Positions 1 to 64,000 of a DNA stretch of 64,000 nt are shown here, piece after piece. Numbering within the stretch: the first letter of the stretch is position 1; the number at the start of each line of letters is the position of its first letter. This DNA is from Bradyrhizobium sp. CB82. Lineage in GTDB: Bacteria > Pseudomonadota > Alphaproteobacteria > Rhizobiales > Xanthobacteraceae. The position numbers were made by a program, and so were the translations under genes. Under the pieces are notes generated by a model. That model had not been told where the DNA came from and searched no databases. It was given only the letters and a program-made list of their open reading frames with translations. The stretch is taken from contig NZ_CP121650.1 in assembly GCF_029714405.1 (NCBI RefSeq), positions 3,415,001 through 3,479,000 of the forward strand, in the 5' to 3' direction.

Positions 1-166
1 CGGCATAGGCGATCAGGAACAGGCCGGTCTCCCGCAGCAGCGCCTCGGGCAGATTGAAGAGGGTTGCGAAGACGCCGGCGCCGAACGTGAGGCCGACGGC
101 CGAGATACCGCTGAAGATCGCGTCGGCGAGCAAGGCGCGGCGCAGGAAGGTGGATGCGAAGATCAT
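1..166 (-). CDS. Integral membrane protein, 3' part outside window
   Basis: Only the N-terminal 55 codons are inside the window; the gene runs off the left edge. The protein begins MIFASTFLRRALLADAIF and continues with long hydrophobic stretches (around residues 10-35 and from 44 on), so at least two membrane segments are likely. A good ribosome binding site (GAAGGAGAAC on the minus strand, 171-180) precedes the ATG at 166 and fixes the start. It lies 34 bp behind the small gene ending at 201 and is probably co-transcribed with it, divergently from the XRE regulator at 533. I cannot assign a function. Confidence 0.7.
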   Translation of the reverse strand, partial: MIFASTFLRRALLADAIFSGISAVGLTFGAGVFATLFNLPEALLRETGLFLIAYA

Positions 167-200
167 GGTCGTTCTCCTTCTGTGGGCTTCGGGGTGAAGA

Positions 201-431
201 TCAGTGCAGGCCGCGCCAGAAGGCGCGAATGATGCGTGCAAGACGGAACGGGCAGAGGCTTTTTCCGACGCTGTGCTCGAACGCCAGCACCTGCGCGACG
301 ACGAAGTCGCCGGTCGAATGCACCAGCGGTTCCGGCATGTTCAGGCTGCGCGCGAGCATGCGGGTTGCAAACTTCAGTGACCAGGGCAGCAGGGTGTCGG
401 CAACGGTCCGATAGAGAAGTAGCGCGATCAT
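201..431 (-). CDS. Small hypothetical protein (76 aa)
   Basis: The protein starts MIALLLYRTVADTLLPWS and ends FWRGLH; it is basic with one moderately hydrophobic N-terminal stretch and no motif I recognise. Two ATGs lie close together. The one at 431 is preferred because CAGGAG sits seven bases upstream, whereas the ATG at 437 would touch that site. It is first in a probable two-gene minus-strand unit with the membrane protein at 1-166, and its promoter would lie between it and the divergent regulator gene, where a palindromic operator candidate is found (481-497). Confidence 0.55.
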   Translation of the reverse strand: MIALLLYRTVADTLLPWSLKFATRMLARSLNMPEPLVHSTGDFVVAQVLAFEHSVGKSLCPFRLARIIRAFWRGLH

Positions 432-480
432 GGTCATCTCCTGTCGTCTGCGAAGATGAGCTGCCCGGCGGAGCAATTCG

Positions 481-497
481 ATTACCTCCGACGTAAT
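481..497. promoter_or_regulatory. Candidate operator: ATTAC-N7-GTAAT palindrome
   Basis: A perfect 5-bp inverted repeat (ATTAC, seven bases, GTAAT) lies between the divergent genes starting at 431 (minus) and 533 (plus). Its place in the middle of a divergent promoter region beside a helix-turn-helix gene suggests autoregulation and control of the facing membrane-protein unit. This is inferred from position and symmetry only. Confidence 0.45.
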
Positions 498-532
498 GGA
501 AGGGACGAAATCCGCGTGCTAGGTTTTCGACC

Positions 533-1354
533 ATGAACGCACACGCATCCGCGGCGCGAGCCGAGCGCGCCCAGCCCATCCATATCGGCGATCACTTGCG
601 CGAATGGCGGCAGCGCCGCCGCATGAGCCAGCTCGATCTCGCGGGCGAAGCGGAAATCTCGGCGCGGCATTTGAGCTTCGTCGAGACCGGCCGCGCGATG
701 CCTTCGCGCGAGATGGTGCTGAAGCTCGCCGAGCGGCTCGATGTTCCCTTGCGCGAACGCAACGTGCTCTTGGTTTCCGCCGGCTACGCGCCGGCCTTTC
801 CGCAGCGTCCGCTGGAGGATCCCGCCTTGAAGTCAGCCCGCCAGGCGATCGACCTCGTACTTAGGGCGCATGAGCCAAACCCGGCACTCGCCTATGACCG
901 GCACTGGAACCTGGTCTCCGCCAACCGCATGGTGGCGCCGCTGCTCGATGGCATCCCGCAGCGGCTGCTCGGCCAGCCCTTCAACGTGCTGCGGCTCGCG
1001 TTCCATCCCGAGGCGCTGGCGCCGCGTACCGTCAACCTCGCTGAATGGTGCGGGCATCTGCTCGAGCGGCTGCACCGGCAATGCGAGGCGACCGCCGATC
1101 CTGAATTGATCAAGCTCTACAACGATCTGAAGAGCTATCCGATTCCGGCACGCACCACGCCGCTCTCGGGCGACAGCGTCGCGATCCCCTTCAAGCTGCG
1201 CCATGAGGGCGAGATACTAAGTTTCTTCTCCACCACCATGGTGTTCGGCACGCCCGTCGATATCACGCTGTCGGAGCTGGCGCTGGAGACGTTCTTCCCG
1301 GCGGATGAGCGCACGGCAGAGCGGCTGAAGCAGATGGCGGCCAAAATGGGCTAG
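533..1354 (+). CDS. XRE-family regulator with MmyB-like ligand domain
   Basis: A 273-residue transcription factor. Residues ~18-80 form a Cro/C1-type helix-turn-helix (LREWRQRRRMSQLDLAGEA, then ISARHLSFVETGRAMPSREM). The rest matches the MmyB-like ligand-binding domain in layout, with the typical run from YDRHWNLVSANRMV through WCGHLLERL to a C-terminal segment ending in LALETFFPADE. Members of this family usually bind a small hydrophobic ligand and control a divergent gene. Here the divergent neighbours encode small membrane proteins, with a palindrome in the shared promoter region. The ligand and regulon cannot be read from the sequence. Confidence 0.9.
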   Translation: MNAHASAARAERAQPIHIGDHLREWRQRRRMSQLDLAGEAEISARHLSFVETGRAMPSREMVLKLAERLDVPLRERNVLLVSAGYAPAFPQRPLEDPALKSARQAIDLVLRAHEPNPALAYDRHWNLVSANRMVAPLLDGIPQRLLGQPFNVLRLAFHPEALAPRTVNLAEWCGHLLERLHRQCEATADPELIKLYNDLKSYPIPARTTPLSGDSVAIPFKLRHEGEILSFFSTTMVFGTPVDITLSELALETFFPADERTAERLKQMAAKMG

Positions 1355-1422
1355 CGCCCTTGCCTCGGGGCGCGTTCAGCTTATCTTCCGGCGGAACCAA
1401 AAGTCCGCCGAAGGAGATTGCC

Positions 1423-2103
1423 ATGAGCTCACCTAACATGAGCACGCTGAAGCCACTTCAGATCGACGTGGTCTCCGACGTGGTGTGCCCCTGGTGCTAT
1501 ATCGGCAAGCGCCGGATCGAGAATGCGCTGGCGCTGGTGCCGGACGTGCCGGTCGAGCTCAACTTCCGCCCGTTCTTCCTCAATCCCTGGGTGCCCCGCG
1601 AGGGCATCAGCCGCGAGGCGTATCTGACCAAGAAATTCGGCTCGGTCGAGGCCTATAAGGGCATCGCCGGCCGCGTCGTCGCGGCCGCGAGCGAGGAGGG
1701 CCTCACCTATCGGCCCGATCTCGTGCAGCGCCAGCCCAACACCATCGACTGCCACCGCCTGATCCACTGGGCGGAGGCTGCCGGCAAGGCGCCTGAGATG
1801 AAGCAGCGGCTGATGGAGCTCTATTTCCGCGACGGCGGCGATCTCACCGATGTGAACGTGCTGGTGCAGGCGGCGGCCGATGTCGGGCTCAGTGCGGACG
1901 ACGTGCGACGACGGCTCGCCTCCGACGAGGACGTCGCCCTGATCTCGGCCCAGGCGCAGGACGCTGCCGAGAAAGGCATTTCGGGCGTGCCGACCTATGT
2001 CTTCGCGCAGAAATACGCCGTCTCCGGCGCCCAGGATCCGAACCTGCTCGCCCGCGCCATCCGCCAGGTGTCGGAGGAGATCAACGCGCAGGCAGCGGAG
2101 TAG
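1423..2103 (+). CDS. DsbA-family oxidoreductase (FrnE-like)
   Basis: A 226-residue thioredoxin-fold protein of the DsbA/FrnE (2-hydroxychromene-2-carboxylate isomerase-like) group. The CPWC active site is at residues 22-25 (SDVVCPWCYIGKRR), and the cis-proline loop is GISGVPTYVF near residue 185. There is no signal peptide, so the enzyme should act in the cytoplasm on thiol/disulfide exchange, as FrnE proteins do. The start at 1423 is chosen for AAGGAG eight bases upstream; a longer frame begins at 1360 but lacks such a site. It follows the XRE regulator by 68 bp on the same strand and may be read with it. The substrate is unknown. Confidence 0.88.
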   Translation: MSSPNMSTLKPLQIDVVSDVVCPWCYIGKRRIENALALVPDVPVELNFRPFFLNPWVPREGISREAYLTKKFGSVEAYKGIAGRVVAAASEEGLTYRPDLVQRQPNTIDCHRLIHWAEAAGKAPEMKQRLMELYFRDGGDLTDVNVLVQAAADVGLSADDVRRRLASDEDVALISAQAQDAAEKGISGVPTYVFAQKYAVSGAQDPNLLARAIRQVSEEINAQAAE

Positions 2104-2108
2104 TCGTT

Positions 2109-3299
2109 CTACTTGCGGAGCAAGTGAAGCGCTGCCCGTGCGGCGTCCAGCGCCGCGGTGCGCGCGACCAGTGCCGCTTTGATCAGCGCCACCACCGGAT
2201 CATTCCGCCGCAGCGGAATCAGCACATCGCCGATTGCAAAGCGGCCGCGCCAGACCGGATTGATCATCGGGTGGTCGGCGCTTGCCGTGGAATCGGCGCT
2301 TGCGATGGCTGGATCGGCACAGAGATGACGGGTCAGGTCGAGCGTGAGCTGCATGCCCGGCGAATATTTCGTAAAACGCTCGTCGATCCCCAGCTTGAAG
2401 AAGAAGGCGCGGTCGCGGTGGCGCAGCACGAGGCCGGCGGCAACCGGCGTTGTCCCGGCGCGCAGGTTGATGATCTCGCATTGGCCGGTTTCGGCGAGCG
2501 CGGGCGCGGCGCGGCGAATGAAGGTGGCATCGCCTGCGTGCTGGATCAGGGCAGTGCCGCGCTTGCCTTTCCAGCCGCTCGCCTCGAGCTGCAGGAACGC
2601 TTCGAGCGCTGCTTTGACCGTGTCAGGCGTGCGAGCGACGTCGAACATGACCGGACCATGCTCTTCGAGCCGGTGCCGCTGGCGCCGAAGCTCCTTGAGC
2701 TTCTTCGCCCCAAGTGCCGCGCGCAGCAGCGTATCGCCATCCTGCGTCGCATCGAGACTGGCGCGCATGTACGAGCTCAGCACGCTCGGCTTCAAACCGT
2801 TGCTGGTCAAGATCGCAGCCAGCGACCTCATCGCCGCACCATCGAGCGCGACGTCGCGCAGGATCAAGGCGTGGGCGCCGGCTTCCCGCGCCTGATCGAG
2901 CAGGCGCGCTGCGGCTTCGCTAGCGGTGTCACGATCAAGCAATGGACTGCACAGCGTGCCGTAGGGATGCGCGCTCGCCAGCGCGGGGAGAGGGATTTTC
3001 AAGGCGCGCCATAGCGAGACGACCGGCATCAGCCCGATCAGTTGCGTCGACGTATCGACCGCGCATAGCGCCATTGCGCCGGTGCGGCCCCGGGCGGTCG
3101 CGCTGACGGCGAGCTCCCAGGGCGGCAGATAATAGCCGTTCGGCTCGATCGCCCGCGCGCTGAGAGCCTGCCATTGCCTGAGGTCAACTGACACGAGCGG
3201 GACGAGCGGTGCGGTATCGGAGAGGTTGCGGGCGCGCGGAGGCGTGGCATCGCTTGCCGATGCGCCCTTGATCGCAGCTCGATGTGCGATATCGACCAC
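2109..3299 (-). CDS. GNAT-fold protein of the CelD/BioF2 acetyltransferase family
   Basis: A 396-residue cytoplasmic protein of the Acetyltransf_6 (FemAB/BioF2-like) family, often labelled cellulose biosynthesis protein CelD in rhizobia. The C-terminal GNAT-like core is recognisable from residues ~205-340: a basic KKLKELRRQRHRLEE segment, then LQLEASGWKGKRGTAL, then LRAGTTPVAAGLVLRHRDR and FFFKLGIDERFTKYSPG. Such proteins transfer acyl or aminoacyl groups during polysaccharide or envelope assembly, but the acceptor is unknown here. The start appears to be GTG at 3299 with GAGGAA upstream. The gene converges on the FrnE-like gene with five bases between stops. Confidence 0.8.
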   Translation of the reverse strand: MVDIAHRAAIKGASASDATPPRARNLSDTAPLVPLVSVDLRQWQALSARAIEPNGYYLPPWELAVSATARGRTGAMALCAVDTSTQLIGLMPVVSLWRALKIPLPALASAHPYGTLCSPLLDRDTASEAAARLLDQAREAGAHALILRDVALDGAAMRSLAAILTSNGLKPSVLSSYMRASLDATQDGDTLLRAALGAKKLKELRRQRHRLEEHGPVMFDVARTPDTVKAALEAFLQLEASGWKGKRGTALIQHAGDATFIRRAAPALAETGQCEIINLRAGTTPVAAGLVLRHRDRAFFFKLGIDERFTKYSPGMQLTLDLTRHLCADPAIASADSTASADHPMINPVWRGRFAIGDVLIPLRRNDPVVALIKAALVARTAALDAARAALHLLRK

Positions 3300-3766
3300 G
3301 TCCCGCCGTTCCTCGTCGACGCCGGCCGCGCCGAAGCCCGGACCGCGTCAGCTCATGCTTTAGCGCAAAGATTGGAAGATACCGTTGGCGCGAGCCGCCA
3401 ATTCGAACGGTAGTGTTAACGATCCGTTGACCATCCGGCGCAGTCCGCCGGATGTCGCCTCGTTACTGGTCGGCCGGCACAAAATGGTCGCGCGTGCTTG
3501 CGCTTTCGCCATTGGCGCGATCCGTGATCCTGATCTCGATACCCACCGCCGTCTGCGGAACGCGGACCGGATCGACCTGCACCGACATCCTGACTTCGCG
3601 GGTCTGGTCCTGTCCGACCTCGACGGCCAGCTTGCATGGTGGCGGTGAGAATGCCGATCCAGAGATAGGCGATGAAGGGTGCCTGGAACGTGGCGAGATC
3701 TTCACCAGCGTCGGCGCATCGGCGAAATAGAGCACCCAGGCGCTGCCGGTCCACCTGGCGATCATG
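3300..3766. other. Intergenic stretch without a credible gene
   Basis: Several short overlapping frames are open on both strands here, but none has a ribosome binding site or recognisable family. On the minus strand two frames could be joined by a frameshift near 3640 (PFIAYLWIGILTATM followed by KLAVEVGQDQTREV), so this may be the decayed body of an older gene. It adjoins a clear carboxymuconolactone decarboxylase fragment, which supports a picture of local gene decay. Confidence 0.4.
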
Positions 3767-3894
3767 ATCTCGCGCAGGCCGCGACGCGGGATGGCGCGCT
3801 CGACAAGAAAACCAAGGAGCTGATTGCGCTCGCGCTCGGCGTTGCCGCGCATTGTGACGGCTGTATCGGCTTTCACACCGAGGCGCCTCGCGCC
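3767..3894 (+). pseudogene. Fragment of an AhpD/carboxymuconolactone decarboxylase-like gene
   Basis: This frame carries the diagnostic core of the CMD/AhpD family: DGALDKKTKELIALALGV, then AAHCDGCIGFHTEA, which includes the CxxC...FH active-site motif. The similarity begins and ends abruptly: no start codon or binding site precedes it, and the sequence after HTEA does not continue the family's helical pattern. About 40 codons of a protein normally over 100 residues long remain, so I call it a remnant. Confidence 0.7.
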
Positions 3895-3933
3895 AGCAGC
3901 AGACGGTTGCTGCCTGAGACCGTTTTACGAGAG

Positions 3934-3965
3934 GGGGACCGCACGGCCATCGCCATGCGGTCCCC
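3934..3965 (-). terminator. Hairpin downstream of the secreted protein gene
   Basis: A perfect 10-bp stem (GGGGACCGCA with TGCGGTCCCC) encloses a 12-base loop, 22 bases beyond the stop codon of the minus-strand gene at 3988-4314. The downstream minus-strand sequence is only weakly T-rich, so termination is likely but not certain. Confidence 0.6.
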
Positions 3966-3987
3966 TCGATCTCCAGGCTGGATGGAA

Positions 3988-4314
3988 CTACCAGCGATCG
4001 TCGCCGACACCCACGCCGACACTGACGCCCGGCGCGCGAATGCCGACGCCCGCGCGCGGTTCGTCCCAGTCGCGATAGGTGCGTCGCTCATAGTAACGGT
4101 CGCGCGGCATGTAGCCGTAGGAATCGCGGACGATCACGCGCGCGCCGTTATGGGTGCGCCAGCAGCGGCCGGCGTCGTCGCAGACGAGGCGCACCTGCTG
4201 CACGAGATCGGGATTGGTGTATTCGCTGGTCGTGTAGATATCGGCAGCCTTCGCGGCTCCCGTCGCGGCCAGGGCCCCGACGCCCGCCAGCAGTCCAATC
4301 ATCGTTGTCCGCAT
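3988..4314 (-). CDS. Small secreted protein with signal peptide (108 aa)
   Basis: The protein starts MRTTMIGLLAGVGALAATG and has a signal peptide cleaved near AAKA/ADIY, giving a periplasmic or exported mature part of about 85 residues. That part contains VCDDAGRCWRTHNGARV, with two cysteines able to pair, then an Arg/Tyr-rich segment and a Gly/Val-rich tail. GGAGGAGACTG directly before the ATG at 4314 supports this start over the longer frame. Similar short proteins are common in Bradyrhizobium-type genomes, but I know no function for them. Confidence 0.75.
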   Translation of the reverse strand: MRTTMIGLLAGVGALAATGAAKAADIYTTSEYTNPDLVQQVRLVCDDAGRCWRTHNGARVIVRDSYGYMPRDRYYERRTYRDWDEPRAGVGIRAPGVSVGVGVGDDRW

Positions 4315-4457
4315 CAGTCTCCTCCGTGGCAACTGCCCTCGGGGTGACAAGAATGGGGGCGCGCATTCGTTCCGGGGGCCTTTGCGGGTTTTTCCCCTGA
4401 ACATGACTGATGTTCCCGGGAACTCCTCTTGTCCGGGCGGAAGACGGGCCGTTCCCC

Positions 4458-4862
4458 CTAAATCGGCTCATAGGTTTCGGATCCGCAGATGTCGTCGGCT
4501 TCTGCGCGGCGCCGGTCGACGACCTTGTCGGCGCTGATGGTCACGATGTAGGTCTGGGTGCCGAGCGCGGTGCCGGTTGCCGATGTGAGCTGCGCGCGCA
4601 CGCAGGACGTCCACCCCAGCCCGCGGACCTCGTGATGGGGCGGGGCGACCTGCACCTCGCGCGGATATGACGCCGCCGTGAAAACAACCTCCAGCTGCTC
4701 GCGAACGATCTTCTTGACGTCGGGCGGGGGTTCGGGAGGTGGCCGCTCGGCGTCTTTCATGCGCATGAACTCGGGCACCGGCGCGCGGCTGTCAGCAAAG
4801 CCGCACGCGCCGAGCGCCAGCGCGCCAGCGAGCAGTGCCGCATGAGCAATGATTCGTAGCAT
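4458..4862 (-). CDS. Putative lipoprotein (134 aa)
   Basis: The start at 4862 gives MLRIIAHAALLAGALALGAC, a lipoprotein signal with the lipobox LGAC, so the mature protein should be lipid-anchored in the envelope at Cys20. The mature part has a proline-rich linker (ERPPPEPPPDVKK) and then a folded region with cysteines at WTSCVRAQL and DDICGSE. A longer frame beginning at 4889 would bury the signal peptide and is not preferred. It is on the same strand as the secreted protein at 3988-4314, 143 bp away. Function unknown. Confidence 0.75.
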   Translation of the reverse strand: MLRIIAHAALLAGALALGACGFADSRAPVPEFMRMKDAERPPPEPPPDVKKIVREQLEVVFTAASYPREVQVAPPHHEVRGLGWTSCVRAQLTSATGTALGTQTYIVTISADKVVDRRRAEADDICGSETYEPI

Positions 4863-5007
4863 CCGTGAAGATCCCCTGCGCAACCACAAATAGGTGCGAA
4901 CGCGGCCGATCGAAGTCCCTACCGATCAATATTTGCTGAGCGGGAGCGGGGATTTGCCAATAAGGCAATGCAGGTTAGGCTGATACGCCAGGTGGGGGGA
5001 TTGACGC

Positions 5008-5238
5008 ATGAGGATTGTTGTCGTCGCGGTGACAGTGCTCGCGGTCGTTGCCGCGCCTGCGCAGGCCCAAATGGGCGGCCGACGCCACGGCAATGACGGT
5101 CCCAAGACCGAGAAGAAGGCCCCCGAGGTTGACGAGAAGGCGTACAAGGCCGCCCTCGAGCGCATTCCTGATCCCAAGGAGAAATACGACCCGTGGGGCG
5201 GCGCGCGCCAGTCCGAGCCCGCCAGGAAGCCGAAATAG
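5008..5238 (+). CDS. Small secreted protein with DPWGG motif (paralogue 1)
   Basis: A 76-residue protein: signal peptide MRIVVVAVTVLAVVAAPAQA, then a charged, Lys/Glu-rich helix and the segment ALERIPDPKEKYDPWGGAR. The same pattern recurs in the protein at 8714-9004 (TLKKIPDAKAANDPWGGMR), so the two are paralogues. The gene ends 16 bp before the PQQ-type dehydrogenase and is probably co-transcribed with it, suggesting a periplasmic location or partner. The biochemical role is unknown. Confidence 0.75.
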   Translation: MRIVVVAVTVLAVVAAPAQAQMGGRRHGNDGPKTEKKAPEVDEKAYKAALERIPDPKEKYDPWGGARQSEPARKPK

Positions 5239-5254
5239 TGCCGGACCTGCGCCT

Positions 5255-7306
5255 ATGATCCGCCTGCGCCGACCAGGCGGCTTGCTCGCCATCCTGATGC
5301 TCGCGACTGCACCGGCGTTCGGTTCGGATGCCGGCTGGAACGCGGGCTGGAGTTCTTGGGGCGGCGATCCCGGCGGTCTAAAGTTCTCGACGCTGAACGA
5401 GATCACGCCCGACAATGTCGGCAATCTCGTTCGCGCCTTCGAATATCACACCGGCGATCTCGTCACGCGTCCGCCCGAGGTGATGAAGCGCACGAAATTC
5501 GAAGCGACGCCGCTGTTCGTCGAGGACAGCCTGATCTTCTGCTCGCCCTTCAACGAGGTGATCGCGCTCGATCCCGGTACGGGTGCCGAGAAGTGGCGCT
5601 ACAATCCGAAAATCAGCACCGACTATCGCCCCGCAAACCGCTTCGTCTGCCGCGGCGTCAGCTATTGGGTCGATGACCAGGCGCCGGCGGATGCTTCGTG
5701 CCGCGCCCGCATCTTCACGGGCACCAACGATGCCCGCCTGATCGCGCTCGACGCGAAGACCGGAATTCCCTGTGCCGGTTTCGGTGACAAGGGCGAGGTC
5801 AGAATCGACGTCGGCATGAAGCTGGAATGGCCCGGCGAATTCCAGATCACCTCGCCGCCCGCGGTCGGGCGCGGCGTCGTCGTGGTGGGTTCTGCGATCG
5901 GCGACAACCGGCGCGTCAACGCGCCGGCGGGCACTGTGCGCGCCTTCGACGCGCGCAGCGGCCAGCCGCGCTGGAGCTTTGAGCCTCTGAAGCGTGACCG
6001 CATCGAGGCCGGTCACGCCAATGTCTGGGCACCGATGTCGGTGGACGAGGCACGCGGACTGGTGTTCTTGCCGACGACTTCGCCCTCGCCGGATTTCTGG
6101 GGCGGCAAACGTCCCGGCAACAACGAGCACGCCAATTCGGTCGTCGCTCTGCGCATCGAGACCGGCGAGCTCGCATGGTCGTTCCAGATCGTGCATCATG
6201 ATCTCTGGGATTACGATCTGCCGGCGCAGCCGACGCTCGCGCGCATCGATACCGGCGAAGGTCAGCGCGACGTCGTGATCCAGCCGACGAAGCACGGGTT
6301 CGTCTTCGTGCTCGACCGCGACAACGGCGAGCCGGTGTGGCCGGTCGAGGAGCGCAGCGTTCCGCAAAGCGCGGCCGAGGGCGAAAAACTGTCGCCGACG
6401 CAGCCGTTCCCGACCCATGTGCCGGCGCTGACGCAGCAGACGATCTCGGCGGACGATACTTTCTCGCTGATCCCCGGCATGGGCTCCGCCTGCAAACAGC
6501 AGTTCGCAACGGCACACAATGAGGGCCTGTTCACGCCGCCCTCGACGCAAGGTACGCTGGAGTTTCCGTTCACCGGCGGCGGCGTGAACTGGGGCAGCGC
6601 GGCGTTCGATCCAGTCAACCAGATCCTCTATGCCAACACCAGCCGGGTTGCGCACCTCATCAAGCTGATCCCGCGTGCGGATGCGGCCGGCTTCAACCCG
6701 CCGCCGGGCCATGATTTCGGCCAGCAGAATGGCGCGCCTTTTGCGATGTCGCGTTCAGTGGTGATGTCCCCGATGGGGCTGATCTGCGTCAAGCCGCCAT
6801 GGGGCGAGATGGTCGCGGTCGACCTCAAGGCCGGCAAGATCCTCTGGCGCTCCACGGTCGGCACCACCGAGGATCTCGCGCCGCTCGGCCTGCCGTTTCC
6901 GTGGGGCACGCCGCTCGTCAATGGCGTCGCGATCACTGCGGGCGGTCTCGTCTTCACCGGCGCGATGGATGCTTATCTGCGCGCCTTCGATGCGCGCAGC
7001 GGACGCGAGCTGTGGCAGGGCCGGCTGCCTGTGCCCGGCGTTGCCAATCCCATGACTTATCTCTGGAAGGGCGAGCAATATGTCGCGATCGGCGCCGGCG
7101 GCCACTCGGAGGGCGGCACGTCGATCGGCGATAGCGTGGTCGCGTTCCGCCTGGCGCCGGCAGGGGAATCGCCCTCGTTGTTGTCGCGCACGCTCGATCG
7201 TCCCGGCGGCCGGTTCTGGGCTGCGGTCGCCGTGCTTGTGCTCGTGACGATCGCGCTCGTCATCGCCGGCTTCCGCTGGCGCGTGAGTCGCCGCAGGACG
7301 GTCTAG
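5255..7306 (+). CDS. PQQ-dependent dehydrogenase with C-terminal membrane anchor
   Basis: A 683-residue quinoprotein dehydrogenase of the glucose/quinate dehydrogenase-like group. A signal peptide (LLAILMLATAPAFG) exports it to the periplasm. It then shows the beta-propeller repeats of the family: WSSWGGDPGGLKFS, QITSPPAVG, VWAPMSVDEARGLVFLP, VHHDLWDYDLPAQP, and near the end LGLPFPWGTPLVNG followed by GEQYVAIGAGGHS. These proteins oxidise sugars or alcohols and pass electrons to ubiquinone. A single hydrophobic helix (WAAVAVLVLVTIALVIAGF) followed by RWRVSRRRTV closes the protein, an anchor position unlike the N-terminal five-helix domain of classical Gcd. No cytochrome c CxxCH motif is present. 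The start at 5255 is chosen because it begins the signal peptide. Confidence 0.88.
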   Translation: MIRLRRPGGLLAILMLATAPAFGSDAGWNAGWSSWGGDPGGLKFSTLNEITPDNVGNLVRAFEYHTGDLVTRPPEVMKRTKFEATPLFVEDSLIFCSPFNEVIALDPGTGAEKWRYNPKISTDYRPANRFVCRGVSYWVDDQAPADASCRARIFTGTNDARLIALDAKTGIPCAGFGDKGEVRIDVGMKLEWPGEFQITSPPAVGRGVVVVGSAIGDNRRVNAPAGTVRAFDARSGQPRWSFEPLKRDRIEAGHANVWAPMSVDEARGLVFLPTTSPSPDFWGGKRPGNNEHANSVVALRIETGELAWSFQIVHHDLWDYDLPAQPTLARIDTGEGQRDVVIQPTKHGFVFVLDRDNGEPVWPVEERSVPQSAAEGEKLSPTQPFPTHVPALTQQTISADDTFSLIPGMGSACKQQFATAHNEGLFTPPSTQGTLEFPFTGGGVNWGSAAFDPVNQILYANTSRVAHLIKLIPRADAAGFNPPPGHDFGQQNGAPFAMSRSVVMSPMGLICVKPPWGEMVAVDLKAGKILWRSTVGTTEDLAPLGLPFPWGTPLVNGVAITAGGLVFTGAMDAYLRAFDARSGRELWQGRLPVPGVANPMTYLWKGEQYVAIGAGGHSEGGTSIGDSVVAFRLAPAGESPSLLSRTLDRPGGRFWAAVAVLVLVTIALVIAGFRWRVSRRRTV

Positions 7307-7356
7307 TCGCCTGGCAAAAGGCGCATCTTTGCGAACCGCGGTTCACAGCCTGTGCG

Positions 7357-7599
7357 TTACTGTTCGAAGGCAAGACCGAGGCGTTTGTCGTTGCGCCACA
7401 CGGTGCGGCACTTGCGCACGAACTGATCGCTGGAGATCGACAGGGTGAACGACGGCGGTAGCAAAACGCGGCCGTCGAGGTCGATTGCAGCGCCTCCGCT
7501 CGACAAATTGCGAACCATGCAGGCAACGCCGCGGCTTTCAAACGAGATCGTCGCACCCTTGAAAACCCGATGTCGCTGCGCTGCACGCTTCTCGATCAT
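7357..7599 (-). CDS. PilZ-domain protein (80 aa)
   Basis: A single-domain PilZ protein. The N-terminal KRAAQRHRVFKGA carries the arginine motif of c-di-GMP binding (RxxxR), and residues ~33-40 (NLSSGGAAID) give the second motif in the form NxSxxG. The remainder fits the PilZ barrel (RTVWRNDKRLGLAFEQ). It is expected to sense c-di-GMP in the cytoplasm; the target is unknown. No obvious ribosome binding site precedes the ATG, and the region upstream is unusually A+T-rich (7600-7690), which probably holds the promoter. A second PilZ gene lies at 9571. Confidence 0.85.
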   Translation of the reverse strand: MIEKRAAQRHRVFKGATISFESRGVACMVRNLSSGGAAIDLDGRVLLPPSFTLSISSDQFVRKCRTVWRNDKRLGLAFEQ

Positions 7600-7754
7600 G
7601 TTCGTTAATCCAAAAAACTCAGAGTACGTAAATTACGGCACAGAAATTACATCGAACTAAATTCAATATACGTCGTACTTGCGGGGCGCTTCATACTTCG
7701 TTTACGACAGTGCGCGGCGGGCGCGTGCGCTTCCCGCGGCCTCGCAAGGAGGCT

Positions 7755-7872
7755 GATCAATTATGGCGCGGCCGCGTTAGCGCAAGGTGCGAACGGTTTC
7801 CCCTCGCGACAAAATGCGGAACGCGTTTGCGCGGAGATGATGCTCAAAGAACCAACCCAAAGTGCGATGACG
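7755..7872 (-). repeat. Dispersed palindromic repeat, copy A (inverted)
   Basis: Read on the minus strand this matches the repeat found at 9931, 12315 and 42856, including the segments TCATCGCACTTTGG, ATCTCCGCGCAAACGCGTTC and GTCGCGAGGGGAAACCG, followed by TTGCGCTAACGCGGCC as in the copy at 39054. The left hairpin arm has decayed. It fills most of the intergenic space before the thioesterase gene; I see no gene in 7600-7895. Confidence 0.7.
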
Positions 7873-7895
7873 AGTCATCCCGACCTCATTGCGCT

Positions 7896-8360
7896 TTAGC
7901 CCGGCAGCATCGCAAACGCGCTCGAGACCATCGCCACCGGCTTGTGGTCGATGGCGGACAACAGCGTGACGCGACCGAAGCTCATGGTGCGTCCGAGCCG
8001 CACCACCTTCGCATCAGCCAAGACGTCCGATGATGAGACCGCGCGCATGAAGTGCGTGGTCTGGTCGACGGTCGTCATCGGCCGGTAGCCGCGGTTGGCG
8101 GCGAGGATCGCGATCACCATGGAGGTGTCGGCGAGCGCCATCAGGGCCTGGCCGCAGACCACGCCGCCGCTGCGGCACAGCCGCTCCGAGAACGCCATGC
8201 GCAGCACCGCACCTGGCTGCCAATCCTGATCGTTCGGAGGCGGTTCGTGGTCGATGCGCTCGACCGACAGGCCGAGATCCTGAACCCAAGGCGCGAACAC
8301 GTCGCCAAGCACGCGCCTTGCCTCCTCGATGCCGAATTCTGTCGTTGGCTGCGTTGGCAT
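7896..8360 (-). CDS. PaaI-family hotdog thioesterase
   Basis: A 154-residue hotdog-fold thioesterase. The family core is visible in VVCGQALMALADTSMVIAI (residues ~65-83; Ala-Asp as in 4HBT enzymes), followed by MTTVDQTTHFMRA and the closing strands RLGRTMSFGRVTLLS and KPVAMVSSAFAML. Such enzymes hydrolyse acyl- or aryl-CoA thioesters in the cytoplasm; the substrate cannot be told. The start MPTQPTTEFG at 8360 follows a GGAA and gives a family-typical length, whereas the longer open frame adds low-complexity sequence. It is divergent from the micro-lipoprotein at 8506. Confidence 0.85.
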   Translation of the reverse strand: MPTQPTTEFGIEEARRVLGDVFAPWVQDLGLSVERIDHEPPPNDQDWQPGAVLRMAFSERLCRSGGVVCGQALMALADTSMVIAILAANRGYRPMTTVDQTTHFMRAVSSSDVLADAKVVRLGRTMSFGRVTLLSAIDHKPVAMVSSAFAMLPG

Positions 8361-8505
8361 GAATTCCGTTTCCCGCTGTTGCCCGATGTTTCGGCCATTC
8401 TGCCCGGTTTGGACCGGCAAAGTCACCTCGTTCCCCGGCGCCCCTCCTTGGCTTGAAAATGCCCGACTTCGGCCCCTATGATGCGGCGCTTTCCGAACAG
8501 GGTGG

Positions 8506-8640
8506 ATGATGTTGCGACGATTTGTCTTGGTGTTTTGCTTGGGCCTGGTCGGCCTTGCGCTGGGCGGGTGCACCAAATGCGGACCGATCTGGGACGATTG
8601 GCTGCAATCGCCCAAATCCTGCAGATTGGACCGTTTCTAG
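8506..8640 (+). CDS. Micro-lipoprotein (44 aa)
   Basis: A very short gene, easily missed: MMLRRFVLVFCLGLVGLALG then GCTKCGPIWDDWLQSPKSCR. The hydrophobic N-terminus ends in a lipobox (LGGC, Cys22), predicting a 23-residue mature lipopeptide with two further cysteines that could pair. The start is either ATG at 8506 or the adjacent one at 8509; GGTGG lies just upstream. It is followed 73 bp later by a small secreted protein on the same strand. Proteins of this pattern are familiar from Bradyrhizobium-like genomes; their function is not known to me. Confidence 0.7.
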   Translation: MMLRRFVLVFCLGLVGLALGGCTKCGPIWDDWLQSPKSCRLDRF

Positions 8641-8713
8641 CGGGTCGCACGGGCATGCGGCGTCACGGCTGACGACGCGCCGGACCGACCATCGATGACT
8701 AAGGAGTGACGTG

Positions 8714-9004
8714 ATGAAGGTTTCCCGTGTGGCGGCGCTGCTGGCGGTGCTTGCCGGGCCGGTTTACGCGCAAAATGCAATGCCCCACATCAATATGATG
8801 GAGGATGCGCCAGGCAAGACCGATGACGAGAAGGCGGCCGACGCTGAGCGCGACCAGCGCTACAAGGAGACGCTGAAGAAGATTCCGGACGCCAAGGCGG
8901 CCAACGATCCCTGGGGCGGCATGCGCGCCGATCCCCCCAAGGCTGCCGCGCCAAAAGCCTCTGCTGCGACCAAGAAGACCAAGACCGCTCCAACCGCCAA
9001 TTGA
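8714..9004 (+). CDS. Small secreted protein with DPWGG motif (paralogue 2)
   Basis: A 96-residue protein with a signal peptide (MKVSRVAALLAVLAGPVYAQ), a charged central helix (GKTDDEKAADAERDQRYKE), the shared motif LKKIPDAKAANDPWGGMR and an Ala/Lys/Pro-rich tail (AAAPKASAATKKTK). The motif and layout match the protein at 5008-5238. AAGGAG at 8701-8706, seven bases before the ATG at 8714, fixes the start over the upstream GTG at 8711. The tail resembles a flexible envelope or cell-wall-associated linker. Function unknown. Confidence 0.75.
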   Translation: MKVSRVAALLAVLAGPVYAQNAMPHINMMEDAPGKTDDEKAADAERDQRYKETLKKIPDAKAANDPWGGMRADPPKAAAPKASAATKKTKTAPTAN

Positions 9005-9084
9005 CCGTCCCTGTCCGCCGGACTCCTCTTCGCTCTCCGGTGTCCCTATATTCAAGGGGGCGGTAGGGGTGAAGGAGCTGCGAC

Positions 9085-9315
9085 ATGGTATTTCGCCCGC
9101 GGGATCTTGCCGACCGGATGGCGCGCCGGCGCAAGGCGGGCGACGGCTATTTGCGCGAGACCTTCACATTGCCGCGCGAGGCGGCGAGGGCGAAGGCGCA
9201 GGCCTTCTTCGCCCGCTATCCCAAGGCCGGCTATATGAGTGAGGTCGAAAGCTGGCGCGAACTGCCTGGCGGCGACATCGAGTTCACGATGCGGAGGCTG
9301 CCGAGCGCCGACTAG
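9085..9315 (+). CDS. Conserved-looking small hypothetical protein (76 aa)
   Basis: MVFRPRDLADRMARRRKAGD opens a basic, soluble protein with the segments YLRETFTLPREAARAKAQAF and FARYPKAGYMSEVESWRELP. GAAGGAG lies nine bases upstream of the ATG. There is no signal peptide or membrane segment. I do not recognise a family. The stop codon directly abuts a dispersed palindromic repeat (copy B). Confidence 0.7.
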   Translation: MVFRPRDLADRMARRRKAGDGYLRETFTLPREAARAKAQAFFARYPKAGYMSEVESWRELPGGDIEFTMRRLPSAD

Positions 9316-9460
9316 ATCGCGATGAGATTGGGAACAATCGTCATCACGTCTCAGGTTGTTGTTTGAGCATGATCTCTGCGCAAACGCGCTCCGCGTTTGT
9401 CGCAAGGGAAAACCGCTTCGCAGCTTGCCCCGACGCGGCCCTTCGGGACGGGATCATGGT
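9313..9460 (+). repeat. Dispersed palindromic repeat, copy B
   Basis: Begins at the TAG stop of the preceding gene with ATCGCGATGAGATTGGGAAC and continues ATCGTCATCACG, GTTGTTGTTTGAGCATGATC, GCGCAAACGCG and GGGAAAACCGCTTCGCAGC. It ends near a GACGCGGCCCTTCGGGACGG segment also seen in the copy at 39054. The right hairpin arm has diverged, so the palindrome is imperfect here. Confidence 0.8.
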
Positions 9461-9570
9461 CCAGGGCCGCCCGCTTTGGACCGACCTTCAGCTTGCAGCA
9501 ACTTTTAGTCTTTTTCGGAAACCCCGTTCAAAGCTTTGCGGTTTAGGCTCTCCTCTCCCAGGGGAGAGCC

Positions 9571-9921
9571 ATGGCCCGGCACCGCAAAGACCTCGGCGCC
9601 CGCAGACATGTGCGGGTCGATCTCTATAGGCCCGGATTTCTGATTCCTGCGCCCGATGCGCCGTGGATCGAATGCACGATCGTCGATGTCTCCGACGACG
9701 GCGTTTCCATCGACGTCGGTGCGCTGCCGGTACCGAAAGTGTTCGGCCTGTCGTTCACGACCGGCGGCGAGGTGATCCGCATCTGCATGCTGACCTGGCG
9801 CAATGGCGAACACGTCGGGGCGCGCTTCGTTCGCGCCAGCGATTTGCGGCGGAAGCGCCAGCGCGAGGCGGCCAGCGAGGCGGCCGGGAAGCCCGAGGGC
9901 AGGGCGACCAGACGCGGCTGA
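9571..9921 (+). CDS. PilZ-domain protein (116 aa)
   Basis: A second PilZ-type protein in the window. The arginine motif is LGARRHVRVDLYRPG near the N-terminus, and the DxSxxG motif appears as DVSDDGVSID (residues ~38-47), followed by barrel strands (GLSFTTGGEVIRICMLTWRN, then GARFVRAS). The C-terminal 30 residues are charged and Ala-rich (RRKRQREAASEAAGK). It should bind c-di-GMP in the cytoplasm. The start at 9571 follows CCAGGGGAGAGCC, a fair binding site. A palindromic repeat begins ten bases after the stop. Confidence 0.8.
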   Translation: MARHRKDLGARRHVRVDLYRPGFLIPAPDAPWIECTIVDVSDDGVSIDVGALPVPKVFGLSFTTGGEVIRICMLTWRNGEHVGARFVRASDLRRKRQREAASEAAGKPEGRATRRG

Positions 9922-9930
9922 CCTTGGCGA

Positions 9931-10061
9931 CTAAAGCGCGATGAGATTAGGATGAATCGTCATCGCGCTTTAGGTTGTTGTTTGCGCACGATCTCCGCCC
10001 AAACGCGTTCCGCGTTTGTCGCGAGGGAAAACCGCTTCACACTTTTCCGGATCATGCTCTA
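9931..10061 (+). repeat. Dispersed palindromic repeat, copy C
   Basis: Opens with a perfect 14-bp inverted repeat, CTAAAGCGCGATGA (9931-9944) and TCATCGCGCTTTAG (9960-9973). The conserved tail follows: GTTGTTGTTTGCGCACGATC, CAAACGCGTTCCGCGTTTGT, CGCGAGGGAAAACCGCTTCA and CACTTTTCCGGATCATGCTC. The final CTA is also the stop codon of the minus-strand DUF6894 gene. Confidence 0.9.
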
Positions 10062-10292
10062 ATCAAAGGATTCCGCGACGATCCGAATCCGGAAGACGGG
10101 TTGCTTGGCCTCGTCCAGGAGCTCCATGTGCCATTCGGAATTCTCTTGCAGCTTGCGGGCGATACCGGCGGCCATGTCGGCGCAGACATGGGTCATTTCC
10201 TTCCATGCGGCATCGCGGTCGGAAAATTCGGAGGCCTGCTCGGATGAGCCCGAATAGCGCCCGTTCCGGATCCGGAAGAAATAGAGCGGCAT
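10059..10292 (-). CDS. DUF6894-family protein (77 aa)
   Basis: The start at 10292 gives MPLYFFRIRNGRYSGSSEQA, the typical opening of DUF6894 proteins (PxYFFxxxxG), followed by the acidic stretch EFSDRDAAWKEMTHVCADM and an Arg/Glu-rich end (PVFRIRIVAESFD). These small soluble proteins are abundant in Bradyrhizobium and relatives; no function is established that I know of. The TAG stop lies in the last bases of repeat copy C, so the repeat forms the gene's 3' boundary. Confidence 0.8.
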   Translation of the reverse strand: MPLYFFRIRNGRYSGSSEQASEFSDRDAAWKEMTHVCADMAAGIARKLQENSEWHMELLDEAKQPVFRIRIVAESFD

Positions 10293-10475
10293 GGCTGGCA
10301 CCGATCGCGTAATGGCCGCGTCCCGAGGCCATGTAGGCGCGCAGTGCAATCCCAAACCGCAGGTAGATCAACTCCGGAACTCTACGGGATTCGTCAGCAG
10401 CAAAGTTTTATAGACAATGCTTATTACCCCGCAGCCACACGGGCACGGCGGATCTCGCTGACAAGGGCGACCAGC

Positions 10476-10664
10476 TCAAGCCGTCTTGCGATCCATGGCC
10501 TTGAGTTCCCGGTCGATGCGCAGTTGCACGCGACGGATGGCAAGGAGATCGATCCTGGTCTCGGTCTTGCCGGTCTTGACCGTTTCACCGATACGGAATT
10601 GCCACTGCCAGACGCCTTGTATCGCCGTCTTGGCCACAGTGAACTCGATGCCCCTGTGATTCAT
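10476..10664 (-). CDS. Small conserved-type hypothetical protein (62 aa)
   Basis: MNHRGIEFTVAKTAIQGVWQ, then WQFRIGETVKTGKTETR and LLAIRRVQLRIDRELKAMD. The pattern, a short beta-rich domain with W-Q-W-Q-F then a basic helix, is familiar from Bradyrhizobium hypothetical proteins. TGGAGGTAGGCC directly before the ATG is a strong ribosome binding site. It is cytoplasmic by composition. Function unknown. Confidence 0.75.
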   Translation of the reverse strand: MNHRGIEFTVAKTAIQGVWQWQFRIGETVKTGKTETRIDLLAIRRVQLRIDRELKAMDRKTA

Positions 10665-10951
10665 GGCCTACCTCCACGATTCACCGTTGGTTAACATAAC
10701 ATGTTGAACGTCATAATATTCCCCCGGTGCATCAAATTTGCCGCTAAGCCATGGATAATGCAAACAAATCCTTCCGTACGGTGCGAAACCCGGCGATGAG
10801 GTGTTGCGAAATATGCTGGCCTCGAATGGTGCAACGCAAAATTTCGGCAGGGCTAAGGGAACCAGCCGGCCGACCGTGCATTGGCTCGGCAAGGATTTAT
10901 CCAAAACCATTCGGCTCAACACCCGGCGACCCGGCAACGCGTTCGGATTCC

Positions 10952-11122
10952 ATGAAACTGATCGTCGACCTCCTCAAGTGGGTCTGGCAACGCGACCGGG
11001 CCGAGACAAACGGCTACAATCTGCGCGCAAGCGAAGGGGACGATCGTTCGAGCATGGCAGATTTTGTGCGCATCCTTCAGATGCACGACCGGGACGGTGG
11101 GCGGACCAACTATCCGAATTGA
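10952..11122 (+). CDS. Small hypothetical protein (56 aa)
   Basis: MKLIVDLLKWVWQRDRAETN, followed by GYNLRASEGDDRSSMADFVR and ILQMHDRDGGRTNYPN. The amphipathic start and charged remainder look like a genuine small protein, but I know no family for it and the binding site is weak. The longer frame from 10751 covers A+T-rich intergenic sequence and is not preferred. Moderate doubt that it is expressed. Confidence 0.4.
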   Translation: MKLIVDLLKWVWQRDRAETNGYNLRASEGDDRSSMADFVRILQMHDRDGGRTNYPN

Positions 11123-11304
11123 CCGGGTGCGGCGGCCGGGGCAGGAACTTTGTTCATGGCCGGAGAACCACGGGTTCCGCGAGCGACATGTCAACGAACG
11201 ACATGCGGCATGAACGCCCATTGCAATGTTTGAACACACATGACACCGCTAGGTTTCACGATATGGTACCTGACTTGACCTCGTAAGAAACTCGACCTCG
11301 TAAA

Positions 11305-11577
11305 GTGGGCTGGCTTCGGAATCTCATGTTGCGCTGGGCTGCGCGAAACTTTTCGCTGGTCTGTCCGCATTGCAGGCAGCCGGCATCGCCTGCCGTCTTC
11401 GGGCGCGGGCGTTACAGCCTCGGCGAGGAGAGGCTAGCTTGCGAGCGATGCGGCGAGACGAGCCAGATCACCTTCTGGCGCTTCGAGGGACTGTCGAAAC
11501 TGCCGCCGCCTGGCTGCGGCGGCGAGCCATCCGCCGGGCCGCCGCTAGCACCCGGATCGCCTCGCGGGGCGAGATGA
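11305..11577 (+). CDS. Zinc-ribbon-like protein (90 aa)
   Basis: Two cysteine pairs about 30 residues apart (LVCPHCRQP and LACERCGETSQ) form a treble-clef or zinc-ribbon pattern, preceded by an amphipathic N-terminus (LRNLMLRWAARNFS) and followed by ITFWRFEGLSKLPPP. The C-terminal tail is Pro/Gly-rich and may be disordered. The start could be GTG at 11305 or ATG at 11326; neither has a strong binding site. Upstream there is a short direct repeat (CTCGACCTCGTAA-like, 11275-11303). No function can be given beyond likely metal binding. Confidence 0.55.
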   Translation: MGWLRNLMLRWAARNFSLVCPHCRQPASPAVFGRGRYSLGEERLACERCGETSQITFWRFEGLSKLPPPGCGGEPSAGPPLAPGSPRGAR

Positions 11578-11665
11578 GGCCGCGGCAAGTGCCTTGCTTC
11601 GCCCGTGTCGGGTCGAAAGACAAAAGCGCCTCTTGCTCGGCATTTCCGGTTGCTACAGCCATTTC

Positions 11666-11875
11666 ATGTTCGGCGCGATCCACCGCCCGACTTGCCTGAT
11701 CGCCGCCGCCGCCATTGCGAGCCTGCCCGCAACCGCGGTGCCCGACGTCCTCAAACACTGGCTACTGTCCTGGCTGATCTCCTGGGCCGCGATGCTGCCT
11801 GTCGTGGCGGCGGCCGCGATCAGATCCTTCTCGGTGCAGCGGACGCGCAAAACCGCTTCACACTTTTCCGGATGA
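11666..11875 (+). CDS. Small membrane protein, DUF2798-like; 3' end lies in a repeat
   Basis: From ATG 11666 the protein reads MFGAIHRPTCLIAAAAIASL, then VLKHWLLSWLISWAAMLPVV. Two hydrophobic helices with the W-L-x-S-W pattern resemble DUF2798 membrane proteins, which are usually slightly longer. The last codons (RKTASHFSG then stop) are encoded by a partial copy of the dispersed repeat (11849-11880), so insertion of the repeat has probably replaced the original C-terminus. An earlier ATG at 11594 is possible but adds a basic extension. Confidence 0.5.
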   Translation: MFGAIHRPTCLIAAAAIASLPATAVPDVLKHWLLSWLISWAAMLPVVAAAAIRSFSVQRTRKTASHFSG

Positions 11876-11880
11876 TGCTG
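11849..11880 (+). repeat. Dispersed palindromic repeat, copy D (3' part only)
   Basis: The segment CGCAAAACCGCTTCACACTT followed by TTCCGGATGATGCTGAT matches the last third of repeat copies C, E and G. The hairpin half is missing. It overlaps the 3' end of the small membrane protein gene. Confidence 0.75.
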
Positions 11881-11897
11881 ATTGCGGGACAGCGAAC

Positions 11898-11931
11898 AAA
11901 AAAAGCCCCGCCGGGGAGAGCCGGGCGGGGC
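11898..11931 (-). terminator. Intrinsic terminator for minus-strand transcription
   Basis: On the minus strand a G+C-rich hairpin (GCCCCGCCCGG with CCGGCGGGGC, one bulged base, six-base loop) is followed by seven T residues, a textbook Rho-independent terminator. No protein gene is seen upstream on the minus strand (11932-12196), so it may end a small RNA; see findings. Apart from this hairpin, 11881-12196 holds nothing else I can support. Confidence 0.7.
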
Positions 11932-12196
11932 AGAAGGTTATTGGAGGCTGAGGTGCTGGGCTGCAACACCGTAGCCAAGCAAAGTTAACCCGCGCAGCTT
12001 ACAAGGAGCTTACAGGCAGAAGTGGGCGATTGACTCTTCAAGCCCAGATTGCGGCTGGGTCGCCTTGCCATCTCAAGGACGAATCCCGTCCCAATTCCGA
12101 CACCCACTCGCAGAAATTACGACACAGCGATTGAGGAGACTCTGCGAGTTCGGCGACGCCATGGGGGAACGTGGCCCGCCGATCAGGGGGTGGCAT

Positions 12197-12286
12197 ATGG
12201 ATAACGTAGAGCGATCATTCGCCGCTGCGACGGCGATGGGTTTTGTCGTGTTGGTCGTGGGGCTCATTCTGCTGGCCGTGCTGTAG
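12197..12286 (+). CDS. Possible single-pass membrane peptide (29 aa)
   Basis: MDNVERSFAAATAMGFVVLV followed by VGLILLAVL: a short hydrophilic N-terminus and one membrane helix running to the C-terminus. GGGGG lies seven bases upstream of the ATG, giving some support. Peptides of this kind are plausible membrane-associated regulators, but with no recognised family the call rests on the binding site and hydrophobicity only. Confidence 0.35.
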   Translation: MDNVERSFAAATAMGFVVLVVGLILLAVL

Positions 12287-12314
12287 GCCGGCACGCGCGG
12301 AGAGACAGAGGCCG

Positions 12315-12449
12315 CTAAAGCGCGATGAGACTGGGATGAATCGTCATCGCGCTTTAGAGGTTGTTGTTTGTGCATGATCTCCGCGCAAACGCGTTTCCGC
12401 GCTTGTCGCGAGGGAAAACCGCTTCACACTTTTCCGGATCATGCTTTAG
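12315..12449 (+). repeat. Dispersed palindromic repeat, copy E
   Basis: Perfect 14-bp inverted repeat CTAAAGCGCGATGA (12315-12328) and TCATCGCGCTTTAG (12344-12357), then the conserved tail (GTTGTTGTTTGTGCATGATC, GCGAGGGAAAACCGCTTCAC, TTTTCCGGATCATGCTTTAG). This is nearly identical to copy C. Confidence 0.9.
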
Positions 12450-12858
12450 GCGGTGCGGCCTTGCTCGCCGCCGTCCTCAGTTTTGGACCATGAGAGCGAG
12501 CGACATTGCGGCGGCCTGCCAGCCCCTTCAGTCGTGGTCTTGGGAGCACGAGACTGGTGGCCGGATCGAAAGTTTGTCAGCGACAGCGCAATCCTGAAGA
12601 CAGCCGAAGACATCTTTCCACCGTTCCTCGATCGGCGCCCGGCGATAAACGGGCTAAAAGGCTGTCGAAATCACCTTGGCGTCACGTGGATCACAATTGG
12701 CCCGGCTCCTTTGCATGGGGTTGTTTTCACGGATTTTGGTGTGAACCCGAAACCGTCTCCACCCTGAGCGGTTCGGCGCCCCGCCGGGATGGCACCAATT
12801 GCCCACCTCTTACGCCTAATCCATCTGGTGGATGAACAGGTTGTGGCAGCTGACGAAC
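12450..12858. other. Intergenic stretch without a credible gene
   Basis: Two overlapping plus-strand frames are open here, but neither has a recognisable domain, a binding site or coding-like composition. The stretch lies between repeat copy E and a 22-bp-period direct repeat that resembles a transposon end, so it may be decayed mobile or intergenic DNA. Confidence 0.4.
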
Positions 12859-12894
12859 AAATTAGGACACTGCCGAATTCAAATTAGTACACAG
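12859..12894. repeat. Direct repeat, 14 bp at 22-bp period
   Basis: AAATTAGGACACTG (12859-12872) and AAATTAGTACACAG (12881-12894) agree at 12 of 14 positions and are spaced exactly two helical turns apart. Internal repeats of this size are typical of the ends of Tn7/Mu-like transposons, and could equally be tandem regulator sites upstream of recA. Confidence 0.5.
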
Positions 12895-12930
12895 AGGGTT
12901 AAATGCGGACAGTACCGTCGAAGCGCAAAA

Positions 12931-12945
12931 GAACATATTGCGAAC
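12931..12945 (-). promoter_or_regulatory. SOS box (LexA site) of recA
   Basis: The sequence GAACATATTGCGAAC is, on the minus strand, GTTC-N7-GTTC, the direct-repeat LexA box of alphaproteobacteria. It lies 94 bp upstream of the recA start, where LexA binding would block the promoter. Confidence 0.9.
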
Positions 12946-13038
12946 CTGGAACAAACGGTGTACGTTACTTTTATCGCCGACCTGCTTCGCCAACCGTTTG
13001 TCGCGACGCCGAATCCCCGCCATAAGGAGCACGACCAA

Positions 13039-14127
13039 ATGTCCGCTACTGCCCTGCGTATCGTCGAAGGATCTTCCATGGACAAGAGTAAAGCCTTGGC
13101 TGCCGCGCTCTCTCAGATCGAGCGCCAGTTCGGCAAGGGCTCGGTGATGAAGCTCGGCAAAAGCGACCGTTCGATGGACATCGAGGCGGTGTCGTCCGGC
13201 TCGCTCGGGCTTGATATCGCGCTCGGCATCGGCGGCCTGCCCAAGGGGCGCATCGTCGAGATCTACGGGCCGGAATCCTCAGGCAAAACGACGCTGGCAC
13301 TGCACACGGTGGCGGAAGCGCAGAAGAAGGGCGGCATCTGCGCCTTCATCGACGCGGAGCACGCGCTCGATCCGGTCTATGCGCGCAAGCTCGGCGTCAA
13401 CATCGACGACCTCCTGATCTCCCAGCCCGATACCGGCGAGCAGGCGCTGGAAATCTGCGACACGCTGGTGCGTTCGGGCGCGGTGGACGTGATGGTGATC
13501 GATTCGGTCGCGGCACTCGTGCCGAAGGCCGAACTCGAAGGCGAGATGGGGGAATCGCTGCCCGGTCTCCAGGCGCGGTTGATGAGCCAGGCGCTGCGCA
13601 AGCTGACGGCCTCCATCAACAAATCCAACACCATGGTGATCTTCATCAACCAGATCCGCATGAAGATCGGCGTGATGTACGGCTCGCCGGAAACCACGAC
13701 CGGCGGTAACGCGCTGAAGTTCTACGCCTCGGTCCGCCTCGACATCCGTCGCATCGGCGCGATCAAGGAGCGCGACGAGGTCGTCGGCAACACCACGCGC
13801 GTGAAGGTGGTGAAGAACAAGCTGGCACCGCCCTTCAAGCAGGTCGAGTTCGACATCATGTACGGCGAGGGCGTGTCCAAGATGGGCGAAATCCTCGATC
13901 TCGGTGTCAAGGCCGGCATCGTCGAAAAGTCTGGCGCCTGGTTCTCCTATGACAGCCAGCGCCTCGGCCAGGGCCGCGAGAACTCCAAAGCGTTCCTGAA
14001 GGCCAACCCGGACGTCACCGCCAAGATCGAGACCGCGATCCGGCAAAACTCCGGCCTGATTGCCGAGCAAATTTTAGCTGGCAATCCCGAGCGCGACGCC
14101 GACGGCGAGGAGCCGACGGAGGAGTAG
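13039..14127 (+). CDS. recA: Recombinase RecA
   Basis: A full-length RecA of 362 residues. It binds single-stranded DNA, drives homologous pairing and stimulates LexA self-cleavage. Visible are the Walker A motif GPESSGKTT (residues ~77-85), the catalytic glutamate region [10 protein letters not shown], Walker B ([20 protein letters not shown]), loop L2 ([20 protein letters not shown]) and an acidic C-terminus ([12 protein letters not shown]). The start at 13039 follows AAGGAG by nine bases; another ATG at 13078 is possible, and the longer frame from 12832 overlaps the promoter. The SOS box at 12931-12945 shows DNA-damage control. Confidence 0.98.
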
Positions 14128-14156
14128 GGCTCGCGCAGGTAAAGTTTCGCGAGGAG

Positions 14157-14201
14157 CGGGCGCTGAGGACGTTGAGTTGCCGACGTCTTCGGCGCCCGTT
14201 T
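14157..14201. terminator. Terminator between convergent recA and gcvP
   Basis: A 16-bp stem with two G-T pairs (arms 14157-14172 and 14183-14198, loop of 10) is followed by TTTCGTT on the plus strand. It lies 30 bp after the recA stop and 20 bp before the gcvP stop, so it can end transcription from recA and perhaps from both sides. Confidence 0.8.
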
Positions 14202-14217
14202 CGTTAAGCCGTTGGCC

Positions 14218-17100
14218 TCACTCCGCAGCCTGCGCGTAGTCGCTCACCGGCGGGCAGGTGCACACGAGGTTACGGTCGCCATAGACGTTGTCGACGCGGC
14301 CCACCGGGCACCAGTATTTGTCGGTGCGCGAGGTGCCGGCGGGGAAGCAACCTTCGCTGCGGCTGTAGGCGCGCTTCCAATCGTCATCGGCGATGTCGTG
14401 CACGGTGTGCGGCGCGTTGCGCAGCGGTGATGCCTCGATCTTGAAGCGGCCGCTCTCGACCTCGGCGATCTCCTTCCGGATCGCGATCATGGCGTCGCAG
14501 AAGCGATCGAGCTCGGCCTTTGATTCCGACTCGGTCGGCTCGATCATCAGCGTGCCCGGGACCGGGAAGCTCATAGTCGGAGCATGGAAGCCGTAGTCGA
14601 TCAGGCGCTTGGCGATGTCGTCGACGGTGACGCCGCTCGTCGTTTTCAGCGGGCGCGGATCGATGATGCATTCGTGCGCGACGCGGCCCTTCGCGTTCTT
14701 GTAGAGCACTGGGAAATACGCATCCAAACGCGCCGCGACGTAGTTGGCGTTGAGGATTGCGATCTCGGTCGCGCGCTTCAAGCCTTCGCCGCCCATCATC
14801 AGGATGTAGATGTAGGAGATGGTCAGGATCGAGGCCGAGCCGAACGCTGCTGCCGACACCGGGCCAACCGCCGCGTCCGCGTGGGGCGCGGGATGACGAA
14901 TCTCCGGATGACTTGGCAGGAACGGCGCAAGGTGCGCTTTTACGCCGATCGGGCCCATGCCCGGACCGCCGCCGCCATGCGGGATACAGAACGTCTTGTG
15001 CAAATTGAGGTGGCTGACATCGGCGCCGTAGTCGCCGGGCCGTGACAGGCCGACCTGCGCGTTCAGGTTTGCGCCGTCGAGATAGACCTGGCCGCCATGG
15101 CCATGCACGATGTCGCAGATCTCGCTGATGTGCTCCTCGAATACGCCATGCGTCGAGGGATAGGTGATCATCACCGCGGCGAGATCGTCCGAATGCTTTT
15201 CGGCCTTGGCGCGGAGGTCATTGACGTCGACGTCGCCATTCTTCTCGCAGGCGACGACCACCACCTCCATGCCGACCATCGCGGCGGAGGCCGGGTTGGT
15301 GCCGTGGGCGGAGGAGGGGATCAGGCACACCTTGCGATGGCTCTCGCCACGTGCCGCGTGATAGCCGCGGATCGCAAGCAGGCCGGCATATTCGCCTTGC
15401 GCGCCCGAATTCGGCTGGAGCGAGATCGCGTCGTAGCCGGTGATGTCGCACAGCCATTTTTCAAGCCGTGCGAACAGCGCATGATAGCCCACCGCCTGCC
15501 CGCGCGGGGCAAATGGATGCAGGCTGGAAAACTCCGGCCAGGTCAGCGGCATCATCTCGGTGGTCGCGTTGAGCTTCATGGTGCACGAGCCGAGCGGGAT
15601 CATCGCGCGGTCGAGCGCGAGGTCGCGATCGCTGAGCTTGCGCATGTAGCGCAGCATCTCGGTTTCCGAGCGATGCGCATGGAACACCGGATGGGTGAGG
15701 AAGCCGGTGGTCCGCTTCAACGCCTCGGGCAGCGCCTCGCGCGTGGTCGCGTCGATCTCGGCATAAGCGAGCTTGCCTCCGAACGCGCGCCAGACCGCCT
15801 CGATGGTGGCCGGGGTCGTGGTCTCGTCCAGCGCGATGCGCAGGCCGTCGCTGCCGAGGCCGAGATTGATTGTCTCGGCCGTGGCGCGCGCGATGATCTC
15901 GTCACGCTTCGTACCAACGTCCACGCTGACTGTATCGAAGAAGTGTTCGGAACGTGGCGCGAAGCCGAGCTTGCGCAGACCCGCGGCCAGCACGGCGGTG
16001 CGGCGATGCACCATGCGTGCGATCTGCGAGAGGCCTTCAGGGCCATGATAGACCGCATACATCGAGGCGATCACGGCGAGCAGCACCTGCGCGGTGCAGA
16101 TGTTGGAGGTCGCTTTCTCACGGCGGATATGCTGCTCGCGGGTCTGGAGCGCGAGGCGATAGGCGGGTGCACCACGCGAGTCCACGGACAGGCCGACGAT
16201 GCGGCCGGGCAGCGACCGCTTCAGCGCATCGCGCACCGCCATGTAGGCTGCGTGCGGGCCGCCATAGCCCATCGGCACGCCAAAACGCTGTGCCGAGCCG
16301 ATCGCGATATCTGCGCCGAGCTCGCCGGGCGAGGCCAGCAGCGTCAGCGCCAGCAGATCGGCGGCAACGATCGCAAGGGCGCCCTTGGCGCGCAGCGTCG
16401 CAATGGCCGGCCGCAGGTCGCGCACCGCGCCCGAGCTGCCGGGATATTGCAGCAGTGCACCAAGCACGTCTGTCTTGTCGAGATCACTGAGGGGATCGCC
16501 GACGATCAGGTTCCAGCCCAAGGGCTCTGCGCGGGTGCGCATCACCGCGAGCGTCTGCGGATGCACGTCCTTGTCGACGAAGAAGGCTTGCGCTTTCACC
16601 TGCGAGTGCCGCTCGGCGAGCGCCATGGCTTCGGCCGCGGCGGTCGCTTCATCGAGCAGCGAGGCGTTGGCGACGTCGAGCCCGGTGAGGTCGCAGATCA
16701 TGGTCTGGAAGTTGAACAGCGCCTCCAGCCGGCCCTGGCTGATCTCGGGCTGGTAGGGCGTATACGCCGTGTACCAGGCCGGGTTTTCCAAAATGTTGCG
16801 CTGGATCACCGCGGGCAGGATGGTGCCGGAATAGCCTTGGCCGATCAGCGAGGTGAAGACCTGGTTTTGGGCTGCGAGCTCGGCCATGTGCGCGATCGCC
16901 TCGGTCTCGGTCAGGGGCTTGCCCAGATCGAGCGGAGATGCCTGCCGGATCGAGGCCGGCAGCGTCTCCGCCATCAGCGCATCGACGCTCTTGGCGCCGA
17001 CCGTTTCGAGCATTGCGGTGACATCGCGCACTGAGGGGCCGATGTGGCGGCGAACGAAACTGGCGGCGGTTTCGCCGCTGGATTTACGGTGCGCGGTCAT
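14218..17100 (-). CDS. gcvP: Glycine dehydrogenase (decarboxylating), P protein
   Basis: The pyridoxal-phosphate subunit of the glycine cleavage system: it decarboxylates glycine and passes the aminomethyl group to the lipoyl arm of GcvH. The 960-residue length matches single-chain (fused P1/P2) GcvP. The PLP lysine motif [19 protein letters not shown] is present, as are the N-terminal FVRRHIGPS and [20 protein letters not shown] segments. ATG 17100 is preferred because GGAG lies six bases upstream; ATG 17112 has its AAGGA only two bases away. It is the last gene of gcvT-gcvH-gcvP, controlled by the riboswitch at 18703-18873. Confidence 0.97.
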
Positions 17101-17117
17101 CGCTTGCTCCATCGTCC

Positions 17118-17486
17118 TTAAGCCGTGTGTGCCTTGTAGGCGGCTTCATCCATGAGGCCCCCGAGCTCGCTCTTGTCGGCAATTTTGATCTTGAAGAACC
17201 AGGCCTTGCCTGCGGCCTCCGAATTGACTAGCGCCGGCTCGTCGACGACCGCCTGGTTGACCTCGAGCACTTCGCCCGAGATCGGCGCATAGACGTCCGA
17301 CGCCGCCTTCACGGACTCGACCACGGCCGCAGCTTCCGTCTTCTTCAGCGCGCGGCCGACCTTGGGCAGCTCGACGAACACGATGTCGCCGAGCTGCTGC
17401 TGGGCGTAATCGGTGATGCCGACGGTGGCGACGTCGCCGTCGATGGCGAGCCATTCATGGTCGGAGGTGTACAGCGTAGTGGTCAT
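17118..17486 (-). CDS. gcvH: Glycine cleavage system H protein
   Basis: A 122-residue lipoyl-carrier protein that shuttles the aminomethyl intermediate between GcvP, GcvT and the L protein. The start [20 protein letters not shown] and the lipoylation site [12 protein letters not shown] (lysine ~60) are canonical, and the length is typical. It sits 10 bp after gcvT and 17 bp before the gcvP start, in one operon. The L protein gene (lpd) is not in this window. Confidence 0.97.
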
Positions 17487-17496
17487 TGTCTCGTCC

Positions 17497-18645
17497 TCAG
17501 CGTTTGTAGGTGTTTTTCACGAAGGGCATGGCAGCGACTGCGAGCGGCAGGCGCTGGCCGCGCACCTCGGCGAAGAGCTTTGTGCCGAGCGCGCTCAGGC
17601 TCATGGGCACGTAGCCCATCGCCACCGGCGCGCTCAGGCTTGGGCCGAAACCGCCCGATGTGACCTTTCCAATGGGATCGCCGCCCGCGCTCTCGGCAAA
17701 CAGCAGCGCGCCCTCGCGCACCGGGGCGCGGCCCTCGGCACGCAGGCCGACGCGGCGGCGGGATGCGCCGTGATCGAAGTGGGCGAGAATCTTTTCGGCG
17801 CCGGGAAAGCCGCCGGCGCGGGCGCCGCCGCTGCGGCGGCTCTTCTGCACCGACCACTCCAGCGCGGCCTCGACCGGCGTGGTGGCGGTGTCGATGTCGT
17901 GGCCGTAGAGGCAGAGCCCGGCTTCCAGCCGCAGGCTGTCGCGGGCCCCGAGACCGATCGGCAGCACGTCCGGATTGTCCAGCAGCATCTTGGCGAGGCG
18001 TTCGGCATCGGCAGCCGGAACCGAGATCTCGAAACCGTCCTCGCCGGTGTAGCCGGAGCGCGAGACGAAGCACCTGATGCCGGCGACCTCGTGCGGGCCG
18101 GCGTCCATGAACTTCATGGCCGGTGCCTCTGCACAAAGTTTCGCCAGCGCCGCTTCGGCCTTCGGACCCTGGAGCGCGATCAGCGCGCGGTCGTTCAGCG
18201 AATCGATGATGCAGTCATCGGAGAGATGCGCGCGCAGATGTGCCTCGTCCTCGGCCTTGCAGGCGGCATTGACGACCAGGAACAGGTGATCACCCAAATT
18301 GGCGACCATCAGATCGTCGAGAATGCCGCCGTCGAAATTGGTGAACTGAGCATAGCGCTGCCGCCCCTTGGCGATCGCCACGATATCCTGCGGCACCAGC
18401 CGCTCCAGCGCGCTGGCGGCGTCCTCGATCCTCCCGGATTTCGGCCGCAGCGCGATCTGGCCCATATGGGAGACGTCGAACAGGCCCGCTTTGCTGCGGG
18501 TATGGAGGTGCTCCTTCAGCACGCCGGCGGGGTACTGCACCGGCATCTCATAGCCCGCGAACGGCACCATCTTGCCGCCCACGGAGACATGGAGGTCGTA
18601 AAGAAGGGTACGTTTCAGGGAGTTCTTGTCGTCCGACGCAAGCAT
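17497..18645 (-). CDS. gcvT: Aminomethyltransferase, T protein of glycine cleavage
   Basis: A 382-residue tetrahydrofolate-dependent aminomethyltransferase, which releases ammonia and forms methylene-THF. Family landmarks are [66 protein letters not shown] and the C-terminal [13 protein letters not shown]. The start is set at 18645 ([13 protein letters not shown]). The longer frame to 18705 would translate the riboswitch expression platform, so it is not preferred. First gene of the gcvTHP operon. Confidence 0.95.
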
Positions 18646-18702
18646 CACAGGGGCCCTCGCGGTTCCCGGGGAGAATTCCCCGAGGGAAACCAGTCGAAGC
18701 CC

Positions 18703-18873
18703 CATCTGTCGCTGTGCCTGAGAGTATTATCCCGTCGGCGGGTGCCACCCGGGCTTCAATGCCCGTCGGCGCCTCTTTCCAGATGCTGTCAAAGCCACAC
18801 GGTCCCTTTGCCTGAGAGTTTCCGGGGCGGTTGCTCCTTCGGCGCCGGCAACAAAGCCGGTCTCTCCCGACGT
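18703..18873 (-). ncRNA. Tandem glycine riboswitch upstream of gcvT
   Basis: On the minus strand two aptamers follow one another. The first begins CGGGAGAGACCGGC and contains GGAAACTCTCAGGCAAAGGGAC; the second begins CTGGAAAGAGGCGCC and ends ATACTCTCAGGCACAGCGAC. The conserved ACTCTCAGGCA core is present twice, with the short linker characteristic of cooperative glycine riboswitches. It ends about 60 bases before the gcvT start and should raise gcvTHP expression when glycine is plentiful. Confidence 0.95.
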
Positions 18874-19099
18874 GGCCGTACGTTACATGTAGGTACAGAA
18901 CACAGGCTGGCCAAGGCTGTCAACGCGGCCGCAATGTCTATCAACGGCCTATTGCGCGGCTGCGGCAACCCTCTGATCTCTCTGCACAGTTTCTGGACAG
19001 GGCAGCTCACCTTGTCTAAAAGCGCTATCGCCCGCAGATATCAGCCTTAATTTCAGGTTTGGGCGGATTCTGGCGGATCTTGCACCCGATTGGATGAAC

Positions 19100-21778
<2,679 letters not shown>

Positions 21779-21784
21779 ATCGCC

Positions 21785-23017
21785 GTGCGCCTCGTTCCGC
21801 GAGGACGTGGGCTTCGCGATCCCAATTTGAGGGATCGCTTGTACGAATTGCTGGAGCACGATCCGCTGGCCTATTCCGCCGGGTCGCACTTCATCCAGGT
21901 GATCGTGGCCGTCATCGTGCTCGACGTCGTGGCGATGACGCTCGCCTCGGTACCGGATCTGGACGCTCAATTCGGCGCGCTGTTCACGGGCGTCGCCATT
22001 CTCGCGGTGATCGTGTTCGCATTGGAATATGCGGCGCGGCTTTGGACCGTCGCCGGCCATACGCAGCGCAAGGCGTCGCCACTTGCCGACCGGTTCTCCT
22101 ACGTCTTCTCCGCGCTCGGCATCATCGATCTCATGGCGTTCCTCCCTGCAGCGTTCGTGCTGGCCACCGGCCGGCACTCGACGATGGCGGCGCTCGGCGT
22201 GCTGCCGTTCTTCAAGTTGATCCGCTATTCGCCAGCGATGCGTTCGCTGCTCGCCGCCGTCCATGCCGAACGGCGCGCATTGATCGGATGCATCGTCATC
22301 CTGATCGGCGTGGTGCTCACCTTCGCTTCGCTCCTCTACGCCATCGAGCGCGAGGTGCAGCCGGAGAAGCTCGGCACCATCCCGCAGGCGATGTGGTGGG
22401 CGATCGTGACGCTCGGCACGGTGGGATATGGCGACGTCGTTCCGGTGACCCCGCTCGGCAAGTTCGTCTCCGTGTTCGCCATCATCAGCGGCTTTGCCAT
22501 GATCGCGCTGCCGGTCGCGATCATCTCGAGCGCCTTCGCGGAAGAGGTGAAGCGCCGCGACTTCGTCGTCACCTGGGGCATGCTGGCGCGGGTGCCGTTG
22601 TTCTCACATCTCACGGCATCGGAGATCGCCGACATCATGCGCCTGTTGCGCGCGCGCACCATCGAGCAGGGCGAGATTCTGGTTCGCCGCGGCGAGGTCG
22701 CATCATCGATGTATTTCATCACGGCGGGCGAGGTCGAGATCGCGCTGCCGAACCAGCACGTCCGGCTGACCGACGGCACTTTCTTCGGCGAGATCGCCCT
22801 GTTGCACAGGACCAAGCGGAGCGGCACCGTCACCGCGACGCGGAAGACGCGGCTTCTGCTGCTCGACGCGCAGGACTTTCATGCGCTGATCGAGCGCATG
22901 CCGACGCTCGCTGCTCACGTCCGCAAGACCGCCGAGGCGCGTCTCGGCGAGGCCGGCGATCTCGCGGTCGCCGAGCTCGCGCAGGCGAAGAAAGAGGGGG
23001 GCGGCGGGGCGGGCTAA
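21785..23017 (+). CDS. Cyclic-nucleotide-gated potassium channel (MlotiK1-like)
   Basis: A 410-residue six-helix voltage-sensor-type channel. Membrane helices fill residues ~30-250; the pore helix and selectivity filter are AMWWAIVTLGTVGYGDVVP (TVGYGD), so the channel should conduct K+. The C-terminal cyclic-nucleotide-binding domain (residues ~275-395) has the phosphate-binding cassette FFGEIALLHRTKRSGTVTA with its arginine. The stretch EREVQPEKLGTIPQAMWWA and the short linker without a C-linker domain match MlotiK1 of Mesorhizobium. The start seems to be GTG at 21785, only six bases after alaS, with no clear binding site, so translational coupling is possible. Confidence 0.9.
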   Translation: MRLVPRGRGLRDPNLRDRLYELLEHDPLAYSAGSHFIQVIVAVIVLDVVAMTLASVPDLDAQFGALFTGVAILAVIVFALEYAARLWTVAGHTQRKASPLADRFSYVFSALGIIDLMAFLPAAFVLATGRHSTMAALGVLPFFKLIRYSPAMRSLLAAVHAERRALIGCIVILIGVVLTFASLLYAIEREVQPEKLGTIPQAMWWAIVTLGTVGYGDVVPVTPLGKFVSVFAIISGFAMIALPVAIISSAFAEEVKRRDFVVTWGMLARVPLFSHLTASEIADIMRLLRARTIEQGEILVRRGEVASSMYFITAGEVEIALPNQHVRLTDGTFFGEIALLHRTKRSGTVTATRKTRLLLLDAQDFHALIERMPTLAAHVRKTAEARLGEAGDLAVAELAQAKKEGGGGAG

Positions 23018-23032
23018 CCAGGCAGTCCCGGG

Positions 23033-23536
23033 TCAGCCCTTGCGCAGGAAGATGTAGTCGGCCGAGTAGGGCGCGCTTTTGAACTCGCCGGCCTTCTCGC
23101 AAGCACCCTCGAGCTTGCCACCATGGGTGTTGATGCGCTGGACGGTGGTGACGGGTGTCAGAACGCCGCTGCCGCGGCGTGAGGCGACCTCGAGTTTCAA
23201 CCAGGGAATATCGCCTGCGCTAGCGCCTGGCGCGTTGCCGATGGCCTTGCCGACCACGGCGCTGCCGTCGACATGCTCCCAGTTGGGACCGGCATAGTGG
23301 CGGCCGATCGTCTTGCCGTCGACGAGCAGCGTCGCGATCGGCTCGCGGAAGGCCCAGGCGAGCTTGCCGTCGGCCCCTGCCTTGCATTCATAGACCTGCG
23401 CGCCCTCGGCGTGGACGTTCAGCACGACCGTCTCGCCGGATGCGGCAATCGCCTCGGGCAGTGCCTGCTCCGCGGCTGCGGCCGGTCCGATCAGGGCGGA
23501 GAGCAGCAAAGTGCGAACGGCGAGCTTGATGGACAT
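23033..23536 (-). CDS. DUF3455-family secreted protein
   Basis: A 167-residue exported protein. The signal peptide MSIKLAVRTLLLSALIGPAA is followed by the DUF3455 pattern: EGAQVYECKAGADGKLAWAF, then IGRHYAGPNWEHVDGSAVVG, DIPWLKLEVASRRGSG and TTVQRINTHGGKLEGACEKA with the second conserved cysteine, ending SADYIFLRKG. A disulfide between the two cysteines is likely. The family is widespread in bacteria and fungi, but its function is not known to me. It is downstream of icd on the same strand, separated by a terminator hairpin. Confidence 0.88.
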   Translation of the reverse strand: MSIKLAVRTLLLSALIGPAAAAEQALPEAIAASGETVVLNVHAEGAQVYECKAGADGKLAWAFREPIATLLVDGKTIGRHYAGPNWEHVDGSAVVGKAIGNAPGASAGDIPWLKLEVASRRGSGVLTPVTTVQRINTHGGKLEGACEKAGEFKSAPYSADYIFLRKG

Positions 23537-23565
23537 GGCCGGCTCCGCGATGGCGTCAAAATGAA

Positions 23566-23587
23566 GGGCCGCGCTGAGGCGCGGCCC
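23566..23587 (-). terminator. Terminator after icd
   Basis: A perfect 9-bp stem GGGCCGCGC-TGAG-GCGCGGCCC lies 44 bp beyond the icd stop on the minus strand and is followed by TTCATTTTG. It should separate icd from the DUF3455 gene. Confidence 0.75.
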
Positions 23588-23630
23588 GTGATGATGTCTA
23601 ACCGTGGTCCGGCGAAAATGCGAACGGCAC

Positions 23631-24845
23631 TTACGCTGCCAGCGCTTTCGCCAGGTTGTCCGCGACCTTGTCGAGGAAGCCGGTGGTCGAGAGCCAGCGC
23701 TGGTCGGCGCCGACTAGCAGCGCGAGGTCCTTGGTCATGTAGCCGTCTTCGACGGTATCGACGCAGACCTTCTCCAGCGTGTTGGCGAACTTCGCCAGCT
23801 CCGGATTGTTGTCGAGCTTGGCGCGGTGGGCGAGGCCACGGGTCCAGGCGAAGATCGACGCGATCGAGTTGGTCGAGGTCTCCTTGCCCTTCTGGTGCTC
23901 GCGGTAGTGGCGGGTCACCGTGCCGTGGGCGGCTTCGGCTTCCACCGTCTTGCCGTCCGGCGTGAGCAGGACCGAGGTCATCAGGCCGAGCGAGCCGTAA
24001 CCCTGCGCGACCGTGTCGGACTGCACGTCGCCGTCGTAGTTCTTACAGGCCCAGACGTAGCCGCCGGACCACTTCAGGGCCGAGGCCACCATGTCGTCGA
24101 TCAGGCGGTGCTCGTAGGTCAGGCCCTTGGCGTCGAACTCCTTCTTGAACTCGCGGTCGAAGACGTCCTGGAAGATGTCCTTGAAGCGGCCGTCATAGAC
24201 CTTGAGAATAGTGTTCTTGGTCGAGAGATAGACCGGGTAGTTGCGCATCAGGCCGTAGTTGAACGAGGCGCGGGCGAAGTCGATGATGGAGTCGTCGAGA
24301 TTGTACATCTCCATGGCGACGCCGGCGCCGGGGGCCTTGAACACTTCCTTCTCGATCACGGTGCCGTCCTCGCCGACGAACTTCAGCGACAGCGTGCCCT
24401 TGCCCGGGAACTTGATGTCGGTGGCGCGGTACTGGTCGCCATAGGCGTGGCGGCCGATGATGATGGGCTTGGTCCAGCCGGGCACGAGGCGCGGCACGTT
24501 CTTGCAGATGATCGGCTCGCGGAAGATCACGCCGCCGAGGATGTTGCGGATGGTGCCGTTCGGCGACTTCCACATCTGCTTCAGGTTGAATTCCTTCACC
24601 CGGGCCTCGTCCGGGGTGATGGTGGCGCACTTGACGCCGACGCCGACCTTCTTGATGGCCTCGGCGGCGTCGATGGTCACCTGATCGTTGGTCTGGTCGC
24701 GATACTCCATCCCTAGGTCGAAATACAGGAGCTGGACATCGAGGAACGGGTTGATCAGCTTGTCCTTGATGTACTGCCAGATGATCCGGGTCATCTCGTC
24801 GCCATCGAGCTCGACGACGGGGTTGGACACCTTGATTTTTGCCAT
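23631..24845 (-). CDS. icd: Isocitrate dehydrogenase (NADP+)
   Basis: A 404-residue TCA-cycle enzyme converting isocitrate to 2-oxoglutarate. The sequence belongs to the eukaryote-like (type II) NADP-IDH subfamily: [20 protein letters not shown], then [40 protein letters not shown], and the cofactor region [20 protein letters not shown]. Length and start are typical. It converges on nothing; the DUF3455 gene follows on the same strand after a terminator. Its divergent neighbour at 25185 is the RNA methyltransferase gene. Confidence 0.97.
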
Positions 24846-25184
24846 GATCGGGGGAGCCTCTTGGGAACGGCGCTGACGGGCGCCAAAGGGAATATCCGCC
24901 GCCTCTTAGCACCGGGAAGCGACGCGCGAAAGCCAAGGGATTATGCACTTTTAGCCCATCCCGCATCCTTGAGATGGGGAGCCGCGGCGGCGCTGTGCCC
25001 AGCGGGGGAGCTGGAGTTTCGGGCGAGATTCAAAAGCCGAATCTAACCCCGTTATTTCGCTTGAGAATTCTGTCAGGACAGGCAAACGAGGCGCAACCAG
25101 GCGGCGCCGGTCGGTGGCCGGTTTGAATCAATTCCTAAGGCGGCCTCTCCAAGGCCTTGAGAACCAGCGTGAAAGCAGAACGAG
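24846..25184. other. Divergent promoter region, no gene seen
   Basis: This 339-bp gap separates the starts of icd (minus) and the RNA methyltransferase gene (plus). It must hold both promoters, but I cannot point to convincing -35/-10 elements. A short plus-strand frame (24861-25046) has no recognisable features. Confidence 0.5.
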
Positions 25185-26390
25185 ATGTCGGGGACTGACA
25201 AGAGCAAGGCGGGCCTCGCCCTCGACGGTCCCATCGTGATCCTGGTCGAGCCTCAGCTCGGCGAGAACATCGGCATGGCGGCGCGTGCCATGGGCAACTT
25301 CGCCCTGAGCCGCTTACGCATCGTCAACCCGCGCGATGGCTGGCCGAACATCGCCGCCCAGCGCGCGGCGGCTGGTGCCGACCACATTCTGGAACGGGTC
25401 GAGTTGTTCGACACCGTCGAGCAGGCAGTCTCCGATCTCGATCTGTTGTTCGCAACCTCCGCCCGCGCGCATGACCAGGCCAAGCCGGTGGTCGGCCCGG
25501 AAGCGGCGACGACCGAGATTGCCGGCCATATCGCCACGGGCGGCAGGTGCGGCATCCTCTTTGGCCGGGAGCGCTGGGGGCTGACCAACGAGGAAGTCGC
25601 CCTTGCCAACCGCATCATCACCTTTCCGGTGAATCCCGGCTTCGCCTCGTTGAACCTCGCGCAGGCGGTGCTGCTCGTCGGCTACGAGTGGTTCAAGCGC
25701 GCGATGGAAGGCGCGCTACCCCATACGATGCCGGAGCGCTCGGAGCGCGCCTCGCAACACCAGATCCAGGCCTTCTTCGAGAATCTCGTGCGCGAGCTCG
25801 ACCGCGTCGAGTTTTTGCGCCCGGCCGAAAAGCGCGACACCATGCTGGTCAATTTGCGCAACATCTTCACCCGCATGGAGCCGACCAAGCAGGACATGCA
25901 CACCCTGCACGGGGTGGTGATGGCGATCGCGGAGGGGCGGAAAGGGCCCGCCAAGGGCGGGGTGCTCGACGGCGAGCAGGCGACGCGATTGCGCGCACTG
26001 CTCGCCGAGCACGGCCAGGGTGGGGTGCCCGACAGCGGCTCTACCGTGCGCGGACTCGCGCGCCTGCTCCGCCGCAACCCGACCGACGCCGAGCGCCTGC
26101 TCTGGCAGGCGCTCACCCGCGACCGCCGCTTCGCCGGCCAGTTCAAACGCCAGACTCCAGTCGGCCGGCATATTCCGGACTTCGTTTCGTTTGCGCACCG
26201 GATCGCGATCGAGCTTGTCAATCCAGGCGAGAGCGAGACGATCGTCGCCGACCGTGCCGCGCGGCGGGCGTGGCTGGAGGCGCGGGATTATCGGGTGATT
26301 GAGATGCGCGCCGCAGACGTGGAGCAAGACATCGAGCCGCAGCTTACGGCACTGCAAGCGATGATGCGCGAAGGATCGCCAAACTCCTAG
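25185..26390 (+). CDS. TrmJ-like SPOUT RNA methyltransferase fused to a DUF559 domain
   Basis: Residues 1-~255 are a TrmH/TrmJ-type SPOUT methyltransferase, which 2'-O-methylates tRNA (position 32 in TrmJ). Motif 1 is VILVEPQLGENIGMAARAMG, and the knot motifs are GRCGILFGRERWGLTNEEV and ITFPVNPGFASLNLAQAVLL. A linker of ~30 residues leads to residues ~285-385, which match DUF559, a Vsr/endonuclease-like fold: RGLARLLRRNPTDAERLLWQ, FKRQTPVGRHIPDFVSFAHR, then IAIELVNPGESETIVADRAA and YRVIEMRAADVEQDI. In ordinary DUF559 proteins the third segment reads ELDGxxH; here Asp and Gly are replaced by Val-Asn. TrmJ is normally ~250 residues, so this is a true fusion in one uninterrupted frame. Confidence 0.9.
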   Translation: MSGTDKSKAGLALDGPIVILVEPQLGENIGMAARAMGNFALSRLRIVNPRDGWPNIAAQRAAAGADHILERVELFDTVEQAVSDLDLLFATSARAHDQAKPVVGPEAATTEIAGHIATGGRCGILFGRERWGLTNEEVALANRIITFPVNPGFASLNLAQAVLLVGYEWFKRAMEGALPHTMPERSERASQHQIQAFFENLVRELDRVEFLRPAEKRDTMLVNLRNIFTRMEPTKQDMHTLHGVVMAIAEGRKGPAKGGVLDGEQATRLRALLAEHGQGGVPDSGSTVRGLARLLRRNPTDAERLLWQALTRDRRFAGQFKRQTPVGRHIPDFVSFAHRIAIELVNPGESETIVADRAARRAWLEARDYRVIEMRAADVEQDIEPQLTALQAMMREGSPNS

Positions 26391-26475
26391 GGTGGGCAAA
26401 GCGACTTGCCCACCTCTTTGGTCAACAGGACCGAGACAGAAGGGGTGGGCACGGCGCTGCGCGCCTTTGCCCACT
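26391..26475. repeat. REP-like palindromes (GTGGGCA... units)
   Basis: Two related imperfect palindromes lie directly after the methyltransferase stop: GGTGGGCAAAGCGACTTGCC (26392 on) and GGTGGGCACGGCGCTGCGCG running into CCTTTGCCCAC (26442 on). The second can fold as GGGCAcGGCGC/GCGCCtTTGCCC. They resemble intergenic REP elements common in Bradyrhizobium-type genomes and may also act as a terminator. Confidence 0.6.
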
Positions 26476-26489
26476 GCGACAGGCTTTGC

Positions 26490-26505
26490 TGGCACGTTTC
26501 GTGCA
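26490..26505 (+). promoter_or_regulatory. Sigma-54 (RpoN) promoter of cynS
   Basis: TGGCACGTTTCGTGCA matches the sigma-54 consensus TGGCACG-N4-TTGCA at all but one base, with the required GG-N10-GC spacing (GG 26491-26492, GC 26503-26504). It lies 92 bases before the cynS start codon and points the right way. It implies activation by an enhancer-binding protein such as NtrC. Confidence 0.75.
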
Positions 26506-26597
26506 ACTCAAGACGACACGAAACGACGTTGTGGCATCGTCTCCCGCAAGGTAATGCACTGACGCGACACAATGCTTAGTCAAGGGAGACCCTCAAC

Positions 26598-27086
26598 ATG
26601 AAGCGTTCCGACCTCACCGAAAAGCTGCTCGACATCAAGCGCGAGAAGGGCTGGAGCTGGAAACACATCTGCGAGACAATTGGCGGCTATTCGGAGGTGC
26701 TGATCGTTGGTGCGATCCTTGGCCAGATGAAATTGACGAAGCCGCAGGCCGCTAACGCCGGCGAGCTGTTCGGCCTGTCGAAGGCTGAGACCGCGATGCT
26801 CAATGAGGTGCCGATGCGCGGCACCGGCACGCCGATGCCGCCGACTGATCCGCTGATCTACCGCTTCTACGAGATGGTGATGGTCAACGGTCCGGCCTGG
26901 AAAGCGCTGATCGAGGAGGAGTTCGGCGACGGCATCATGTCGGCGATCGATTTCGACATGGCGATTGAGCGTGTCGCCAACCCGAAGGGCGACCGCGTCA
27001 AGATCACCATGAGCGGAAAGTTCCTGCCGTACAAATATTATGGCGCCAGCGGCAACGTGCCGGAGTATGGGTTCAAGGAGGGGTGA
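26598..27086 (+). CDS. cynS: Cyanate hydratase (cyanase)
   Basis: A 162-residue cyanase, which converts cyanate and bicarbonate to ammonia and CO2, detoxifying cyanate and providing nitrogen. The N-terminal helical DNA-binding-like domain (SDLTEKLLDIKREKGWSWKH) is followed by the catalytic domain with the conserved Arg and Glu of YRFYEMVMVNGPAWKALIEE and the serine of DGIMSAIDFDM. The C-terminus KFLPYKYYGASG is characteristic. AAGGGAGA lies 12 bases before the ATG. A sigma-54 promoter upstream suggests nitrogen control. No cynT or cyanate transporter is adjacent. Confidence 0.96.
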   Translation: MKRSDLTEKLLDIKREKGWSWKHICETIGGYSEVLIVGAILGQMKLTKPQAANAGELFGLSKAETAMLNEVPMRGTGTPMPPTDPLIYRFYEMVMVNGPAWKALIEEEFGDGIMSAIDFDMAIERVANPKGDRVKITMSGKFLPYKYYGASGNVPEYGFKEG

Positions 27087-27105
27087 AGGCCGCGAATGAC
27101 GAAGC

Positions 27106-27142
27106 GCGAGTAGCGAATGGGGATTTTCCATTCGCTATTCGC
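27106..27142. terminator. Hairpin between cynS and the zeta-subunit gene
   Basis: GCGAGTAGCGAATGG pairs with CCATTCGCTATTCGC (14 of 15 positions) around a seven-base loop (GGATTTT). It lies between the convergent stops of cynS (27086) and the gene ending at 27156 and can terminate both. The TAGCGAATGG unit also resembles a dispersed intergenic element. Confidence 0.6.
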
Positions 27143-27155
27143 CACTCCCTAATCC

Positions 27156-27479
27156 TTATTTCCCCGCCTTCACCTCGGCGATCGCCACCGCGGCGAGCTC
27201 GCTCATCCTGGCGCGAATCGCTTGCTCGGTGATGGCGACATTCTTGACGGCAAAATCGGCCATGATCTTGCGCAGCACGCCCCCGTCGCCTGGTCCCTCG
27301 AATTCGGCCGCGACCACCTCCTTGGCGTAAGCCGTGGCCGCATCGCCCGAGATGCCGAGCTGCTGGGCCGCCCACAGGCCGAGCATCCGGTTGCGCCTAG
27401 CCTCGGCCTTGAATTTCTGCTCCTCGTCGAGGGCGAACTTCTTCTCGAAACCTTCCTCGCGCTTGTCGAACGTGGTCAT
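27156..27479 (-). CDS. ATPase inhibitor zeta subunit (DUF1476)
   Basis: A 107-residue member of DUF1476, the zeta subunit that inhibits ATP hydrolysis by F1-ATPase in alphaproteobacteria. The start MTTFDKREEGFEKKFALDEE is the family hallmark and holds the inhibitory N-terminal region. The helical body follows (QKFKAEARRNRMLGLWAAQQ, then MADFAVKNVAITEQAI). The start at 27479 gives the family's normal length. In alphaproteobacteria this gene commonly lies beside purC, as here, on the opposite strand. Confidence 0.92.
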   Translation of the reverse strand: MTTFDKREEGFEKKFALDEEQKFKAEARRNRMLGLWAAQQLGISGDAATAYAKEVVAAEFEGPGDGGVLRKIMADFAVKNVAITEQAIRARMSELAAVAIAEVKAGK

Positions 27480-27794
27480 GCTTTTCCGTTCCAATTCCCT
27501 GGCTGAATCCGGCCGTGACGCCGCGTTGCGGTTACCCCGGCCCATGCCTAGATAAGGGGCACGAATCGGCAGAACAACGAGCCGTTAAGCCGCAGGCAAG
27601 ACGGTATAAGTTGGTGCCGGAAGAGCCGGATCGATTGTGCTGGGACAGCCAATCGGATAGGTTGCCTAAAGGTTTGGTTCCTGTTCTGTTTCTATGGGTT
27701 CCAGGCCGTTCACGGCAGCTCCGCTGTGGGTCCTAATCCTTGTCAACCGGAGCACACCAAATTCATGGATTTTAACAAAACACGGTACATCCCC
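27480..27794. other. Promoter region before purC, no gene seen
   Basis: The gap between the divergent zeta-subunit gene and purC contains a GGTTTGGTTCCTGTTCTG segment and a poorly conserved stretch that could be read as an upstream extension of purC (ATG at 27765). I see no defined regulatory motif. Confidence 0.4.
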
Positions 27795-28562
27795 ATGAGC
27801 CGTCGGCGTCGCATTTATGAAGGCAAGGCAAAGGTTCTTTACGAAGGTCCCGAGCCCGGCACTCTGATCCAGCACTTCAAGGACGACGCCACTGCGTTCA
27901 ATGCGAAGAAGCACCAGGTGATCGAGGGCAAGGGCGTCCTCAACAACCGGATCTCGGAGTACCTGTTTCAGCACCTCAACGACATCGGGGTGCCGACCCA
28001 TTTCATCCGCCGCCTCAACATGCGCGAGCAGTTGATCCGCGAGGTCGAGATCGTGCCGCTGGAGGTGGTGGTGAGGAACGTTGCCGCCGGTTCGCTGTCG
28101 CAGCGGCTCGGCATCGAGGAGGGCACGCAGCTTCCCCGCTCGATCATCGAATTCTACTACAAGAACGACCAGCTCAACGACCCCATGGTGTCCGAAGAGC
28201 ACATCACCGCCTTCGGCTGGGCGACGCCGCAGGAGATCGACGACATCATGGCGCTCGCCATTCGCGTCAACGATTTCCTCACCGGTCTCTTCCTCGGCAT
28301 CGGCATCCGCCTCGTCGACTTCAAGATGGAATGCGGCCGCCTGTTCGAGAACGAGATGATGCGCATCATCGTCGCCGACGAGATCTCGCCGGATTCCTGC
28401 CGGCTCTGGGACATCAAGTCGAACGAGAAGCTCGACAAGGACCGCTTCCGCAGGGACCTCGGCGGCCTGCTCGAGGCCTATACGGAAGTTGCAAAGCGGC
28501 TCGGCATCCTCATGGAGAACGAGCGTCCGGCGGGCTCGGGCCCGGTGCTGGTGAAGAGCTAA
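27795..28562 (+). CDS. purC: Phosphoribosylaminoimidazole-succinocarboxamide synthase
   Basis: A 255-residue SAICAR synthetase that joins aspartate to CAIR in purine synthesis. Landmarks: [20 protein letters not shown] (nucleotide-binding start), [38 protein letters not shown], and [10 protein letters not shown] with [12 protein letters not shown]. The start at 27795 gives the family-typical N-terminus, although an in-frame ATG at 27765 exists and neither has a strong binding site. purS follows after 14 bases, so the two are co-transcribed. Confidence 0.97.
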
Positions 28563-28576
28563 GAGGGACTATCGAC

Positions 28577-28816
28577 GTGAAGGCACGTGTCACCGTTACC
28601 CTGAAGACGGGCATTCTGGATCCGCAGGGCAAGGCCATCGAAGGCGCGCTGAAATCGCTCGGCGTCGACGGCGTCGCCAGCGTCCGTCAGGGCAAGGTGT
28701 TCGACATCGAGCTCGCCGGCGCGGACAAGGCCAAGGCCGAGGCAGTACTGAAGGAAGCCGCCGACAAGCTGCTCGCCAATACCGTGATCGAGAATTATCG
28801 CGTCGAGATCGTTTAG
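28577..28816 (+). CDS. purS: FGAM synthase, PurS subunit
   Basis: A 79-residue subunit that helps carry ammonia from PurQ to PurL in formylglycinamidine ribonucleotide synthase. It starts with GTG (KARVTVTLKTGILDPQGKAI), preceded by AAGAGGGA, and continues EGALKSLGVDGVASVRQGKV and ends NTVIENYRVEIV, all typical. It directly follows purC. The next purine gene, purQ, is 1.2 kb downstream because corA is inserted on the other strand. Confidence 0.95.
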   Translation: MKARVTVTLKTGILDPQGKAIEGALKSLGVDGVASVRQGKVFDIELAGADKAKAEAVLKEAADKLLANTVIENYRVEIV

Positions 28817-28839
28817 CATCGGCGCAGCTTGCGCAGGCG

Positions 28840-29856
28840 TCACAGCCATCCGACGCGGCGGAAGCGCCAGTACAATCCGAGGCAGGCGAGCGCCATCAGT
28901 CCCATCACGATGAAGTAGCCGTATTCCAGCTGCAGCTCCGGGATGTATTTGAAGTTCATCCCGTAGATGCCGGCGACCGCTGTTGGGACAGCGAGGATCG
29001 CGAGCCACGAGGCGAGCTTCTTGGAGACCGCGGTCTCCTGCGCCTGCCCGACCAGCAGGCTCGCCTCGAACGCGAATGCCAGCACCTCGCGCATGGAATC
29101 GATGCGCTCCTGGATGTTCCTGACGTGGTCGGTGACGTCGCGGAACAGCGGCTGCATGGTCGGGCGGACCATCGACAGCTCGTCATGCTCCAGCCGCCGG
29201 CAGACCTCGACCAGCGGGCCGATGGCGTTGCGCAGCCGCAGGAGGTCGCGGCGCAGCATGTACAGCCGCTCGATCTGCGCCTTGGTGATCACATTCGACA
29301 GCACGTAGTCCTCGATCCCCTCGACCTCCTCGTGAATGCTCTCGAGCACCGGGGAGTAGTTGTCGACGATGAAATCGAGGATGGCATAGAGGATGTAGTC
29401 CTCGCCGCGGGCCAGCGCCCGCGGGCAGCTCTCGCAGCGCTCACGCACCGCCGTATAGGATGTCGAGGCGCCATGACGGACCGTGACGAGGTAACCGTCG
29501 CCGACGAAGATGTGGGTCTCCCCAAAGGCGATCCGGCCCTCGATCAGTTGCGCGGTGCGCGCCACGATGAACAGGGCCTCGCCATATTGCTCGATTTTCG
29601 GCCGCTGATGGGCGTGGTTGGCGTCCTCGATCGCGAGCTCGTGCAGATCGAATTGCTTCTGCACGGCGCTGAGCAGCGCCATGTCCGGCTCGTGCAGCCC
29701 GATCCAGACGACGTGGCCGGGCTTTGCCCGCCAGCTCGAGGCCTCACCGATCGCGATGTTGGCGACGCGCCGGCCGTCGACATAGGCGCCGGCCGCAACG
29801 ATACCCTCAGTGGAGACCAGTTCGGCTGGGGAGGTGGGGGACGACGGGACGTTCAT
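28840..29856 (-). CDS. corA: CorA-family magnesium/cobalt transporter
   Basis: A 338-residue CorA channel. The cytoplasmic N-terminal domain (HVVWIGLHEPDMALLSAVQK, EDANHAHQRPKIEQYGEALF) leads to the long stalk helix (SMREVLAFAFEASLLVGQAQ). Two C-terminal membrane helices follow, the first ending in the signature GMNF (AVAGIYGMNFKYIPELQLE); the tail RFRRVGWL is basic. The start at 29856 (MNVPSSPTSPAEL) is more typical than the longer frame to 29913. It sits on the opposite strand between purS and purQ, converging on purS. Confidence 0.93.
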   Translation of the reverse strand: MNVPSSPTSPAELVSTEGIVAAGAYVDGRRVANIAIGEASSWRAKPGHVVWIGLHEPDMALLSAVQKQFDLHELAIEDANHAHQRPKIEQYGEALFIVARTAQLIEGRIAFGETHIFVGDGYLVTVRHGASTSYTAVRERCESCPRALARGEDYILYAILDFIVDNYSPVLESIHEEVEGIEDYVLSNVITKAQIERLYMLRRDLLRLRNAIGPLVEVCRRLEHDELSMVRPTMQPLFRDVTDHVRNIQERIDSMREVLAFAFEASLLVGQAQETAVSKKLASWLAILAVPTAVAGIYGMNFKYIPELQLEYGYFIVMGLMALACLGLYWRFRRVGWL

Positions 29857-30023
29857 GGCTTCAATCCCGGGCAAAATCGTTCGGCCAAATCGTGGGCCAT
29901 GGCCTGTGCACAACGCGGTCCGGCGAGGCTAGCACTGGTAAAATCCGCGTCAAATGGTTATGTCTCCTCACGATTTGGCGCGCTGCGCCAGCCCCGATTC
30001 CATTCCGCGCCGGAACTTGAAGC

Positions 30024-30725
30024 ATGAAAGCCGCGATTCTCGTCTTTCCCGGAATCAACCGCGAGCGCGACATGGCGCGTGCGCTGAAGCTGATCTCGGG
30101 ACAGGAGCCGGCGATGGTCTGGCACGCCGAGACCTCGCTTCCACCAGGAACCGATCTCGTCGTGGTGCCCGGCGGCTTCTCCTATGGCGATTACTTACGT
30201 TGTGGCGCGATTGCGGCGCGGGCGCCGGTGATGGATGCGGTGCGCGACTATGCGGCGAACGGCGGCCTCGTGCTCGGCGTCTGCAATGGCTTCCAGATCC
30301 TCTGCGAAACCGGGCTCCTGCCGGGCGTCTTGATGCGCAATGCGCGGCTGAAATTCATCTGCCACGACGTGCATCTGCGCGTCGAGCGCTCCGATACGCC
30401 GTTCACCCGCGGCTACAATGCCGGCCAGGTGATCCGCGTGCCGGTTGCCCACGGCGAGGGCAATTACGAGGCGGATGAAGAAACCATCAAGCGCCTCGAA
30501 GGCGAGGGACGGGTGCTCTATCGCTACAGCTCGCCCGAAGGCCTCGTCGACGAGGCCTACAACATCAACGGCGCGGCACATTCCATCGCCGGCATCGTCA
30601 ACGACAGGGGCAACGTGCTCGGCATGATGCCGCATCCGGAAAATCACGTCGAAGACATCATGGGCTGCACCGATGGGCGCGGCCTGTTCGCCGGCCTCGT
30701 CGCACATCTCGACCACGCGGCGTGA
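30024..30725 (+). CDS. purQ: FGAM synthase, glutaminase subunit PurQ
   Basis: A 233-residue class I glutamine amidotransferase that supplies ammonia to PurL. The catalytic cysteine is at ~87 ([12 protein letters not shown]), and the His/Glu pair lies in [13 protein letters not shown]. The N-terminus [19 protein letters not shown] and the oxyanion segment [15 protein letters not shown] are canonical. It is divergent from corA, so it needs its own promoter within 29857-30023. A decayed TPR gene and an opposite-strand thioesterase separate it from purL. Confidence 0.97.
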
Positions 30726-30748
30726 ACCTCATCACGCGACATCGCGAC

Positions 30749-31201
30749 TGACGGAAGGTTGTTCGATACGCGCGAAGATCGCGCGGCGCGTTGCGCTTTG
30801 ATCCTGAAGCTGCCGATAGGCCACGACCCGGTTTATGCGCTCGGCAAGGCGCAGGCGGAATTTCCCGGCAATCGTCCGGCCGATGCGCTGGCCACCTCGA
30901 CGATCTCCAGCAGCAGTGGCCGGAGTCCGACTCGGCCGAAGCGCATCTGCTGTACGCTCGCGCGGTCGCCGAGGTCGGACGCCTCGACGAGGCGCTCGAG
31001 GAATATCATGCCGTGTCGGGCTACTTCCCCGGCGCCGAGGCGCGGGTGCGCTACGGCAGGCTCTTGCAAATGGTCGGCCGCACCGCGGACGCGCGGGTGG
31101 TCTTCAACGAGCTTCTGATCCAGATGCGGCGCGCACCGAAATATCTGCGCGATGCGCAGGCCGAGTGGCTCTCGATCGCCGAAAAGCAGCTCTCGACCTG
31201 A
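30749..31201 (+). pseudogene. Tetratricopeptide-repeat protein gene, frameshifted
   Basis: Two adjacent frames together encode one TPR-type protein. Frame one reads GHDPVYALGKAQAEFPGNRP then ADALAT; frame two continues LDDLQQQWPESDSAEAHLLY, ARAVAEVGRLDEALEEYHAV and FPGAEARVRYGRLLQMVGRT. The join at 30893-30896 can be explained by loss of one base (GCC-AC-CTC-GAC). The N-terminal half, usually with a membrane helix and more repeats, has no clear start here, so the gene is also truncated. It follows purQ by 23 bases. A sequencing error at the join cannot be excluded. Confidence 0.65.
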
Positions 31202-31247
31202 GCGGGGCGCGCTAGTTTGCCCTCGGCGCGGCGGTGCGGCTCCCGGG

Positions 31248-31727
31248 CTAGGCGCCGGTCGGCGATGGCGATTTCCGCTTCACCCGCTTGATCGTGCCGG
31301 AGAAGGTGAACAGCCTGCGCCCGCCTGCCATCATCTCCCCGCGCAGGAAGATCAGCGAGCCGCCGGCGCGGGTGACCTCGCCGCTGCATTCGATCAGCTC
31401 GCCCTCGTGCCCGGCATCGAGGAATTCGCAGCCAAAATTGACGGTCACGCCCCGGCCGTCCAGCGCATGGCGGCCGATCGCGAACAGGCAGTAATCGGCG
31501 AACGCCATGAAGCACCCGCCATGGACGTTCTGGGACCCGTTGAGGTGCTTTTTCTCGACCCGGAAGGCGCAGCGGACGCGGCCGTCCTCCTCGAAACGGT
31601 GCCAGAAGGGGCCGATATGGTTCTCAAAGCTGTCGCGAATCCAGGTCTGCCAGCCCTTGAATTCCCCCTCGGTCGCGACATGCAGGTCCGGGCGGTGGGG
31701 AGACGTCGTTTTGGTCAGCTCGTGCAA
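31248..31727 (-). CDS. Hotdog-fold thioesterase (PaaI/4HBT family)
   Basis: A 159-residue thioesterase-like protein. The core is KKHLNGSQNVHGGCFMAFAD (residues ~58-77), with the family's NxxGxxHGG-type motif and Asp, followed by VTVNFGCEFLDAGHEGELIE and LIFLRGEMMAGGRRLFTFSG. It should hydrolyse an acyl-CoA in the cytoplasm. The frame begins at a TTG (31727) with AAGG nine bases upstream; no ATG gives a reasonable length. It lies on the minus strand between purQ and purL, divergent from purL. Confidence 0.82.
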   Translation of the reverse strand: MHELTKTTSPHRPDLHVATEGEFKGWQTWIRDSFENHIGPFWHRFEEDGRVRCAFRVEKKHLNGSQNVHGGCFMAFADYCLFAIGRHALDGRGVTVNFGCEFLDAGHEGELIECSGEVTRAGGSLIFLRGEMMAGGRRLFTFSGTIKRVKRKSPSPTGA

Positions 31728-31911
31728 GGAATGGGGCCTTCAAATGCGAGGTTTTTGCCCTTAAATCCGATCCGTCCGCGCCGTGCAATTCCCCGTTCCC
31801 GCGGGCCTCTTCTGCAAAACTATGGACAGTGGGAAAATGCACCTTAAAGGGCTTTTCCCAGGCCGTGGATGTTCCTAAGAACGGCCAGACCCCGCCGAAA
31901 GCGCCGAATCC

Positions 31912-34125
<2,214 letters not shown>

Positions 34126-34137
34126 GTCGCCGCCTCA

Positions 34138-34268
34138 TTTTCTGTCATTGCGATCGAAGCGGGGCAATCCAGAATCTGTCCGCGGAGACGGTCTGGATTG
34201 CGTCGTCGGAGCCTGTCATCCGGCCCGCCAAAGGCGGGACCGGGTGGCTCCTCGCAAAGGACGATCTG
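34138..34268. repeat. REP-like intergenic palindrome
   Basis: The stretch contains GTCATTGCGATCGAAGCGGG, then CAATCCAGA paired with TCTGGATTG (9 bp, around a GTCCGCGGAGAC loop), and ends CTCCTCGCAAAGGACG, which mirrors its start. This is the pattern of an intergenic repeat that I recall as frequent in Bradyrhizobium genomes. It fills the gap between the convergent purL and acyltransferase genes. Confidence 0.7.
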
Positions 34269-34281
34269 ATCGATATTGGCG

Positions 34282-35466
34282 CTACAACACCCGCGTCGCG
34301 CCGGGAATCTTTCGGAGCGCCGCGGTGGCGGCCCAGCTCAAAATCACCGTGAGCACGAACGCAATCGTCGCCTTGACGATCGCCGGCACGCTGACGTCGA
34401 ACAGATAATACTGGATCCACAGCACGATCGGATAGTGTACCAGGAACATGCCGTAGGCTTCGCCCTGCATGCGGTCGAGCAACGTCGGTCCCGGAGCTTT
34501 CGAGTGCAGGAAGAAGGCGAGGATCGTCAGCAGGATTGCGGCCGAGAACAGCACGAAGAATGAGCCGTAGATTGCATGATACCACGACGGCAGATGAGGC
34601 GGATTGCCCAGGATCTCGCGCTTGACGAAGATCATGCACCACATGCCCGCGTAGGGGAGCAGTGTGACAAACAGCCAGTTCCATCGGCTCTTCGGTAACT
34701 GGCCGTCCGGGCCCAGCACACCGGTGGCCATGCTGGCACAGCCGACACCGGCGCCGATAAAGAAGTAGGACGCATAGAGCAGCACGCGGCTCGCCTGCAC
34801 CGAGAACGGACCGAACTCGAACCAGTGATTGACGCCGTAGTGGACCAGCATCGGGATGTAGGCGATCTCGGTGACGATCCAGAGCAGCAGCCAGAACCGC
34901 CACGGCTCCTTGAAGCCCAATTGTGAGACCCGGTTGATCGGAAACACCAGTGTCGACGAGACACGGTACAGCAGGCACGCCGTGACGTCGAAGGCGAGCA
35001 GCACCCACACGAACCAGATCGGGCCGCTCGGCCATGGCCCGACTGTTACCGTCTTCCACCAGAACGCCGAGAAGGTGAGATCAGAGCCTCCCTGTAATGC
35101 CAGCGCGTAGTAGGCGAGCGGGATCAGCGTCAGCGCGCAGATCGCAAACGGCAGGCCGAGGCGCAGCAGGCGGTCGCGGATGAAGGTCAGCGGCGCCTTG
35201 TGGCCGAGGCCGGGCCATACGAACAGTCCCGACAGGAAGAAGAACATCGCCATGAAGAAGGAGTCATTGGCGAGCACGATCAGGTCGAACCCGATCCACT
35301 CGGTCGGATCGGTGTGACCGAAATAGGTATAGGGGATGACCGCATGGTGCAGCAGCACCACAAGGGTCAGGAACGTCCGGGCACGATCGAGGGATAGGTT
35401 TCGCGCTTTGCTTTTGGAGGCCGGGCGGACATCCGCACCAATCGCCGTATCTGAGATGGTTGTCAT
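34282..35466 (-). CDS. Membrane acyltransferase (OpgC/acyltransferase-3 like)
   Basis: A 394-residue protein with about ten membrane helices. The N-terminus LDRARTFLTLVVLLHHAVIP has the catalytic-type histidine of acyltransferase-3 proteins, and RDRLLRLGLPFAICALTLIP is the family's arginine-rich loop. The closing helices include EAYGMFLVHYPIVLWIQYYL. Such enzymes acylate extracellular glycans; OpgC succinylates periplasmic glucans. The substrate here is unknown. The start at 35466 has GGGGGGTGAAT just upstream; an in-frame GTG at 35472 is the alternative. It converges on purL. Confidence 0.85.
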   Translation of the reverse strand: MTTISDTAIGADVRPASKSKARNLSLDRARTFLTLVVLLHHAVIPYTYFGHTDPTEWIGFDLIVLANDSFFMAMFFFLSGLFVWPGLGHKAPLTFIRDRLLRLGLPFAICALTLIPLAYYALALQGGSDLTFSAFWWKTVTVGPWPSGPIWFVWVLLAFDVTACLLYRVSSTLVFPINRVSQLGFKEPWRFWLLLWIVTEIAYIPMLVHYGVNHWFEFGPFSVQASRVLLYASYFFIGAGVGCASMATGVLGPDGQLPKSRWNWLFVTLLPYAGMWCMIFVKREILGNPPHLPSWYHAIYGSFFVLFSAAILLTILAFFLHSKAPGPTLLDRMQGEAYGMFLVHYPIVLWIQYYLFDVSVPAIVKATIAFVLTVILSWAATAALRKIPGATRVL

Positions 35467-35663
35467 ATTCACCCCCCGGTGGCGTTCTCACTGTCCCGGA
35501 TGTTGCCGCCGGGACGAGTATTCAGCAAGGTCTGTTTCGGTCGGCCACGGCCGTCTCGCGCCGCACCAGCGGTGGAGGAACCGGTCTGTCCCCTGCACGT
35601 TAGAGTTCACGAAATCTTCAACTGCCCGCCGGCGTTGGCGGCGCGGAGCTCGCGGAGCAGGCG

Positions 35664-35837
35664 ATGACCATCCTGAAATGGGCGCTGATCTTCCTGTTGA
35701 TCTCGATCGTGGCCGGCGTGCTCGGCTTTACCGGCCTTTCGGCCGCCTCTGCCGACGTCGCGCGCTTCCTGTTCTACGTCTTCGTCGTGATCTTCCTGGT
35801 GCTCCTGATCCTGGGGCTCACGATATTCAGGGCGTAG
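35664..35837 (+). CDS. DUF1328-family small membrane protein (57 aa)
   Basis: [20 protein letters not shown] opens a two-helix membrane protein. The loop [20 protein letters not shown] and the second helix ending [10 protein letters not shown] are exactly the DUF1328 pattern. These proteins are common, stress-associated in some bacteria, and of unknown function. CGGAGCAGGCG precedes the ATG. It is divergent from the acyltransferase gene and is followed closely by the convergent DUF427 gene. Confidence 0.88.
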
Positions 35838-35858
35838 CGGCACTATACCCTACGGCGG

Positions 35859-36218
35859 CTATCCGACTTCCTCGATCTTCACCTTGTCCGGATAGAAGGC
35901 GAGATGGCCGGAGATCTCCGTCATGGCGGGGAACGGCGTCTCGTAAGTCCAGATCGCGTTGTCCAGCGTCTTGCCGTCGGCTGTGACGCTGAAATAGTTG
36001 GCGTCCCCCTTGTAGGGACAATGGGTGACGCGGTCGGTCCGCTCGAGCAAGGCCATGTTGGCATCCTCCCGCGGCACATATTGCACGGCCGGATACCGGG
36101 CCTCCTTCAGCGTCAGCGCCTTCGTGGTGTCTGCGATCACGACGTCGCCCGCCGTCACGCGGACGCGCCTCGGATTGTGAGTGATGGTGATGGGGTGGTC
36201 GGGGCCCGGAAGCTTCAT
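35859..36218 (-). CDS. DUF427-domain protein (119 aa)
   Basis: A single-domain DUF427 protein: MKLPGPDHPITITHNPRRVR, then the signature REDANMALLERTDRVTHCPY followed by KGDANYFSV, and the end FYPDKVKIEE. The conserved HCPYKG is the family's hallmark. The start at 36218, preceded by AAAAGGCGTGAAATC, gives the typical length; the much longer open frame upstream is not coding. The enzymatic role of the family is unknown. Confidence 0.9.
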   Translation of the reverse strand: MKLPGPDHPITITHNPRRVRVTAGDVVIADTTKALTLKEARYPAVQYVPREDANMALLERTDRVTHCPYKGDANYFSVTADGKTLDNAIWTYETPFPAMTEISGHLAFYPDKVKIEEVG

Positions 36219-36407
36219 GATTTCACGCCTTTTTGGTCGATTGGCCGCGCGCGGCCTTTGTCGTGCCTTTATCCCGCTCGAGGGGCGAATATAGTCGCTG
36301 GAAGCGTGACCTAGAAGGCCGTTCACGCTAAGTTTGGGCCTGCCGGTCCCGGGGACCCCGGCAAGTGATTCGAAGGCCTGAATTGCGAAGACAGGAGCGA
36401 GAGCAGA

Positions 36408-36644
36408 ATGCCAATGGACGCCCACGATATCGAGGCGATGATCAAGGCAGCGATCCCCGATGCCGAGGTGACGATCCGCGACCTCGCCGGTGACGGCGAC
36501 CATTATGCCGCGACCGTGATCTCGGAATCCTTCCGCGGCAAGTCCCGCGTCCAGCAGCACCAGATCGTCTATCAGTCGCTGCGCGGCCAGATGGGCGGCG
36601 TATTGCATGCGCTGGCGCTGCAGACCGGCGTGCCGGGAAGCTGA
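36408..36644 (+). CDS. bolA: BolA/IbaG-family protein
   Basis: A 78-residue BolA-type protein: AHDIEAMIKAAIPDAEVTIR, then HYAATVISESFRGKSRVQQH with the conserved histidine used for Fe-S sharing, and QIVYQSLRGQMGGVLHALAL. BolA proteins form complexes with monothiol CGFS glutaredoxins to handle Fe-S clusters. The partner glutaredoxin is in the window but 4 kb away (40695), whereas in many alphaproteobacteria the two genes are neighbours. AGGAGCGAGAGCAGA precedes the ATG; an in-frame ATG at 36414 is an alternative. Confidence 0.92.
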   Translation: MPMDAHDIEAMIKAAIPDAEVTIRDLAGDGDHYAATVISESFRGKSRVQQHQIVYQSLRGQMGGVLHALALQTGVPGS

Positions 36645-36679
36645 CGGGCAAGCTGAACTTTTTGACGGCGGGGTCAACG

Positions 36680-37873
36680 ATGGCTGCGGACAATCCACGC
36701 GGCGCGATGTTTCGTGTCATCGTGCCGGACCAGCCGAGCCGCGTGACCTATGTCGAGCTGTTCTTCGATCTCGTCTTCGTCTACGCCGTCACGCAGATTT
36801 CGCACACGCTGCTCGGCCGTTTCACACCGCTCGGCGCGGTGCAGGTCACGCTGCTGTTCCTCGCGGTATGGTGGGTCTGGGTCTACACCGCCTGGGTCAC
36901 CAATTGGCTGAACCCCGAGCTGACGCCGGTCCGCGTCCTGCTCTTCCTGATGATGCTGGGCGGCCTCGTGCTGTCGACCTCGATCCCGACGGCGTTCGAG
37001 GGGCGTGGGCTGTGGTTTGCGATCGCCTATGCAGCCATGCAGGTCGGGCGTACCGCGTTCTGGCTGTTCGCAACCCCGCCGCACCGGATCCTGGTGCGGC
37101 ACAATGCGATTCGCATCCTGGCCTGGCTCTCGGTCTCGGCCGTACTGTGGATCGCAGGCGGCCTTGCGGAGGGCGAGACGCGGTTGTGGTTCTGGATCGC
37201 GGCAGTGGTGTTCGAATACATCTCTCCGGCTGCGCGCTTCTGGGTCCCGAAGCTGGGATTCTCCTCCATGGAGGCCTGGGCCGTCGAGGGCGGCCATATG
37301 GCCGAGCGCTGCGCAGGCTTCATCATCATCGCGCTCGGCGAGGCCGTCGTCGTCAACGGCGCGACCTTTGCAGAGTTGAGCTGGACCGGCGAGAACATCT
37401 TTGCCTTCCTGGCCGCGCTCCTCGGCAGCATCGCGATGTGGTGGATCTATTTCCACAAGGGCGCCGAGGCAGGCTCCGAGTTGATCTCGAAATCCGCCGA
37501 GTCCGGCCGGCTGGCGCGGCTCGCCTACACCTACCTGCATATGCCGATCATTGCCGGCATCATCCTGACCGCCGTGTCCGATGAGCTGGTGCTGAAGCAT
37601 CCGACCGGACATCCCGATCTCAGGACGGTGTTGAGCACGGTCGGCGGCCCGCTGGTGTTCTTGGTCGGCACCATCCTGTTCAAGCATGCGATCCGCGGCT
37701 TCCTCCAGCTCTCGCACGGCGTCGGCATCCTGCTGCTTCTGGCGCTGGGCTGGCTCGGCGGCGAGCTATCGCCGCTCTGGCTCTCGATCGCGACGACGGC
37801 GATCCTGATCGTGGTGGCAGTGTGGGAGTCGGTGTCGTTGCGCACGAAGCTTGAAGGGGCGGAGGGGCATTGA
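36680..37873 (+). CDS. LtrA-family membrane protein
   Basis: A 397-residue protein with about eleven membrane helices matching the low-temperature-requirement A family. The N-terminus has the hallmark RVTYVELFFDLVFVYAVTQI (conserved ELFFDLVFV), and later WAVEGGHMAERCAGFIIIAL followed by GEAVV, the family's ER-G-x-I-I-I-A-L-GE motif. Function in bacteria is unclear. ATG 36680 is preferred over the TTG at 36662. It follows bolA by 35 bp on the same strand. Confidence 0.88.
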   Translation: MAADNPRGAMFRVIVPDQPSRVTYVELFFDLVFVYAVTQISHTLLGRFTPLGAVQVTLLFLAVWWVWVYTAWVTNWLNPELTPVRVLLFLMMLGGLVLSTSIPTAFEGRGLWFAIAYAAMQVGRTAFWLFATPPHRILVRHNAIRILAWLSVSAVLWIAGGLAEGETRLWFWIAAVVFEYISPAARFWVPKLGFSSMEAWAVEGGHMAERCAGFIIIALGEAVVVNGATFAELSWTGENIFAFLAALLGSIAMWWIYFHKGAEAGSELISKSAESGRLARLAYTYLHMPIIAGIILTAVSDELVLKHPTGHPDLRTVLSTVGGPLVFLVGTILFKHAIRGFLQLSHGVGILLLLALGWLGGELSPLWLSIATTAILIVVAVWESVSLRTKLEGAEGH

Positions 37874-38029
37874 ACCGCGGGGCCGCCGGCGGTCGTGACC
37901 TGCAACTTCGTGCGGGAGGATGGTTGCTGGCGGATCGACAACATCCACACCACCAGTGGTCGGCGCGGGATATTGACCGATGGCTGACGACTTCCTGAGC
38001 CGGTCTGTCTGGCGACACGATGGAGAGGC

Positions 38030-39001
38030 TTACTCCGCCGTGACCAGCGCATGCACGGAGAACATCCGCGCCGCATCGGTCCAGCTCTCCCGTACCCGCC
38101 AGCCGGCGCCGCGCGCCAGCGCTGCAAACCGCTCCAGGCTGTATTTGTAGCTGTTTTCGGTATGAATGCTCTCGCCCGGCCGGAACGAGAAGCTCGTTCC
38201 CAGCATGCGCACGGTCTGGCTCTTCCTGCTGATCAGGTGCATCTCGATGCGGTGCTGCTCGCGATTGTAGATCGCGCGATGGGTGAAGGCGGAGAGATCG
38301 AAATTGCCGCCGAGCTCGCGGTTGATGCGCACCAGCACGTTGAGATTGAAGCGCGCAGTCACACCGGCCGCGTCGTTATAGGCGTCGTAGAGCACGCGCT
38401 CGTCCTTTTCGAGATCGGCACCGATGATCATCAGCGCGCCCTGGCCCAGAATCTCCCGCGCGCTCTTCAGGAACGCCTGGGCTTCGTGCGGCTCGAAATT
38501 GCCGATGGTCGAGCCCGGGAAGAAGCCGACCTTCGGCGGCGAGGCGACTGCGGACGGCAGTTCAAACGGCGCAGTGAAGTCTGCGGCGACCGGATGGATG
38601 CCGAGCGAGGGGAAATCCCGCCGCAAGCCGTTTGCCTGCCCCTGAAGGAAATCTCCTGAGATGTCGACGGGCACGTAGGCGGCCAACCTGCAATGCTTCA
38701 GGAGCAGGCGGACCTTCGTGGTTGCGCCGGCGCCGAACTCGACCAGCGCCGCATGGTCCGGGATGATTTTCGCGATATCGCTGCCGCGCTCGCGCAGGAT
38801 CGAGAGCTCGGTGCGCGTCGGATAATATTCCGGCAGACGTGTGATCGCCTCGAACAGCTCTGATCCCGTCGCGTCGTAGAAATACTTCGGCGACAGTTTT
38901 TTCGGCTGCTGCGACAGATCCTCGATGACGTCGCGGGCAAAGGCGGTGGTCTGTTCGTCAGGAAGATGGGCTTCGGCCAAAGCGCTGGCGTGCACATTCA
39001 T
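38030..39001 (-). CDS. egtD: L-histidine N-alpha-methyltransferase EgtD
   Basis: A 323-residue SAM-dependent enzyme that trimethylates histidine to hercynine, the first step of ergothioneine synthesis. Landmarks: LSPKYFYDATGSELFEAITR with LPEYYPTRTE, the SAM-binding ALVEFGAGATTKVRLLL, VPVDISGDFLQ, and VGFFPGSTIGNFEPHEAQAF. The start at 39001 has CAGGAGAGTATC before it. It is downstream of egtB on the same strand, with a perfect hairpin from repeat copy F in the 157-bp gap. Confidence 0.95.
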   Translation of the reverse strand: MNVHASALAEAHLPDEQTTAFARDVIEDLSQQPKKLSPKYFYDATGSELFEAITRLPEYYPTRTELSILRERGSDIAKIIPDHAALVEFGAGATTKVRLLLKHCRLAAYVPVDISGDFLQGQANGLRRDFPSLGIHPVAADFTAPFELPSAVASPPKVGFFPGSTIGNFEPHEAQAFLKSAREILGQGALMIIGADLEKDERVLYDAYNDAAGVTARFNLNVLVRINRELGGNFDLSAFTHRAIYNREQHRIEMHLISRKSQTVRMLGTSFSFRPGESIHTENSYKYSLERFAALARGAGWRVRESWTDAARMFSVHALVTAE

Positions 39002-39053
39002 GATACTCTCCTGAACGCGCATTCCGGCGCGCGGTTGTCGTCGGATGAGAACG

Positions 39054-39161
39054 CTAAAGCGCGATGGGATCGCGCTTTAGATTATTGTTGAGCATGATCT
39101 TTTCGGAAAACCGCCGCACACTTTGCGCTAACGCGGCCCTTCGGGTCCGGATCATGCTCTA
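39054..39161 (+). repeat. Dispersed palindromic repeat, copy F (between egtB and egtD)
   Basis: Begins with a perfect 12-bp hairpin, CTAAAGCGCGAT-GGG-ATCGCGCTTTAG (39054-39080). Continues ATTATTGTTGAGCATGATCT, TTTTCGGAAAACCGCCGCAC and GCGCTAACGCGGCCCTTCGG, and ends GGATCATGCTCTA, whose last CTA is the egtB stop codon. It is a shorter variant with the same ends as copies C and G. Confidence 0.85.
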
Positions 39162-40400
39162 GTCGTAGTCGGCGAGGCGTAATCCCGTGAATTGCCAACG
39201 GTGGTGCGGGTAGAAGAAGTTGCGATAGGTGGTACGGCTGTGCCCGTCCGGAGTTGCAAGCGAAGAGCCGCGCAGCACCAGCTGATTGACCATGAACTTG
39301 CCGTTGTACTCGCCAAGCGCGCCTTCCGCTGCGCGGTAACCGGGATAGGGCGAATATGAGCTGCGGGTCCATTGCCAGACGATGCCGAAGGCATCGTTGA
39401 GCTGACCGGCGCGGGCCGCGACCTCCCATTCCATCTCGGTCGGCAGGTGTTTTCCGGCCCAGCGCGCGAACGCATCCGCCTCGTAATAGCTGACGTGGCA
39501 GACCGGCGCGTTGGGATCGACCGGCTTGAGGCCGGCGAGCGTCATCATTTGCCAGCTGCCATCGATCTCGCGCCAGTGCCCCGGCGCCTGCCAGCCCTCG
39601 TTGCTGACCGCGGCAAAGCCGTCCATCAGCCAGAGCGGCGCGGCTCGGTAACCGCCGTCGCTCATGAAGGCGAGCCATTCGGCATTGGTGACGAGATTGC
39701 GCGCGATCCTCACGGGCCCTACGAGCGCGCGATGCGCCGGCTTCTCATTGTCGAAATGAAAGCTGTCGTCGGCGTGGCCGATACTGTGAATGCCTTCGTT
39801 CAGGGGCAGCCACTGCGCGCCAGTCTTGTTTGAGGTCGGGAAGCGCCAGTCGGGGTCGTAAGCAGGCAAGACCGGATTCTGCGCAAAGGCGTGCAGGATA
39901 TCCGTGAACATCAGCTCCTGGTGCTGCTGCTCATGATTGAGGCCGACTTCGACCAGCGGGCCGATGGCGCGAAGCTTGGCCTCGTCCGCCTCGCGGAAGA
40001 ATCTCACGACGGCGGCATCGACGTAGGTCCGATAGGCGGTGACCTGATCGGCGCTCGGCCGTGTGATGTCGCCGCGGCGATGCCGGGCGTGCCGTGGACC
40101 GGCAGTCACGTAATAGGAATTGAACAGAAATGCGAAGTCGGGATGGAAGGGCTCATAGCCCGGACAGTGTTCGCCGAGCAGAAACTGTTCGAAGAACCAG
40201 GTCGTATGAGCGCGGTGCCATTTCGTGGGGCTCGCATCCGGCATGGACTGGATCTGCTGGTCTTCTGCGCTGAGCGGGCCTGCGCGCCGCTCGGTCTCGC
40301 GGCGGACCGCCACAAAGGCATCCACCAGCGCTTCAGCCAAGCTGCCGGATTCGGAGAAAGGTGTGAGCGGGCTGGCCGTCGCGGAGGCTTGTTTCGTCAC
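39159..40400 (-). CDS. egtB: Ergothioneine biosynthesis protein EgtB
   Basis: A 413-residue iron-dependent sulfoxide synthase, which joins hercynine to a thiol (gamma-glutamylcysteine or cysteine). The N-terminal DinB-like domain carries the metal site GLNHEQQHQELMFTDIL (HxxxH region near residue 155), preceded by KWHRAHTTWFFEQFLL. The C-terminal formylglycine-generating-type domain includes VSYYEADAFARWAGKHLPTE and ends QLVLRGSSLATP...TGLRLADYD. With egtD it forms a two-gene ergothioneine unit; EgtC/EgtE genes are not adjacent. Confidence 0.95.
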   Translation of the reverse strand: MTKQASATASPLTPFSESGSLAEALVDAFVAVRRETERRAGPLSAEDQQIQSMPDASPTKWHRAHTTWFFEQFLLGEHCPGYEPFHPDFAFLFNSYYVTAGPRHARHRRGDITRPSADQVTAYRTYVDAAVVRFFREADEAKLRAIGPLVEVGLNHEQQHQELMFTDILHAFAQNPVLPAYDPDWRFPTSNKTGAQWLPLNEGIHSIGHADDSFHFDNEKPAHRALVGPVRIARNLVTNAEWLAFMSDGGYRAAPLWLMDGFAAVSNEGWQAPGHWREIDGSWQMMTLAGLKPVDPNAPVCHVSYYEADAFARWAGKHLPTEMEWEVAARAGQLNDAFGIVWQWTRSSYSPYPGYRAAEGALGEYNGKFMVNQLVLRGSSLATPDGHSRTTYRNFFYPHHRWQFTGLRLADYD

Positions 40401-40694
40401 GGTCTTCTCCAGGTGGACAAGAGAACGTTGCAGACGTAGCTCGGTTCCAAGAGACAGGTTCGTCCTAGATAGGGCCTCCTTTACGGGATAAAAGTCCTCC
40501 TCGGTGATGATATTAGAGCCATCAGGCTATGGCCCCGCCGGCCCTGAACTGGCAAGCCGGGTGCATGGCAGGGCTTCGTCGCCGCCATTTTACTTTGGAT
40601 GTCCAATAGTTTGCGCTACATATAGGGCAGGTATCGGGTTAGATGGCTGAGCCGGCCCGAAGCGACGAGGGCTCCGCCCCGGAAGGACATGGAT

Positions 40695-41027
40695 ATGAGC
40701 ATCGAGGAATTCATCGACAGCGAAGTGAAGTCGAACGACGTGGTTCTGTTCATGAAGGGCACGCCGCAATTTCCGCAGTGCGGTTTCTCCGGCCAGGTCG
40801 TGCAGATCCTCGACCATCTCGGGGTCGGCTATAAGGGCCTGAACGTTCTGGAGTCCGCCGAGCTGCGCAACGGCATCAAGGTCTATTCGAACTGGCCGAC
40901 CATTCCGCAGCTCTACGTGAAGGGCGAGTTCGTCGGCGGCTGCGACATCGTGCGCGAGATGTTCCAGGCGGGCGAGCTGCAGCAGCTCTTCGCGGACAAG
41001 GGCGTTGCGGTCAACGCGGCGGCCTGA
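40695..41027 (+). CDS. grxD: Monothiol glutaredoxin (Grx4 family)
   Basis: A 110-residue CGFS-type glutaredoxin that carries Fe-S clusters with BolA. The active site is GTPQFPQCGFSGQVVQIL (Cys29), and the glutathione-binding segments are NWPTIPQLYVKGEFVGGCDI. The start at 40695 has AAGGAC nine bases upstream; an in-frame ATG at 40689 is too close to it. It opens a probable unit with the macro-domain gene (10 bp) and the serine hydrolase (3 bp). Confidence 0.95.
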   Translation: MSIEEFIDSEVKSNDVVLFMKGTPQFPQCGFSGQVVQILDHLGVGYKGLNVLESAELRNGIKVYSNWPTIPQLYVKGEFVGGCDIVREMFQAGELQQLFADKGVAVNAAA

Positions 41028-41036
41028 TCCTTGGCG

Positions 41037-41579
41037 ATGCTGACGCGCCGGATCGGTGGTGCGCAGCTCGAGATCATTGTCGCTGATATCACGACGCTCG
41101 GCGTTGACGCCATCGTCAACGCCGCCAACACGTCGCTCCTCGGTGGGGGCGGAGTCGATGGTGCGATCCACCGGGCCGCCGGCCCGGATCTCGTCGCCGA
41201 GTGCCGCATGCTCCACGGCTGCAAGACGGGTGATGCCAAGATCACGCGAGGCTACCGGCTGAGGGCGGCGCATGTGATCCACACCGTCGGACCGGTGTGG
41301 AATGGCGGCGCCCAAGGCGAAGACGATCTGCTCGCCTCCTGCTATCGCCGTTCAATGGAGCTCTGCCGCAAGCACGGGCTCGTTTCCGTGGCATTCCCGG
41401 CGATTTCGACCGGAATCTACCGTTTCCCGGCGGACCGCGCCGCGCAGATTGCGGTCGCGACCACGATCGAAGCTCTGGCTACGACCCCTTCGGTCACTCA
41501 GGTCATCTTCTGCTGCTTCTCCGAGAGAAGTGCTGTCTTGCATCGTGAGGCGCTGTTGGCGCACAGCGCCGGCGATTGA
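41037..41579 (+). CDS. Macro-domain protein (O-acetyl-ADP-ribose deacetylase-like)
   Basis: A 180-residue stand-alone macro domain of the YmdB type, likely to remove acetyl or ADP-ribosyl groups from ADP-ribose derivatives. The ADP-ribose pocket is visible: [20 protein letters not shown] followed by [19 protein letters not shown], then ARITRGYRL-like [19 protein letters not shown] and [17 protein letters not shown]. The ATG at 41037 follows the glutaredoxin stop by nine bases; the TTG at 41031 is possible. It is probably co-transcribed with grxD and the hydrolase. Confidence 0.93.
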
Positions 41580-41581
41580 CG

Positions 41582-42859
41582 ATGAGGCTGGGCCGTCTTT
41601 CCGCCGAAGGACGGTTGGCCCTCCTACGTTGGCTGCTTGTCTGTGCTGGGCTCCTGGCATTCGCCGCGGTTGCAACGGCAGAGGACCTGCTTGCGGGCCG
41701 TGAACTCGATCCGCAGAAGCTTGCGCCCGTCTCCGACTATCTCCGTGGCGAGGTTACGGCCGGCAAAATTCCCGGCGCGATCCTGCTGATCCAGCAGCAC
41801 GGCAAGCCCGTGCTGTACGAGAAATTTGGCCTGCGCAACGTCAAGACGGCGCAGCCGATGACGGACGAAACCATCTTCCGTTTCTATTCGATGTCGAAGC
41901 CGGTCACCTCGGTCGCGGCGATGATGCTGGTCGACGACGGCAAGCTTGCCCTCGACGACGCTCTTTCGAAATTCATTCCGGCCTTCGCCGACGTGAATGT
42001 CGGCGTTGCACAGCCCGATGGCAAGCTGGCACTCGAACGGCTGGCGCGGCCGATCACGATCCTCGATCTCTTGCGCCACACCTCCGGGATCACCTATGGC
42101 TTCTACGGCGACAGCCCCGTCCGCAAGCTCTATGCGAACGGGGGGCTGTTCGAAGGCGATCCCGACAACGCGGAATTCGTCGAACGGCTGGCGCGCCTGC
42201 CGTTGGCTGAACAGCCGGCGACGCTATGGGACTATGGCCACTCGATAGACGTGTTAGGGAGAGTGATCGAGGTCGTGTCGGGGCAGTCGCTCTATGGATT
42301 CGAGAAAGAGCGGCTGCTCGGTCCCTTGAGCATGCGCGACACGGCGTTCTTCGTTGCTGATGATGCCAAGCGTCCGCTGATCGCCGAACCTCTGCCCAAC
42401 GATTGGTTCGACCGTCCCATCGCCGGCATCGGCGACTCGACCGTTGCGCGGCGCTGGGAATCCGGTGGTGCTGGCATGGTCGGCACCATCGGCGACTATG
42501 CGCGCTTTGCGCAGATGCTGCTCAATGGCGGCGAGCTCGACGGCCGACGCTATCTCAAGCGCGAGACGGTGGCGCTGATGGCGTCGGATCACATCGGGCC
42601 GGGGACCGGGATCGCGAGGGATAGCGATTTCGACTTTCCGGGCACCCAGAGTGGTTTTGGCCTGGGCTTCGCCGTACAGACCAGAGCGACAGCGCCGCTG
42701 CCCATCGGCGAATATCGCTGGGACGGCGTCGGCGGCACGTTCTTCTTCATCGATCCCGCCGACGACATGTTCGTCATCTGCATGATGCAGTCGCCGTCGC
42801 GGCGTGGGCCGATCCAGACTGAATTGAAGCGACTGGTCTACGAGGCGATGGGCCGCTAA
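41582..42859 (+). CDS. Secreted beta-lactamase-family serine hydrolase
   Basis: A 425-residue class C beta-lactamase/esterase-type protein. A signal sequence (LALLRWLLVCAGLLAFAAVA) exports it. The catalytic SxxK is FRFYSMSKPVTSVAAMMLVD, the tyrosine motif is WDYGHSIDVLGRVIEV (YxH/S type), and a C-terminal WDGVGGTFFFIDP takes the place of the KTG-like strand. These enzymes hydrolyse esters or peptides in the periplasm; resistance activity should not be assumed. The ATG lies three bases after the macro-domain stop. The TAA stop is part of repeat copy G. Confidence 0.9.
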   Translation: MRLGRLSAEGRLALLRWLLVCAGLLAFAAVATAEDLLAGRELDPQKLAPVSDYLRGEVTAGKIPGAILLIQQHGKPVLYEKFGLRNVKTAQPMTDETIFRFYSMSKPVTSVAAMMLVDDGKLALDDALSKFIPAFADVNVGVAQPDGKLALERLARPITILDLLRHTSGITYGFYGDSPVRKLYANGGLFEGDPDNAEFVERLARLPLAEQPATLWDYGHSIDVLGRVIEVVSGQSLYGFEKERLLGPLSMRDTAFFVADDAKRPLIAEPLPNDWFDRPIAGIGDSTVARRWESGGAGMVGTIGDYARFAQMLLNGGELDGRRYLKRETVALMASDHIGPGTGIARDSDFDFPGTQSGFGLGFAVQTRATAPLPIGEYRWDGVGGTFFFIDPADDMFVICMMQSPSRRGPIQTELKRLVYEAMGR

Positions 42860-42985
42860 AGCGCGATGCGATTGGCAAGGATCGTCATCGCGCATTAGCC
42901 TATTGTTTGAGCATGATCTCCGCGCAAACGCGTTCCGCGTTTGTCGCGAGGGAAAACCGCTGCACACTTTTCCGGATCATACTCT
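42856..42985 (+). repeat. Dispersed palindromic repeat, copy G (between convergent stops)
   Basis: CTAAAGCGCGATG (42856 on) pairs with CATCGCGCATTAG (one mismatch), followed by GCATGATCTCCGCGCAAACG, GTCGCGAGGGAAAACCGCTG and CACTTTTCCGGATCATACTC. It overlaps the TAA of the serine hydrolase at its left end and stops three bases before the TGA of the convergent threonine aldolase at its right end. Confidence 0.9.
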
Positions 42986-42987
42986 GA

Positions 42988-44055
42988 TCACGCCCCGCGC
43001 ACGATCTCGCGCACATGGCCGACCGCTTCCTCGATCATCGCAGCCGTTACGTCGAGATGCGTGCAGGCGCGGATGCGTCCGTCCATCATCGCGAGCATCA
43101 CACCGCGCTGGCGCAAGGCGGCGACCATCTTGTCGCCGGAGACGCCGGCGCCGTCGGGCTTGAAGAACACGAGGTTGGTCTCGGGCTCCTGCACCTCGAT
43201 GCCCGCGATCTGCGACAACCCGCGCGCCAGCGCACGCGCATTGGCGTGGTCATCCGCAAGTCGATCGACATGGTGGTCGAGCGCATAGATGCAGGCGGCC
43301 GCGCAGACGCCGGATTGCCGCATCGAGCCGCCGAGGCGCTGCTTCCACTGCCAGACCGCGTCGATGAACTCGCGCGAGCCGGCGAGCGCGCCGCCGATCG
43401 GTGCGCCCAGGCCTTTCGAGAAGTCGATCCAGGCCGAATCCCAGCCGGCCATCATGTCGCGCGCCGCGATGCCGGTGGCGACGGTCGCGTTGAGCAGGCG
43501 CGCGCCGTCCATGTGGGTGGCCAGCCCATTCTGCTTCGCGATCGCGACGATCTCGTCGAGCGCCGCCTTCTTCCAGATCGTGCCGCCGCCGATATTGGCG
43601 GTCTGCTCGACGCTGACCACCTTCTGCGGCGGCTGATAGCGCGTGCGCGGATGGAGCGCCTTGCGGAGGGTCTCCGGCGTGAACTGTCCGTCGGGCCCCT
43701 GGAGCTGCGTGATCTGGAAGCCGCCGAGCGCGGCATGTGCGCCGCCTTCGCGCGCGATAATGTGCGCGGTCTCATGCGCGAGGATCTCGTCGCCGGGACG
43801 GCAGTGCACCAGCGTCGCAGTGACGTTGCACATCGTGCCCGAGGGCATGAACACCGCGGCTTCCTTGCCGAGCAGGTCCGCAACGCGCTCGCAGAGCGCA
43901 TTCGTGGTCGGGTCGTCGCCGACCTGCTCGTCGCCGACCTCGGCGCGCGCCATCGCCTCACGCATTGCGGGCGTTGGCCGCGTCTGCGTATCCGAGAGCA
44001 GGTTGATGCGGACGGGTGGTGCGTTGGGATCGGTCGGAGGAGGGGTGTAGAGCAT
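42988..44055 (-). CDS. ltaE: Low-specificity L-threonine aldolase
   Basis: A 355-residue PLP enzyme that cleaves threonine or allo-threonine to glycine and acetaldehyde. Landmarks: NLLSDTQTRPTPAMREAMA, AEVGDEQVGDDPTTNALCER, VFMPSGTMCNVTA, and the PLP lysine in AWIDFSKGLGAPIGGALAGS (~215). The glycine produced would feed the gcv system encoded elsewhere in the window. It converges on the serine hydrolase across repeat copy G, and lies 87 bp after rpsD on the same strand behind a terminator. Confidence 0.93.
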   Translation of the reverse strand: MLYTPPPTDPNAPPVRINLLSDTQTRPTPAMREAMARAEVGDEQVGDDPTTNALCERVADLLGKEAAVFMPSGTMCNVTATLVHCRPGDEILAHETAHIIAREGGAHAALGGFQITQLQGPDGQFTPETLRKALHPRTRYQPPQKVVSVEQTANIGGGTIWKKAALDEIVAIAKQNGLATHMDGARLLNATVATGIAARDMMAGWDSAWIDFSKGLGAPIGGALAGSREFIDAVWQWKQRLGGSMRQSGVCAAACIYALDHHVDRLADDHANARALARGLSQIAGIEVQEPETNLVFFKPDGAGVSGDKMVAALRQRGVMLAMMDGRIRACTHLDVTAAMIEEAVGHVREIVRGA

Positions 44056-44100
44056 GCGGCGCCTCTTGGATTGGGACGGCCCTTGTCGGGTCTCTTAAGC

Positions 44101-44129
44101 AAAAAGGCCCCGGTTTTGCCGGGGCCTTT
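44101..44129 (-). terminator. Intrinsic terminator of rpsD
   Basis: An 11-bp stem (AAAGGCCCCGG with CCGGGGCCTTT) and a five-base loop lie just beyond the rpsD stop. On the minus strand the hairpin is followed by TTTTT, and on the plus strand by TTTCG, so it is strongest for rpsD. Confidence 0.9.
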
Positions 44130-44141
44130 CGAAGGTCGTTA

Positions 44142-44759
44142 TCAGCGCGAATAGTACTCGACGACCAGGTGCGGCTCCATCTGCACCGGGAACGGCACGT
44201 CGGAGAGGCCGGGGATGCGCGCGTATTTCGCGGTCATCTTACCATGGTCGACTTCAAGATAGTCGGGCACGTCACGCTCGGCGAGCTGGCTCGCTTCGAG
44301 GACGTGGGCGAGCTGCTTGGAGGCTTCCTTGACCTCGATCACGTCGCCGACCTTGAGCTGATAGCTCGAGATGTTGACCTTGCGGCCGTTCACTTTGACG
44401 TGGCCGTGGTTGATGAACTGACGGGCGGCGAAGATCGTGGAGACGAACTTGGCGCGGTACACGACCGCGTCGAGACGACGCTCCAGGAGGCCGATCAGGT
44501 TCTCGCCGGTGTCACCCTTGAGGCGGCTCGCCTCGACATAGATACCGTGGAACTGACGCTCGGAAATGTTTGCGTAATAGCCCTTGAGCTTCTGCTTGGC
44601 GCGCAGCTGCACGCCGAAGTCGGAGAGCTTGCCCTTGCGGCGCTGGCCGTGCTGGCCGGGGCCGTATTCGCGGCGGTTCACGGGGCTCTTCGGGCGGCCC
44701 CAGATGTTCTGGCCCATACGGCGATCGATCTTGTACTTCGCCTCACTGCGCTTAGTCAT
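44142..44759 (-). CDS. rpsD: 30S ribosomal protein S4
   Basis: A 205-residue S4, the assembly-initiating protein of the small subunit. The N-terminus [20 protein letters not shown] lacks the zinc-binding cysteines, as in other alphaproteobacteria. The S4 RNA-binding domain is visible from [20 protein letters not shown] to [20 protein letters not shown]. It stands alone with its own terminator rather than in the alpha operon, as is usual in this group. Confidence 0.98.
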
Positions 44760-44951
44760 CGCGTCCTCTTGATAGAGTTAGGTTGGTTTGAGGAAACGCG
44801 CCCTCCTGTGTGACCGGGAAACCCCGGCACCGACAGGTCCCATCCCCAAAGCTTCAAGGGACAAGACCACGGGTCGCGAAACGCTTCGCGGGCCGAAACC
44901 GGCCCGCGAGCAGGCGGCTTTTAGGGGAAATCGGGCCGTCCTGTCAATCTT

Positions 44952-45731
44952 TTACGTCGCCACAGCCCGGATCGGCTTGGGCTCGGCAGCCTGCCGGCTG
45001 CCGCGCAATTCGGCAGCGATTTCAGTGTTCAGGCCCTGTTCCAGCCGGGTCAGGACCCGGGCGATCGGGGCGGCATCGGTAATCCGGTGGTCCCAGCGAA
45101 GGACGACATTGATGGTCTGGTCCGGCTCGACTACCCCATAGCTCAGGATGAACGGTCCTGGCGTGATGGCGTGGAGTTCTCCCCCGCCATAGGCTGCAAC
45201 CGAGGTGACCGAATAGCTACCGAAAAAGCTGGCGCGCTGACGGCCGAAATTGAGGCCGACCAGCCACGCCAGCCGGCGCAGCGGCAGTGGCAGGCGCATC
45301 GCCAGCATCATCTTGCGAACCATCGGCACGTCCTGCAGCGGAGCCTCCTTGGCGTGCCGGATCATGGCGTCGATCTCGGCCAATGGCAGGGCGTCCGGGC
45401 CGGCAATCCTTTGCGCTACCACACATTCCTCGCCGTCCACGACGCGGGCGATCGCCACCATCGCCACGCTTTTGGGCAGCTCATAGAAGGTCGGCCACGG
45501 CCATTTGGCATAGAGGGTGCGCAGGATCGGCTCGTCCCGGGCGACGAGCGCGAAGGCCTTGACGAAGATTGCGGCCCAGCCAGCCGGCAGCTTTGCGCCG
45601 GCGCGGGCCTCGAGCAGGGGGCGAATCTGAAGCGGCCGCGACAGCGAGACGAAGGGAACGCCCATCGAGGCGTGCATGAGGTCGAAGACCATGCGCCGCA
45701 GCAGCGAGATTTTTCTGGGTGTACCGCGCAT
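44952..45731 (-). CDS. Lipoyl-less E2-like acyltransferase domain protein
   Basis: A 259-residue protein related to the catalytic (chloramphenicol-acetyltransferase-like) domain of 2-oxoacid dehydrogenase E2 subunits. The match is clearest near the C-terminus: FFGSYSVTSVAAYGGGELHA, ITPGPFILSYGVV, then VVLRWDHRITDAAPIARVLT, where E2 enzymes have DHRxxDG. Here the glycine is alanine. There is no lipoyl or subunit-binding domain, so it is not part of a normal dehydrogenase complex. It may transfer acyl groups to an unknown acceptor. Confidence 0.75.
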   Translation of the reverse strand: MRGTPRKISLLRRMVFDLMHASMGVPFVSLSRPLQIRPLLEARAGAKLPAGWAAIFVKAFALVARDEPILRTLYAKWPWPTFYELPKSVAMVAIARVVDGEECVVAQRIAGPDALPLAEIDAMIRHAKEAPLQDVPMVRKMMLAMRLPLPLRRLAWLVGLNFGRQRASFFGSYSVTSVAAYGGGELHAITPGPFILSYGVVEPDQTINVVLRWDHRITDAAPIARVLTRLEQGLNTEIAAELRGSRQAAEPKPIRAVAT

Positions 45732-45960
45732 CGTCCTCGGGTTTCCGCGGGCTCGAATAGGTGTGGCGAGTCACTCGTTCGCCCGCCGCACTGATCTAGC
45801 ACGAACCAGTCCGGTTGGAGCCAGCGGGTTCATGAATCACGGTTTTCTCAGGTTCAGAAGAAGGTTCAAGAATTTCGGTAAAATAATGTCTCTTCAATGC
45901 TTTAAATGGTTAATTTGATGTAACCTGCAACCGAGCTTGAGAACCGCTCGAAAGGGCAAT

Positions 45961-46734
45961 CTATCGCCTGATCCCCTCGAACGCTGCCATGATGCCGCGC
46001 TGGAACAGCGACCAGTCGAAGCCGAGAGCGATGGCGCGGTAACCGCGGTCGATCAGGCGGTTGGCCTGATCGGCGGTGCGCGCCACCCCGCCGATCGGCA
46101 CGCCGCTCCTAAGGATGCCGGCTTCGGCCCGGGCGACGAGGTCCGACAGCTCTGGGTCGTCCATTTGGCCGCGCTTGTTGATGGAGGTGGCAAGATCGCC
46201 AGGACCGATCACCGCGATGTCGATGCCGGGCGTTGCCATGATCTCGTCGATACGGTTGACCGCCTCGACATGCTCGATGGTGATCATGCAGAGCATCTCG
46301 TCGTCGGCTGAAGCCATGTAGTCGGGCATCGACTGGCCCCAGCGGAACGGCGCATGGAAGGGACCCCAGAGACGATCGCCGCGCGGCGGATAGCGCACGC
46401 TGCGCACCGCCTTCTCGGCTTCCTCGCGGCTCGTGATCATCGGGAAGTTGATGCCGAAGGCGCCGATGTCCATCGGGGCCTTCGCAAGCCAGGGCTCGTT
46501 GGCAGCGATCCGCACCAGGGGCGTGCATGGCGTGCCGGTGGTGGCTGATATCATCGCATGCGCTTCGGTGAGGCCGATCGGCCCGTGCTCGAGATCGACG
46601 ATGATCCAGTCGAGCGAGCGCGCCATGATCTGCACCGTCTGCACGCTCGGAATGGTTGCGATCGCCCCGAAGGCGGGACGGCCTTCGCGCCAGAGCTGGC
46701 GGAGACGGTTGAGCGGCGTTGGTGTGGCTGACAT
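45961..46734 (-). CDS. HpcH/HpaI-family aldolase
   Basis: A 257-residue class II pyruvate aldolase of the 2,4-dihydroxyhept-2-ene-1,7-dioate aldolase family. The metal and pyruvate-binding segments are MARSLDWIIVDLEHGPIGLT, TPLVRIAANEPWLAKAPMDI (conserved VRI/V), and MITIEHVEAVNRIDEIMATP followed by IDIAVIGPGDLATSI. It should cleave or form 4-hydroxy-2-oxo acids with a divalent metal. It lies 60 bp after murI on the same strand. The substrate cannot be fixed from sequence. Confidence 0.9.
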   Translation of the reverse strand: MSATPTPLNRLRQLWREGRPAFGAIATIPSVQTVQIMARSLDWIIVDLEHGPIGLTEAHAMISATTGTPCTPLVRIAANEPWLAKAPMDIGAFGINFPMITSREEAEKAVRSVRYPPRGDRLWGPFHAPFRWGQSMPDYMASADDEMLCMITIEHVEAVNRIDEIMATPGIDIAVIGPGDLATSINKRGQMDDPELSDLVARAEAGILRSGVPIGGVARTADQANRLIDRGYRAIALGFDWSLFQRGIMAAFEGIRR

Positions 46735-46794
46735 GGCCAGAACCTGCGGGGATAGGGGCGACGCAACGTAGCAGTGTGCCAGCGAAGCGAAAAG

Positions 46795-47592
46795 TCAGGC
46801 CGGGACGCGCCCGCCGAAGAATGGCGTCAGCGCAGGGCCGAGCCCATGCGCACGGCGGGACGTAAAGATCATTTCCGCACCAGTCGGCGCAATCTGCGCG
46901 GAGCGCGGGCCGAGCAGGTCCGAGACGCGGCGCGCGATCGCGGGTGCCGGGTCGATCCAGTCCACCGGCCAAGGCGCAAGCTTGGTCAGCCGGTCGAGCA
47001 GCAGCGGATAGTGCGTGCAGGCGAGCACGATCGTGTCGGTGCGCGCGGTCGCGTCGCCGGCATTGCCGACGAAGCAGGGTTTCAACTCGGCCAGGATATC
47101 GCCGTCGCTGACTGCATTGCCGCCGAGCGCAGCCTCCGCGAGCGAGGCGAGTTCGGGCGAGCCGACCAACGTCACCTCGCAGCCTTGTGCGAAATCACGG
47201 ATCAAGGCGCGCGTGTATTCGCGCTTCACGGTGCCCTTGGTGCCGAGCACAGAGACGCGCCGCGTCTTCGATTGCGCGCAGGCCGGCTTGATCGCCGGCA
47301 CCGTGCCAACGAAGCGCACGGAATAGGCCTCGCGCAAATGCGACAGCACCAGCGTGGAGGCGGTGTTGCAGGCGATGACGACGAGATCGGGATCGTGCGT
47401 ATCGATCAGCTCGCCCATCAGAGGCACCACGCGGGCGATGATCTCGTCCTCGCTGTGATGGCCGTAGGGAAAGAAGGCGTCGTCGGCGACGTAGACGTAA
47501 TGTGCGTCGGGACGCGCCGCGACGACCTCGCGCAGCACGGTAAGCCCGCCAAGGCCGGAATCGAACACCAATATCGTCGGGGACTCTGCCAC
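46795..47592 (-). CDS. murI: Glutamate racemase
   Basis: A 265-residue cofactor-independent racemase supplying D-glutamate for peptidoglycan. Both catalytic cysteines are seen: the first in DLVVIACNTASTLVLSHL and the second in DTIVLACTHYPLLLDRL. The N-terminal FDSGLGGLTVLREV and DDAFFPYGHHSEDEI segments are canonical. The start at 47592 (MAESPTILVF) is typical. It is divergent from the cytochrome b561 gene. Confidence 0.96.
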   Translation of the reverse strand: MAESPTILVFDSGLGGLTVLREVVAARPDAHYVYVADDAFFPYGHHSEDEIIARVVPLMGELIDTHDPDLVVIACNTASTLVLSHLREAYSVRFVGTVPAIKPACAQSKTRRVSVLGTKGTVKREYTRALIRDFAQGCEVTLVGSPELASLAEAALGGNAVSDGDILAELKPCFVGNAGDATARTDTIVLACTHYPLLLDRLTKLAPWPVDWIDPAPAIARRVSDLLGPRSAQIAPTGAEMIFTSRRAHGLGPALTPFFGGRVPA

Positions 47593-47664
47593 TTGGTTAC
47601 CCTAGCCCTGCGATGGTTACCAATCGGTTTTTGGGGCCCTTTTGCGGCGGAAGCCGGCGGAACA

Positions 47665-47686
47665 CGATTTTGAACGATTCAAATCG
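47665..47686. promoter_or_regulatory. Palindrome resembling an Irr/iron-control element
   Basis: CGATTTTGAACGATTCAAATCG contains a perfect TTTGAA-CGA-TTCAAA palindrome. It resembles the rhizobial iron control element (TTTAGAA-N3-TTCTAAA) at most positions and lies 82 bp upstream of a cytochrome b561 start. The protein bound is inferred. Confidence 0.35.
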
Positions 47687-47767
47687 CCTCGATCACGCTC
47701 GCTCGCTATCAGATCGCGGCATGCTGCGCCGCACTTGGGGACATCCGCAAAATTCGGGGGAGCCGAC

Positions 47768-48325
47768 ATGATCAGGAACACGCCCGCCGGCTGGGGCAGT
47801 ATCTCCCGCGGGTTTCACTGGATCCTCGCGGCGGCGACCATCGGGATGATCGGCTTCGGCTGGTGGGTCAACCACGTGCCGGCCAGGCCCGACCGCTTCT
47901 TCTACCGCTCGATCCACGCCGATATCGGCTATGTGGTCCTGCTGCTCACGATCCTTCGCCTGCTCTGGCGTGTCGGCAACCTGACGCCGGCGCTGCCGGA
48001 CGACAGCCGTCCCTGGCAGAAGATCGCCGCACGCATCAGCCACGCCGCGCTCTATCTCATCACGATCATGGTCGCGATGCTCGGCTGGGCCCATTCCGGC
48101 GCGCATGCGCCCGATTACTCCAGCTTCTTCGGCCTGTTTCACGTGCCGCAATTCACCTCTCCCGACCGCGAGGCAGCGCGCGCCTATGAAGATCGCCACA
48201 TCCTCTTTGCCTACGTGTTGCTGGCGCTGATCGTGGTTCACATCGCAGCCGCCGCCTGGCACCACTACATCCGCCGCGACCGCGTCGCGGTACGGATGCT
48301 GACGGAGGAAGCGAAGGCGGGATAA
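47768..48325 (+). CDS. Cytochrome b561 family protein
   Basis: A 185-residue di-haem membrane cytochrome. Four helices are visible. Haem-ligand-type histidines lie in GSISRGFHWILAAATIGMIG, DRFFYRSIHADIGYVVLLLT, ARISHAALYLITIMVAML and LLALIVVHIAAAAWHHYIRR. Such proteins pass electrons between the quinone pool and periplasmic acceptors. The start at 47768 has GGGGGAGCCGAC before it; the frame's extension to 47642 is not coding. A palindrome in the promoter region suggests metal or iron control. Confidence 0.92.
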   Translation: MIRNTPAGWGSISRGFHWILAAATIGMIGFGWWVNHVPARPDRFFYRSIHADIGYVVLLLTILRLLWRVGNLTPALPDDSRPWQKIAARISHAALYLITIMVAMLGWAHSGAHAPDYSSFFGLFHVPQFTSPDREAARAYEDRHILFAYVLLALIVVHIAAAAWHHYIRRDRVAVRMLTEEAKAG

Positions 48326-48445
48326 GCGTGCCGCAATGACGGAGAGTGGGCAGCGCCATCGCTCTTTTGGGGCGAGCGCTTTGACGGCATTTCAAATGGG
48401 TTGCCCGACGCGTCGGTTGGATCCTCGCGCGAACGGCTGACTGCT

Positions 48446-49252
48446 CTACGCGATCCGGTTCGTGGTCGCCGCGCGTTCCGCCTTGAGCTGCTCCTGCAAG
48501 CGCGAGATGTTTTCGAGCAGGCGCTGGCTGGCGAGGACGAGAAAGTAGTAGCCGAATTGCGGATCCTGGAAGTAGATCTCGAGCAACCGTTCATAGGTGA
48601 TGGTCAGCACCTGGCCGTCCTCGATGCACTCCACCGTTCCGGTCCGCTGGTTGTTCGGTGTCAGGAAGCCGAGCTCCCCCATCAGGCGGCCAGGCGGGAT
48701 CTCGATGTTGATCTCCTTGACCAGAAATTTGCCGGTCACCGTCAGGAACATCTCGTTGGCGGGGTCGTGTATTTTGAAGAGTGTGTCACCACGGCGGTAT
48801 TTGCGCTCGGTCATGAAGGGTTTGAGCCATTCCATCGACATGTCGCCTTGCGTCGCGTGGCGCGCCTTCTTGACGAGCTTGAGCATCTGGCGGAGGCGAA
48901 CGCCGTTGATCGGGACCAAGAGAAGATAGAGCAGAAAGGTCGAGGTGTTGCCGGACAGCAACCCATAGACGGCGAACAACGCGCAGCCGATCATGTTGGC
49001 AACCCGCAGCGGCACCATCGTCTGCATCAGAAGCGTCGCGACGAAGAAGATCGCGCCGACGACTGCGAACAGATTGGCCAGCGTGATGTTGGCCAGGAAG
49101 ATTTCCAGGAGCCGGTTGAACAGGGCATCGTAGGTGATGTTGTTGGGGTCGAGGCCCATCTGCATCAGGATCTTCGCGACCCTGAAATTGTCCGCAGCCG
49201 TATCGAGAATACGGTTCAAAATCGACGAGATATCTGCGCTGGACGCCATCAT
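48446..49252 (-). CDS. Membrane protein with cyclic-nucleotide-binding domain (Popeye-like)
   Basis: A 268-residue protein with three hydrophobic helices (residues ~45-125: LEIFLANITLANLFAVVGAI, ANMIGCALFAVYGLLSG, STFLLYLLLVPING) followed by a cNMP-binding domain (~150-250). That domain shows YRRGDTLFKIHDPANEMFLT and MGELGFLTPNNQRTGTVECI, where the usual RxA cassette is altered. Three helices plus a divergent cNMP domain is the layout of Popeye proteins. It is expected to be an inner-membrane cNMP sensor of unknown output. The start is ATG 49252 or 49249. Confidence 0.8.
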   Translation of the reverse strand: MMASSADISSILNRILDTAADNFRVAKILMQMGLDPNNITYDALFNRLLEIFLANITLANLFAVVGAIFFVATLLMQTMVPLRVANMIGCALFAVYGLLSGNTSTFLLYLLLVPINGVRLRQMLKLVKKARHATQGDMSMEWLKPFMTERKYRRGDTLFKIHDPANEMFLTVTGKFLVKEINIEIPPGRLMGELGFLTPNNQRTGTVECIEDGQVLTITYERLLEIYFQDPQFGYYFLVLASQRLLENISRLQEQLKAERAATTNRIA

Positions 49253-49481
49253 GTTTCCCCACGCCTCAAGCCGTCGGTGCTTCCGGATACGGATAATCGA
49301 AACCGATAACGATCGTTTGAGTAAGATGACCTGCGGATTCGATGCAAGCGGCCAATTCTAGCCCGCGCGGCGGTTTCGGCAATTGTCCACTCGTCGGGAC
49401 CGAAAATCCGGTCTGGCCGGGTGGGGGGAACGGACCCCATTCGACGCCGTTAGCACCGAAAGCAATGTCCGGTGAGCCGTC

Positions 49482-49697
49482 ATGTCCGATTCTTGCGACT
49501 ATTTTCGTGAGCACGCGATCGTGGCCACCCGAAAGGCGCGCGCCTTGCCGGCGGGTCCGGCAAAGCGCAAGCAGCGAACCGTCGCGCGCGTCTATCATCT
49601 CTTGTCCAGGGAGGCGGCGTTCGCGCCCAATATCCATCATCTGGATGAGTTTCGCGCGGCGCAGCGCCTGGAGCGGCAGATCACGGGCACCGGTTGA
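49482..49697 (+). CDS. Small conserved-type hypothetical protein (71 aa)
   Basis: MSDSCDYFREHAIVATRKAR, then RKQRTVARVYHLLSREAAFA and HHLDEFRAAQRLERQITGTG. It is a helical, basic soluble protein whose pattern (CDYFRE...A..VYH.L..EAAFAP) is familiar from Bradyrhizobium hypothetical proteins. The binding site is weak. The following DUF2934 frame overlaps its end, suggesting the two belong together. Function unknown. The 229 bp before it (49253-49481) hold no gene I can support. Confidence 0.6.
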   Translation: MSDSCDYFREHAIVATRKARALPAGPAKRKQRTVARVYHLLSREAAFAPNIHHLDEFRAAQRLERQITGTG

Positions 49698-49902
49698 CCG
49701 CCGGGAGACTTGTGATGGCTTCCCGACCGACGAGCAGATTCGCGTACGTGCCCACCAGCTCTGGGAAGAAGCCGGCGGCCACGCCGACGCATTCCGGCAC
49801 GGTGCCGAGCGCGCGCTCGCCGAGGTCGACGACGGTCCGCAGGAAATTGACCAAGCCGACGCCCACCAACCAGCCTGGCTGAGCCGGCGCAGCAGCCTTT
49901 GA
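49645..49902 (+). CDS. DUF2934 protein, start disrupted or overlapping
   Basis: The frame clearly encodes a DUF2934 domain: PTDEQIRVRAHQLWEEAGGH then ADAFRHGAERALAEVDD. The only in-frame ATG (49645) lies inside the previous gene and adds an odd arginine-rich leader. A better start, GTGATG at 49712-49717 with GGGAG upstream, is one base out of frame (MASRPT then DEQIRV). A single-base indel within the first few codons would explain this. It may be a recent frameshift, an overlapping gene, or a sequence error. DUF2934 proteins are small, soluble and uncharacterised. Confidence 0.5.
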   Translation: MSFARRSAWSGRSRAPVDRRETCDGFPTDEQIRVRAHQLWEEAGGHADAFRHGAERALAEVDDGPQEIDQADAHQPAWLSRRSSL

Positions 49903-50055
49903 CGACGTGGAGCGGTCGTCGGCGCCGTCTGCTGCAATAGTGTGCAAGGTTCGATGACAGCCTGACGAAACGAACGGCAAATTTGCAGTCTGGAAATCCG
50001 CGCCTCGACCGTTATGCTCGTTGCGCGGCCGGCTCCGCGCCGCGGGGGGAATGGC

Positions 50056-51177
50056 ATGCGCACAACATCGGTCGGCGTCGTTCGCATTGCCACCAAAGGG
50101 CCGGGCGATGTGGCGGGCCTTTTGGGGATGATCGAGCAGGGCGAGATCGATCCGCAGGCGATCCTCGCGATCCTGGGCAAGACCGAGGGTAATGGCGGCG
50201 TCAACGACTTCACGCGCGAGTACGCCGTGGCCGCACTCTGCATGGCGCTGGCGCCGCATGTCGGGCTCGAGCCTCATCAGGTCGAGCAGCGCATCGCGTT
50301 CGTGATGTCCGGCGGCACCGAAGGCGTGCTCAGCCCGCACATCACCGTTTTCACGCGCCAAAGCATCGCGATGGCGCCGGCTGGCCTTGCGGGAAAGCGG
50401 CTCAGCATCGGTATGGCACAGACCCGTGATTTTTTGCCCGAGGAGCTCGGTCGCAGCGCGCAGATCGAGCAAACTGCGAAAGCGGTGGTATCAGCCATGG
50501 CGGATGCCGGCATCACCGAACCGACGGATGTGCATTTCGTGCAGATCAAATGCCCGCTGCTGACCAGCGACCGTGTCGAGGCGGCCTCAGCGCGCGGCAA
50601 CACAACCGTGACAACAAGCGCCTACAGCTCGATGGCCTATTCGCGCGGCGCCTCCGCGCTTGGCGTCGCGGTGGCGCTCGGCGAGATCGAGGGCGTGATC
50701 CGCGACGAGGACGTGCTGCGGCGGTTCGATCTGTTCTCAAGCGTCGCCTCGACGTCGGCTGGGATCGAACTGATGCACAACGTCGTCATCGTGCTTGGCA
50801 ACTCGGTAACTTCGGCGAGCCCGTTCGAGATCGGTCATGCCGTCATGCGCGATGCTATCGACGCGGCTGCCGTGATCGAGGCGCTCGCAAGCGTGGGGCT
50901 AAAGGGCGGATCGACGGCGGAAGCGGGCCGCGAGCTCGTCAACATCTTCGCCAAGGCGGAGGCCTCGCCGAACGGCAGCGTCCGCGGCTTTCGTCACACG
51001 ATGCTGGAGGATACCGATATCAGCGCGACACGGCATGCCCGCGCTGCCGCTGGCGGCCTGATCGGCGGGCTTGCTGGAACCGGCGCCGTCTACGTCTCCG
51101 GCGGGGCCGAGCATCAGGGGCCTCCGGGCGGCGGCCCCGTTGCCGCCATCGTGCGGATCGCCGATGATTCCGATTGA
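50056..51177 (+). CDS. Cyanuric acid amidohydrolase/barbiturase-family enzyme
   Basis: A 373-residue ring-opening amidohydrolase of the AtzD/TrzD/barbiturase family. The three-fold repeated architecture is seen through its serine-lysine segments: IAFVMSGGTEGVLSPHITVF, HFVQIKCPLLTS, then SSMAYSRGASALGVAVALGE, and the C-terminal HTMLEDTDISATRHARAAAG. These enzymes open the ring of cyanuric acid (to carboxybiuret) or barbiturate (to ureidomalonate). Which of the two applies cannot be settled by eye. The start at 50056 follows GGGGGAATGGC. No biuret or allophanate hydrolase gene is adjacent. Confidence 0.9.
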   Translation: MRTTSVGVVRIATKGPGDVAGLLGMIEQGEIDPQAILAILGKTEGNGGVNDFTREYAVAALCMALAPHVGLEPHQVEQRIAFVMSGGTEGVLSPHITVFTRQSIAMAPAGLAGKRLSIGMAQTRDFLPEELGRSAQIEQTAKAVVSAMADAGITEPTDVHFVQIKCPLLTSDRVEAASARGNTTVTTSAYSSMAYSRGASALGVAVALGEIEGVIRDEDVLRRFDLFSSVASTSAGIELMHNVVIVLGNSVTSASPFEIGHAVMRDAIDAAAVIEALASVGLKGGSTAEAGRELVNIFAKAEASPNGSVRGFRHTMLEDTDISATRHARAAAGGLIGGLAGTGAVYVSGGAEHQGPPGGGPVAAIVRIADDSD

Positions 51178-51245
51178 GCGCAGCGGAGGGAGTATCCCCG
51201 CGCTCATCGGTGTTCGGCCGGCTGACGGCGGCCAATGTAACGCGT

Positions 51246-51551
51246 TCACTTCGCGGCGCTGTTCACGCTACGATGCTGGATCGACACGGGAGCCGAAGTG
51301 AGCGTCGGCCCGGAGGCGCTTACGAGATCACTGCGCAGTGATGGCGAAGCCGCGTGAAGGGCGAAGATAATGGCAATCTGGGTCCGGTTCTGAAGGCGGT
51401 ATTTGCGCATGATGTTGCCGATATGCGCGCGAACCGTATTTTCGGAGATCTTGAGCTCGTAGGCGATGTTCTTGTTCTGCATGCCGCGGGCAATCAGCAT
51501 CATGAGCTCGCGCTCACGCGGCGTCGGTGTAATCGGTACGCTTGTAGTCAT
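51246..51551 (-). CDS. Orphan LuxR/GerE-type HTH regulator (101 aa)
   Basis: A short protein made only of a LuxR-type DNA-binding domain: ITPTPRERELMMLIARGMQN, KNIAYELKISENTVRAHIGN, IMRKYRLQNRTQIAIIFALH. There is no receiver or ligand domain, as in stand-alone GerE-like regulators. GGAGGAGTTGGTC before the ATG at 51551 fixes the start. It lies 48 bp after the MacB-like permease gene on the same strand and is probably the last gene of that operon. Confidence 0.88.
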   Translation of the reverse strand: MTTSVPITPTPRERELMMLIARGMQNKNIAYELKISENTVRAHIGNIMRKYRLQNRTQIAIIFALHAASPSLRSDLVSASGPTLTSAPVSIQHRSVNSAAK

Positions 51552-51599
51552 GACCAACTCCTCCCTGGCCTGAAGGTTCATTCGATCGCCCCAGCATTC

Positions 51600-52823
51600 T
51601 CACTCCACCTTGAGCGCTTCGATCGGACTGAGCTTGGAAGCCATGTGGGCGGGATAGAACCCGAAGATCACACCGGTCATGGCTGAAAATCCAACGGCAA
51701 GGCCAATCGACCGCATGTCGATCGCAGTGATCCAGCCGGCCAATCGCGCCACCGTCATCGACAGCGTGATGCCGCCGACGACACCGATGGCGCCACCAAG
51801 AAGACAAAGGACGAGAGCTTCACAAAGAAATTGCAAACGAATATCGCGCATCCGGCCACCGAGGGCGCGGCGAATTCCGATCTCTCGGGTACGTTCAGTG
51901 ACGGAAACGATCATCACGTTCATGATGCTGATGCCGCCGACGAGGAGCGAGACCGAGGCGATCGCGAACAGCAGCAGCGCCACGGTGCGGATGGCGCCCT
52001 GTTGCGCCTCCATGGCGGCCGCGGGATCCTGCACCTTGAAATCGTCGGCCTGGCCGGCGGGAATCCTGTGTCGTTGCCGCAGCAGGCCTTCGATCTCGCT
52101 GATCGCGCCCGCCATCTGAGTATCGGAGGCGACCTTGACGAGGATATAGGCGATGGCGTCCCGGTTGATACCGCTTGCGCTGCCGAGAAAGCGCAGCTTG
52201 GCCGTGGTCAGTGGGACGAAGGCGACATCGTCCTGCGAGGGCCCCTTGCGATCGAGCACGCCGATGACTTCGAGCGGGACCTGCATGATCCGGACTTGCG
52301 CGCCGATCGGATCGTCGCCCAGCGCGAACAACTCTTTGGCGGCGGCACTGCCGAGAATGACAACCTTCGCGGCGCTCGCTTCCTCGGCCGTGGAGAAGTA
52401 TCGACCGGACGACAATTGCCAGTCGCGCACCATGAAGTGCGATGTGGTCGTGCCGTTGATCGTGGTGTTCCAGTTCTTGCTTTCCCGGATGACTTGCGCT
52501 GTGCCCGAGACCGAACCTGCCGCGGTCTGGATCTCCGGAATCTGATCGAGGATCGCCTGCACGTCGCCCTCGGTCATCGTCAGCTTGGTGCCGGCCTTCA
52601 TGCGAACGGCACCCTGCTGGACCGCGCCCGGCATGATCATCAGCACGTTGGAGCCGATCGAACGGATCTGTTCCTCGACGCGAAGTTGTGCGCCCTTGCC
52701 GATGGCGAAGACGGTGACGATCGAGGCCACGCCGATCACGATGCCCAGGATGGTCAGGATGCTGCGCAGCGGGTTCAAGCGCAGCGCATGAAGGGCGGTC
52801 TGAAGGGCCTGATATGCCGTCAT
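51600..52823 (-). CDS. MacB-like ABC transporter permease
   Basis: A 407-residue MacB/FtsX-type permease. One N-terminal helix (LNPLRSILTILGIVIGVASI) is followed by a large periplasmic domain (residues ~50-275). Three C-terminal helices end the protein (VALLLFAIASVSLLVGGISI, MNVMIVSVTERTREIGIRRA coupling motif, LCLLGGAIGVVGGITLSM), with the tail ALKVE typical. Unlike E. coli MacB the ATPase is separate. It overlaps the ATPase gene by four bases and forms a tripartite exporter with the adaptor. Confidence 0.92.
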   Translation of the reverse strand: MTAYQALQTALHALRLNPLRSILTILGIVIGVASIVTVFAIGKGAQLRVEEQIRSIGSNVLMIMPGAVQQGAVRMKAGTKLTMTEGDVQAILDQIPEIQTAAGSVSGTAQVIRESKNWNTTINGTTTSHFMVRDWQLSSGRYFSTAEEASAAKVVILGSAAAKELFALGDDPIGAQVRIMQVPLEVIGVLDRKGPSQDDVAFVPLTTAKLRFLGSASGINRDAIAYILVKVASDTQMAGAISEIEGLLRQRHRIPAGQADDFKVQDPAAAMEAQQGAIRTVALLLFAIASVSLLVGGISIMNVMIVSVTERTREIGIRRALGGRMRDIRLQFLCEALVLCLLGGAIGVVGGITLSMTVARLAGWITAIDMRSIGLAVGFSAMTGVIFGFYPAHMASKLSPIEALKVE

Positions 52824-53542
52824 GATGCCCAGACCTTTTTCGGCATTGGATCACGTATCTCATCCGCGACGACCTCGCCGTCATGCAGGCGGATGGTTCG
52901 TTCGCAGCGCGCGGCCACGCTGGAATCGTGCGTGATCATCACGATGGTCTGGCCGCCGTCGTGGAGAGCGTCGAACAGGGCCAGAATCTCGGCGCCGGTC
53001 CGGCTGTCCAGCGCGCCGGTCGGCTCGTCCGCGAGCAAGATCGCAGGCGATGCGACGAGGGCCCGCGCGATCGCGATACGCTGCTGCTCGCCGCCGGAGA
53101 GCTGTCGCGGAAAATGCCGCGCCCGGTGCAGCATGCCGACCGCCTCAAGGCACTGTTCGGCACGCAGCATCCGCTGCTTGTGGCGGATGCCGCCATAAAC
53201 GAGCGGCAGCGCCACGTTCTCGAGCGCATTGTGGCGCGCGAGCAGATTGTAGGATTGGAACACGAAGCCGATGCTGTGCGCGCGCAATTCGGACCTGCGG
53301 TCATCAGGCAGGTCGGCGACGTCGCCGCCTTCCAGGAGGATCTCGCCCTCGCTCGGACGATCGAGTAGTCCGATCATGTTCATCAGGGTCGATTTCCCTG
53401 ACCCCGAAGGGCCCATGATGGCAAGGCTTTCGCCGCGCCGGATGTCGAAGCTGACGTCGCGCACCGCGGTCACCGCGACACCGTCGGTCCGGTAGGTGCG
53501 ACAGACCGATCTGAGGCTGACGAGTGCGGGGAGGGCTGTCAT
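52820..53542 (-). CDS. MacB-like ABC transporter ATP-binding protein
   Basis: A 240-residue ATPase of the LolD/MacB type. Motifs present: Walker A GPSGSGKST, Q-loop FVFQSYNLLARHNALENVAL, signature QLSGGEQQRIAIARAL, Walker B ILLADEPTGALD and the H-loop VMITHDSS. The start at 53542 overlaps the adaptor stop by four bases (ATGA), showing translational coupling. It powers export by the MacA/MacB-like system; the substrate is unknown. Confidence 0.95.
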   Translation of the reverse strand: MTALPALVSLRSVCRTYRTDGVAVTAVRDVSFDIRRGESLAIMGPSGSGKSTLMNMIGLLDRPSEGEILLEGGDVADLPDDRRSELRAHSIGFVFQSYNLLARHNALENVALPLVYGGIRHKQRMLRAEQCLEAVGMLHRARHFPRQLSGGEQQRIAIARALVASPAILLADEPTGALDSRTGAEILALFDALHDGGQTIVMITHDSSVAARCERTIRLHDGEVVADEIRDPMPKKVWAS

Positions 53543-54969
53543 GACCCGAACCTTATTCCAAGCAGTTCCATGCCCGCGGGCCGGATCGCCTGACCGACCG
53601 CCACCTGGCTGCCTTCGGTCAGGTCGCCGCTTTTGAGCGCGACCTGTTCGGCGCCGTCGGTGCCGACCGTGACAGCGATGCGCTTGAGTGAGCCCGTAGA
53701 CGTGCGCAGCCATACGCCGTCCCGGCTTTGGGTTGTGGACGGCTGCGTGCCGCTCGGCTGGAAGCGGAGCGCCGCGACCGGCACCTTCAGAACGTCGTCC
53801 TGGCGGTCGATCACGATCTTGACGAGCGCGGTCATGCCGGGAAGCAGCGCGCCGTCGAGATTGGAGGTCGACAGCACGACGGTATAGGTGACCACATTTT
53901 GCTGCGTCTTGGGCGCCTTGCGGACCTGCCGCACGACTGCCTCGAAGCGGCGGTCCGGATAGGAATCGACCGTGAAGTGCGCGCGCTGGCCGGCGGCGAT
54001 GCGTCCGATATCTGCCTCGTCGACCTGGGCGTGGATCTCCATGTCCTCGAGCCGGTGCGCCACCAGGAAGGCAGTTCGCGCCTCAAGACCGACCGCGAGC
54101 GTCTGTCCCTCGTTGATGAACCGGCCGACGACCACACCGTCAATCGGAGAGCGGATGATGGTGCGGTCGAGATCGGCCTCGGCGGCGCGGAGAATGGCCT
54201 CCTTCTCCGGCACGGCTGTCCTCGCCTGCTGGAGCTCGGCCTCGATCCGGCGCACGTCGGCGGTGGCACCTTCGACGGCGTAGGCGTTCAGGGTCACGAG
54301 AACCTCCGCCTCGCGCTCCTGTGCGAGGCGCGCGGTGAAATCGGTCTGCGCGTCCTCGACCGTCGTGGTCGCTACCACGTTCTGCGACTGTAACGCCAGT
54401 TTGCGCTGGAGCGTCCGCTGCGCCGAAGCCTTGACCGCCTGGGCGCTGTCCAGTTTGGCCGCCAGCACCGCCCTTGTGCCCTTCGCATTCTCAAGGTCGA
54501 TCTTGCCGCGGTCGAGCTTGGCTTGCTCCAGCTCGACATTGGCGCGCGCCATCTCGACCGCCGCCTTGGCTTCGTCGACCTTGGCCGCAAAGCTCCGCGG
54601 GTCGATCTGTGCCAGCGGCTGGTCCTTCCGCACATTGTCGTTGAAGTCGACGTGGACCTTCGAGATCTGCCCCGACAGTTGCGATCCCACTTCGATCGTC
54701 TTCACGGGCTGAAGCGCGCCGGTGACCGTGATCGTCTGTTCGATGCTGCCGCGCTGGATCGAGGCATAGCGGAACATCGGCGGGTCGGAGCCGATGGTCG
54801 GAGCTTCCTGCACGGCGGGCAGGATGGTCTGCGTGGTTGCGCGATAAGCGTGTCCGGCTCGGTTCGCGATCCACGTGGCCGAAGAGCGCATACCGGCGGG
54901 ATCAATGGCAAAACCCGCCGAAAATGCGGAAACGCCACCCAGCGCAATGAGGATCGGCACAAAACGCAT
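53539..54969 (-). CDS. MacA-like periplasmic adaptor (HlyD/RND family)
   Basis: A 476-residue membrane-fusion protein. It has an N-terminal anchor or signal (FVPILIALGGVSAFSAGFAI), then the lipoyl-half motif TVTGALQPVKTIEVGSQLSG, a long coiled-coil hairpin (residues ~125-245, rich in Ala/Glu/Lys), the second half TIIRSPIDGVVVGRFINEGQ, and beta-barrel segments (HAQVDEADIGRIAAGQRAHF). It should link the MacB-like pump to an outer-membrane channel. It is first in the operon and divergent from the response regulator and curlin cluster. Confidence 0.93.
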   Translation of the reverse strand: MRFVPILIALGGVSAFSAGFAIDPAGMRSSATWIANRAGHAYRATTQTILPAVQEAPTIGSDPPMFRYASIQRGSIEQTITVTGALQPVKTIEVGSQLSGQISKVHVDFNDNVRKDQPLAQIDPRSFAAKVDEAKAAVEMARANVELEQAKLDRGKIDLENAKGTRAVLAAKLDSAQAVKASAQRTLQRKLALQSQNVVATTTVEDAQTDFTARLAQEREAEVLVTLNAYAVEGATADVRRIEAELQQARTAVPEKEAILRAAEADLDRTIIRSPIDGVVVGRFINEGQTLAVGLEARTAFLVAHRLEDMEIHAQVDEADIGRIAAGQRAHFTVDSYPDRRFEAVVRQVRKAPKTQQNVVTYTVVLSTSNLDGALLPGMTALVKIVIDRQDDVLKVPVAALRFQPSGTQPSTTQSRDGVWLRTSTGSLKRIAVTVGTDGAEQVALKSGDLTEGSQVAVGQAIRPAGMELLGIRFGS

Positions 54970-55626
54970 ATTGAAACCCCGGCCTTATCAAAAAAGAAGA
55001 CCGTCATGCACAATTTCGCGCACAGGTAGTAATTTCCGTGCTCTCGCTTGACGGTCAAGCAATATGTCGCCGGTGTTAGGTCTCTGGACGTGTGCGCTCC
55101 CTGAAACAAACGTCAAGTTGTGAGTCGCCGAACCGCCACTTTTAGGATGGTGCATATACTCCGGGACTCGATCCGGACTCGGAATCGATCTTTCTCAATC
55201 ACTAATTGCAAGATGTGTTATGGTGTGGAGGGGTATGGGCCGGGCGGAGCATACTGATTTCTGTTCGTGGATGAGAGCGCGCCATGAGCACACGGGCGAC
55301 ACGGCAGCGGCTTCAGCACATTCGTCGCACGGAAGCCCGTGCTTCCGCATTCGGCGTGCTTTGTCATCTCTGCCGCGATAGTGCGATCTCGCTGACGATG
55401 AGAGATCTCCGTCAAATGCGGACCAGTGACGCGGTGCGCCGTTCGCCCGTGGGGGCGACGCTATCGATTTTCTTTTTGCCAAGAAGAAGCAAACGCAGGA
55501 AGTGTGAACTGGCCCGCAGATGTCACGACGCTGAATTAGTATGAATGTTTGATTGTATCGAGGAGCTGGGGCCCGTCGGTTCTCGCGAGATTACGACTCA
55601 ATTTTCAAATCTGGAGTCTCTGTGCC
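54970..55626. other. Divergent intergenic region between exporter operon and response regulator
   Basis: This 657-bp gap has lower G+C than its surroundings and must hold the promoters of both transcription units. A plus-strand frame at 55284-55544 is very Arg-rich, with no recognised domain and no binding site, so I do not call it. A short palindrome-like run (ACTCGATCCGGACTCGGAAT, from 55165) and A+T-rich stretches near 55195-55225 are candidate promoter elements. Confidence 0.4.
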
Positions 55627-56307
55627 ATGAGTACGAGCCCGGCAACGATTTATGTGATTGACGATGATGAGCAAATAAGGACATTGCTTGGAAATCTCTG
55701 CCATGACGCCGGACTTGAAGTGAAGCTGTTCGGTTCGACAGACGAGTTCTCGGCGGAGCAACTCTCCAATGGCCCATCGTGCCTGGTGCTCGACGTTCGC
55801 TTTCCTGGGACCTCGCCGACCGGGCTCGATCTGCAGCGAACGCTGGCCGACTCCGGGGTCCCGGTTCCGATCGTGTTCATCAGCGGTCATTCCGATATCC
55901 GCGTCTCCGTGGAGGCGATGAAGCGCGGAGCGGTGGAATTTCTGCCCAAGCCGTTTCGCGAGCAGGAGTTTCTCGACGCGGTGCGGCTCGGCGTGGAGCG
56001 CGACCGCAGGCGGCTGGAGCGCGAGCACGTCGTGCGCGAAGCTCGGCGGCGCTTCGAGGAGCTGACGGTGCGCGAACGCGACATATTGCTGCTGATGGCG
56101 GAGGGACTCGTCGCCAAGCAGATCGCGGCCAGGCTGAATGTCAGCGAAGTGACGGTGAAGGTGCACCGCGCGCGCATGATGCGGAAGCTGCAGATGCGCT
56201 CGCCGATCGAGGTTGTGAGGCTCGTCGACAGCATCAGGCCGGACGTTGCGACGATGCGTCAGCGCGCCGGTGCATCGAACGGAGCCGAAGTCACGCGCGG
56301 CATCTAG
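55627..56307 (+). CDS. FixJ/CsgD-like response regulator (receiver + LuxR HTH)
   Basis: A 226-residue two-component regulator. The receiver has the acidic pair in YVIDDDEQIRTLLGNL, the phospho-acceptor aspartate ~56 in SCLVLDVRFPG, the serine switch in VFISGHSD and the lysine in FLPKPFREQ, so it looks phosphorylatable. The LuxR-type HTH follows a basic linker (RRFEELTVRERDILLLMAEG, LVAKQIAARLNVSEVTVKVH). No sensor kinase gene is adjacent. It lies 122 bp before the first of four curlin-repeat genes on the same strand, a position like that of CsgD in curli systems, which suggests that it controls them. Confidence 0.9.
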   Translation: MSTSPATIYVIDDDEQIRTLLGNLCHDAGLEVKLFGSTDEFSAEQLSNGPSCLVLDVRFPGTSPTGLDLQRTLADSGVPVPIVFISGHSDIRVSVEAMKRGAVEFLPKPFREQEFLDAVRLGVERDRRRLEREHVVREARRRFEELTVRERDILLLMAEGLVAKQIAARLNVSEVTVKVHRARMMRKLQMRSPIEVVRLVDSIRPDVATMRQRAGASNGAEVTRGI

Positions 56308-56429
56308 TCCGTCCGGACTAGCATGAACCTCAGTCTATCAAGCGCCCCGTCGACGGTTCACAGTATCCCGCATGATGTCGCAGAGTTTTGCATACGACAT
56401 CGCTAACCTTGGCACGAAAGGGATACTCC

Positions 56430-56816
56430 ATGCGTAAGTTGATTCTCGCTTCCGTCGCACTGATCGCACTCACCGCCGGCGCCCGCGCCGACAATACCGC
56501 GACCACCTTCCAGATCGGCCTCGCAAATGGTTCCTCCGTGAACCAGCAGGGTCACGTGAACGACAGCTCGACCACGACTCAGGTCGGCTTCGTTAATGGT
56601 GCGCTCACGCTGCAAGGCACGACCACGCCTTCGCTCAACAACACCAGCACGGTGACTCAGGTCGGCGCCGCGAACGCGGCCGCTACCGGCCAGGTTGCGA
56701 CCGGCAACAACACCAGCTCGATCGGCCAGTTCTCGATCGGCGGCGCGCCGAACAACTTCGCTGCCGTTGGGCAGATCGGCGGCGGCGTCAACCTGAGCGG
56801 CATTGTGCAGCACTAA
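56430..56816 (+). CDS. Secreted curlin-repeat protein 1
   Basis: A 128-residue protein with a signal peptide (MRKLILASVALIALTAGARA) followed directly by curlin-type repeats of the form xQxGxxNxxxxxQ: TTFQIGLANGSSVNQQGHVN, TTTQVGFVNG, STVTQVGAANAAATGQ and SSIGQFSIG, ending AAVGQIGGGVNLSGIVQH. Such repeats stack as amyloid strands in CsgA/CsgB. The Asn/Gln/Gly/Thr-rich, low-charge mature part fits an extracellular fibre subunit. GGGATACTCC precedes the ATG. First of four tandem curlin-like genes. Confidence 0.85.
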   Translation: MRKLILASVALIALTAGARADNTATTFQIGLANGSSVNQQGHVNDSSTTTQVGFVNGALTLQGTTTPSLNNTSTVTQVGAANAAATGQVATGNNTSSIGQFSIGGAPNNFAAVGQIGGGVNLSGIVQH

Positions 56817-56831
56817 GCCAGCCCCGTACCT

Positions 56832-56864
56832 CCCTGGGCGCGTCACAGCGCCGGCGCGCCCGGG
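56832..56864. other. Hairpin between curlin-repeat genes 1 and 2
   Basis: CCC-T-GGGCGCG pairs with CGCGCCCGGG (10 bp with one bulged T, 12-base loop), 15 bases after the stop of gene 1. There is no T-run, so it may stabilise the upstream message or partly attenuate rather than terminate, giving more product of the first gene. Confidence 0.45.
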
Positions 56865-56940
56865 CCATGCTCCGAATTATTGCGATCACGCCTGTTGATG
56901 AAACGGCGGATCGACCAGTTGCTACTACGGAGGAATTCAC

Positions 56941-57333
56941 ATGCGGATCAATTATCTAGTCGCGACCGCCGTCATGTTCGGTGCGTTGACCTCTGTCGCT
57001 GCGAAAGCCGACAACACCGCCAGCGTGTTGCAGTTCGGTACGGCGAATTCTTCGTCTACAACGCAGACCGGCCCGGTGAACAACACCGCGACGACGCTGC
57101 AATTCGGTGCGAACAACCAGGCGACGAGCGTGCAGTTGGGATCACTATCGTCGGTCAATTCGGCGACGATCGGACAGGGCGGCACGATGCCTACCGCGAC
57201 CAACAATGCTGCGGTCGGTCAGGTCGGCGGTGCCAACACGAGCCTGATCGGTCAGATTGGCTTGAACAACACTGCCGCCGTCGGCCAACTCGGGATCCTG
57301 AACGGCTCCACGATTCTGCAGGCAGCTCCGTGA
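56941..57333 (+). CDS. Secreted curlin-repeat protein 2
   Basis: A 130-residue protein with a signal peptide (MRINYLVATAVMFGALTSVA, cleaved near AKA/DNTA). The repeats are ASVLQFGTANSSSTTQTGPV, ATTLQFGANNQATSVQLG, AAVGQVGGANTSLIGQIGLN and TAAVGQLGILNGSTILQ. Its mature start DNTA is the same as in protein 1, so the two are close paralogues. CGGAGGAATTCAC gives a strong ribosome binding site. It ends AAP. Confidence 0.87.
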   Translation: MRINYLVATAVMFGALTSVAAKADNTASVLQFGTANSSSTTQTGPVNNTATTLQFGANNQATSVQLGSLSSVNSATIGQGGTMPTATNNAAVGQVGGANTSLIGQIGLNNTAAVGQLGILNGSTILQAAP

Positions 57334-57377
57334 CCTGAGGTCCTGCCAAGATCTCGGCAACAATATGGAGGCATGTG

Positions 57378-57758
57378 ATGAACAAGCATCTTCTGATCGC
57401 TGCGATGGCAGTCCTCATCTCTTGTTGCGCAGCGAACGGCCCGGCGAAGGCGCAAAGCGCCGACATCAAGACGATCGTCTCGGTCAACGGGCCGCCAGTC
57501 GTCTTGAACCAAAGCAGCTCGACCAACATGGCCGGCATTTTCATGATCGGTGGCACGACCAGCGCGACCGTCACCCAGACCGGAACCAACAACGCCACCG
57601 GCGTGCTGCAGTTCGGCGGGACCAACGGCGCGGCGGTCGGTCAAACCGGAGCGTTGAACGTCACCTCAGTTGGGCAATTGGGTCAATTGAGCAATAGCAG
57701 CGCGGTGGCCCAGGCCGGCGGCATCAACCTTTCGAGCATCACTCAGATTGGACATTGA
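57378..57758 (+). CDS. Secreted curlin-repeat protein 3
   Basis: A 126-residue protein. The signal peptide MNKHLLIAAMAVLISCCAAN is cleaved near AKAQ; its SCC could alternatively be a lipobox. After a non-repeat N-terminal region (SADIKTIVSVNGPPVVLNQS) come the repeats ATVTQTGTNNATGVLQFGG, AAVGQTGALNVTSVGQLG and SAVAQAGGINLSSITQIGH. ATGGAGGCATGTG before ATG 57378 sets the start. It ends in TQIGH, like a curlin repeat cut at the last strand. Confidence 0.85.
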   Translation: MNKHLLIAAMAVLISCCAANGPAKAQSADIKTIVSVNGPPVVLNQSSSTNMAGIFMIGGTTSATVTQTGTNNATGVLQFGGTNGAAVGQTGALNVTSVGQLGQLSNSSAVAQAGGINLSSITQIGH

Positions 57759-57811
57759 GTCTGGAACTCCGATCTGAAGGCGTTTACATTCCGGAGCGTC
57801 AGGGGGCGGCC

Positions 57812-58264
57812 ATGAAATGGAGTGCTCAAGCCTCGATTTTCGCCGCACTCTTGGCCTCCGCGATCGGCGGGAGCTCGGCGGCATCAGCGGGCTCGATCAA
57901 GACCAGCCTATCGACGAGCGCGATCGATATCGAGACTGTGCTTGCCTCCGGCAATGATCCGGGCGCGGTGCAGGTCAAGGAAAGCAGTCAATTCAATTTC
58001 GCGAGGGTCATCGAGCTCGGTGGCACGAGTCCGTTCGATGCCACGATCATCCAGACCGGAACACAAAACTATGCCAGCGTCTACCAGACTGGCAGCACGA
58101 CCAGCGCCGCAATCGGTCAGTTTGGCGCGAGCAATACCGCCGAGGCCACGCAGCTCGGCAATGCCACCGGCGCGCTTCTCGTCCAGGTTGGTGAGATGAA
58201 CAAGGGAACGGTCAGTCAGTTCGGCCGCTTCAACTGGGCAGGCATCTTCCAGTTCGGGCGGTGA
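57812..58264 (+). CDS. Secreted curlin-repeat protein 4
   Basis: The longest of the set at 150 residues. The signal peptide is SIFAALLASAIGGSSAASAG. A ~45-residue N-terminal region without repeats (IKTSLSTSAIDIETVLASGN) is followed by ATIIQTGTQNYASVYQTGS, SAAIGQFGASNTAEATQLGN and TVSQFGRFNWAGIFQFGR. The Arg, Glu and Lys here are unusual for the set, and the terminal aromatic repeats resemble a CsgB-like nucleator; that role is inferred. GGGGGCGGCC precedes ATG 57812. Confidence 0.82.
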   Translation: MKWSAQASIFAALLASAIGGSSAASAGSIKTSLSTSAIDIETVLASGNDPGAVQVKESSQFNFARVIELGGTSPFDATIIQTGTQNYASVYQTGSTTSAAIGQFGASNTAEATQLGNATGALLVQVGEMNKGTVSQFGRFNWAGIFQFGR

Positions 58265-58280
58265 TCGGAAGAGGCGCGTC

Positions 58281-58583
58281 ATGAAGCTCATTCTGTTTGC
58301 AGCAGGAGTGGCGATGATGATGTCTGGTGGAACGGGACCGGTGTCGGCAGGCGGCAGTGATGGAGACGGTCACACGACGATCGTCCAGGACGCCAACGGC
58401 CAGACGGTGATCACCCAGAGCGGCGATCCCGCCCGGGCCGAGGTGCGCATCGTGAAAGAGCCCGGACGGACGACCGTCTACCGCAAGAGCGGCGGCAACA
58501 CCGCCGTCGTGACCCAGAGCACGGATCCGGCGGACCTTCCACCGAACCTGGGCGAATGGTTGCAAGGCCTGTCCGGACGGTGA
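58281..58583 (+). CDS. Small secreted protein at the end of the curlin cluster
   Basis: A 100-residue exported protein: signal peptide MKLILFAAGVAMMMSGGTGP, then HTTIVQDANGQTVITQSGDP, RAEVRIVKEPGRTTVYRKSG and NTAVVTQSTDP, ending PPNLGEWLQGLSGR. It has alternating polar/hydrophobic strands with TQS-type motifs but lacks real curlin repeats and is charged. It follows curlin gene 4 by 16 bp, so it is likely co-transcribed. It could be an accessory or chaperone-like factor; it does not resemble CsgC, CsgE, CsgF or CsgG as I know them. Confidence 0.7.
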   Translation: MKLILFAAGVAMMMSGGTGPVSAGGSDGDGHTTIVQDANGQTVITQSGDPARAEVRIVKEPGRTTVYRKSGGNTAVVTQSTDPADLPPNLGEWLQGLSGR

Positions 58584-58600
58584 AGGCCGGCATCCCGCGC

Positions 58601-58804
58601 CTACCGGCTCGCGCCGTTTGGCTCCACGACCTGCTGCTCGACCAGCGTCAGACCTCCGGGCAGTGCCGCGGAGAGCAGCTTGTTGGCGACGCTGCTGGCC
58701 TCTTGAACCGTGAAGTTTCCTGAAATCTGCCCTTGGCCACCGGTGATCAGCTCGCGGATGACGGGCGCCGAGAGCACCTTGTCGTCGAGCACCGGGTGCA
58801 GGCG
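58601..58804 (-). pseudogene. SecD C-terminal-type fragment
   Basis: The frame reads LHPVLDDKVLSAPVIRELIT, GGQGQISGNFTVQEASSVAN and KLLSAALPGGLTLVEQQVVE. This is the P1-head/first-helix region of SecD (LDxKVxSAPVIxxxIxGGxGQISGxFT). A stop codon lies in frame seven codons before the similarity begins, and SecD is normally over 500 residues, so only this piece survives, although it ends at its own stop. It converges on the curlin cluster. Confidence 0.7.
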
Positions 58805-58907
58805 GCCACCGGAATGCAACGGGCGGGGTGCCTAGGCGCCGGAACCCGCCTGTCGCTGGGACGTTGGGCCATCGCCCCTGTTCATCCCTGAGTATCCGGA
58901 GGCCGTG

Positions 58908-59627
58908 ATGGAGCATCTTCGCTATCCCAATGAAAGCGGCGAATATCGTGCGGCTCGAAACGCGCTTCTCGAGGAGGAGATGGCGCTCCGTGCACAGATC
59001 GAGGCCGTCGCGGCCAAACGTCGCGCGCTGCCGCTCGGCGGCGAAGTGCCCGAGGACTACCTGTTCGAGCGGATCGGTAAGAACAGCATGCCGGAAAAGG
59101 TGAGGATGTCCGAGCTGTTCGGGCCGAGCAACACGCTTATCCTCTACAGCTTCATGTACGGACCCGAACGCGCGCTGCCATGTCCGGGTTGCACGCATCT
59201 GCTCGATGGTCTCGATGGTACGGCAAGGCATGTCGGCCAGCGCGCCGCGATGTATATCGTCGCCAAATCGCCGATAGCGCGCCTTGTGGCCTGGGCTCAC
59301 GAGCGCGGCTGGAATCACCTGCTGCTGCTCTCGACGGCCGGCAATTCCTACGACGCCGATTATTTCGGCGATACCTCGAAGCTGTCCGCGGGCATGCGTG
59401 GCCAGCACCGCGTGCCGGACAACGAGAACTGGGACGAGACGATCTTCAACGTGTTCAAGAAAAGCGACGGAGCGATCAGACACAGTTGGGGCTCCGAGAT
59501 GGCCTATGCGCCGTCCGCGCCAAATCAGCACCACCGTGCCGGTGATCTCGTCGACCCGCTGTGGGGCCTCCTGGACATGACCCCGGAAGGCCGCGGCGAT
59601 TTCTTTCCCAAGGTGAACTACGACTAA
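58908..59627 (+). CDS. DUF899-family thioredoxin-like protein
   Basis: A 239-residue DUF899 protein. The N-terminal helical EYRAARNALLEEEMALRAQI and ALPLGGEVPEDYLFE are the family's opening, followed by the thioredoxin-like core MSELFGPSNTLILYSFMYGP, ALPCPGCTHLLDGLDG (CxxC motif) and LLLLSTAGNSYDADYFGDT. The C-terminus HHRAGDLVDPLWGLLDMTPE followed by GRGDF is diagnostic. GGAGG lies six bases before ATG 58908. A redox role is likely but not established. Confidence 0.9.
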   Translation: MEHLRYPNESGEYRAARNALLEEEMALRAQIEAVAAKRRALPLGGEVPEDYLFERIGKNSMPEKVRMSELFGPSNTLILYSFMYGPERALPCPGCTHLLDGLDGTARHVGQRAAMYIVAKSPIARLVAWAHERGWNHLLLLSTAGNSYDADYFGDTSKLSAGMRGQHRVPDNENWDETIFNVFKKSDGAIRHSWGSEMAYAPSAPNQHHRAGDLVDPLWGLLDMTPEGRGDFFPKVNYD

Positions 59628-59834
59628 CCGGCCGCGTTCCGAACCGCCACAATGGAGGGATTCCGCTGGCTGAGTGCGCCTGTCTGTCGCCGGTGAGCAA
59701 TCCGGGCATGGACGGGGGCCCGATCATCGATCATTCTGTCCGCTCTTGATCCGCGCGGGCGGATCGAGCCCCGCCTGAAAGCAAACTTCAAACAAGCCAG
59801 GCGCGGGCACCAGTCATGAGGGAGGACGAACGGA

Positions 59835-61739
59835 ATGGCGGGCATTCACGCGCTCGATCGGATCATCGGCGAGGACTATCCGGAATTGGCCACGGACGAG
59901 CAGGTCCGGACGCTGGAGCGGGTGCCTTACGCCGAGCGTATCGCGGCCGAAAGCACCTATGATGCGATCAGGCTCGGGGCGGCCCGGAATCCCGATGCGC
60001 CGGCAATCCAGTTCCTGCCCAATGCCGATCCCGCTGATGCGCCGCTGGTCATCTCTCACCGGGATTTCGTCGCGCGCGTCACGCAGGCCGCCAACATGTT
60101 TCACGCGCTGGGAGCAGGCAAAGACGACGTCATCAGCTTCATGCTGCCGCTCCTGCCCGATGCTTTCGTGACGCTGTTCGGCGCGGAGGCCACGGGCATC
60201 GCCAATCCCGTCAATCCGCTGCTGGAGCCGCATCAGATCGCGGAGATCCTGGAGGCCGCCAACACCACGATCCTGGTCACGCTCGGCCCGATGCCCGGCA
60301 CCGATATCTGGCAAAAGGTCGAGCAGATCCGCCCGTCATTGAAACGCCTCAAGGCGATCGTGCAGGTCGGCGGCGGCGATCCCGCGAACGGCATCTTCGC
60401 GTTCAACGATCTCATGAAGCAGCAGCCGGCGGACCGGCTCGTCAGCGGTCGCAAGATTCCCGGCAGCGATATCGCGGCCTATTTCCATACCGGCGGCACC
60501 ACCGGAACGCCAAAGCTCGTGCGTCACACCCATGCCAATCAGGTCTATCAGGCCTGGGCTCTCAACCTGCTCCTGAAGTCGAAGCCCGGCGGCAATCTCC
60601 TGTTCGGCATGCCGCTGTTTCACGTCGGGGGCTCGCTGACGCAGGTGCTGACGACGCTCGCGGGCGGTGGCTGCCTCGTGGTGCTGTCGCCGTCCGGCTG
60701 GCGCAATCCCAATGCGGTGAAGAACATCTGGCGGCTGGTCGAACGCTTCAAGCCGGAGGCGCTGTCGAGCGTGCCGACCGTGCTTGCGGCGACGCTCGCG
60801 GTGCCGCCGGGTGGTGCCGACATTTCGAGCCTGAAATTTGCCGCCGGCGGCGGCTCGGCGATCCCGGTCGCGGTCGGCTCGGCGATCCAGGACAAGCTGA
60901 AGCTGCCGGTGGTCGAGGTCTACGGCATGACCGAGACCTCGAGCGTGCACACCATGGCCTATCCGGACCGCCCCATCCGCCTCGGCTCGGTCGGCCTGCC
61001 GATGCCTTACGCCCGCGTGCGCATCGTCAAGCTCGACGTTGAGGGGCGGCTCGAGCGCGACTGCGCCGTGGACGAGATCGGCGTCGTGATTATGGCCGGG
61101 CCCGGCGTATTCGGCGGCTATCTCAACGATGCCCATAACGAGGGCGCGTTCGTCGACGAGATCTGGGTCAACTCTGGCGATCTCGGCCGCCTCGATGCGG
61201 ACGGCCATCTATGGATCACCGGCCGCGCCAAGGATCTTGTGATCCGCGGCGGCCACAACATCGATCCCGCACCGATCGAGGAGATCATGTTCCAGCATCC
61301 GGCCGTCGGCTTTGCCGCCGTGGTCGGCCAACCCGACGCCTATGCCGGCGAACTCCCCGTCGGCTATGTGCAGTTGAAACCCGGTGCCAAGATCGAGCCG
61401 GGCGAGCTCGAGACCTGGGTGCGCGAACGCACGCCCGAGCGCGCCGCCGTGCCCGTGCAGATCATTCCGATCGATCCCATGCCCGTCACCGGCGTCGGCA
61501 AGGTGTTCAAGCCGCAATTGCGCTGGGATGCGGCCCAGCGTGTGTTCACGAAGGTGCTCACCTCGCTCACCGAGAAAGGCATCGACTGCAAGGTGAAGGT
61601 CGGCGCGCATGGCAGCCACGGTTCGATCGCGACGGTGACCATCGCGGGCGTGCCGGAAGGCAAGCGCGAAGGGGTCGCAGGCGAGGTGCACAGGCTGCTC
61701 GATCCGTTCGTGATGCGGCATGAGGTGGTGTACGCCTAG
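59835..61739 (+). CDS. Acyl-CoA synthetase (AMP-forming)
   Basis: A 634-residue ANL-superfamily enzyme that activates a carboxylic acid to its CoA thioester. Motifs: AYFHTGGTTGTPKLVRHTH (P-loop, A3), VVEVYGMTETSSVHTMAYPD (A5), WVNSGDLGRLDADGHLWITG (A7), RAKDLVIRGGHNIDPAPIEE (A8) and the catalytic lysine in PVTGVGKVFKPQLRWDA. A ~90-residue C-terminal extension (KCKV-like, GAHGSHGSIATVTIAGVPEG) follows the usual end. The substrate, likely an aromatic or medium-chain acid, cannot be set. GAGGGAGGACGAACGG precedes the ATG. Confidence 0.93.
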   Translation: MAGIHALDRIIGEDYPELATDEQVRTLERVPYAERIAAESTYDAIRLGAARNPDAPAIQFLPNADPADAPLVISHRDFVARVTQAANMFHALGAGKDDVISFMLPLLPDAFVTLFGAEATGIANPVNPLLEPHQIAEILEAANTTILVTLGPMPGTDIWQKVEQIRPSLKRLKAIVQVGGGDPANGIFAFNDLMKQQPADRLVSGRKIPGSDIAAYFHTGGTTGTPKLVRHTHANQVYQAWALNLLLKSKPGGNLLFGMPLFHVGGSLTQVLTTLAGGGCLVVLSPSGWRNPNAVKNIWRLVERFKPEALSSVPTVLAATLAVPPGGADISSLKFAAGGGSAIPVAVGSAIQDKLKLPVVEVYGMTETSSVHTMAYPDRPIRLGSVGLPMPYARVRIVKLDVEGRLERDCAVDEIGVVIMAGPGVFGGYLNDAHNEGAFVDEIWVNSGDLGRLDADGHLWITGRAKDLVIRGGHNIDPAPIEEIMFQHPAVGFAAVVGQPDAYAGELPVGYVQLKPGAKIEPGELETWVRERTPERAAVPVQIIPIDPMPVTGVGKVFKPQLRWDAAQRVFTKVLTSLTEKGIDCKVKVGAHGSHGSIATVTIAGVPEGKREGVAGEVHRLLDPFVMRHEVVYA

Positions 61740-61768
61740 GTGCGGACGAGCCCGGGCTCGCCGTTGCC

Positions 61769-62659
61769 TCAACTGCCGCGATAGGTCGAATAGCTCCATG
61801 GCGTGATCAGCAGCGGCACGTGCAGATGCTGCTCCGGCTCCGACACGCCAAAGCGCAGCGGGATCACGTCGAGGAAGGGCGGATCGCTTAGCAGGACGCC
61901 GCGGCCGGCGAAATAGGCAGCCGCCTGAAAGCGCAGCTCGTAAGTGCCGATCGGCACGGGCCGCCCCTCGATCGGCTCCGGGCTGGTGCGCCCGTCGGCG
62001 TTTGTCACGAGATCGCCGATCAGGCGCTCCTCGCCGTGACGTGACAGCTCGACCAGGCTGAACTTCATACCGTCGGCCGGCAGCCCGCAATGCGCGTCGA
62101 GGACGTGGACAGACAGCGTGCCGTGAACTGGAAGCGCCTCCTCGCTCGCGATCATGCCTGCAAGGCGGAGGCTTGCGATGCGCGCGATCTCGGTCAGCGC
62201 CTCTTTTTCCTCCTGCGCCGGGTCATTGTTCAGCCGGCGTGCGAAGGCGTCGAGGATCGAGTCCTTGGTGTGGCGGCGGACACAGATCATGAAGGGAAAG
62301 CCGAACTTCGCCCTGTAGGCGTTGTTCAACTTCTCGAACGTTGCGAACTCGGGCTCCGACAGTCGGTCGAGGCCGGCGCCGTCCTGTTCGCGCGTCGAAT
62401 GCGCGGTGAGGCCTTGGGCACGCTGCGCCTTGTTGGCGAGATCGGGATGCGAACGGATCAGGTTGAGGCGCTGCTCTGCGGGCGCGGTTTCGATCGAGGC
62501 GATCATCGCATCGCGCAAGGCGGCGAGGTTCTTGAACGGCCGCCGCGCTGCGGCGGCCGTCGCGACCCAGGGCGAATATTCGAAGACGTCGCCGAGGGCG
62601 GCGATGAAATCGGCTGTGGCGGCGCGGTTGAGGGTATCGAGGGTGAAGTGTCCCGGCAA
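61769..62659 (-). CDS. Fused OHCU decarboxylase / 5-hydroxyisourate hydrolase
   Basis: A 296-residue bifunctional enzyme of uric acid breakdown. Residues ~5-170 are OHCU decarboxylase (UraD/PucL-N type): LNRAATADFIAALGDVFEYS, the catalytic LNLIRSHPDLANKAQRAQGL, and KFGFPFMICVRRHTKDSILD. Residues ~178-296 are 5-hydroxyisourate hydrolase (PucM/HpxT): GTLSVHVLDAHCGLPADGMK, then HLHVPLLITPWSYSTYRGS with the invariant YRGS end. Together they convert 5-hydroxyisourate to S-allantoin. The start is TTG at 62659 with GGAG seven bases upstream. It is 13 bp after the ABC permease gene, in the same operon. Confidence 0.94.
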   Translation of the reverse strand: MPGHFTLDTLNRAATADFIAALGDVFEYSPWVATAAAARRPFKNLAALRDAMIASIETAPAEQRLNLIRSHPDLANKAQRAQGLTAHSTREQDGAGLDRLSEPEFATFEKLNNAYRAKFGFPFMICVRRHTKDSILDAFARRLNNDPAQEEKEALTEIARIASLRLAGMIASEEALPVHGTLSVHVLDAHCGLPADGMKFSLVELSRHGEERLIGDLVTNADGRTSPEPIEGRPVPIGTYELRFQAAAYFAGRGVLLSDPPFLDVIPLRFGVSEPEQHLHVPLLITPWSYSTYRGS

Positions 62660-62672
62660 CGAAAATCTCCGT

Positions 62673-63488
62673 TCAGTGCATCTGCCGGGTCAGTCCGGCG
62701 AAGCGTTCGGCAAGCAGCATCAGGATCAAGGTGGCGATCACGATCGCACCGGACGCGGCCGCGGTGCGGACGTCGAGATTGGTCTCGATCTGTTGCCAGA
62801 GATGGATCGGCAGCATCTCGGTACGCTCGTCGGCAAGGAACAGCGACACCGGAACGTTGTCGAAGGACGCCATGAAGGCGAGGAAGGCGCCCGCCCCGAT
62901 GCCGGGCCCGATCAGCGGCAGCGTGACGCGGCGAAACGTCGTCAGGCGATCGGCGCCGAGACTCTCGGAAGCCTCGAGCAGGCTGGCGTCGAGCTGCGAT
63001 AGGGAGGCCAGCGTTGTGCGCAGCACGAAAGGCACGCAGACGATGACATGGCCGAGCACGAGGAGGGGAATACTCGGCGAGAGGCCGAGCCGGTTGATGA
63101 AGATCAGCGCCGCAAAGCCAAACGACAGCGCAGGCAGGAGCAGCGGCGACATGAACAGGAGGTCCGCCGCACGCATCAGGGGCGAGCGGCTGCGCGTGAT
63201 CGCGAGCGCCGCAGCCGTGCCGCAAGCACCCGACAGCAGCGTGGTCCACAACGCGACGACCAGGCTGTTCCAGGCTGCGCGTTGCATCTGGTCGGCATCG
63301 ATGAGCGCGACATACCAGCGCAACGACAGTCCGGGCGGCGGAAAGCGCAGGGATTGCGACGAGGTGAACGAGGTCAGGAGCACCACTGCGGTCGGCAGCA
63401 CCAGGAAGAGCAGGGCGATGGCCGCGAGCAGCCCGAATACGACCTTCAGCGACAGGGCGTCCCAGCGAATGCGCTTAGCGGCGGCCAT
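62673..63488 (-). CDS. ABC transporter permease (PotC-like)
   Basis: A 271-residue inner-membrane permease with six helices. The EAA-loop is SLLEASESLGADRLTTFRRV then TLPLIGPGIG, typical of the spermidine/putrescine (PotC) class. The N-terminus LKVVFGLLAAIALLFLVLPT is the first helix. The start at 63488 follows AGGAGTGAAATCC and overlaps the upstream permease gene by 14 bases. Its pairing with a ureide-degrading enzyme suggests uptake of a purine-derived or other nitrogen compound; this is inferred from position. Confidence 0.92.
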   Translation of the reverse strand: MAAAKRIRWDALSLKVVFGLLAAIALLFLVLPTAVVLLTSFTSSQSLRFPPPGLSLRWYVALIDADQMQRAAWNSLVVALWTTLLSGACGTAAALAITRSRSPLMRAADLLFMSPLLLPALSFGFAALIFINRLGLSPSIPLLVLGHVIVCVPFVLRTTLASLSQLDASLLEASESLGADRLTTFRRVTLPLIGPGIGAGAFLAFMASFDNVPVSLFLADERTEMLPIHLWQQIETNLDVRTAAASGAIVIATLILMLLAERFAGLTRQMH

Positions 63489-64000
63489 GGATTTCACTCC
63501 TGCGGCCGACAGCGCCGAGCACGCCGACGACAATCATCACCGTGATCATGAAGATGATCGACAGCGCCGCGGCGAACGGCCAGTTGTTGGCCCCGACCGC
63601 CTGCTGGTAGATGTTGAGCGGCATGTAGATCAGCCGCGCGCCGCCGATCAGGGTCTGCGTGACGAACGCGGTGATGCTCGCGGCGTAGGTCAGGATACAG
63701 CCGGCAATGATGCCGGGCAGCGACAAGGGCAGCGTGACGCGGAAGAAGGTGCGCCATTCGCCGGCCCCGAGCACTCGCGAGGCATCGGCAAGGTTCGGGT
63801 CGAGCTTCGACAGCACGGTGAGGATCGGCAGCACCATCAGCGGCATCTGCACCTGGGCGAGCACCATCACCACGCCAACCTCGGTGTAGAGCAGCCGCAG
63901 CGGCTCGTTGCTGAGGCCGAGTCCCATCACGACCTGGTTGAGCAGGCCCTGCCGTCCCAAAATCACGATCCAGGAGAAGGTGCGGACCACCACAGAGGTC
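63475..64000 (-). CDS. ABC transporter permease (PotB-like), 5' part outside window
   Basis: The last 175 codons of a binding-protein-dependent permease; the gene's start is beyond the right edge. The EAA-loop NLADASRVLGAGEWRTFFRV then TLPLSLPGIIAG and the helices VVMVLAQVQMPLMVLPIL and LSIIFMITVMIVVGVLGAV match the PotB partner of the downstream PotC-like protein. It ends GRRSEIHGRR. The two permeases would form the channel of an importer whose ATPase and binding protein genes should lie further right. Confidence 0.9.
   Translation of the reverse strand, partial: TSVVVRTFSWIVILGRQGLLNQVVMGLGLSNEPLRLLYTEVGVVMVLAQVQMPLMVLPILTVLSKLDPNLADASRVLGAGEWRTFFRVTLPLSLPGIIAGCILTYAASITAFVTQTLIGGARLIYMPLNIYQQAVGANNWPFAAALSIIFMITVMIVVGVLGAVGRRSEIHGRR

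Follow-up and report, generated by a model that had tools for sequence, protein, structure and literature searches.

A Curlin-Repeat Gene Cluster of Bradyrhizobium Linked to a MacAB-Type Transporter

Curlin genes and their neighbors

The window, i.e., the whole 64,000-nucleotide stretch of Bradyrhizobium sp. CB82 DNA that was analyzed, contains four consecutive genes for curlin-repeat proteins on the plus strand. These are A1 (56430..56816, 128 aa), A2 (56941..57333, 130 aa), A3 (57378..57758, 126 aa) and A4 (57812..58264, 150 aa), which scored 22.2, 47.4, 28.7, and 48.4 bits, respectively, against Curlin_rpt (PF07012; Pfam cut-off 20.7 bits). Each protein has two to three repeat stretches, and the mature part of A1 opens with repeats. 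Signal peptides were recognized by eye, that of A3 with an AxA site, and A4 has a conserved C-terminus. Four consecutive exported curlin-repeat proteins (56430-58264) had been proposed in an earlier note on this DNA, and both the open frames and the scores, all above the cut-off, bear this out. Orthologues of A1, A2, and A3 are each present in 44 of 44 named loci of the window's type, and the gene order from A1 to A4 is constant across the relatives that have orthologues of all four. The median dN/dS of the four curlins ranges from 0.19 to 0.35 (A1 0.35, A2 0.23, A3 0.26), and no usable pair exceeds 1. Judged from these sequence comparisons, the four paralogues are under purifying selection, and the kept order and low ratios indicate more than chance.

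The A4 protein was predicted to fold into a CsgA-like beta-solenoid. Structure prediction had been set out earlier as a possible refutation of the amyloid-like reading, and this model agrees with that reading. Foldseek alone matched the CsgA fibril weakly (E 0.48). The A4 is possibly a CsgB-like (nucleator) subunit. The A3 was also considered as a lipoprotein anchor, which was rejected, as only 4 of 34 orthologues have a lipobox-like pattern.

The curlin block is terminated by c0 (58281..58583, plus strand, 100 aa), which directly follows the four curlins in fixed order and corresponds to the open frame of the fifth small exported protein that the earlier note had described. It has conserved SGDP, PGRT, and GGNTA motifs and a predicted C-terminal helix. 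No Pfam or NCBIfam family was found for c0, the Pfam matches being sub-cut-off noise alone, and among its 313 homologues none of the 120 among the matches listed has a Pfam domain. The c0 model, with five strands plus a single helix, is of moderate quality (mean pLDDT 68), and comparing it with the PDB gave no match at E 0.001; for want of both a family and a fold match, c0 as CsgH or another known fold was rejected. A weak sequence echo of CsgA was seen (E 0.11). In G575, a relative of c0 lies near a CsgG-like gene, thus c0 is not restricted to CsgG-less systems. Another gene, c1, adjoins c0 in most relatives and is missing from the window's clade.

The curlin genes are preceded by a FixJ/NarL-type response regulator (55627..56307, plus strand, 226 aa), which has a full receiver (PF00072, 71.9 bits) and a GerE helix-turn-helix (HTH) domain (PF00196, 64.1 bits) and is present in 44 of 44 named loci. 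The receiver residues, read from the sequence, are an acidic cluster at 12-14, D56, S86, and K108. The description of this regulator as CsgD-like did not hold, because among named families it matches FixJ best (162.5 bits, under the 255-bit cut-off) and CsgD is outside the 25 best of the 104 families matched.

The divergent half of the locus (51246-54969, minus strand), overlooked in the earlier note, encodes a solo LuxR-type HTH protein and a split MacAB-type transporter. The solo HTH (GerE) protein (51246..51581, minus strand, 111 aa; PF00196, 68 bits) gave no receiver domain match, and its orthologues are present in 43 of 44 named loci of the window's type, the L121 contig stopping before that point. 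The MacB-type permease (51600..52823, minus strand, 407 aa) consists of MacB_PCD (PF12704, 158 bits) and FtsX (PF02687, 66 bits) without an ATPase domain; it is found in 43 of 44 named loci, and its best solved relative is MacB 5gko (E 1.4e-61). The ABC ATPase of the MacB/LolD group is not fused to the permease and has its own frame (52820..53542, minus strand; PF00005, 120.5 bits), with the start set at 53542 from comparison with 241-aa orthologues. Its gene overlaps each neighbor by 4 bases and is present in 44 of 44 named loci. The MacA-type periplasmic adaptor of the HlyD family (53539..54969, minus strand, 476 aa) has PF16576 and PF13437 over cut-off, and its best solved relatives are the MacA structures 9qgy and 5nik. 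The solved MacB 5gko and MacA 5nik are presumably from Acinetobacter and E. coli. At the level of named families, the adaptor passes RND_mfp (146.5 bits, cut-off 94.9) and does not reach the MacA equivalog (129 bits, cut-off 342), while the permease (223.5 bits) and the ATPase (236.6 bits to NCBIfam MacB, N-terminal part) are below the MacB equivalog cut-off of 966. No TolC-type gene is present in the cluster, and about five OEP frames are found elsewhere in the window's genome.

Comparison with known curlin and pump systems

The genome-wide search that the earlier note had called for gave no CsgG or CsgF match in the complete 10.14 Mb genome, and no match of CsgH (PF21112) either. In the genus, CsgH was matched in 8 of 146 genomes and in none of the 41 MacA-bearing genomes, and CsgG in none of the 41 genomes of the window's type. 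The CsgE has been reported missing in Alphaproteobacteria, and only the curlin subunits could be identified in many of them, from which it was concluded that other proteins must replace the Csg machinery (Dueholm 2012, PMC3521004). In a survey of 2023, 1033 of 43279 CsgA-bearing genomes were reported to be without CsgG (PMC10192328).

Curlin-repeat subunits, Sec signals, several subunits and a predicted beta-solenoid subunit are common to the window's locus, the curli (csg) of E. coli and the csgG/csgF/csgH-type loci of other Bradyrhizobium. The window's locus differs from these in having a FixJ-like regulator, four fixed subunits, and a MacAB-type transporter with c0 instead of CsgG, CsgF, or CsgH. 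The CsgA-CsgH-CsgB loci elsewhere in the order (cf. Dueholm 2012, PMC3521004) also have curlin subunits without CsgG. Unlike the window, each of the 34 examined carries CsgH in the stretch, without MacAB or c0, so that MacAB linkage is no general rule for CsgG-less curlins. At looser settings, L115 (E 0.0016) and L119 (E 0.0025) gave marginal c0 matches and L118 gave a MacA match of 30% by BLAST, all below the thresholds of this 34-genome comparison. Another group is the autotransporter-linked curlin clusters of Bradyrhizobium (L037, L032, L057, L058, L059, and L066), which resemble the window in that CsgG is missing from their genomes and that a small protein homologous to c0, c26, accompanies one or two curlins. 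They differ in the fusion of curlin repeats to an autotransporter beta-barrel (PF03797), a fusion not found in the window's genome, and in that MacAB is absent from the stretch.

With the MacAB-TolC pump, the locus shares the MacA adaptor, the MacB periplasmic core with the FtsX permease, and the MacB-group ATPase. In contrast to that pump, the ATPase has a gene of its own, as in LolCDE, the genes are linked to curlins, and no outer-membrane factor gene adjoins them.

Linkage of curlins with MacAB

The association of the parts is strict in the genomes examined. Orthologues of MacA with at least 74% identity were found in 41 of 146 genus genomes, each with curlin genes close by; the count was limited to 11 first-look candidates in each genome. 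The next MacA in the genus is 44% identical. The association of MacA with curlins has a Fisher p of 7.7e-28, which is inflated by shared descent, as the data are confined to a single genus and, for the most part, a single syntenic site. In one clade, the curlin-MacAB block has been relocated jointly between other neighbors. A plasmid search with MacA gave zero matches at E 1e-80, and one with MacB at E 1e-90 gave five relatives, which belong to Mesorhizobium and Azospirillum. A wider link on plasmids was rejected, as no curlins lie near the two of these five that were examined (MacA 37-38%). The A4 matches one plasmid, of Indioceanicola, which encodes long curlins, with a MacAB match absent from the stretch. 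No publication joining curlins and MacAB export was found in the literature searched, the coverage of which was incomplete; one paper that contains both words, PMC12291844, is by its title an inventory of E. coli genes.

Possible export pathway and alternatives

We consider it about evenly balanced whether the locus gives Bradyrhizobium a curli-like fibre system without the known secretion machinery, with a dedicated MacAB-type exporter in its place. In such a system, the divergent operon pair would be governed by the response regulator, probably together with the solo HTH protein, and Sec would bring the four curlin subunits and c0 into the periplasm, where c0 may act as a chaperone, cap, or nucleating subunit. 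The MacA adaptor, the MacB-type permease, and the separate ATPase would dock on an outer-membrane factor encoded elsewhere, gather the subunits from the periplasm and drive them out, and the exported subunits would assemble outside the cell as beta-solenoid fibres. The more general proposal, rated somewhat below even odds, is that curli can also be made by a second pathway that does not depend on CsgG, with a split MacAB-type tripartite pump as the dedicated exporter of amyloid subunits and the c0 family as its assembly factor. The earlier note had read the locus as an amyloid-like fibre module with a pore encoded elsewhere or another export route, an interpretation that is partly supported.

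The two operons diverge around the response regulator, and they may be only regulatory neighbors that share this regulator and a stress response. In that case, MacAB would export some other substrate, such as a small molecule, a peptide, or a lipid, and the curlins would leave by an unrecognized route. The same genome has a second, curlin-free HTH-MacB-ATPase-MacA copy (97.5% DNA identity over 3.5 kb), MacA relatives occur in other genera (Pseudolabrys 65%, Methylobacterium 55-61%, and Beijerinckia 55%, among 120 listed of 3974), and the two distant plasmid relatives examined have no curlins in their vicinity. The substrates for which MacB pumps are best known are small; this, the second copy, the other genera, the plasmid relatives, and the missing TolC-type gene were all counted against MacAB export. 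According to a review, MacB takes its substrates from the periplasm, and the family exports antibiotics and siderophores. However, curlins accompany the window-type MacA in 41 of 41 genomes, both moved together in one clade, and no other exporter was identified. Separate functions of the two operons are considered less likely than not.

An unlikely alternative is that the curlins leave through a pore encoded elsewhere in the genome, either a diverged relative of CsgG or one of quite another kind, with MacAB being incidental. If the CsgH-type loci without CsgG or nearby MacAB work, the rest of the order must have some other route, in line with the alternative proteins expected by Dueholm 2012 (PMC3521004). 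Against an undetected pore, the CsgG model detects the divergent G575 protein at 62.9 bits, yet matches nothing in the window's genome, and the linkage to MacAB would stay unexplained. That the curlins are periplasmic or outer-membrane-associated proteins with no amyloid role, rather than secreted fibre subunits, would fit the missing export machinery of known kind and the lack of any report of such fibres in the literature searched; the purifying selection on the four paralogues and the CsgA-like model of A4 argue against it, and it is considered highly improbable.

If the second, CsgG-independent pathway is real, it would answer for one genus what replaces the Csg machinery in curlin-only Alphaproteobacteria, a question open since 2012. 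The locus supplies concrete candidates for one group, namely the MacAB-type exporter and an unnamed small protein family. The known exports of the MacB family would also become broader with a pump that takes up amyloid subunits in the periplasm.

The MacA gene and the response regulator are separated by a divergent intergenic region of 657 bases (54970..55626), and the same region in 44 relatives has 511-684 bases with patchy conservation. Upstream of A1 lies the inverted repeat GATGTCG-N14-CGACATC (56374..56401), a candidate regulator site or RNA hairpin, of which the left arm is kept and the right arm mostly has one change in a 45-sequence alignment.

Curlin subunits and the adjacent regulator

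The earlier note had described four consecutive curlin-repeat frames behind a receiver-LuxR regulator, followed by a small exported protein, and every one of these frames is present. The four curlin proteins A1 to A4 (56430-58264, plus strand) matched the Curlin_rpt model (PF07012) with 22.2, 47.4, 28.7 and 48.4 bits, respectively, and all four passed the curated cut-off. When the genome was translated in six frames and scanned with this model, three matches at E 0.001 resulted, all within the cluster (A2 and A4). The signal peptides of the exported proteins were assigned by eye. The regulator (55627-56307, plus) has the usual receiver residues, and its nearest family is FixJ. An inverted repeat upstream of A1 (56374-56401), largely kept in 45 sequences, may be the site of the regulator. 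Where the regulator gene ends there is a perfect 7-base inverted repeat (CTAGTCC...GGACTAG, 56304-56321), which the consensus of the relatives does not preserve as a repeat.

The genome holding the window comprises two contigs, 10.14 Mb in all, and is rated 100% complete. Neither CsgG nor CsgF was matched anywhere in it, by searches that detected E. coli among the controls. The proposed check for CsgH likewise gave no match in the 10.14 Mb, with a search that detected it in 8 of the 146 genomes sampled from the genus and in none of 14 controls. Because it lacks several defining features of csg, the locus was not classed as a csg operon. It is a real locus that is conserved and subject to selection, and it is probably a curlin-subunit system that resembles curli in function but uses another exporter.

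A conserved block with a MacAB-type half

Divergent from the regulator gene, four genes lie on the minus strand. Three code for a split MacAB-type transporter, with an adaptor of the MacA type (53539-54969), an ABC ATPase in a frame of its own (52820-53542) and a permease of the MacB type (51600-52823); the fourth codes for a solo LuxR HTH protein (51246-51581). The closest solved structures of the adaptor and the permease are MacA and MacB, and four-base overlaps join MacA to the ATPase and the ATPase to the permease. Beside the block lies a gene for a ring-opening cyanuric acid amidohydrolase (AtzD/TrzD; 50014-51177, plus; 521.7 bits against a 360-bit cut-off), which is also present in the related loci L026 and L122.

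Among 49 named loci with a relative of c0, the small exported protein (58281-58583, plus), 44 have the ATPase, MacA, the regulator, A1 to A4 and c0 in identical order. Nearly all loci with the block bear the name Bradyrhizobium, which is the probable genus of the window. MacB and the solo HTH were found in 43 of these, the count being one lower because the contig of L121 stops inside the ATPase. The remaining five are without the block and belong, as judged by their c0 relative, to an autotransporter type that carries the diverged relative c26. In the 36 loci L021-L056, a set that shares genomes with the 49 and is not independent of it, the block is present in 33. Of the other three, two (L032 and L037) belong to the autotransporter type and one (L050) is the remnant in genome G145. 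In L031, one of the 33, A4 fell under the tblastn filter and was detected by blastp at 42%.

In most other relatives, the neighbour proteins c8 and c14 flank the block at one end, and c1 and c6 at the opposite end. Different neighbours flank it in three loci (the window, L026 and L122), and in L121 the c0 side differs as well. Given these differing flanks, the block probably moved, or was acquired, as one unit. The similarity of the window to L026, L121 and L122 reaches as far as 58792, where a 63-aa frame (58601-58792, minus) matches the first part of the SecDF P1 domain with 48 bits and looks like a SecD fragment adjoining the cluster.

Association of MacA with curlins, and a proposed export route

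In the genus, curlin repeats were found in 50 of 146 genomes and CsgG in seven. With 11 first-look candidates scored per genome, MacA orthologues of at least 74% identity were found in 41 of the 146, G111 having a partial match only (residues 1-341); leaving aside the duplicate in the genome of the window and a fragment of 115 residues in G047, the next best match was 44%. All 41 have curlin matches, which by their coordinates lie no more than about 5 kb from MacA, and none has CsgG or CsgH; the whole block was read in 34 of them (the window and 33 relatives' loci). Of the other nine curlin genomes, five have CsgG (G028, G032, G050, G052 and G098), three have an autotransporter-type cluster alone (G059, G071 and G117), and the ninth is G145, whose remains are compatible with a single deletion that begins within macB and ends within A4. 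In G409, which is not among the 146, just a portion of c0 remains between the usual neighbours. The association of MacA with curlins gave a Fisher p of 7.7e-28, a value that ignores shared descent among species that are related throughout.

From this association, we infer that the curlins are exported through the MacAB-type pump: Sec would carry them to the periplasm, and the pump would take them out. According to the review PMC5985334, enterotoxin STII is carried by Sec to the periplasm and then leaves via MacAB-TolC, and MacB accepts substrates in the periplasm, which fits curlins exported by Sec. About five frames with an OEP domain occur in the genome, none of them in the cluster, so an outer-membrane partner is available in principle. 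Against the link stands a second HTH-MacB-ATPase-MacA copy in the same genome (L065:7641-11123), with 97.5% DNA identity over 3.5 kb to window 51334-54813, which has neither curlins nor the regulator alongside. MacA relatives in other genera may also count against it, those named among 120 listed of 3974 being Pseudolabrys (65%), Methylobacterium (55-61%) and Beijerinckia (55%). Further counter-evidence is that Mesorhizobium and Azospirillum have MacAB sets, two in all and less closely related, with no curlins nearby.

Other curlin arrangements and the small protein c0

A second CsgG-less curlin cluster (L037:7148-13009; also L032, L057, L058, L059 and L066) was found in five genomes of the genus (G047, G059, G066, G071 and G117). 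This autotransporter-type cluster contains curlins, c26 and a protein that joins curlin repeats to the beta-barrel of an autotransporter (PF03797, 133 bits; Curlin_rpt 19.3, just below the cut-off), and some examples have a patatin-like gene plus a tandem duplication.

In an order-level sample of 347 genomes, curlin repeats occur in 68 and CsgG in 35; outside the genus, 38 have curlins but no CsgG. The stretches of 34 were compared, the matches in the other four being too weak to be placed. By a model of nine proteins, eight of them drawn from the same stretches, a CsgH gene is present in all 34; it adjoins the curlins in 33, and in L194 it lies about 9 kb from them. None of the 34 stretches has c0 at E 0.001, or MacA or MacB at E 1e-20, so curlins without CsgG can also occur unlinked to MacAB. 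These loci are similar to the loci with csgH that were reported in 2012 (PMC3521004). Since all 34 are of the CsgH type without c0 or MacAB, the window type is, by gene content, a third curlin arrangement, which this analysis met within a single genus.

The c0 protein has no Pfam or NCBIfam family over cut-off. Structure prediction gave it five strands and one helix with moderate confidence (mean pLDDT 68), and at E 0.001 no solved structure matched this model. Among the candidates scored it has 313 homologues, and the 120 listed are without a Pfam domain and from Bradyrhizobium wherever the organism is named. In the family, c0 was found in 15 of 323 genomes, of which 12 are in the genus, two in another genus (g136) and one in a third, the last a weak match (E 2.6e-4) in a stretch without curlins. 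In both g136 genomes c0 lies beside curlins, and one of them (G575; L186:7330-9876) has a CsgG-like gene (62.9 bits) close to the c0 relative and a curlin, at a distance of about 1.4 kb. Because of this neighbour, c0 is, as far as gene neighbourhoods indicate, associated with curlins yet not limited to CsgG-less systems.

Two CsgG-type loci of the window's genus encode very long curlins of 572 and 616 aa, with about 25 repeat motifs and CsgH nearby (L068:9432-11150 and L069:8555-10405). A plasmid of Indioceanicola profundi (L193:5545-8086) carries three frames of 186-380 aa with curlin repeats.
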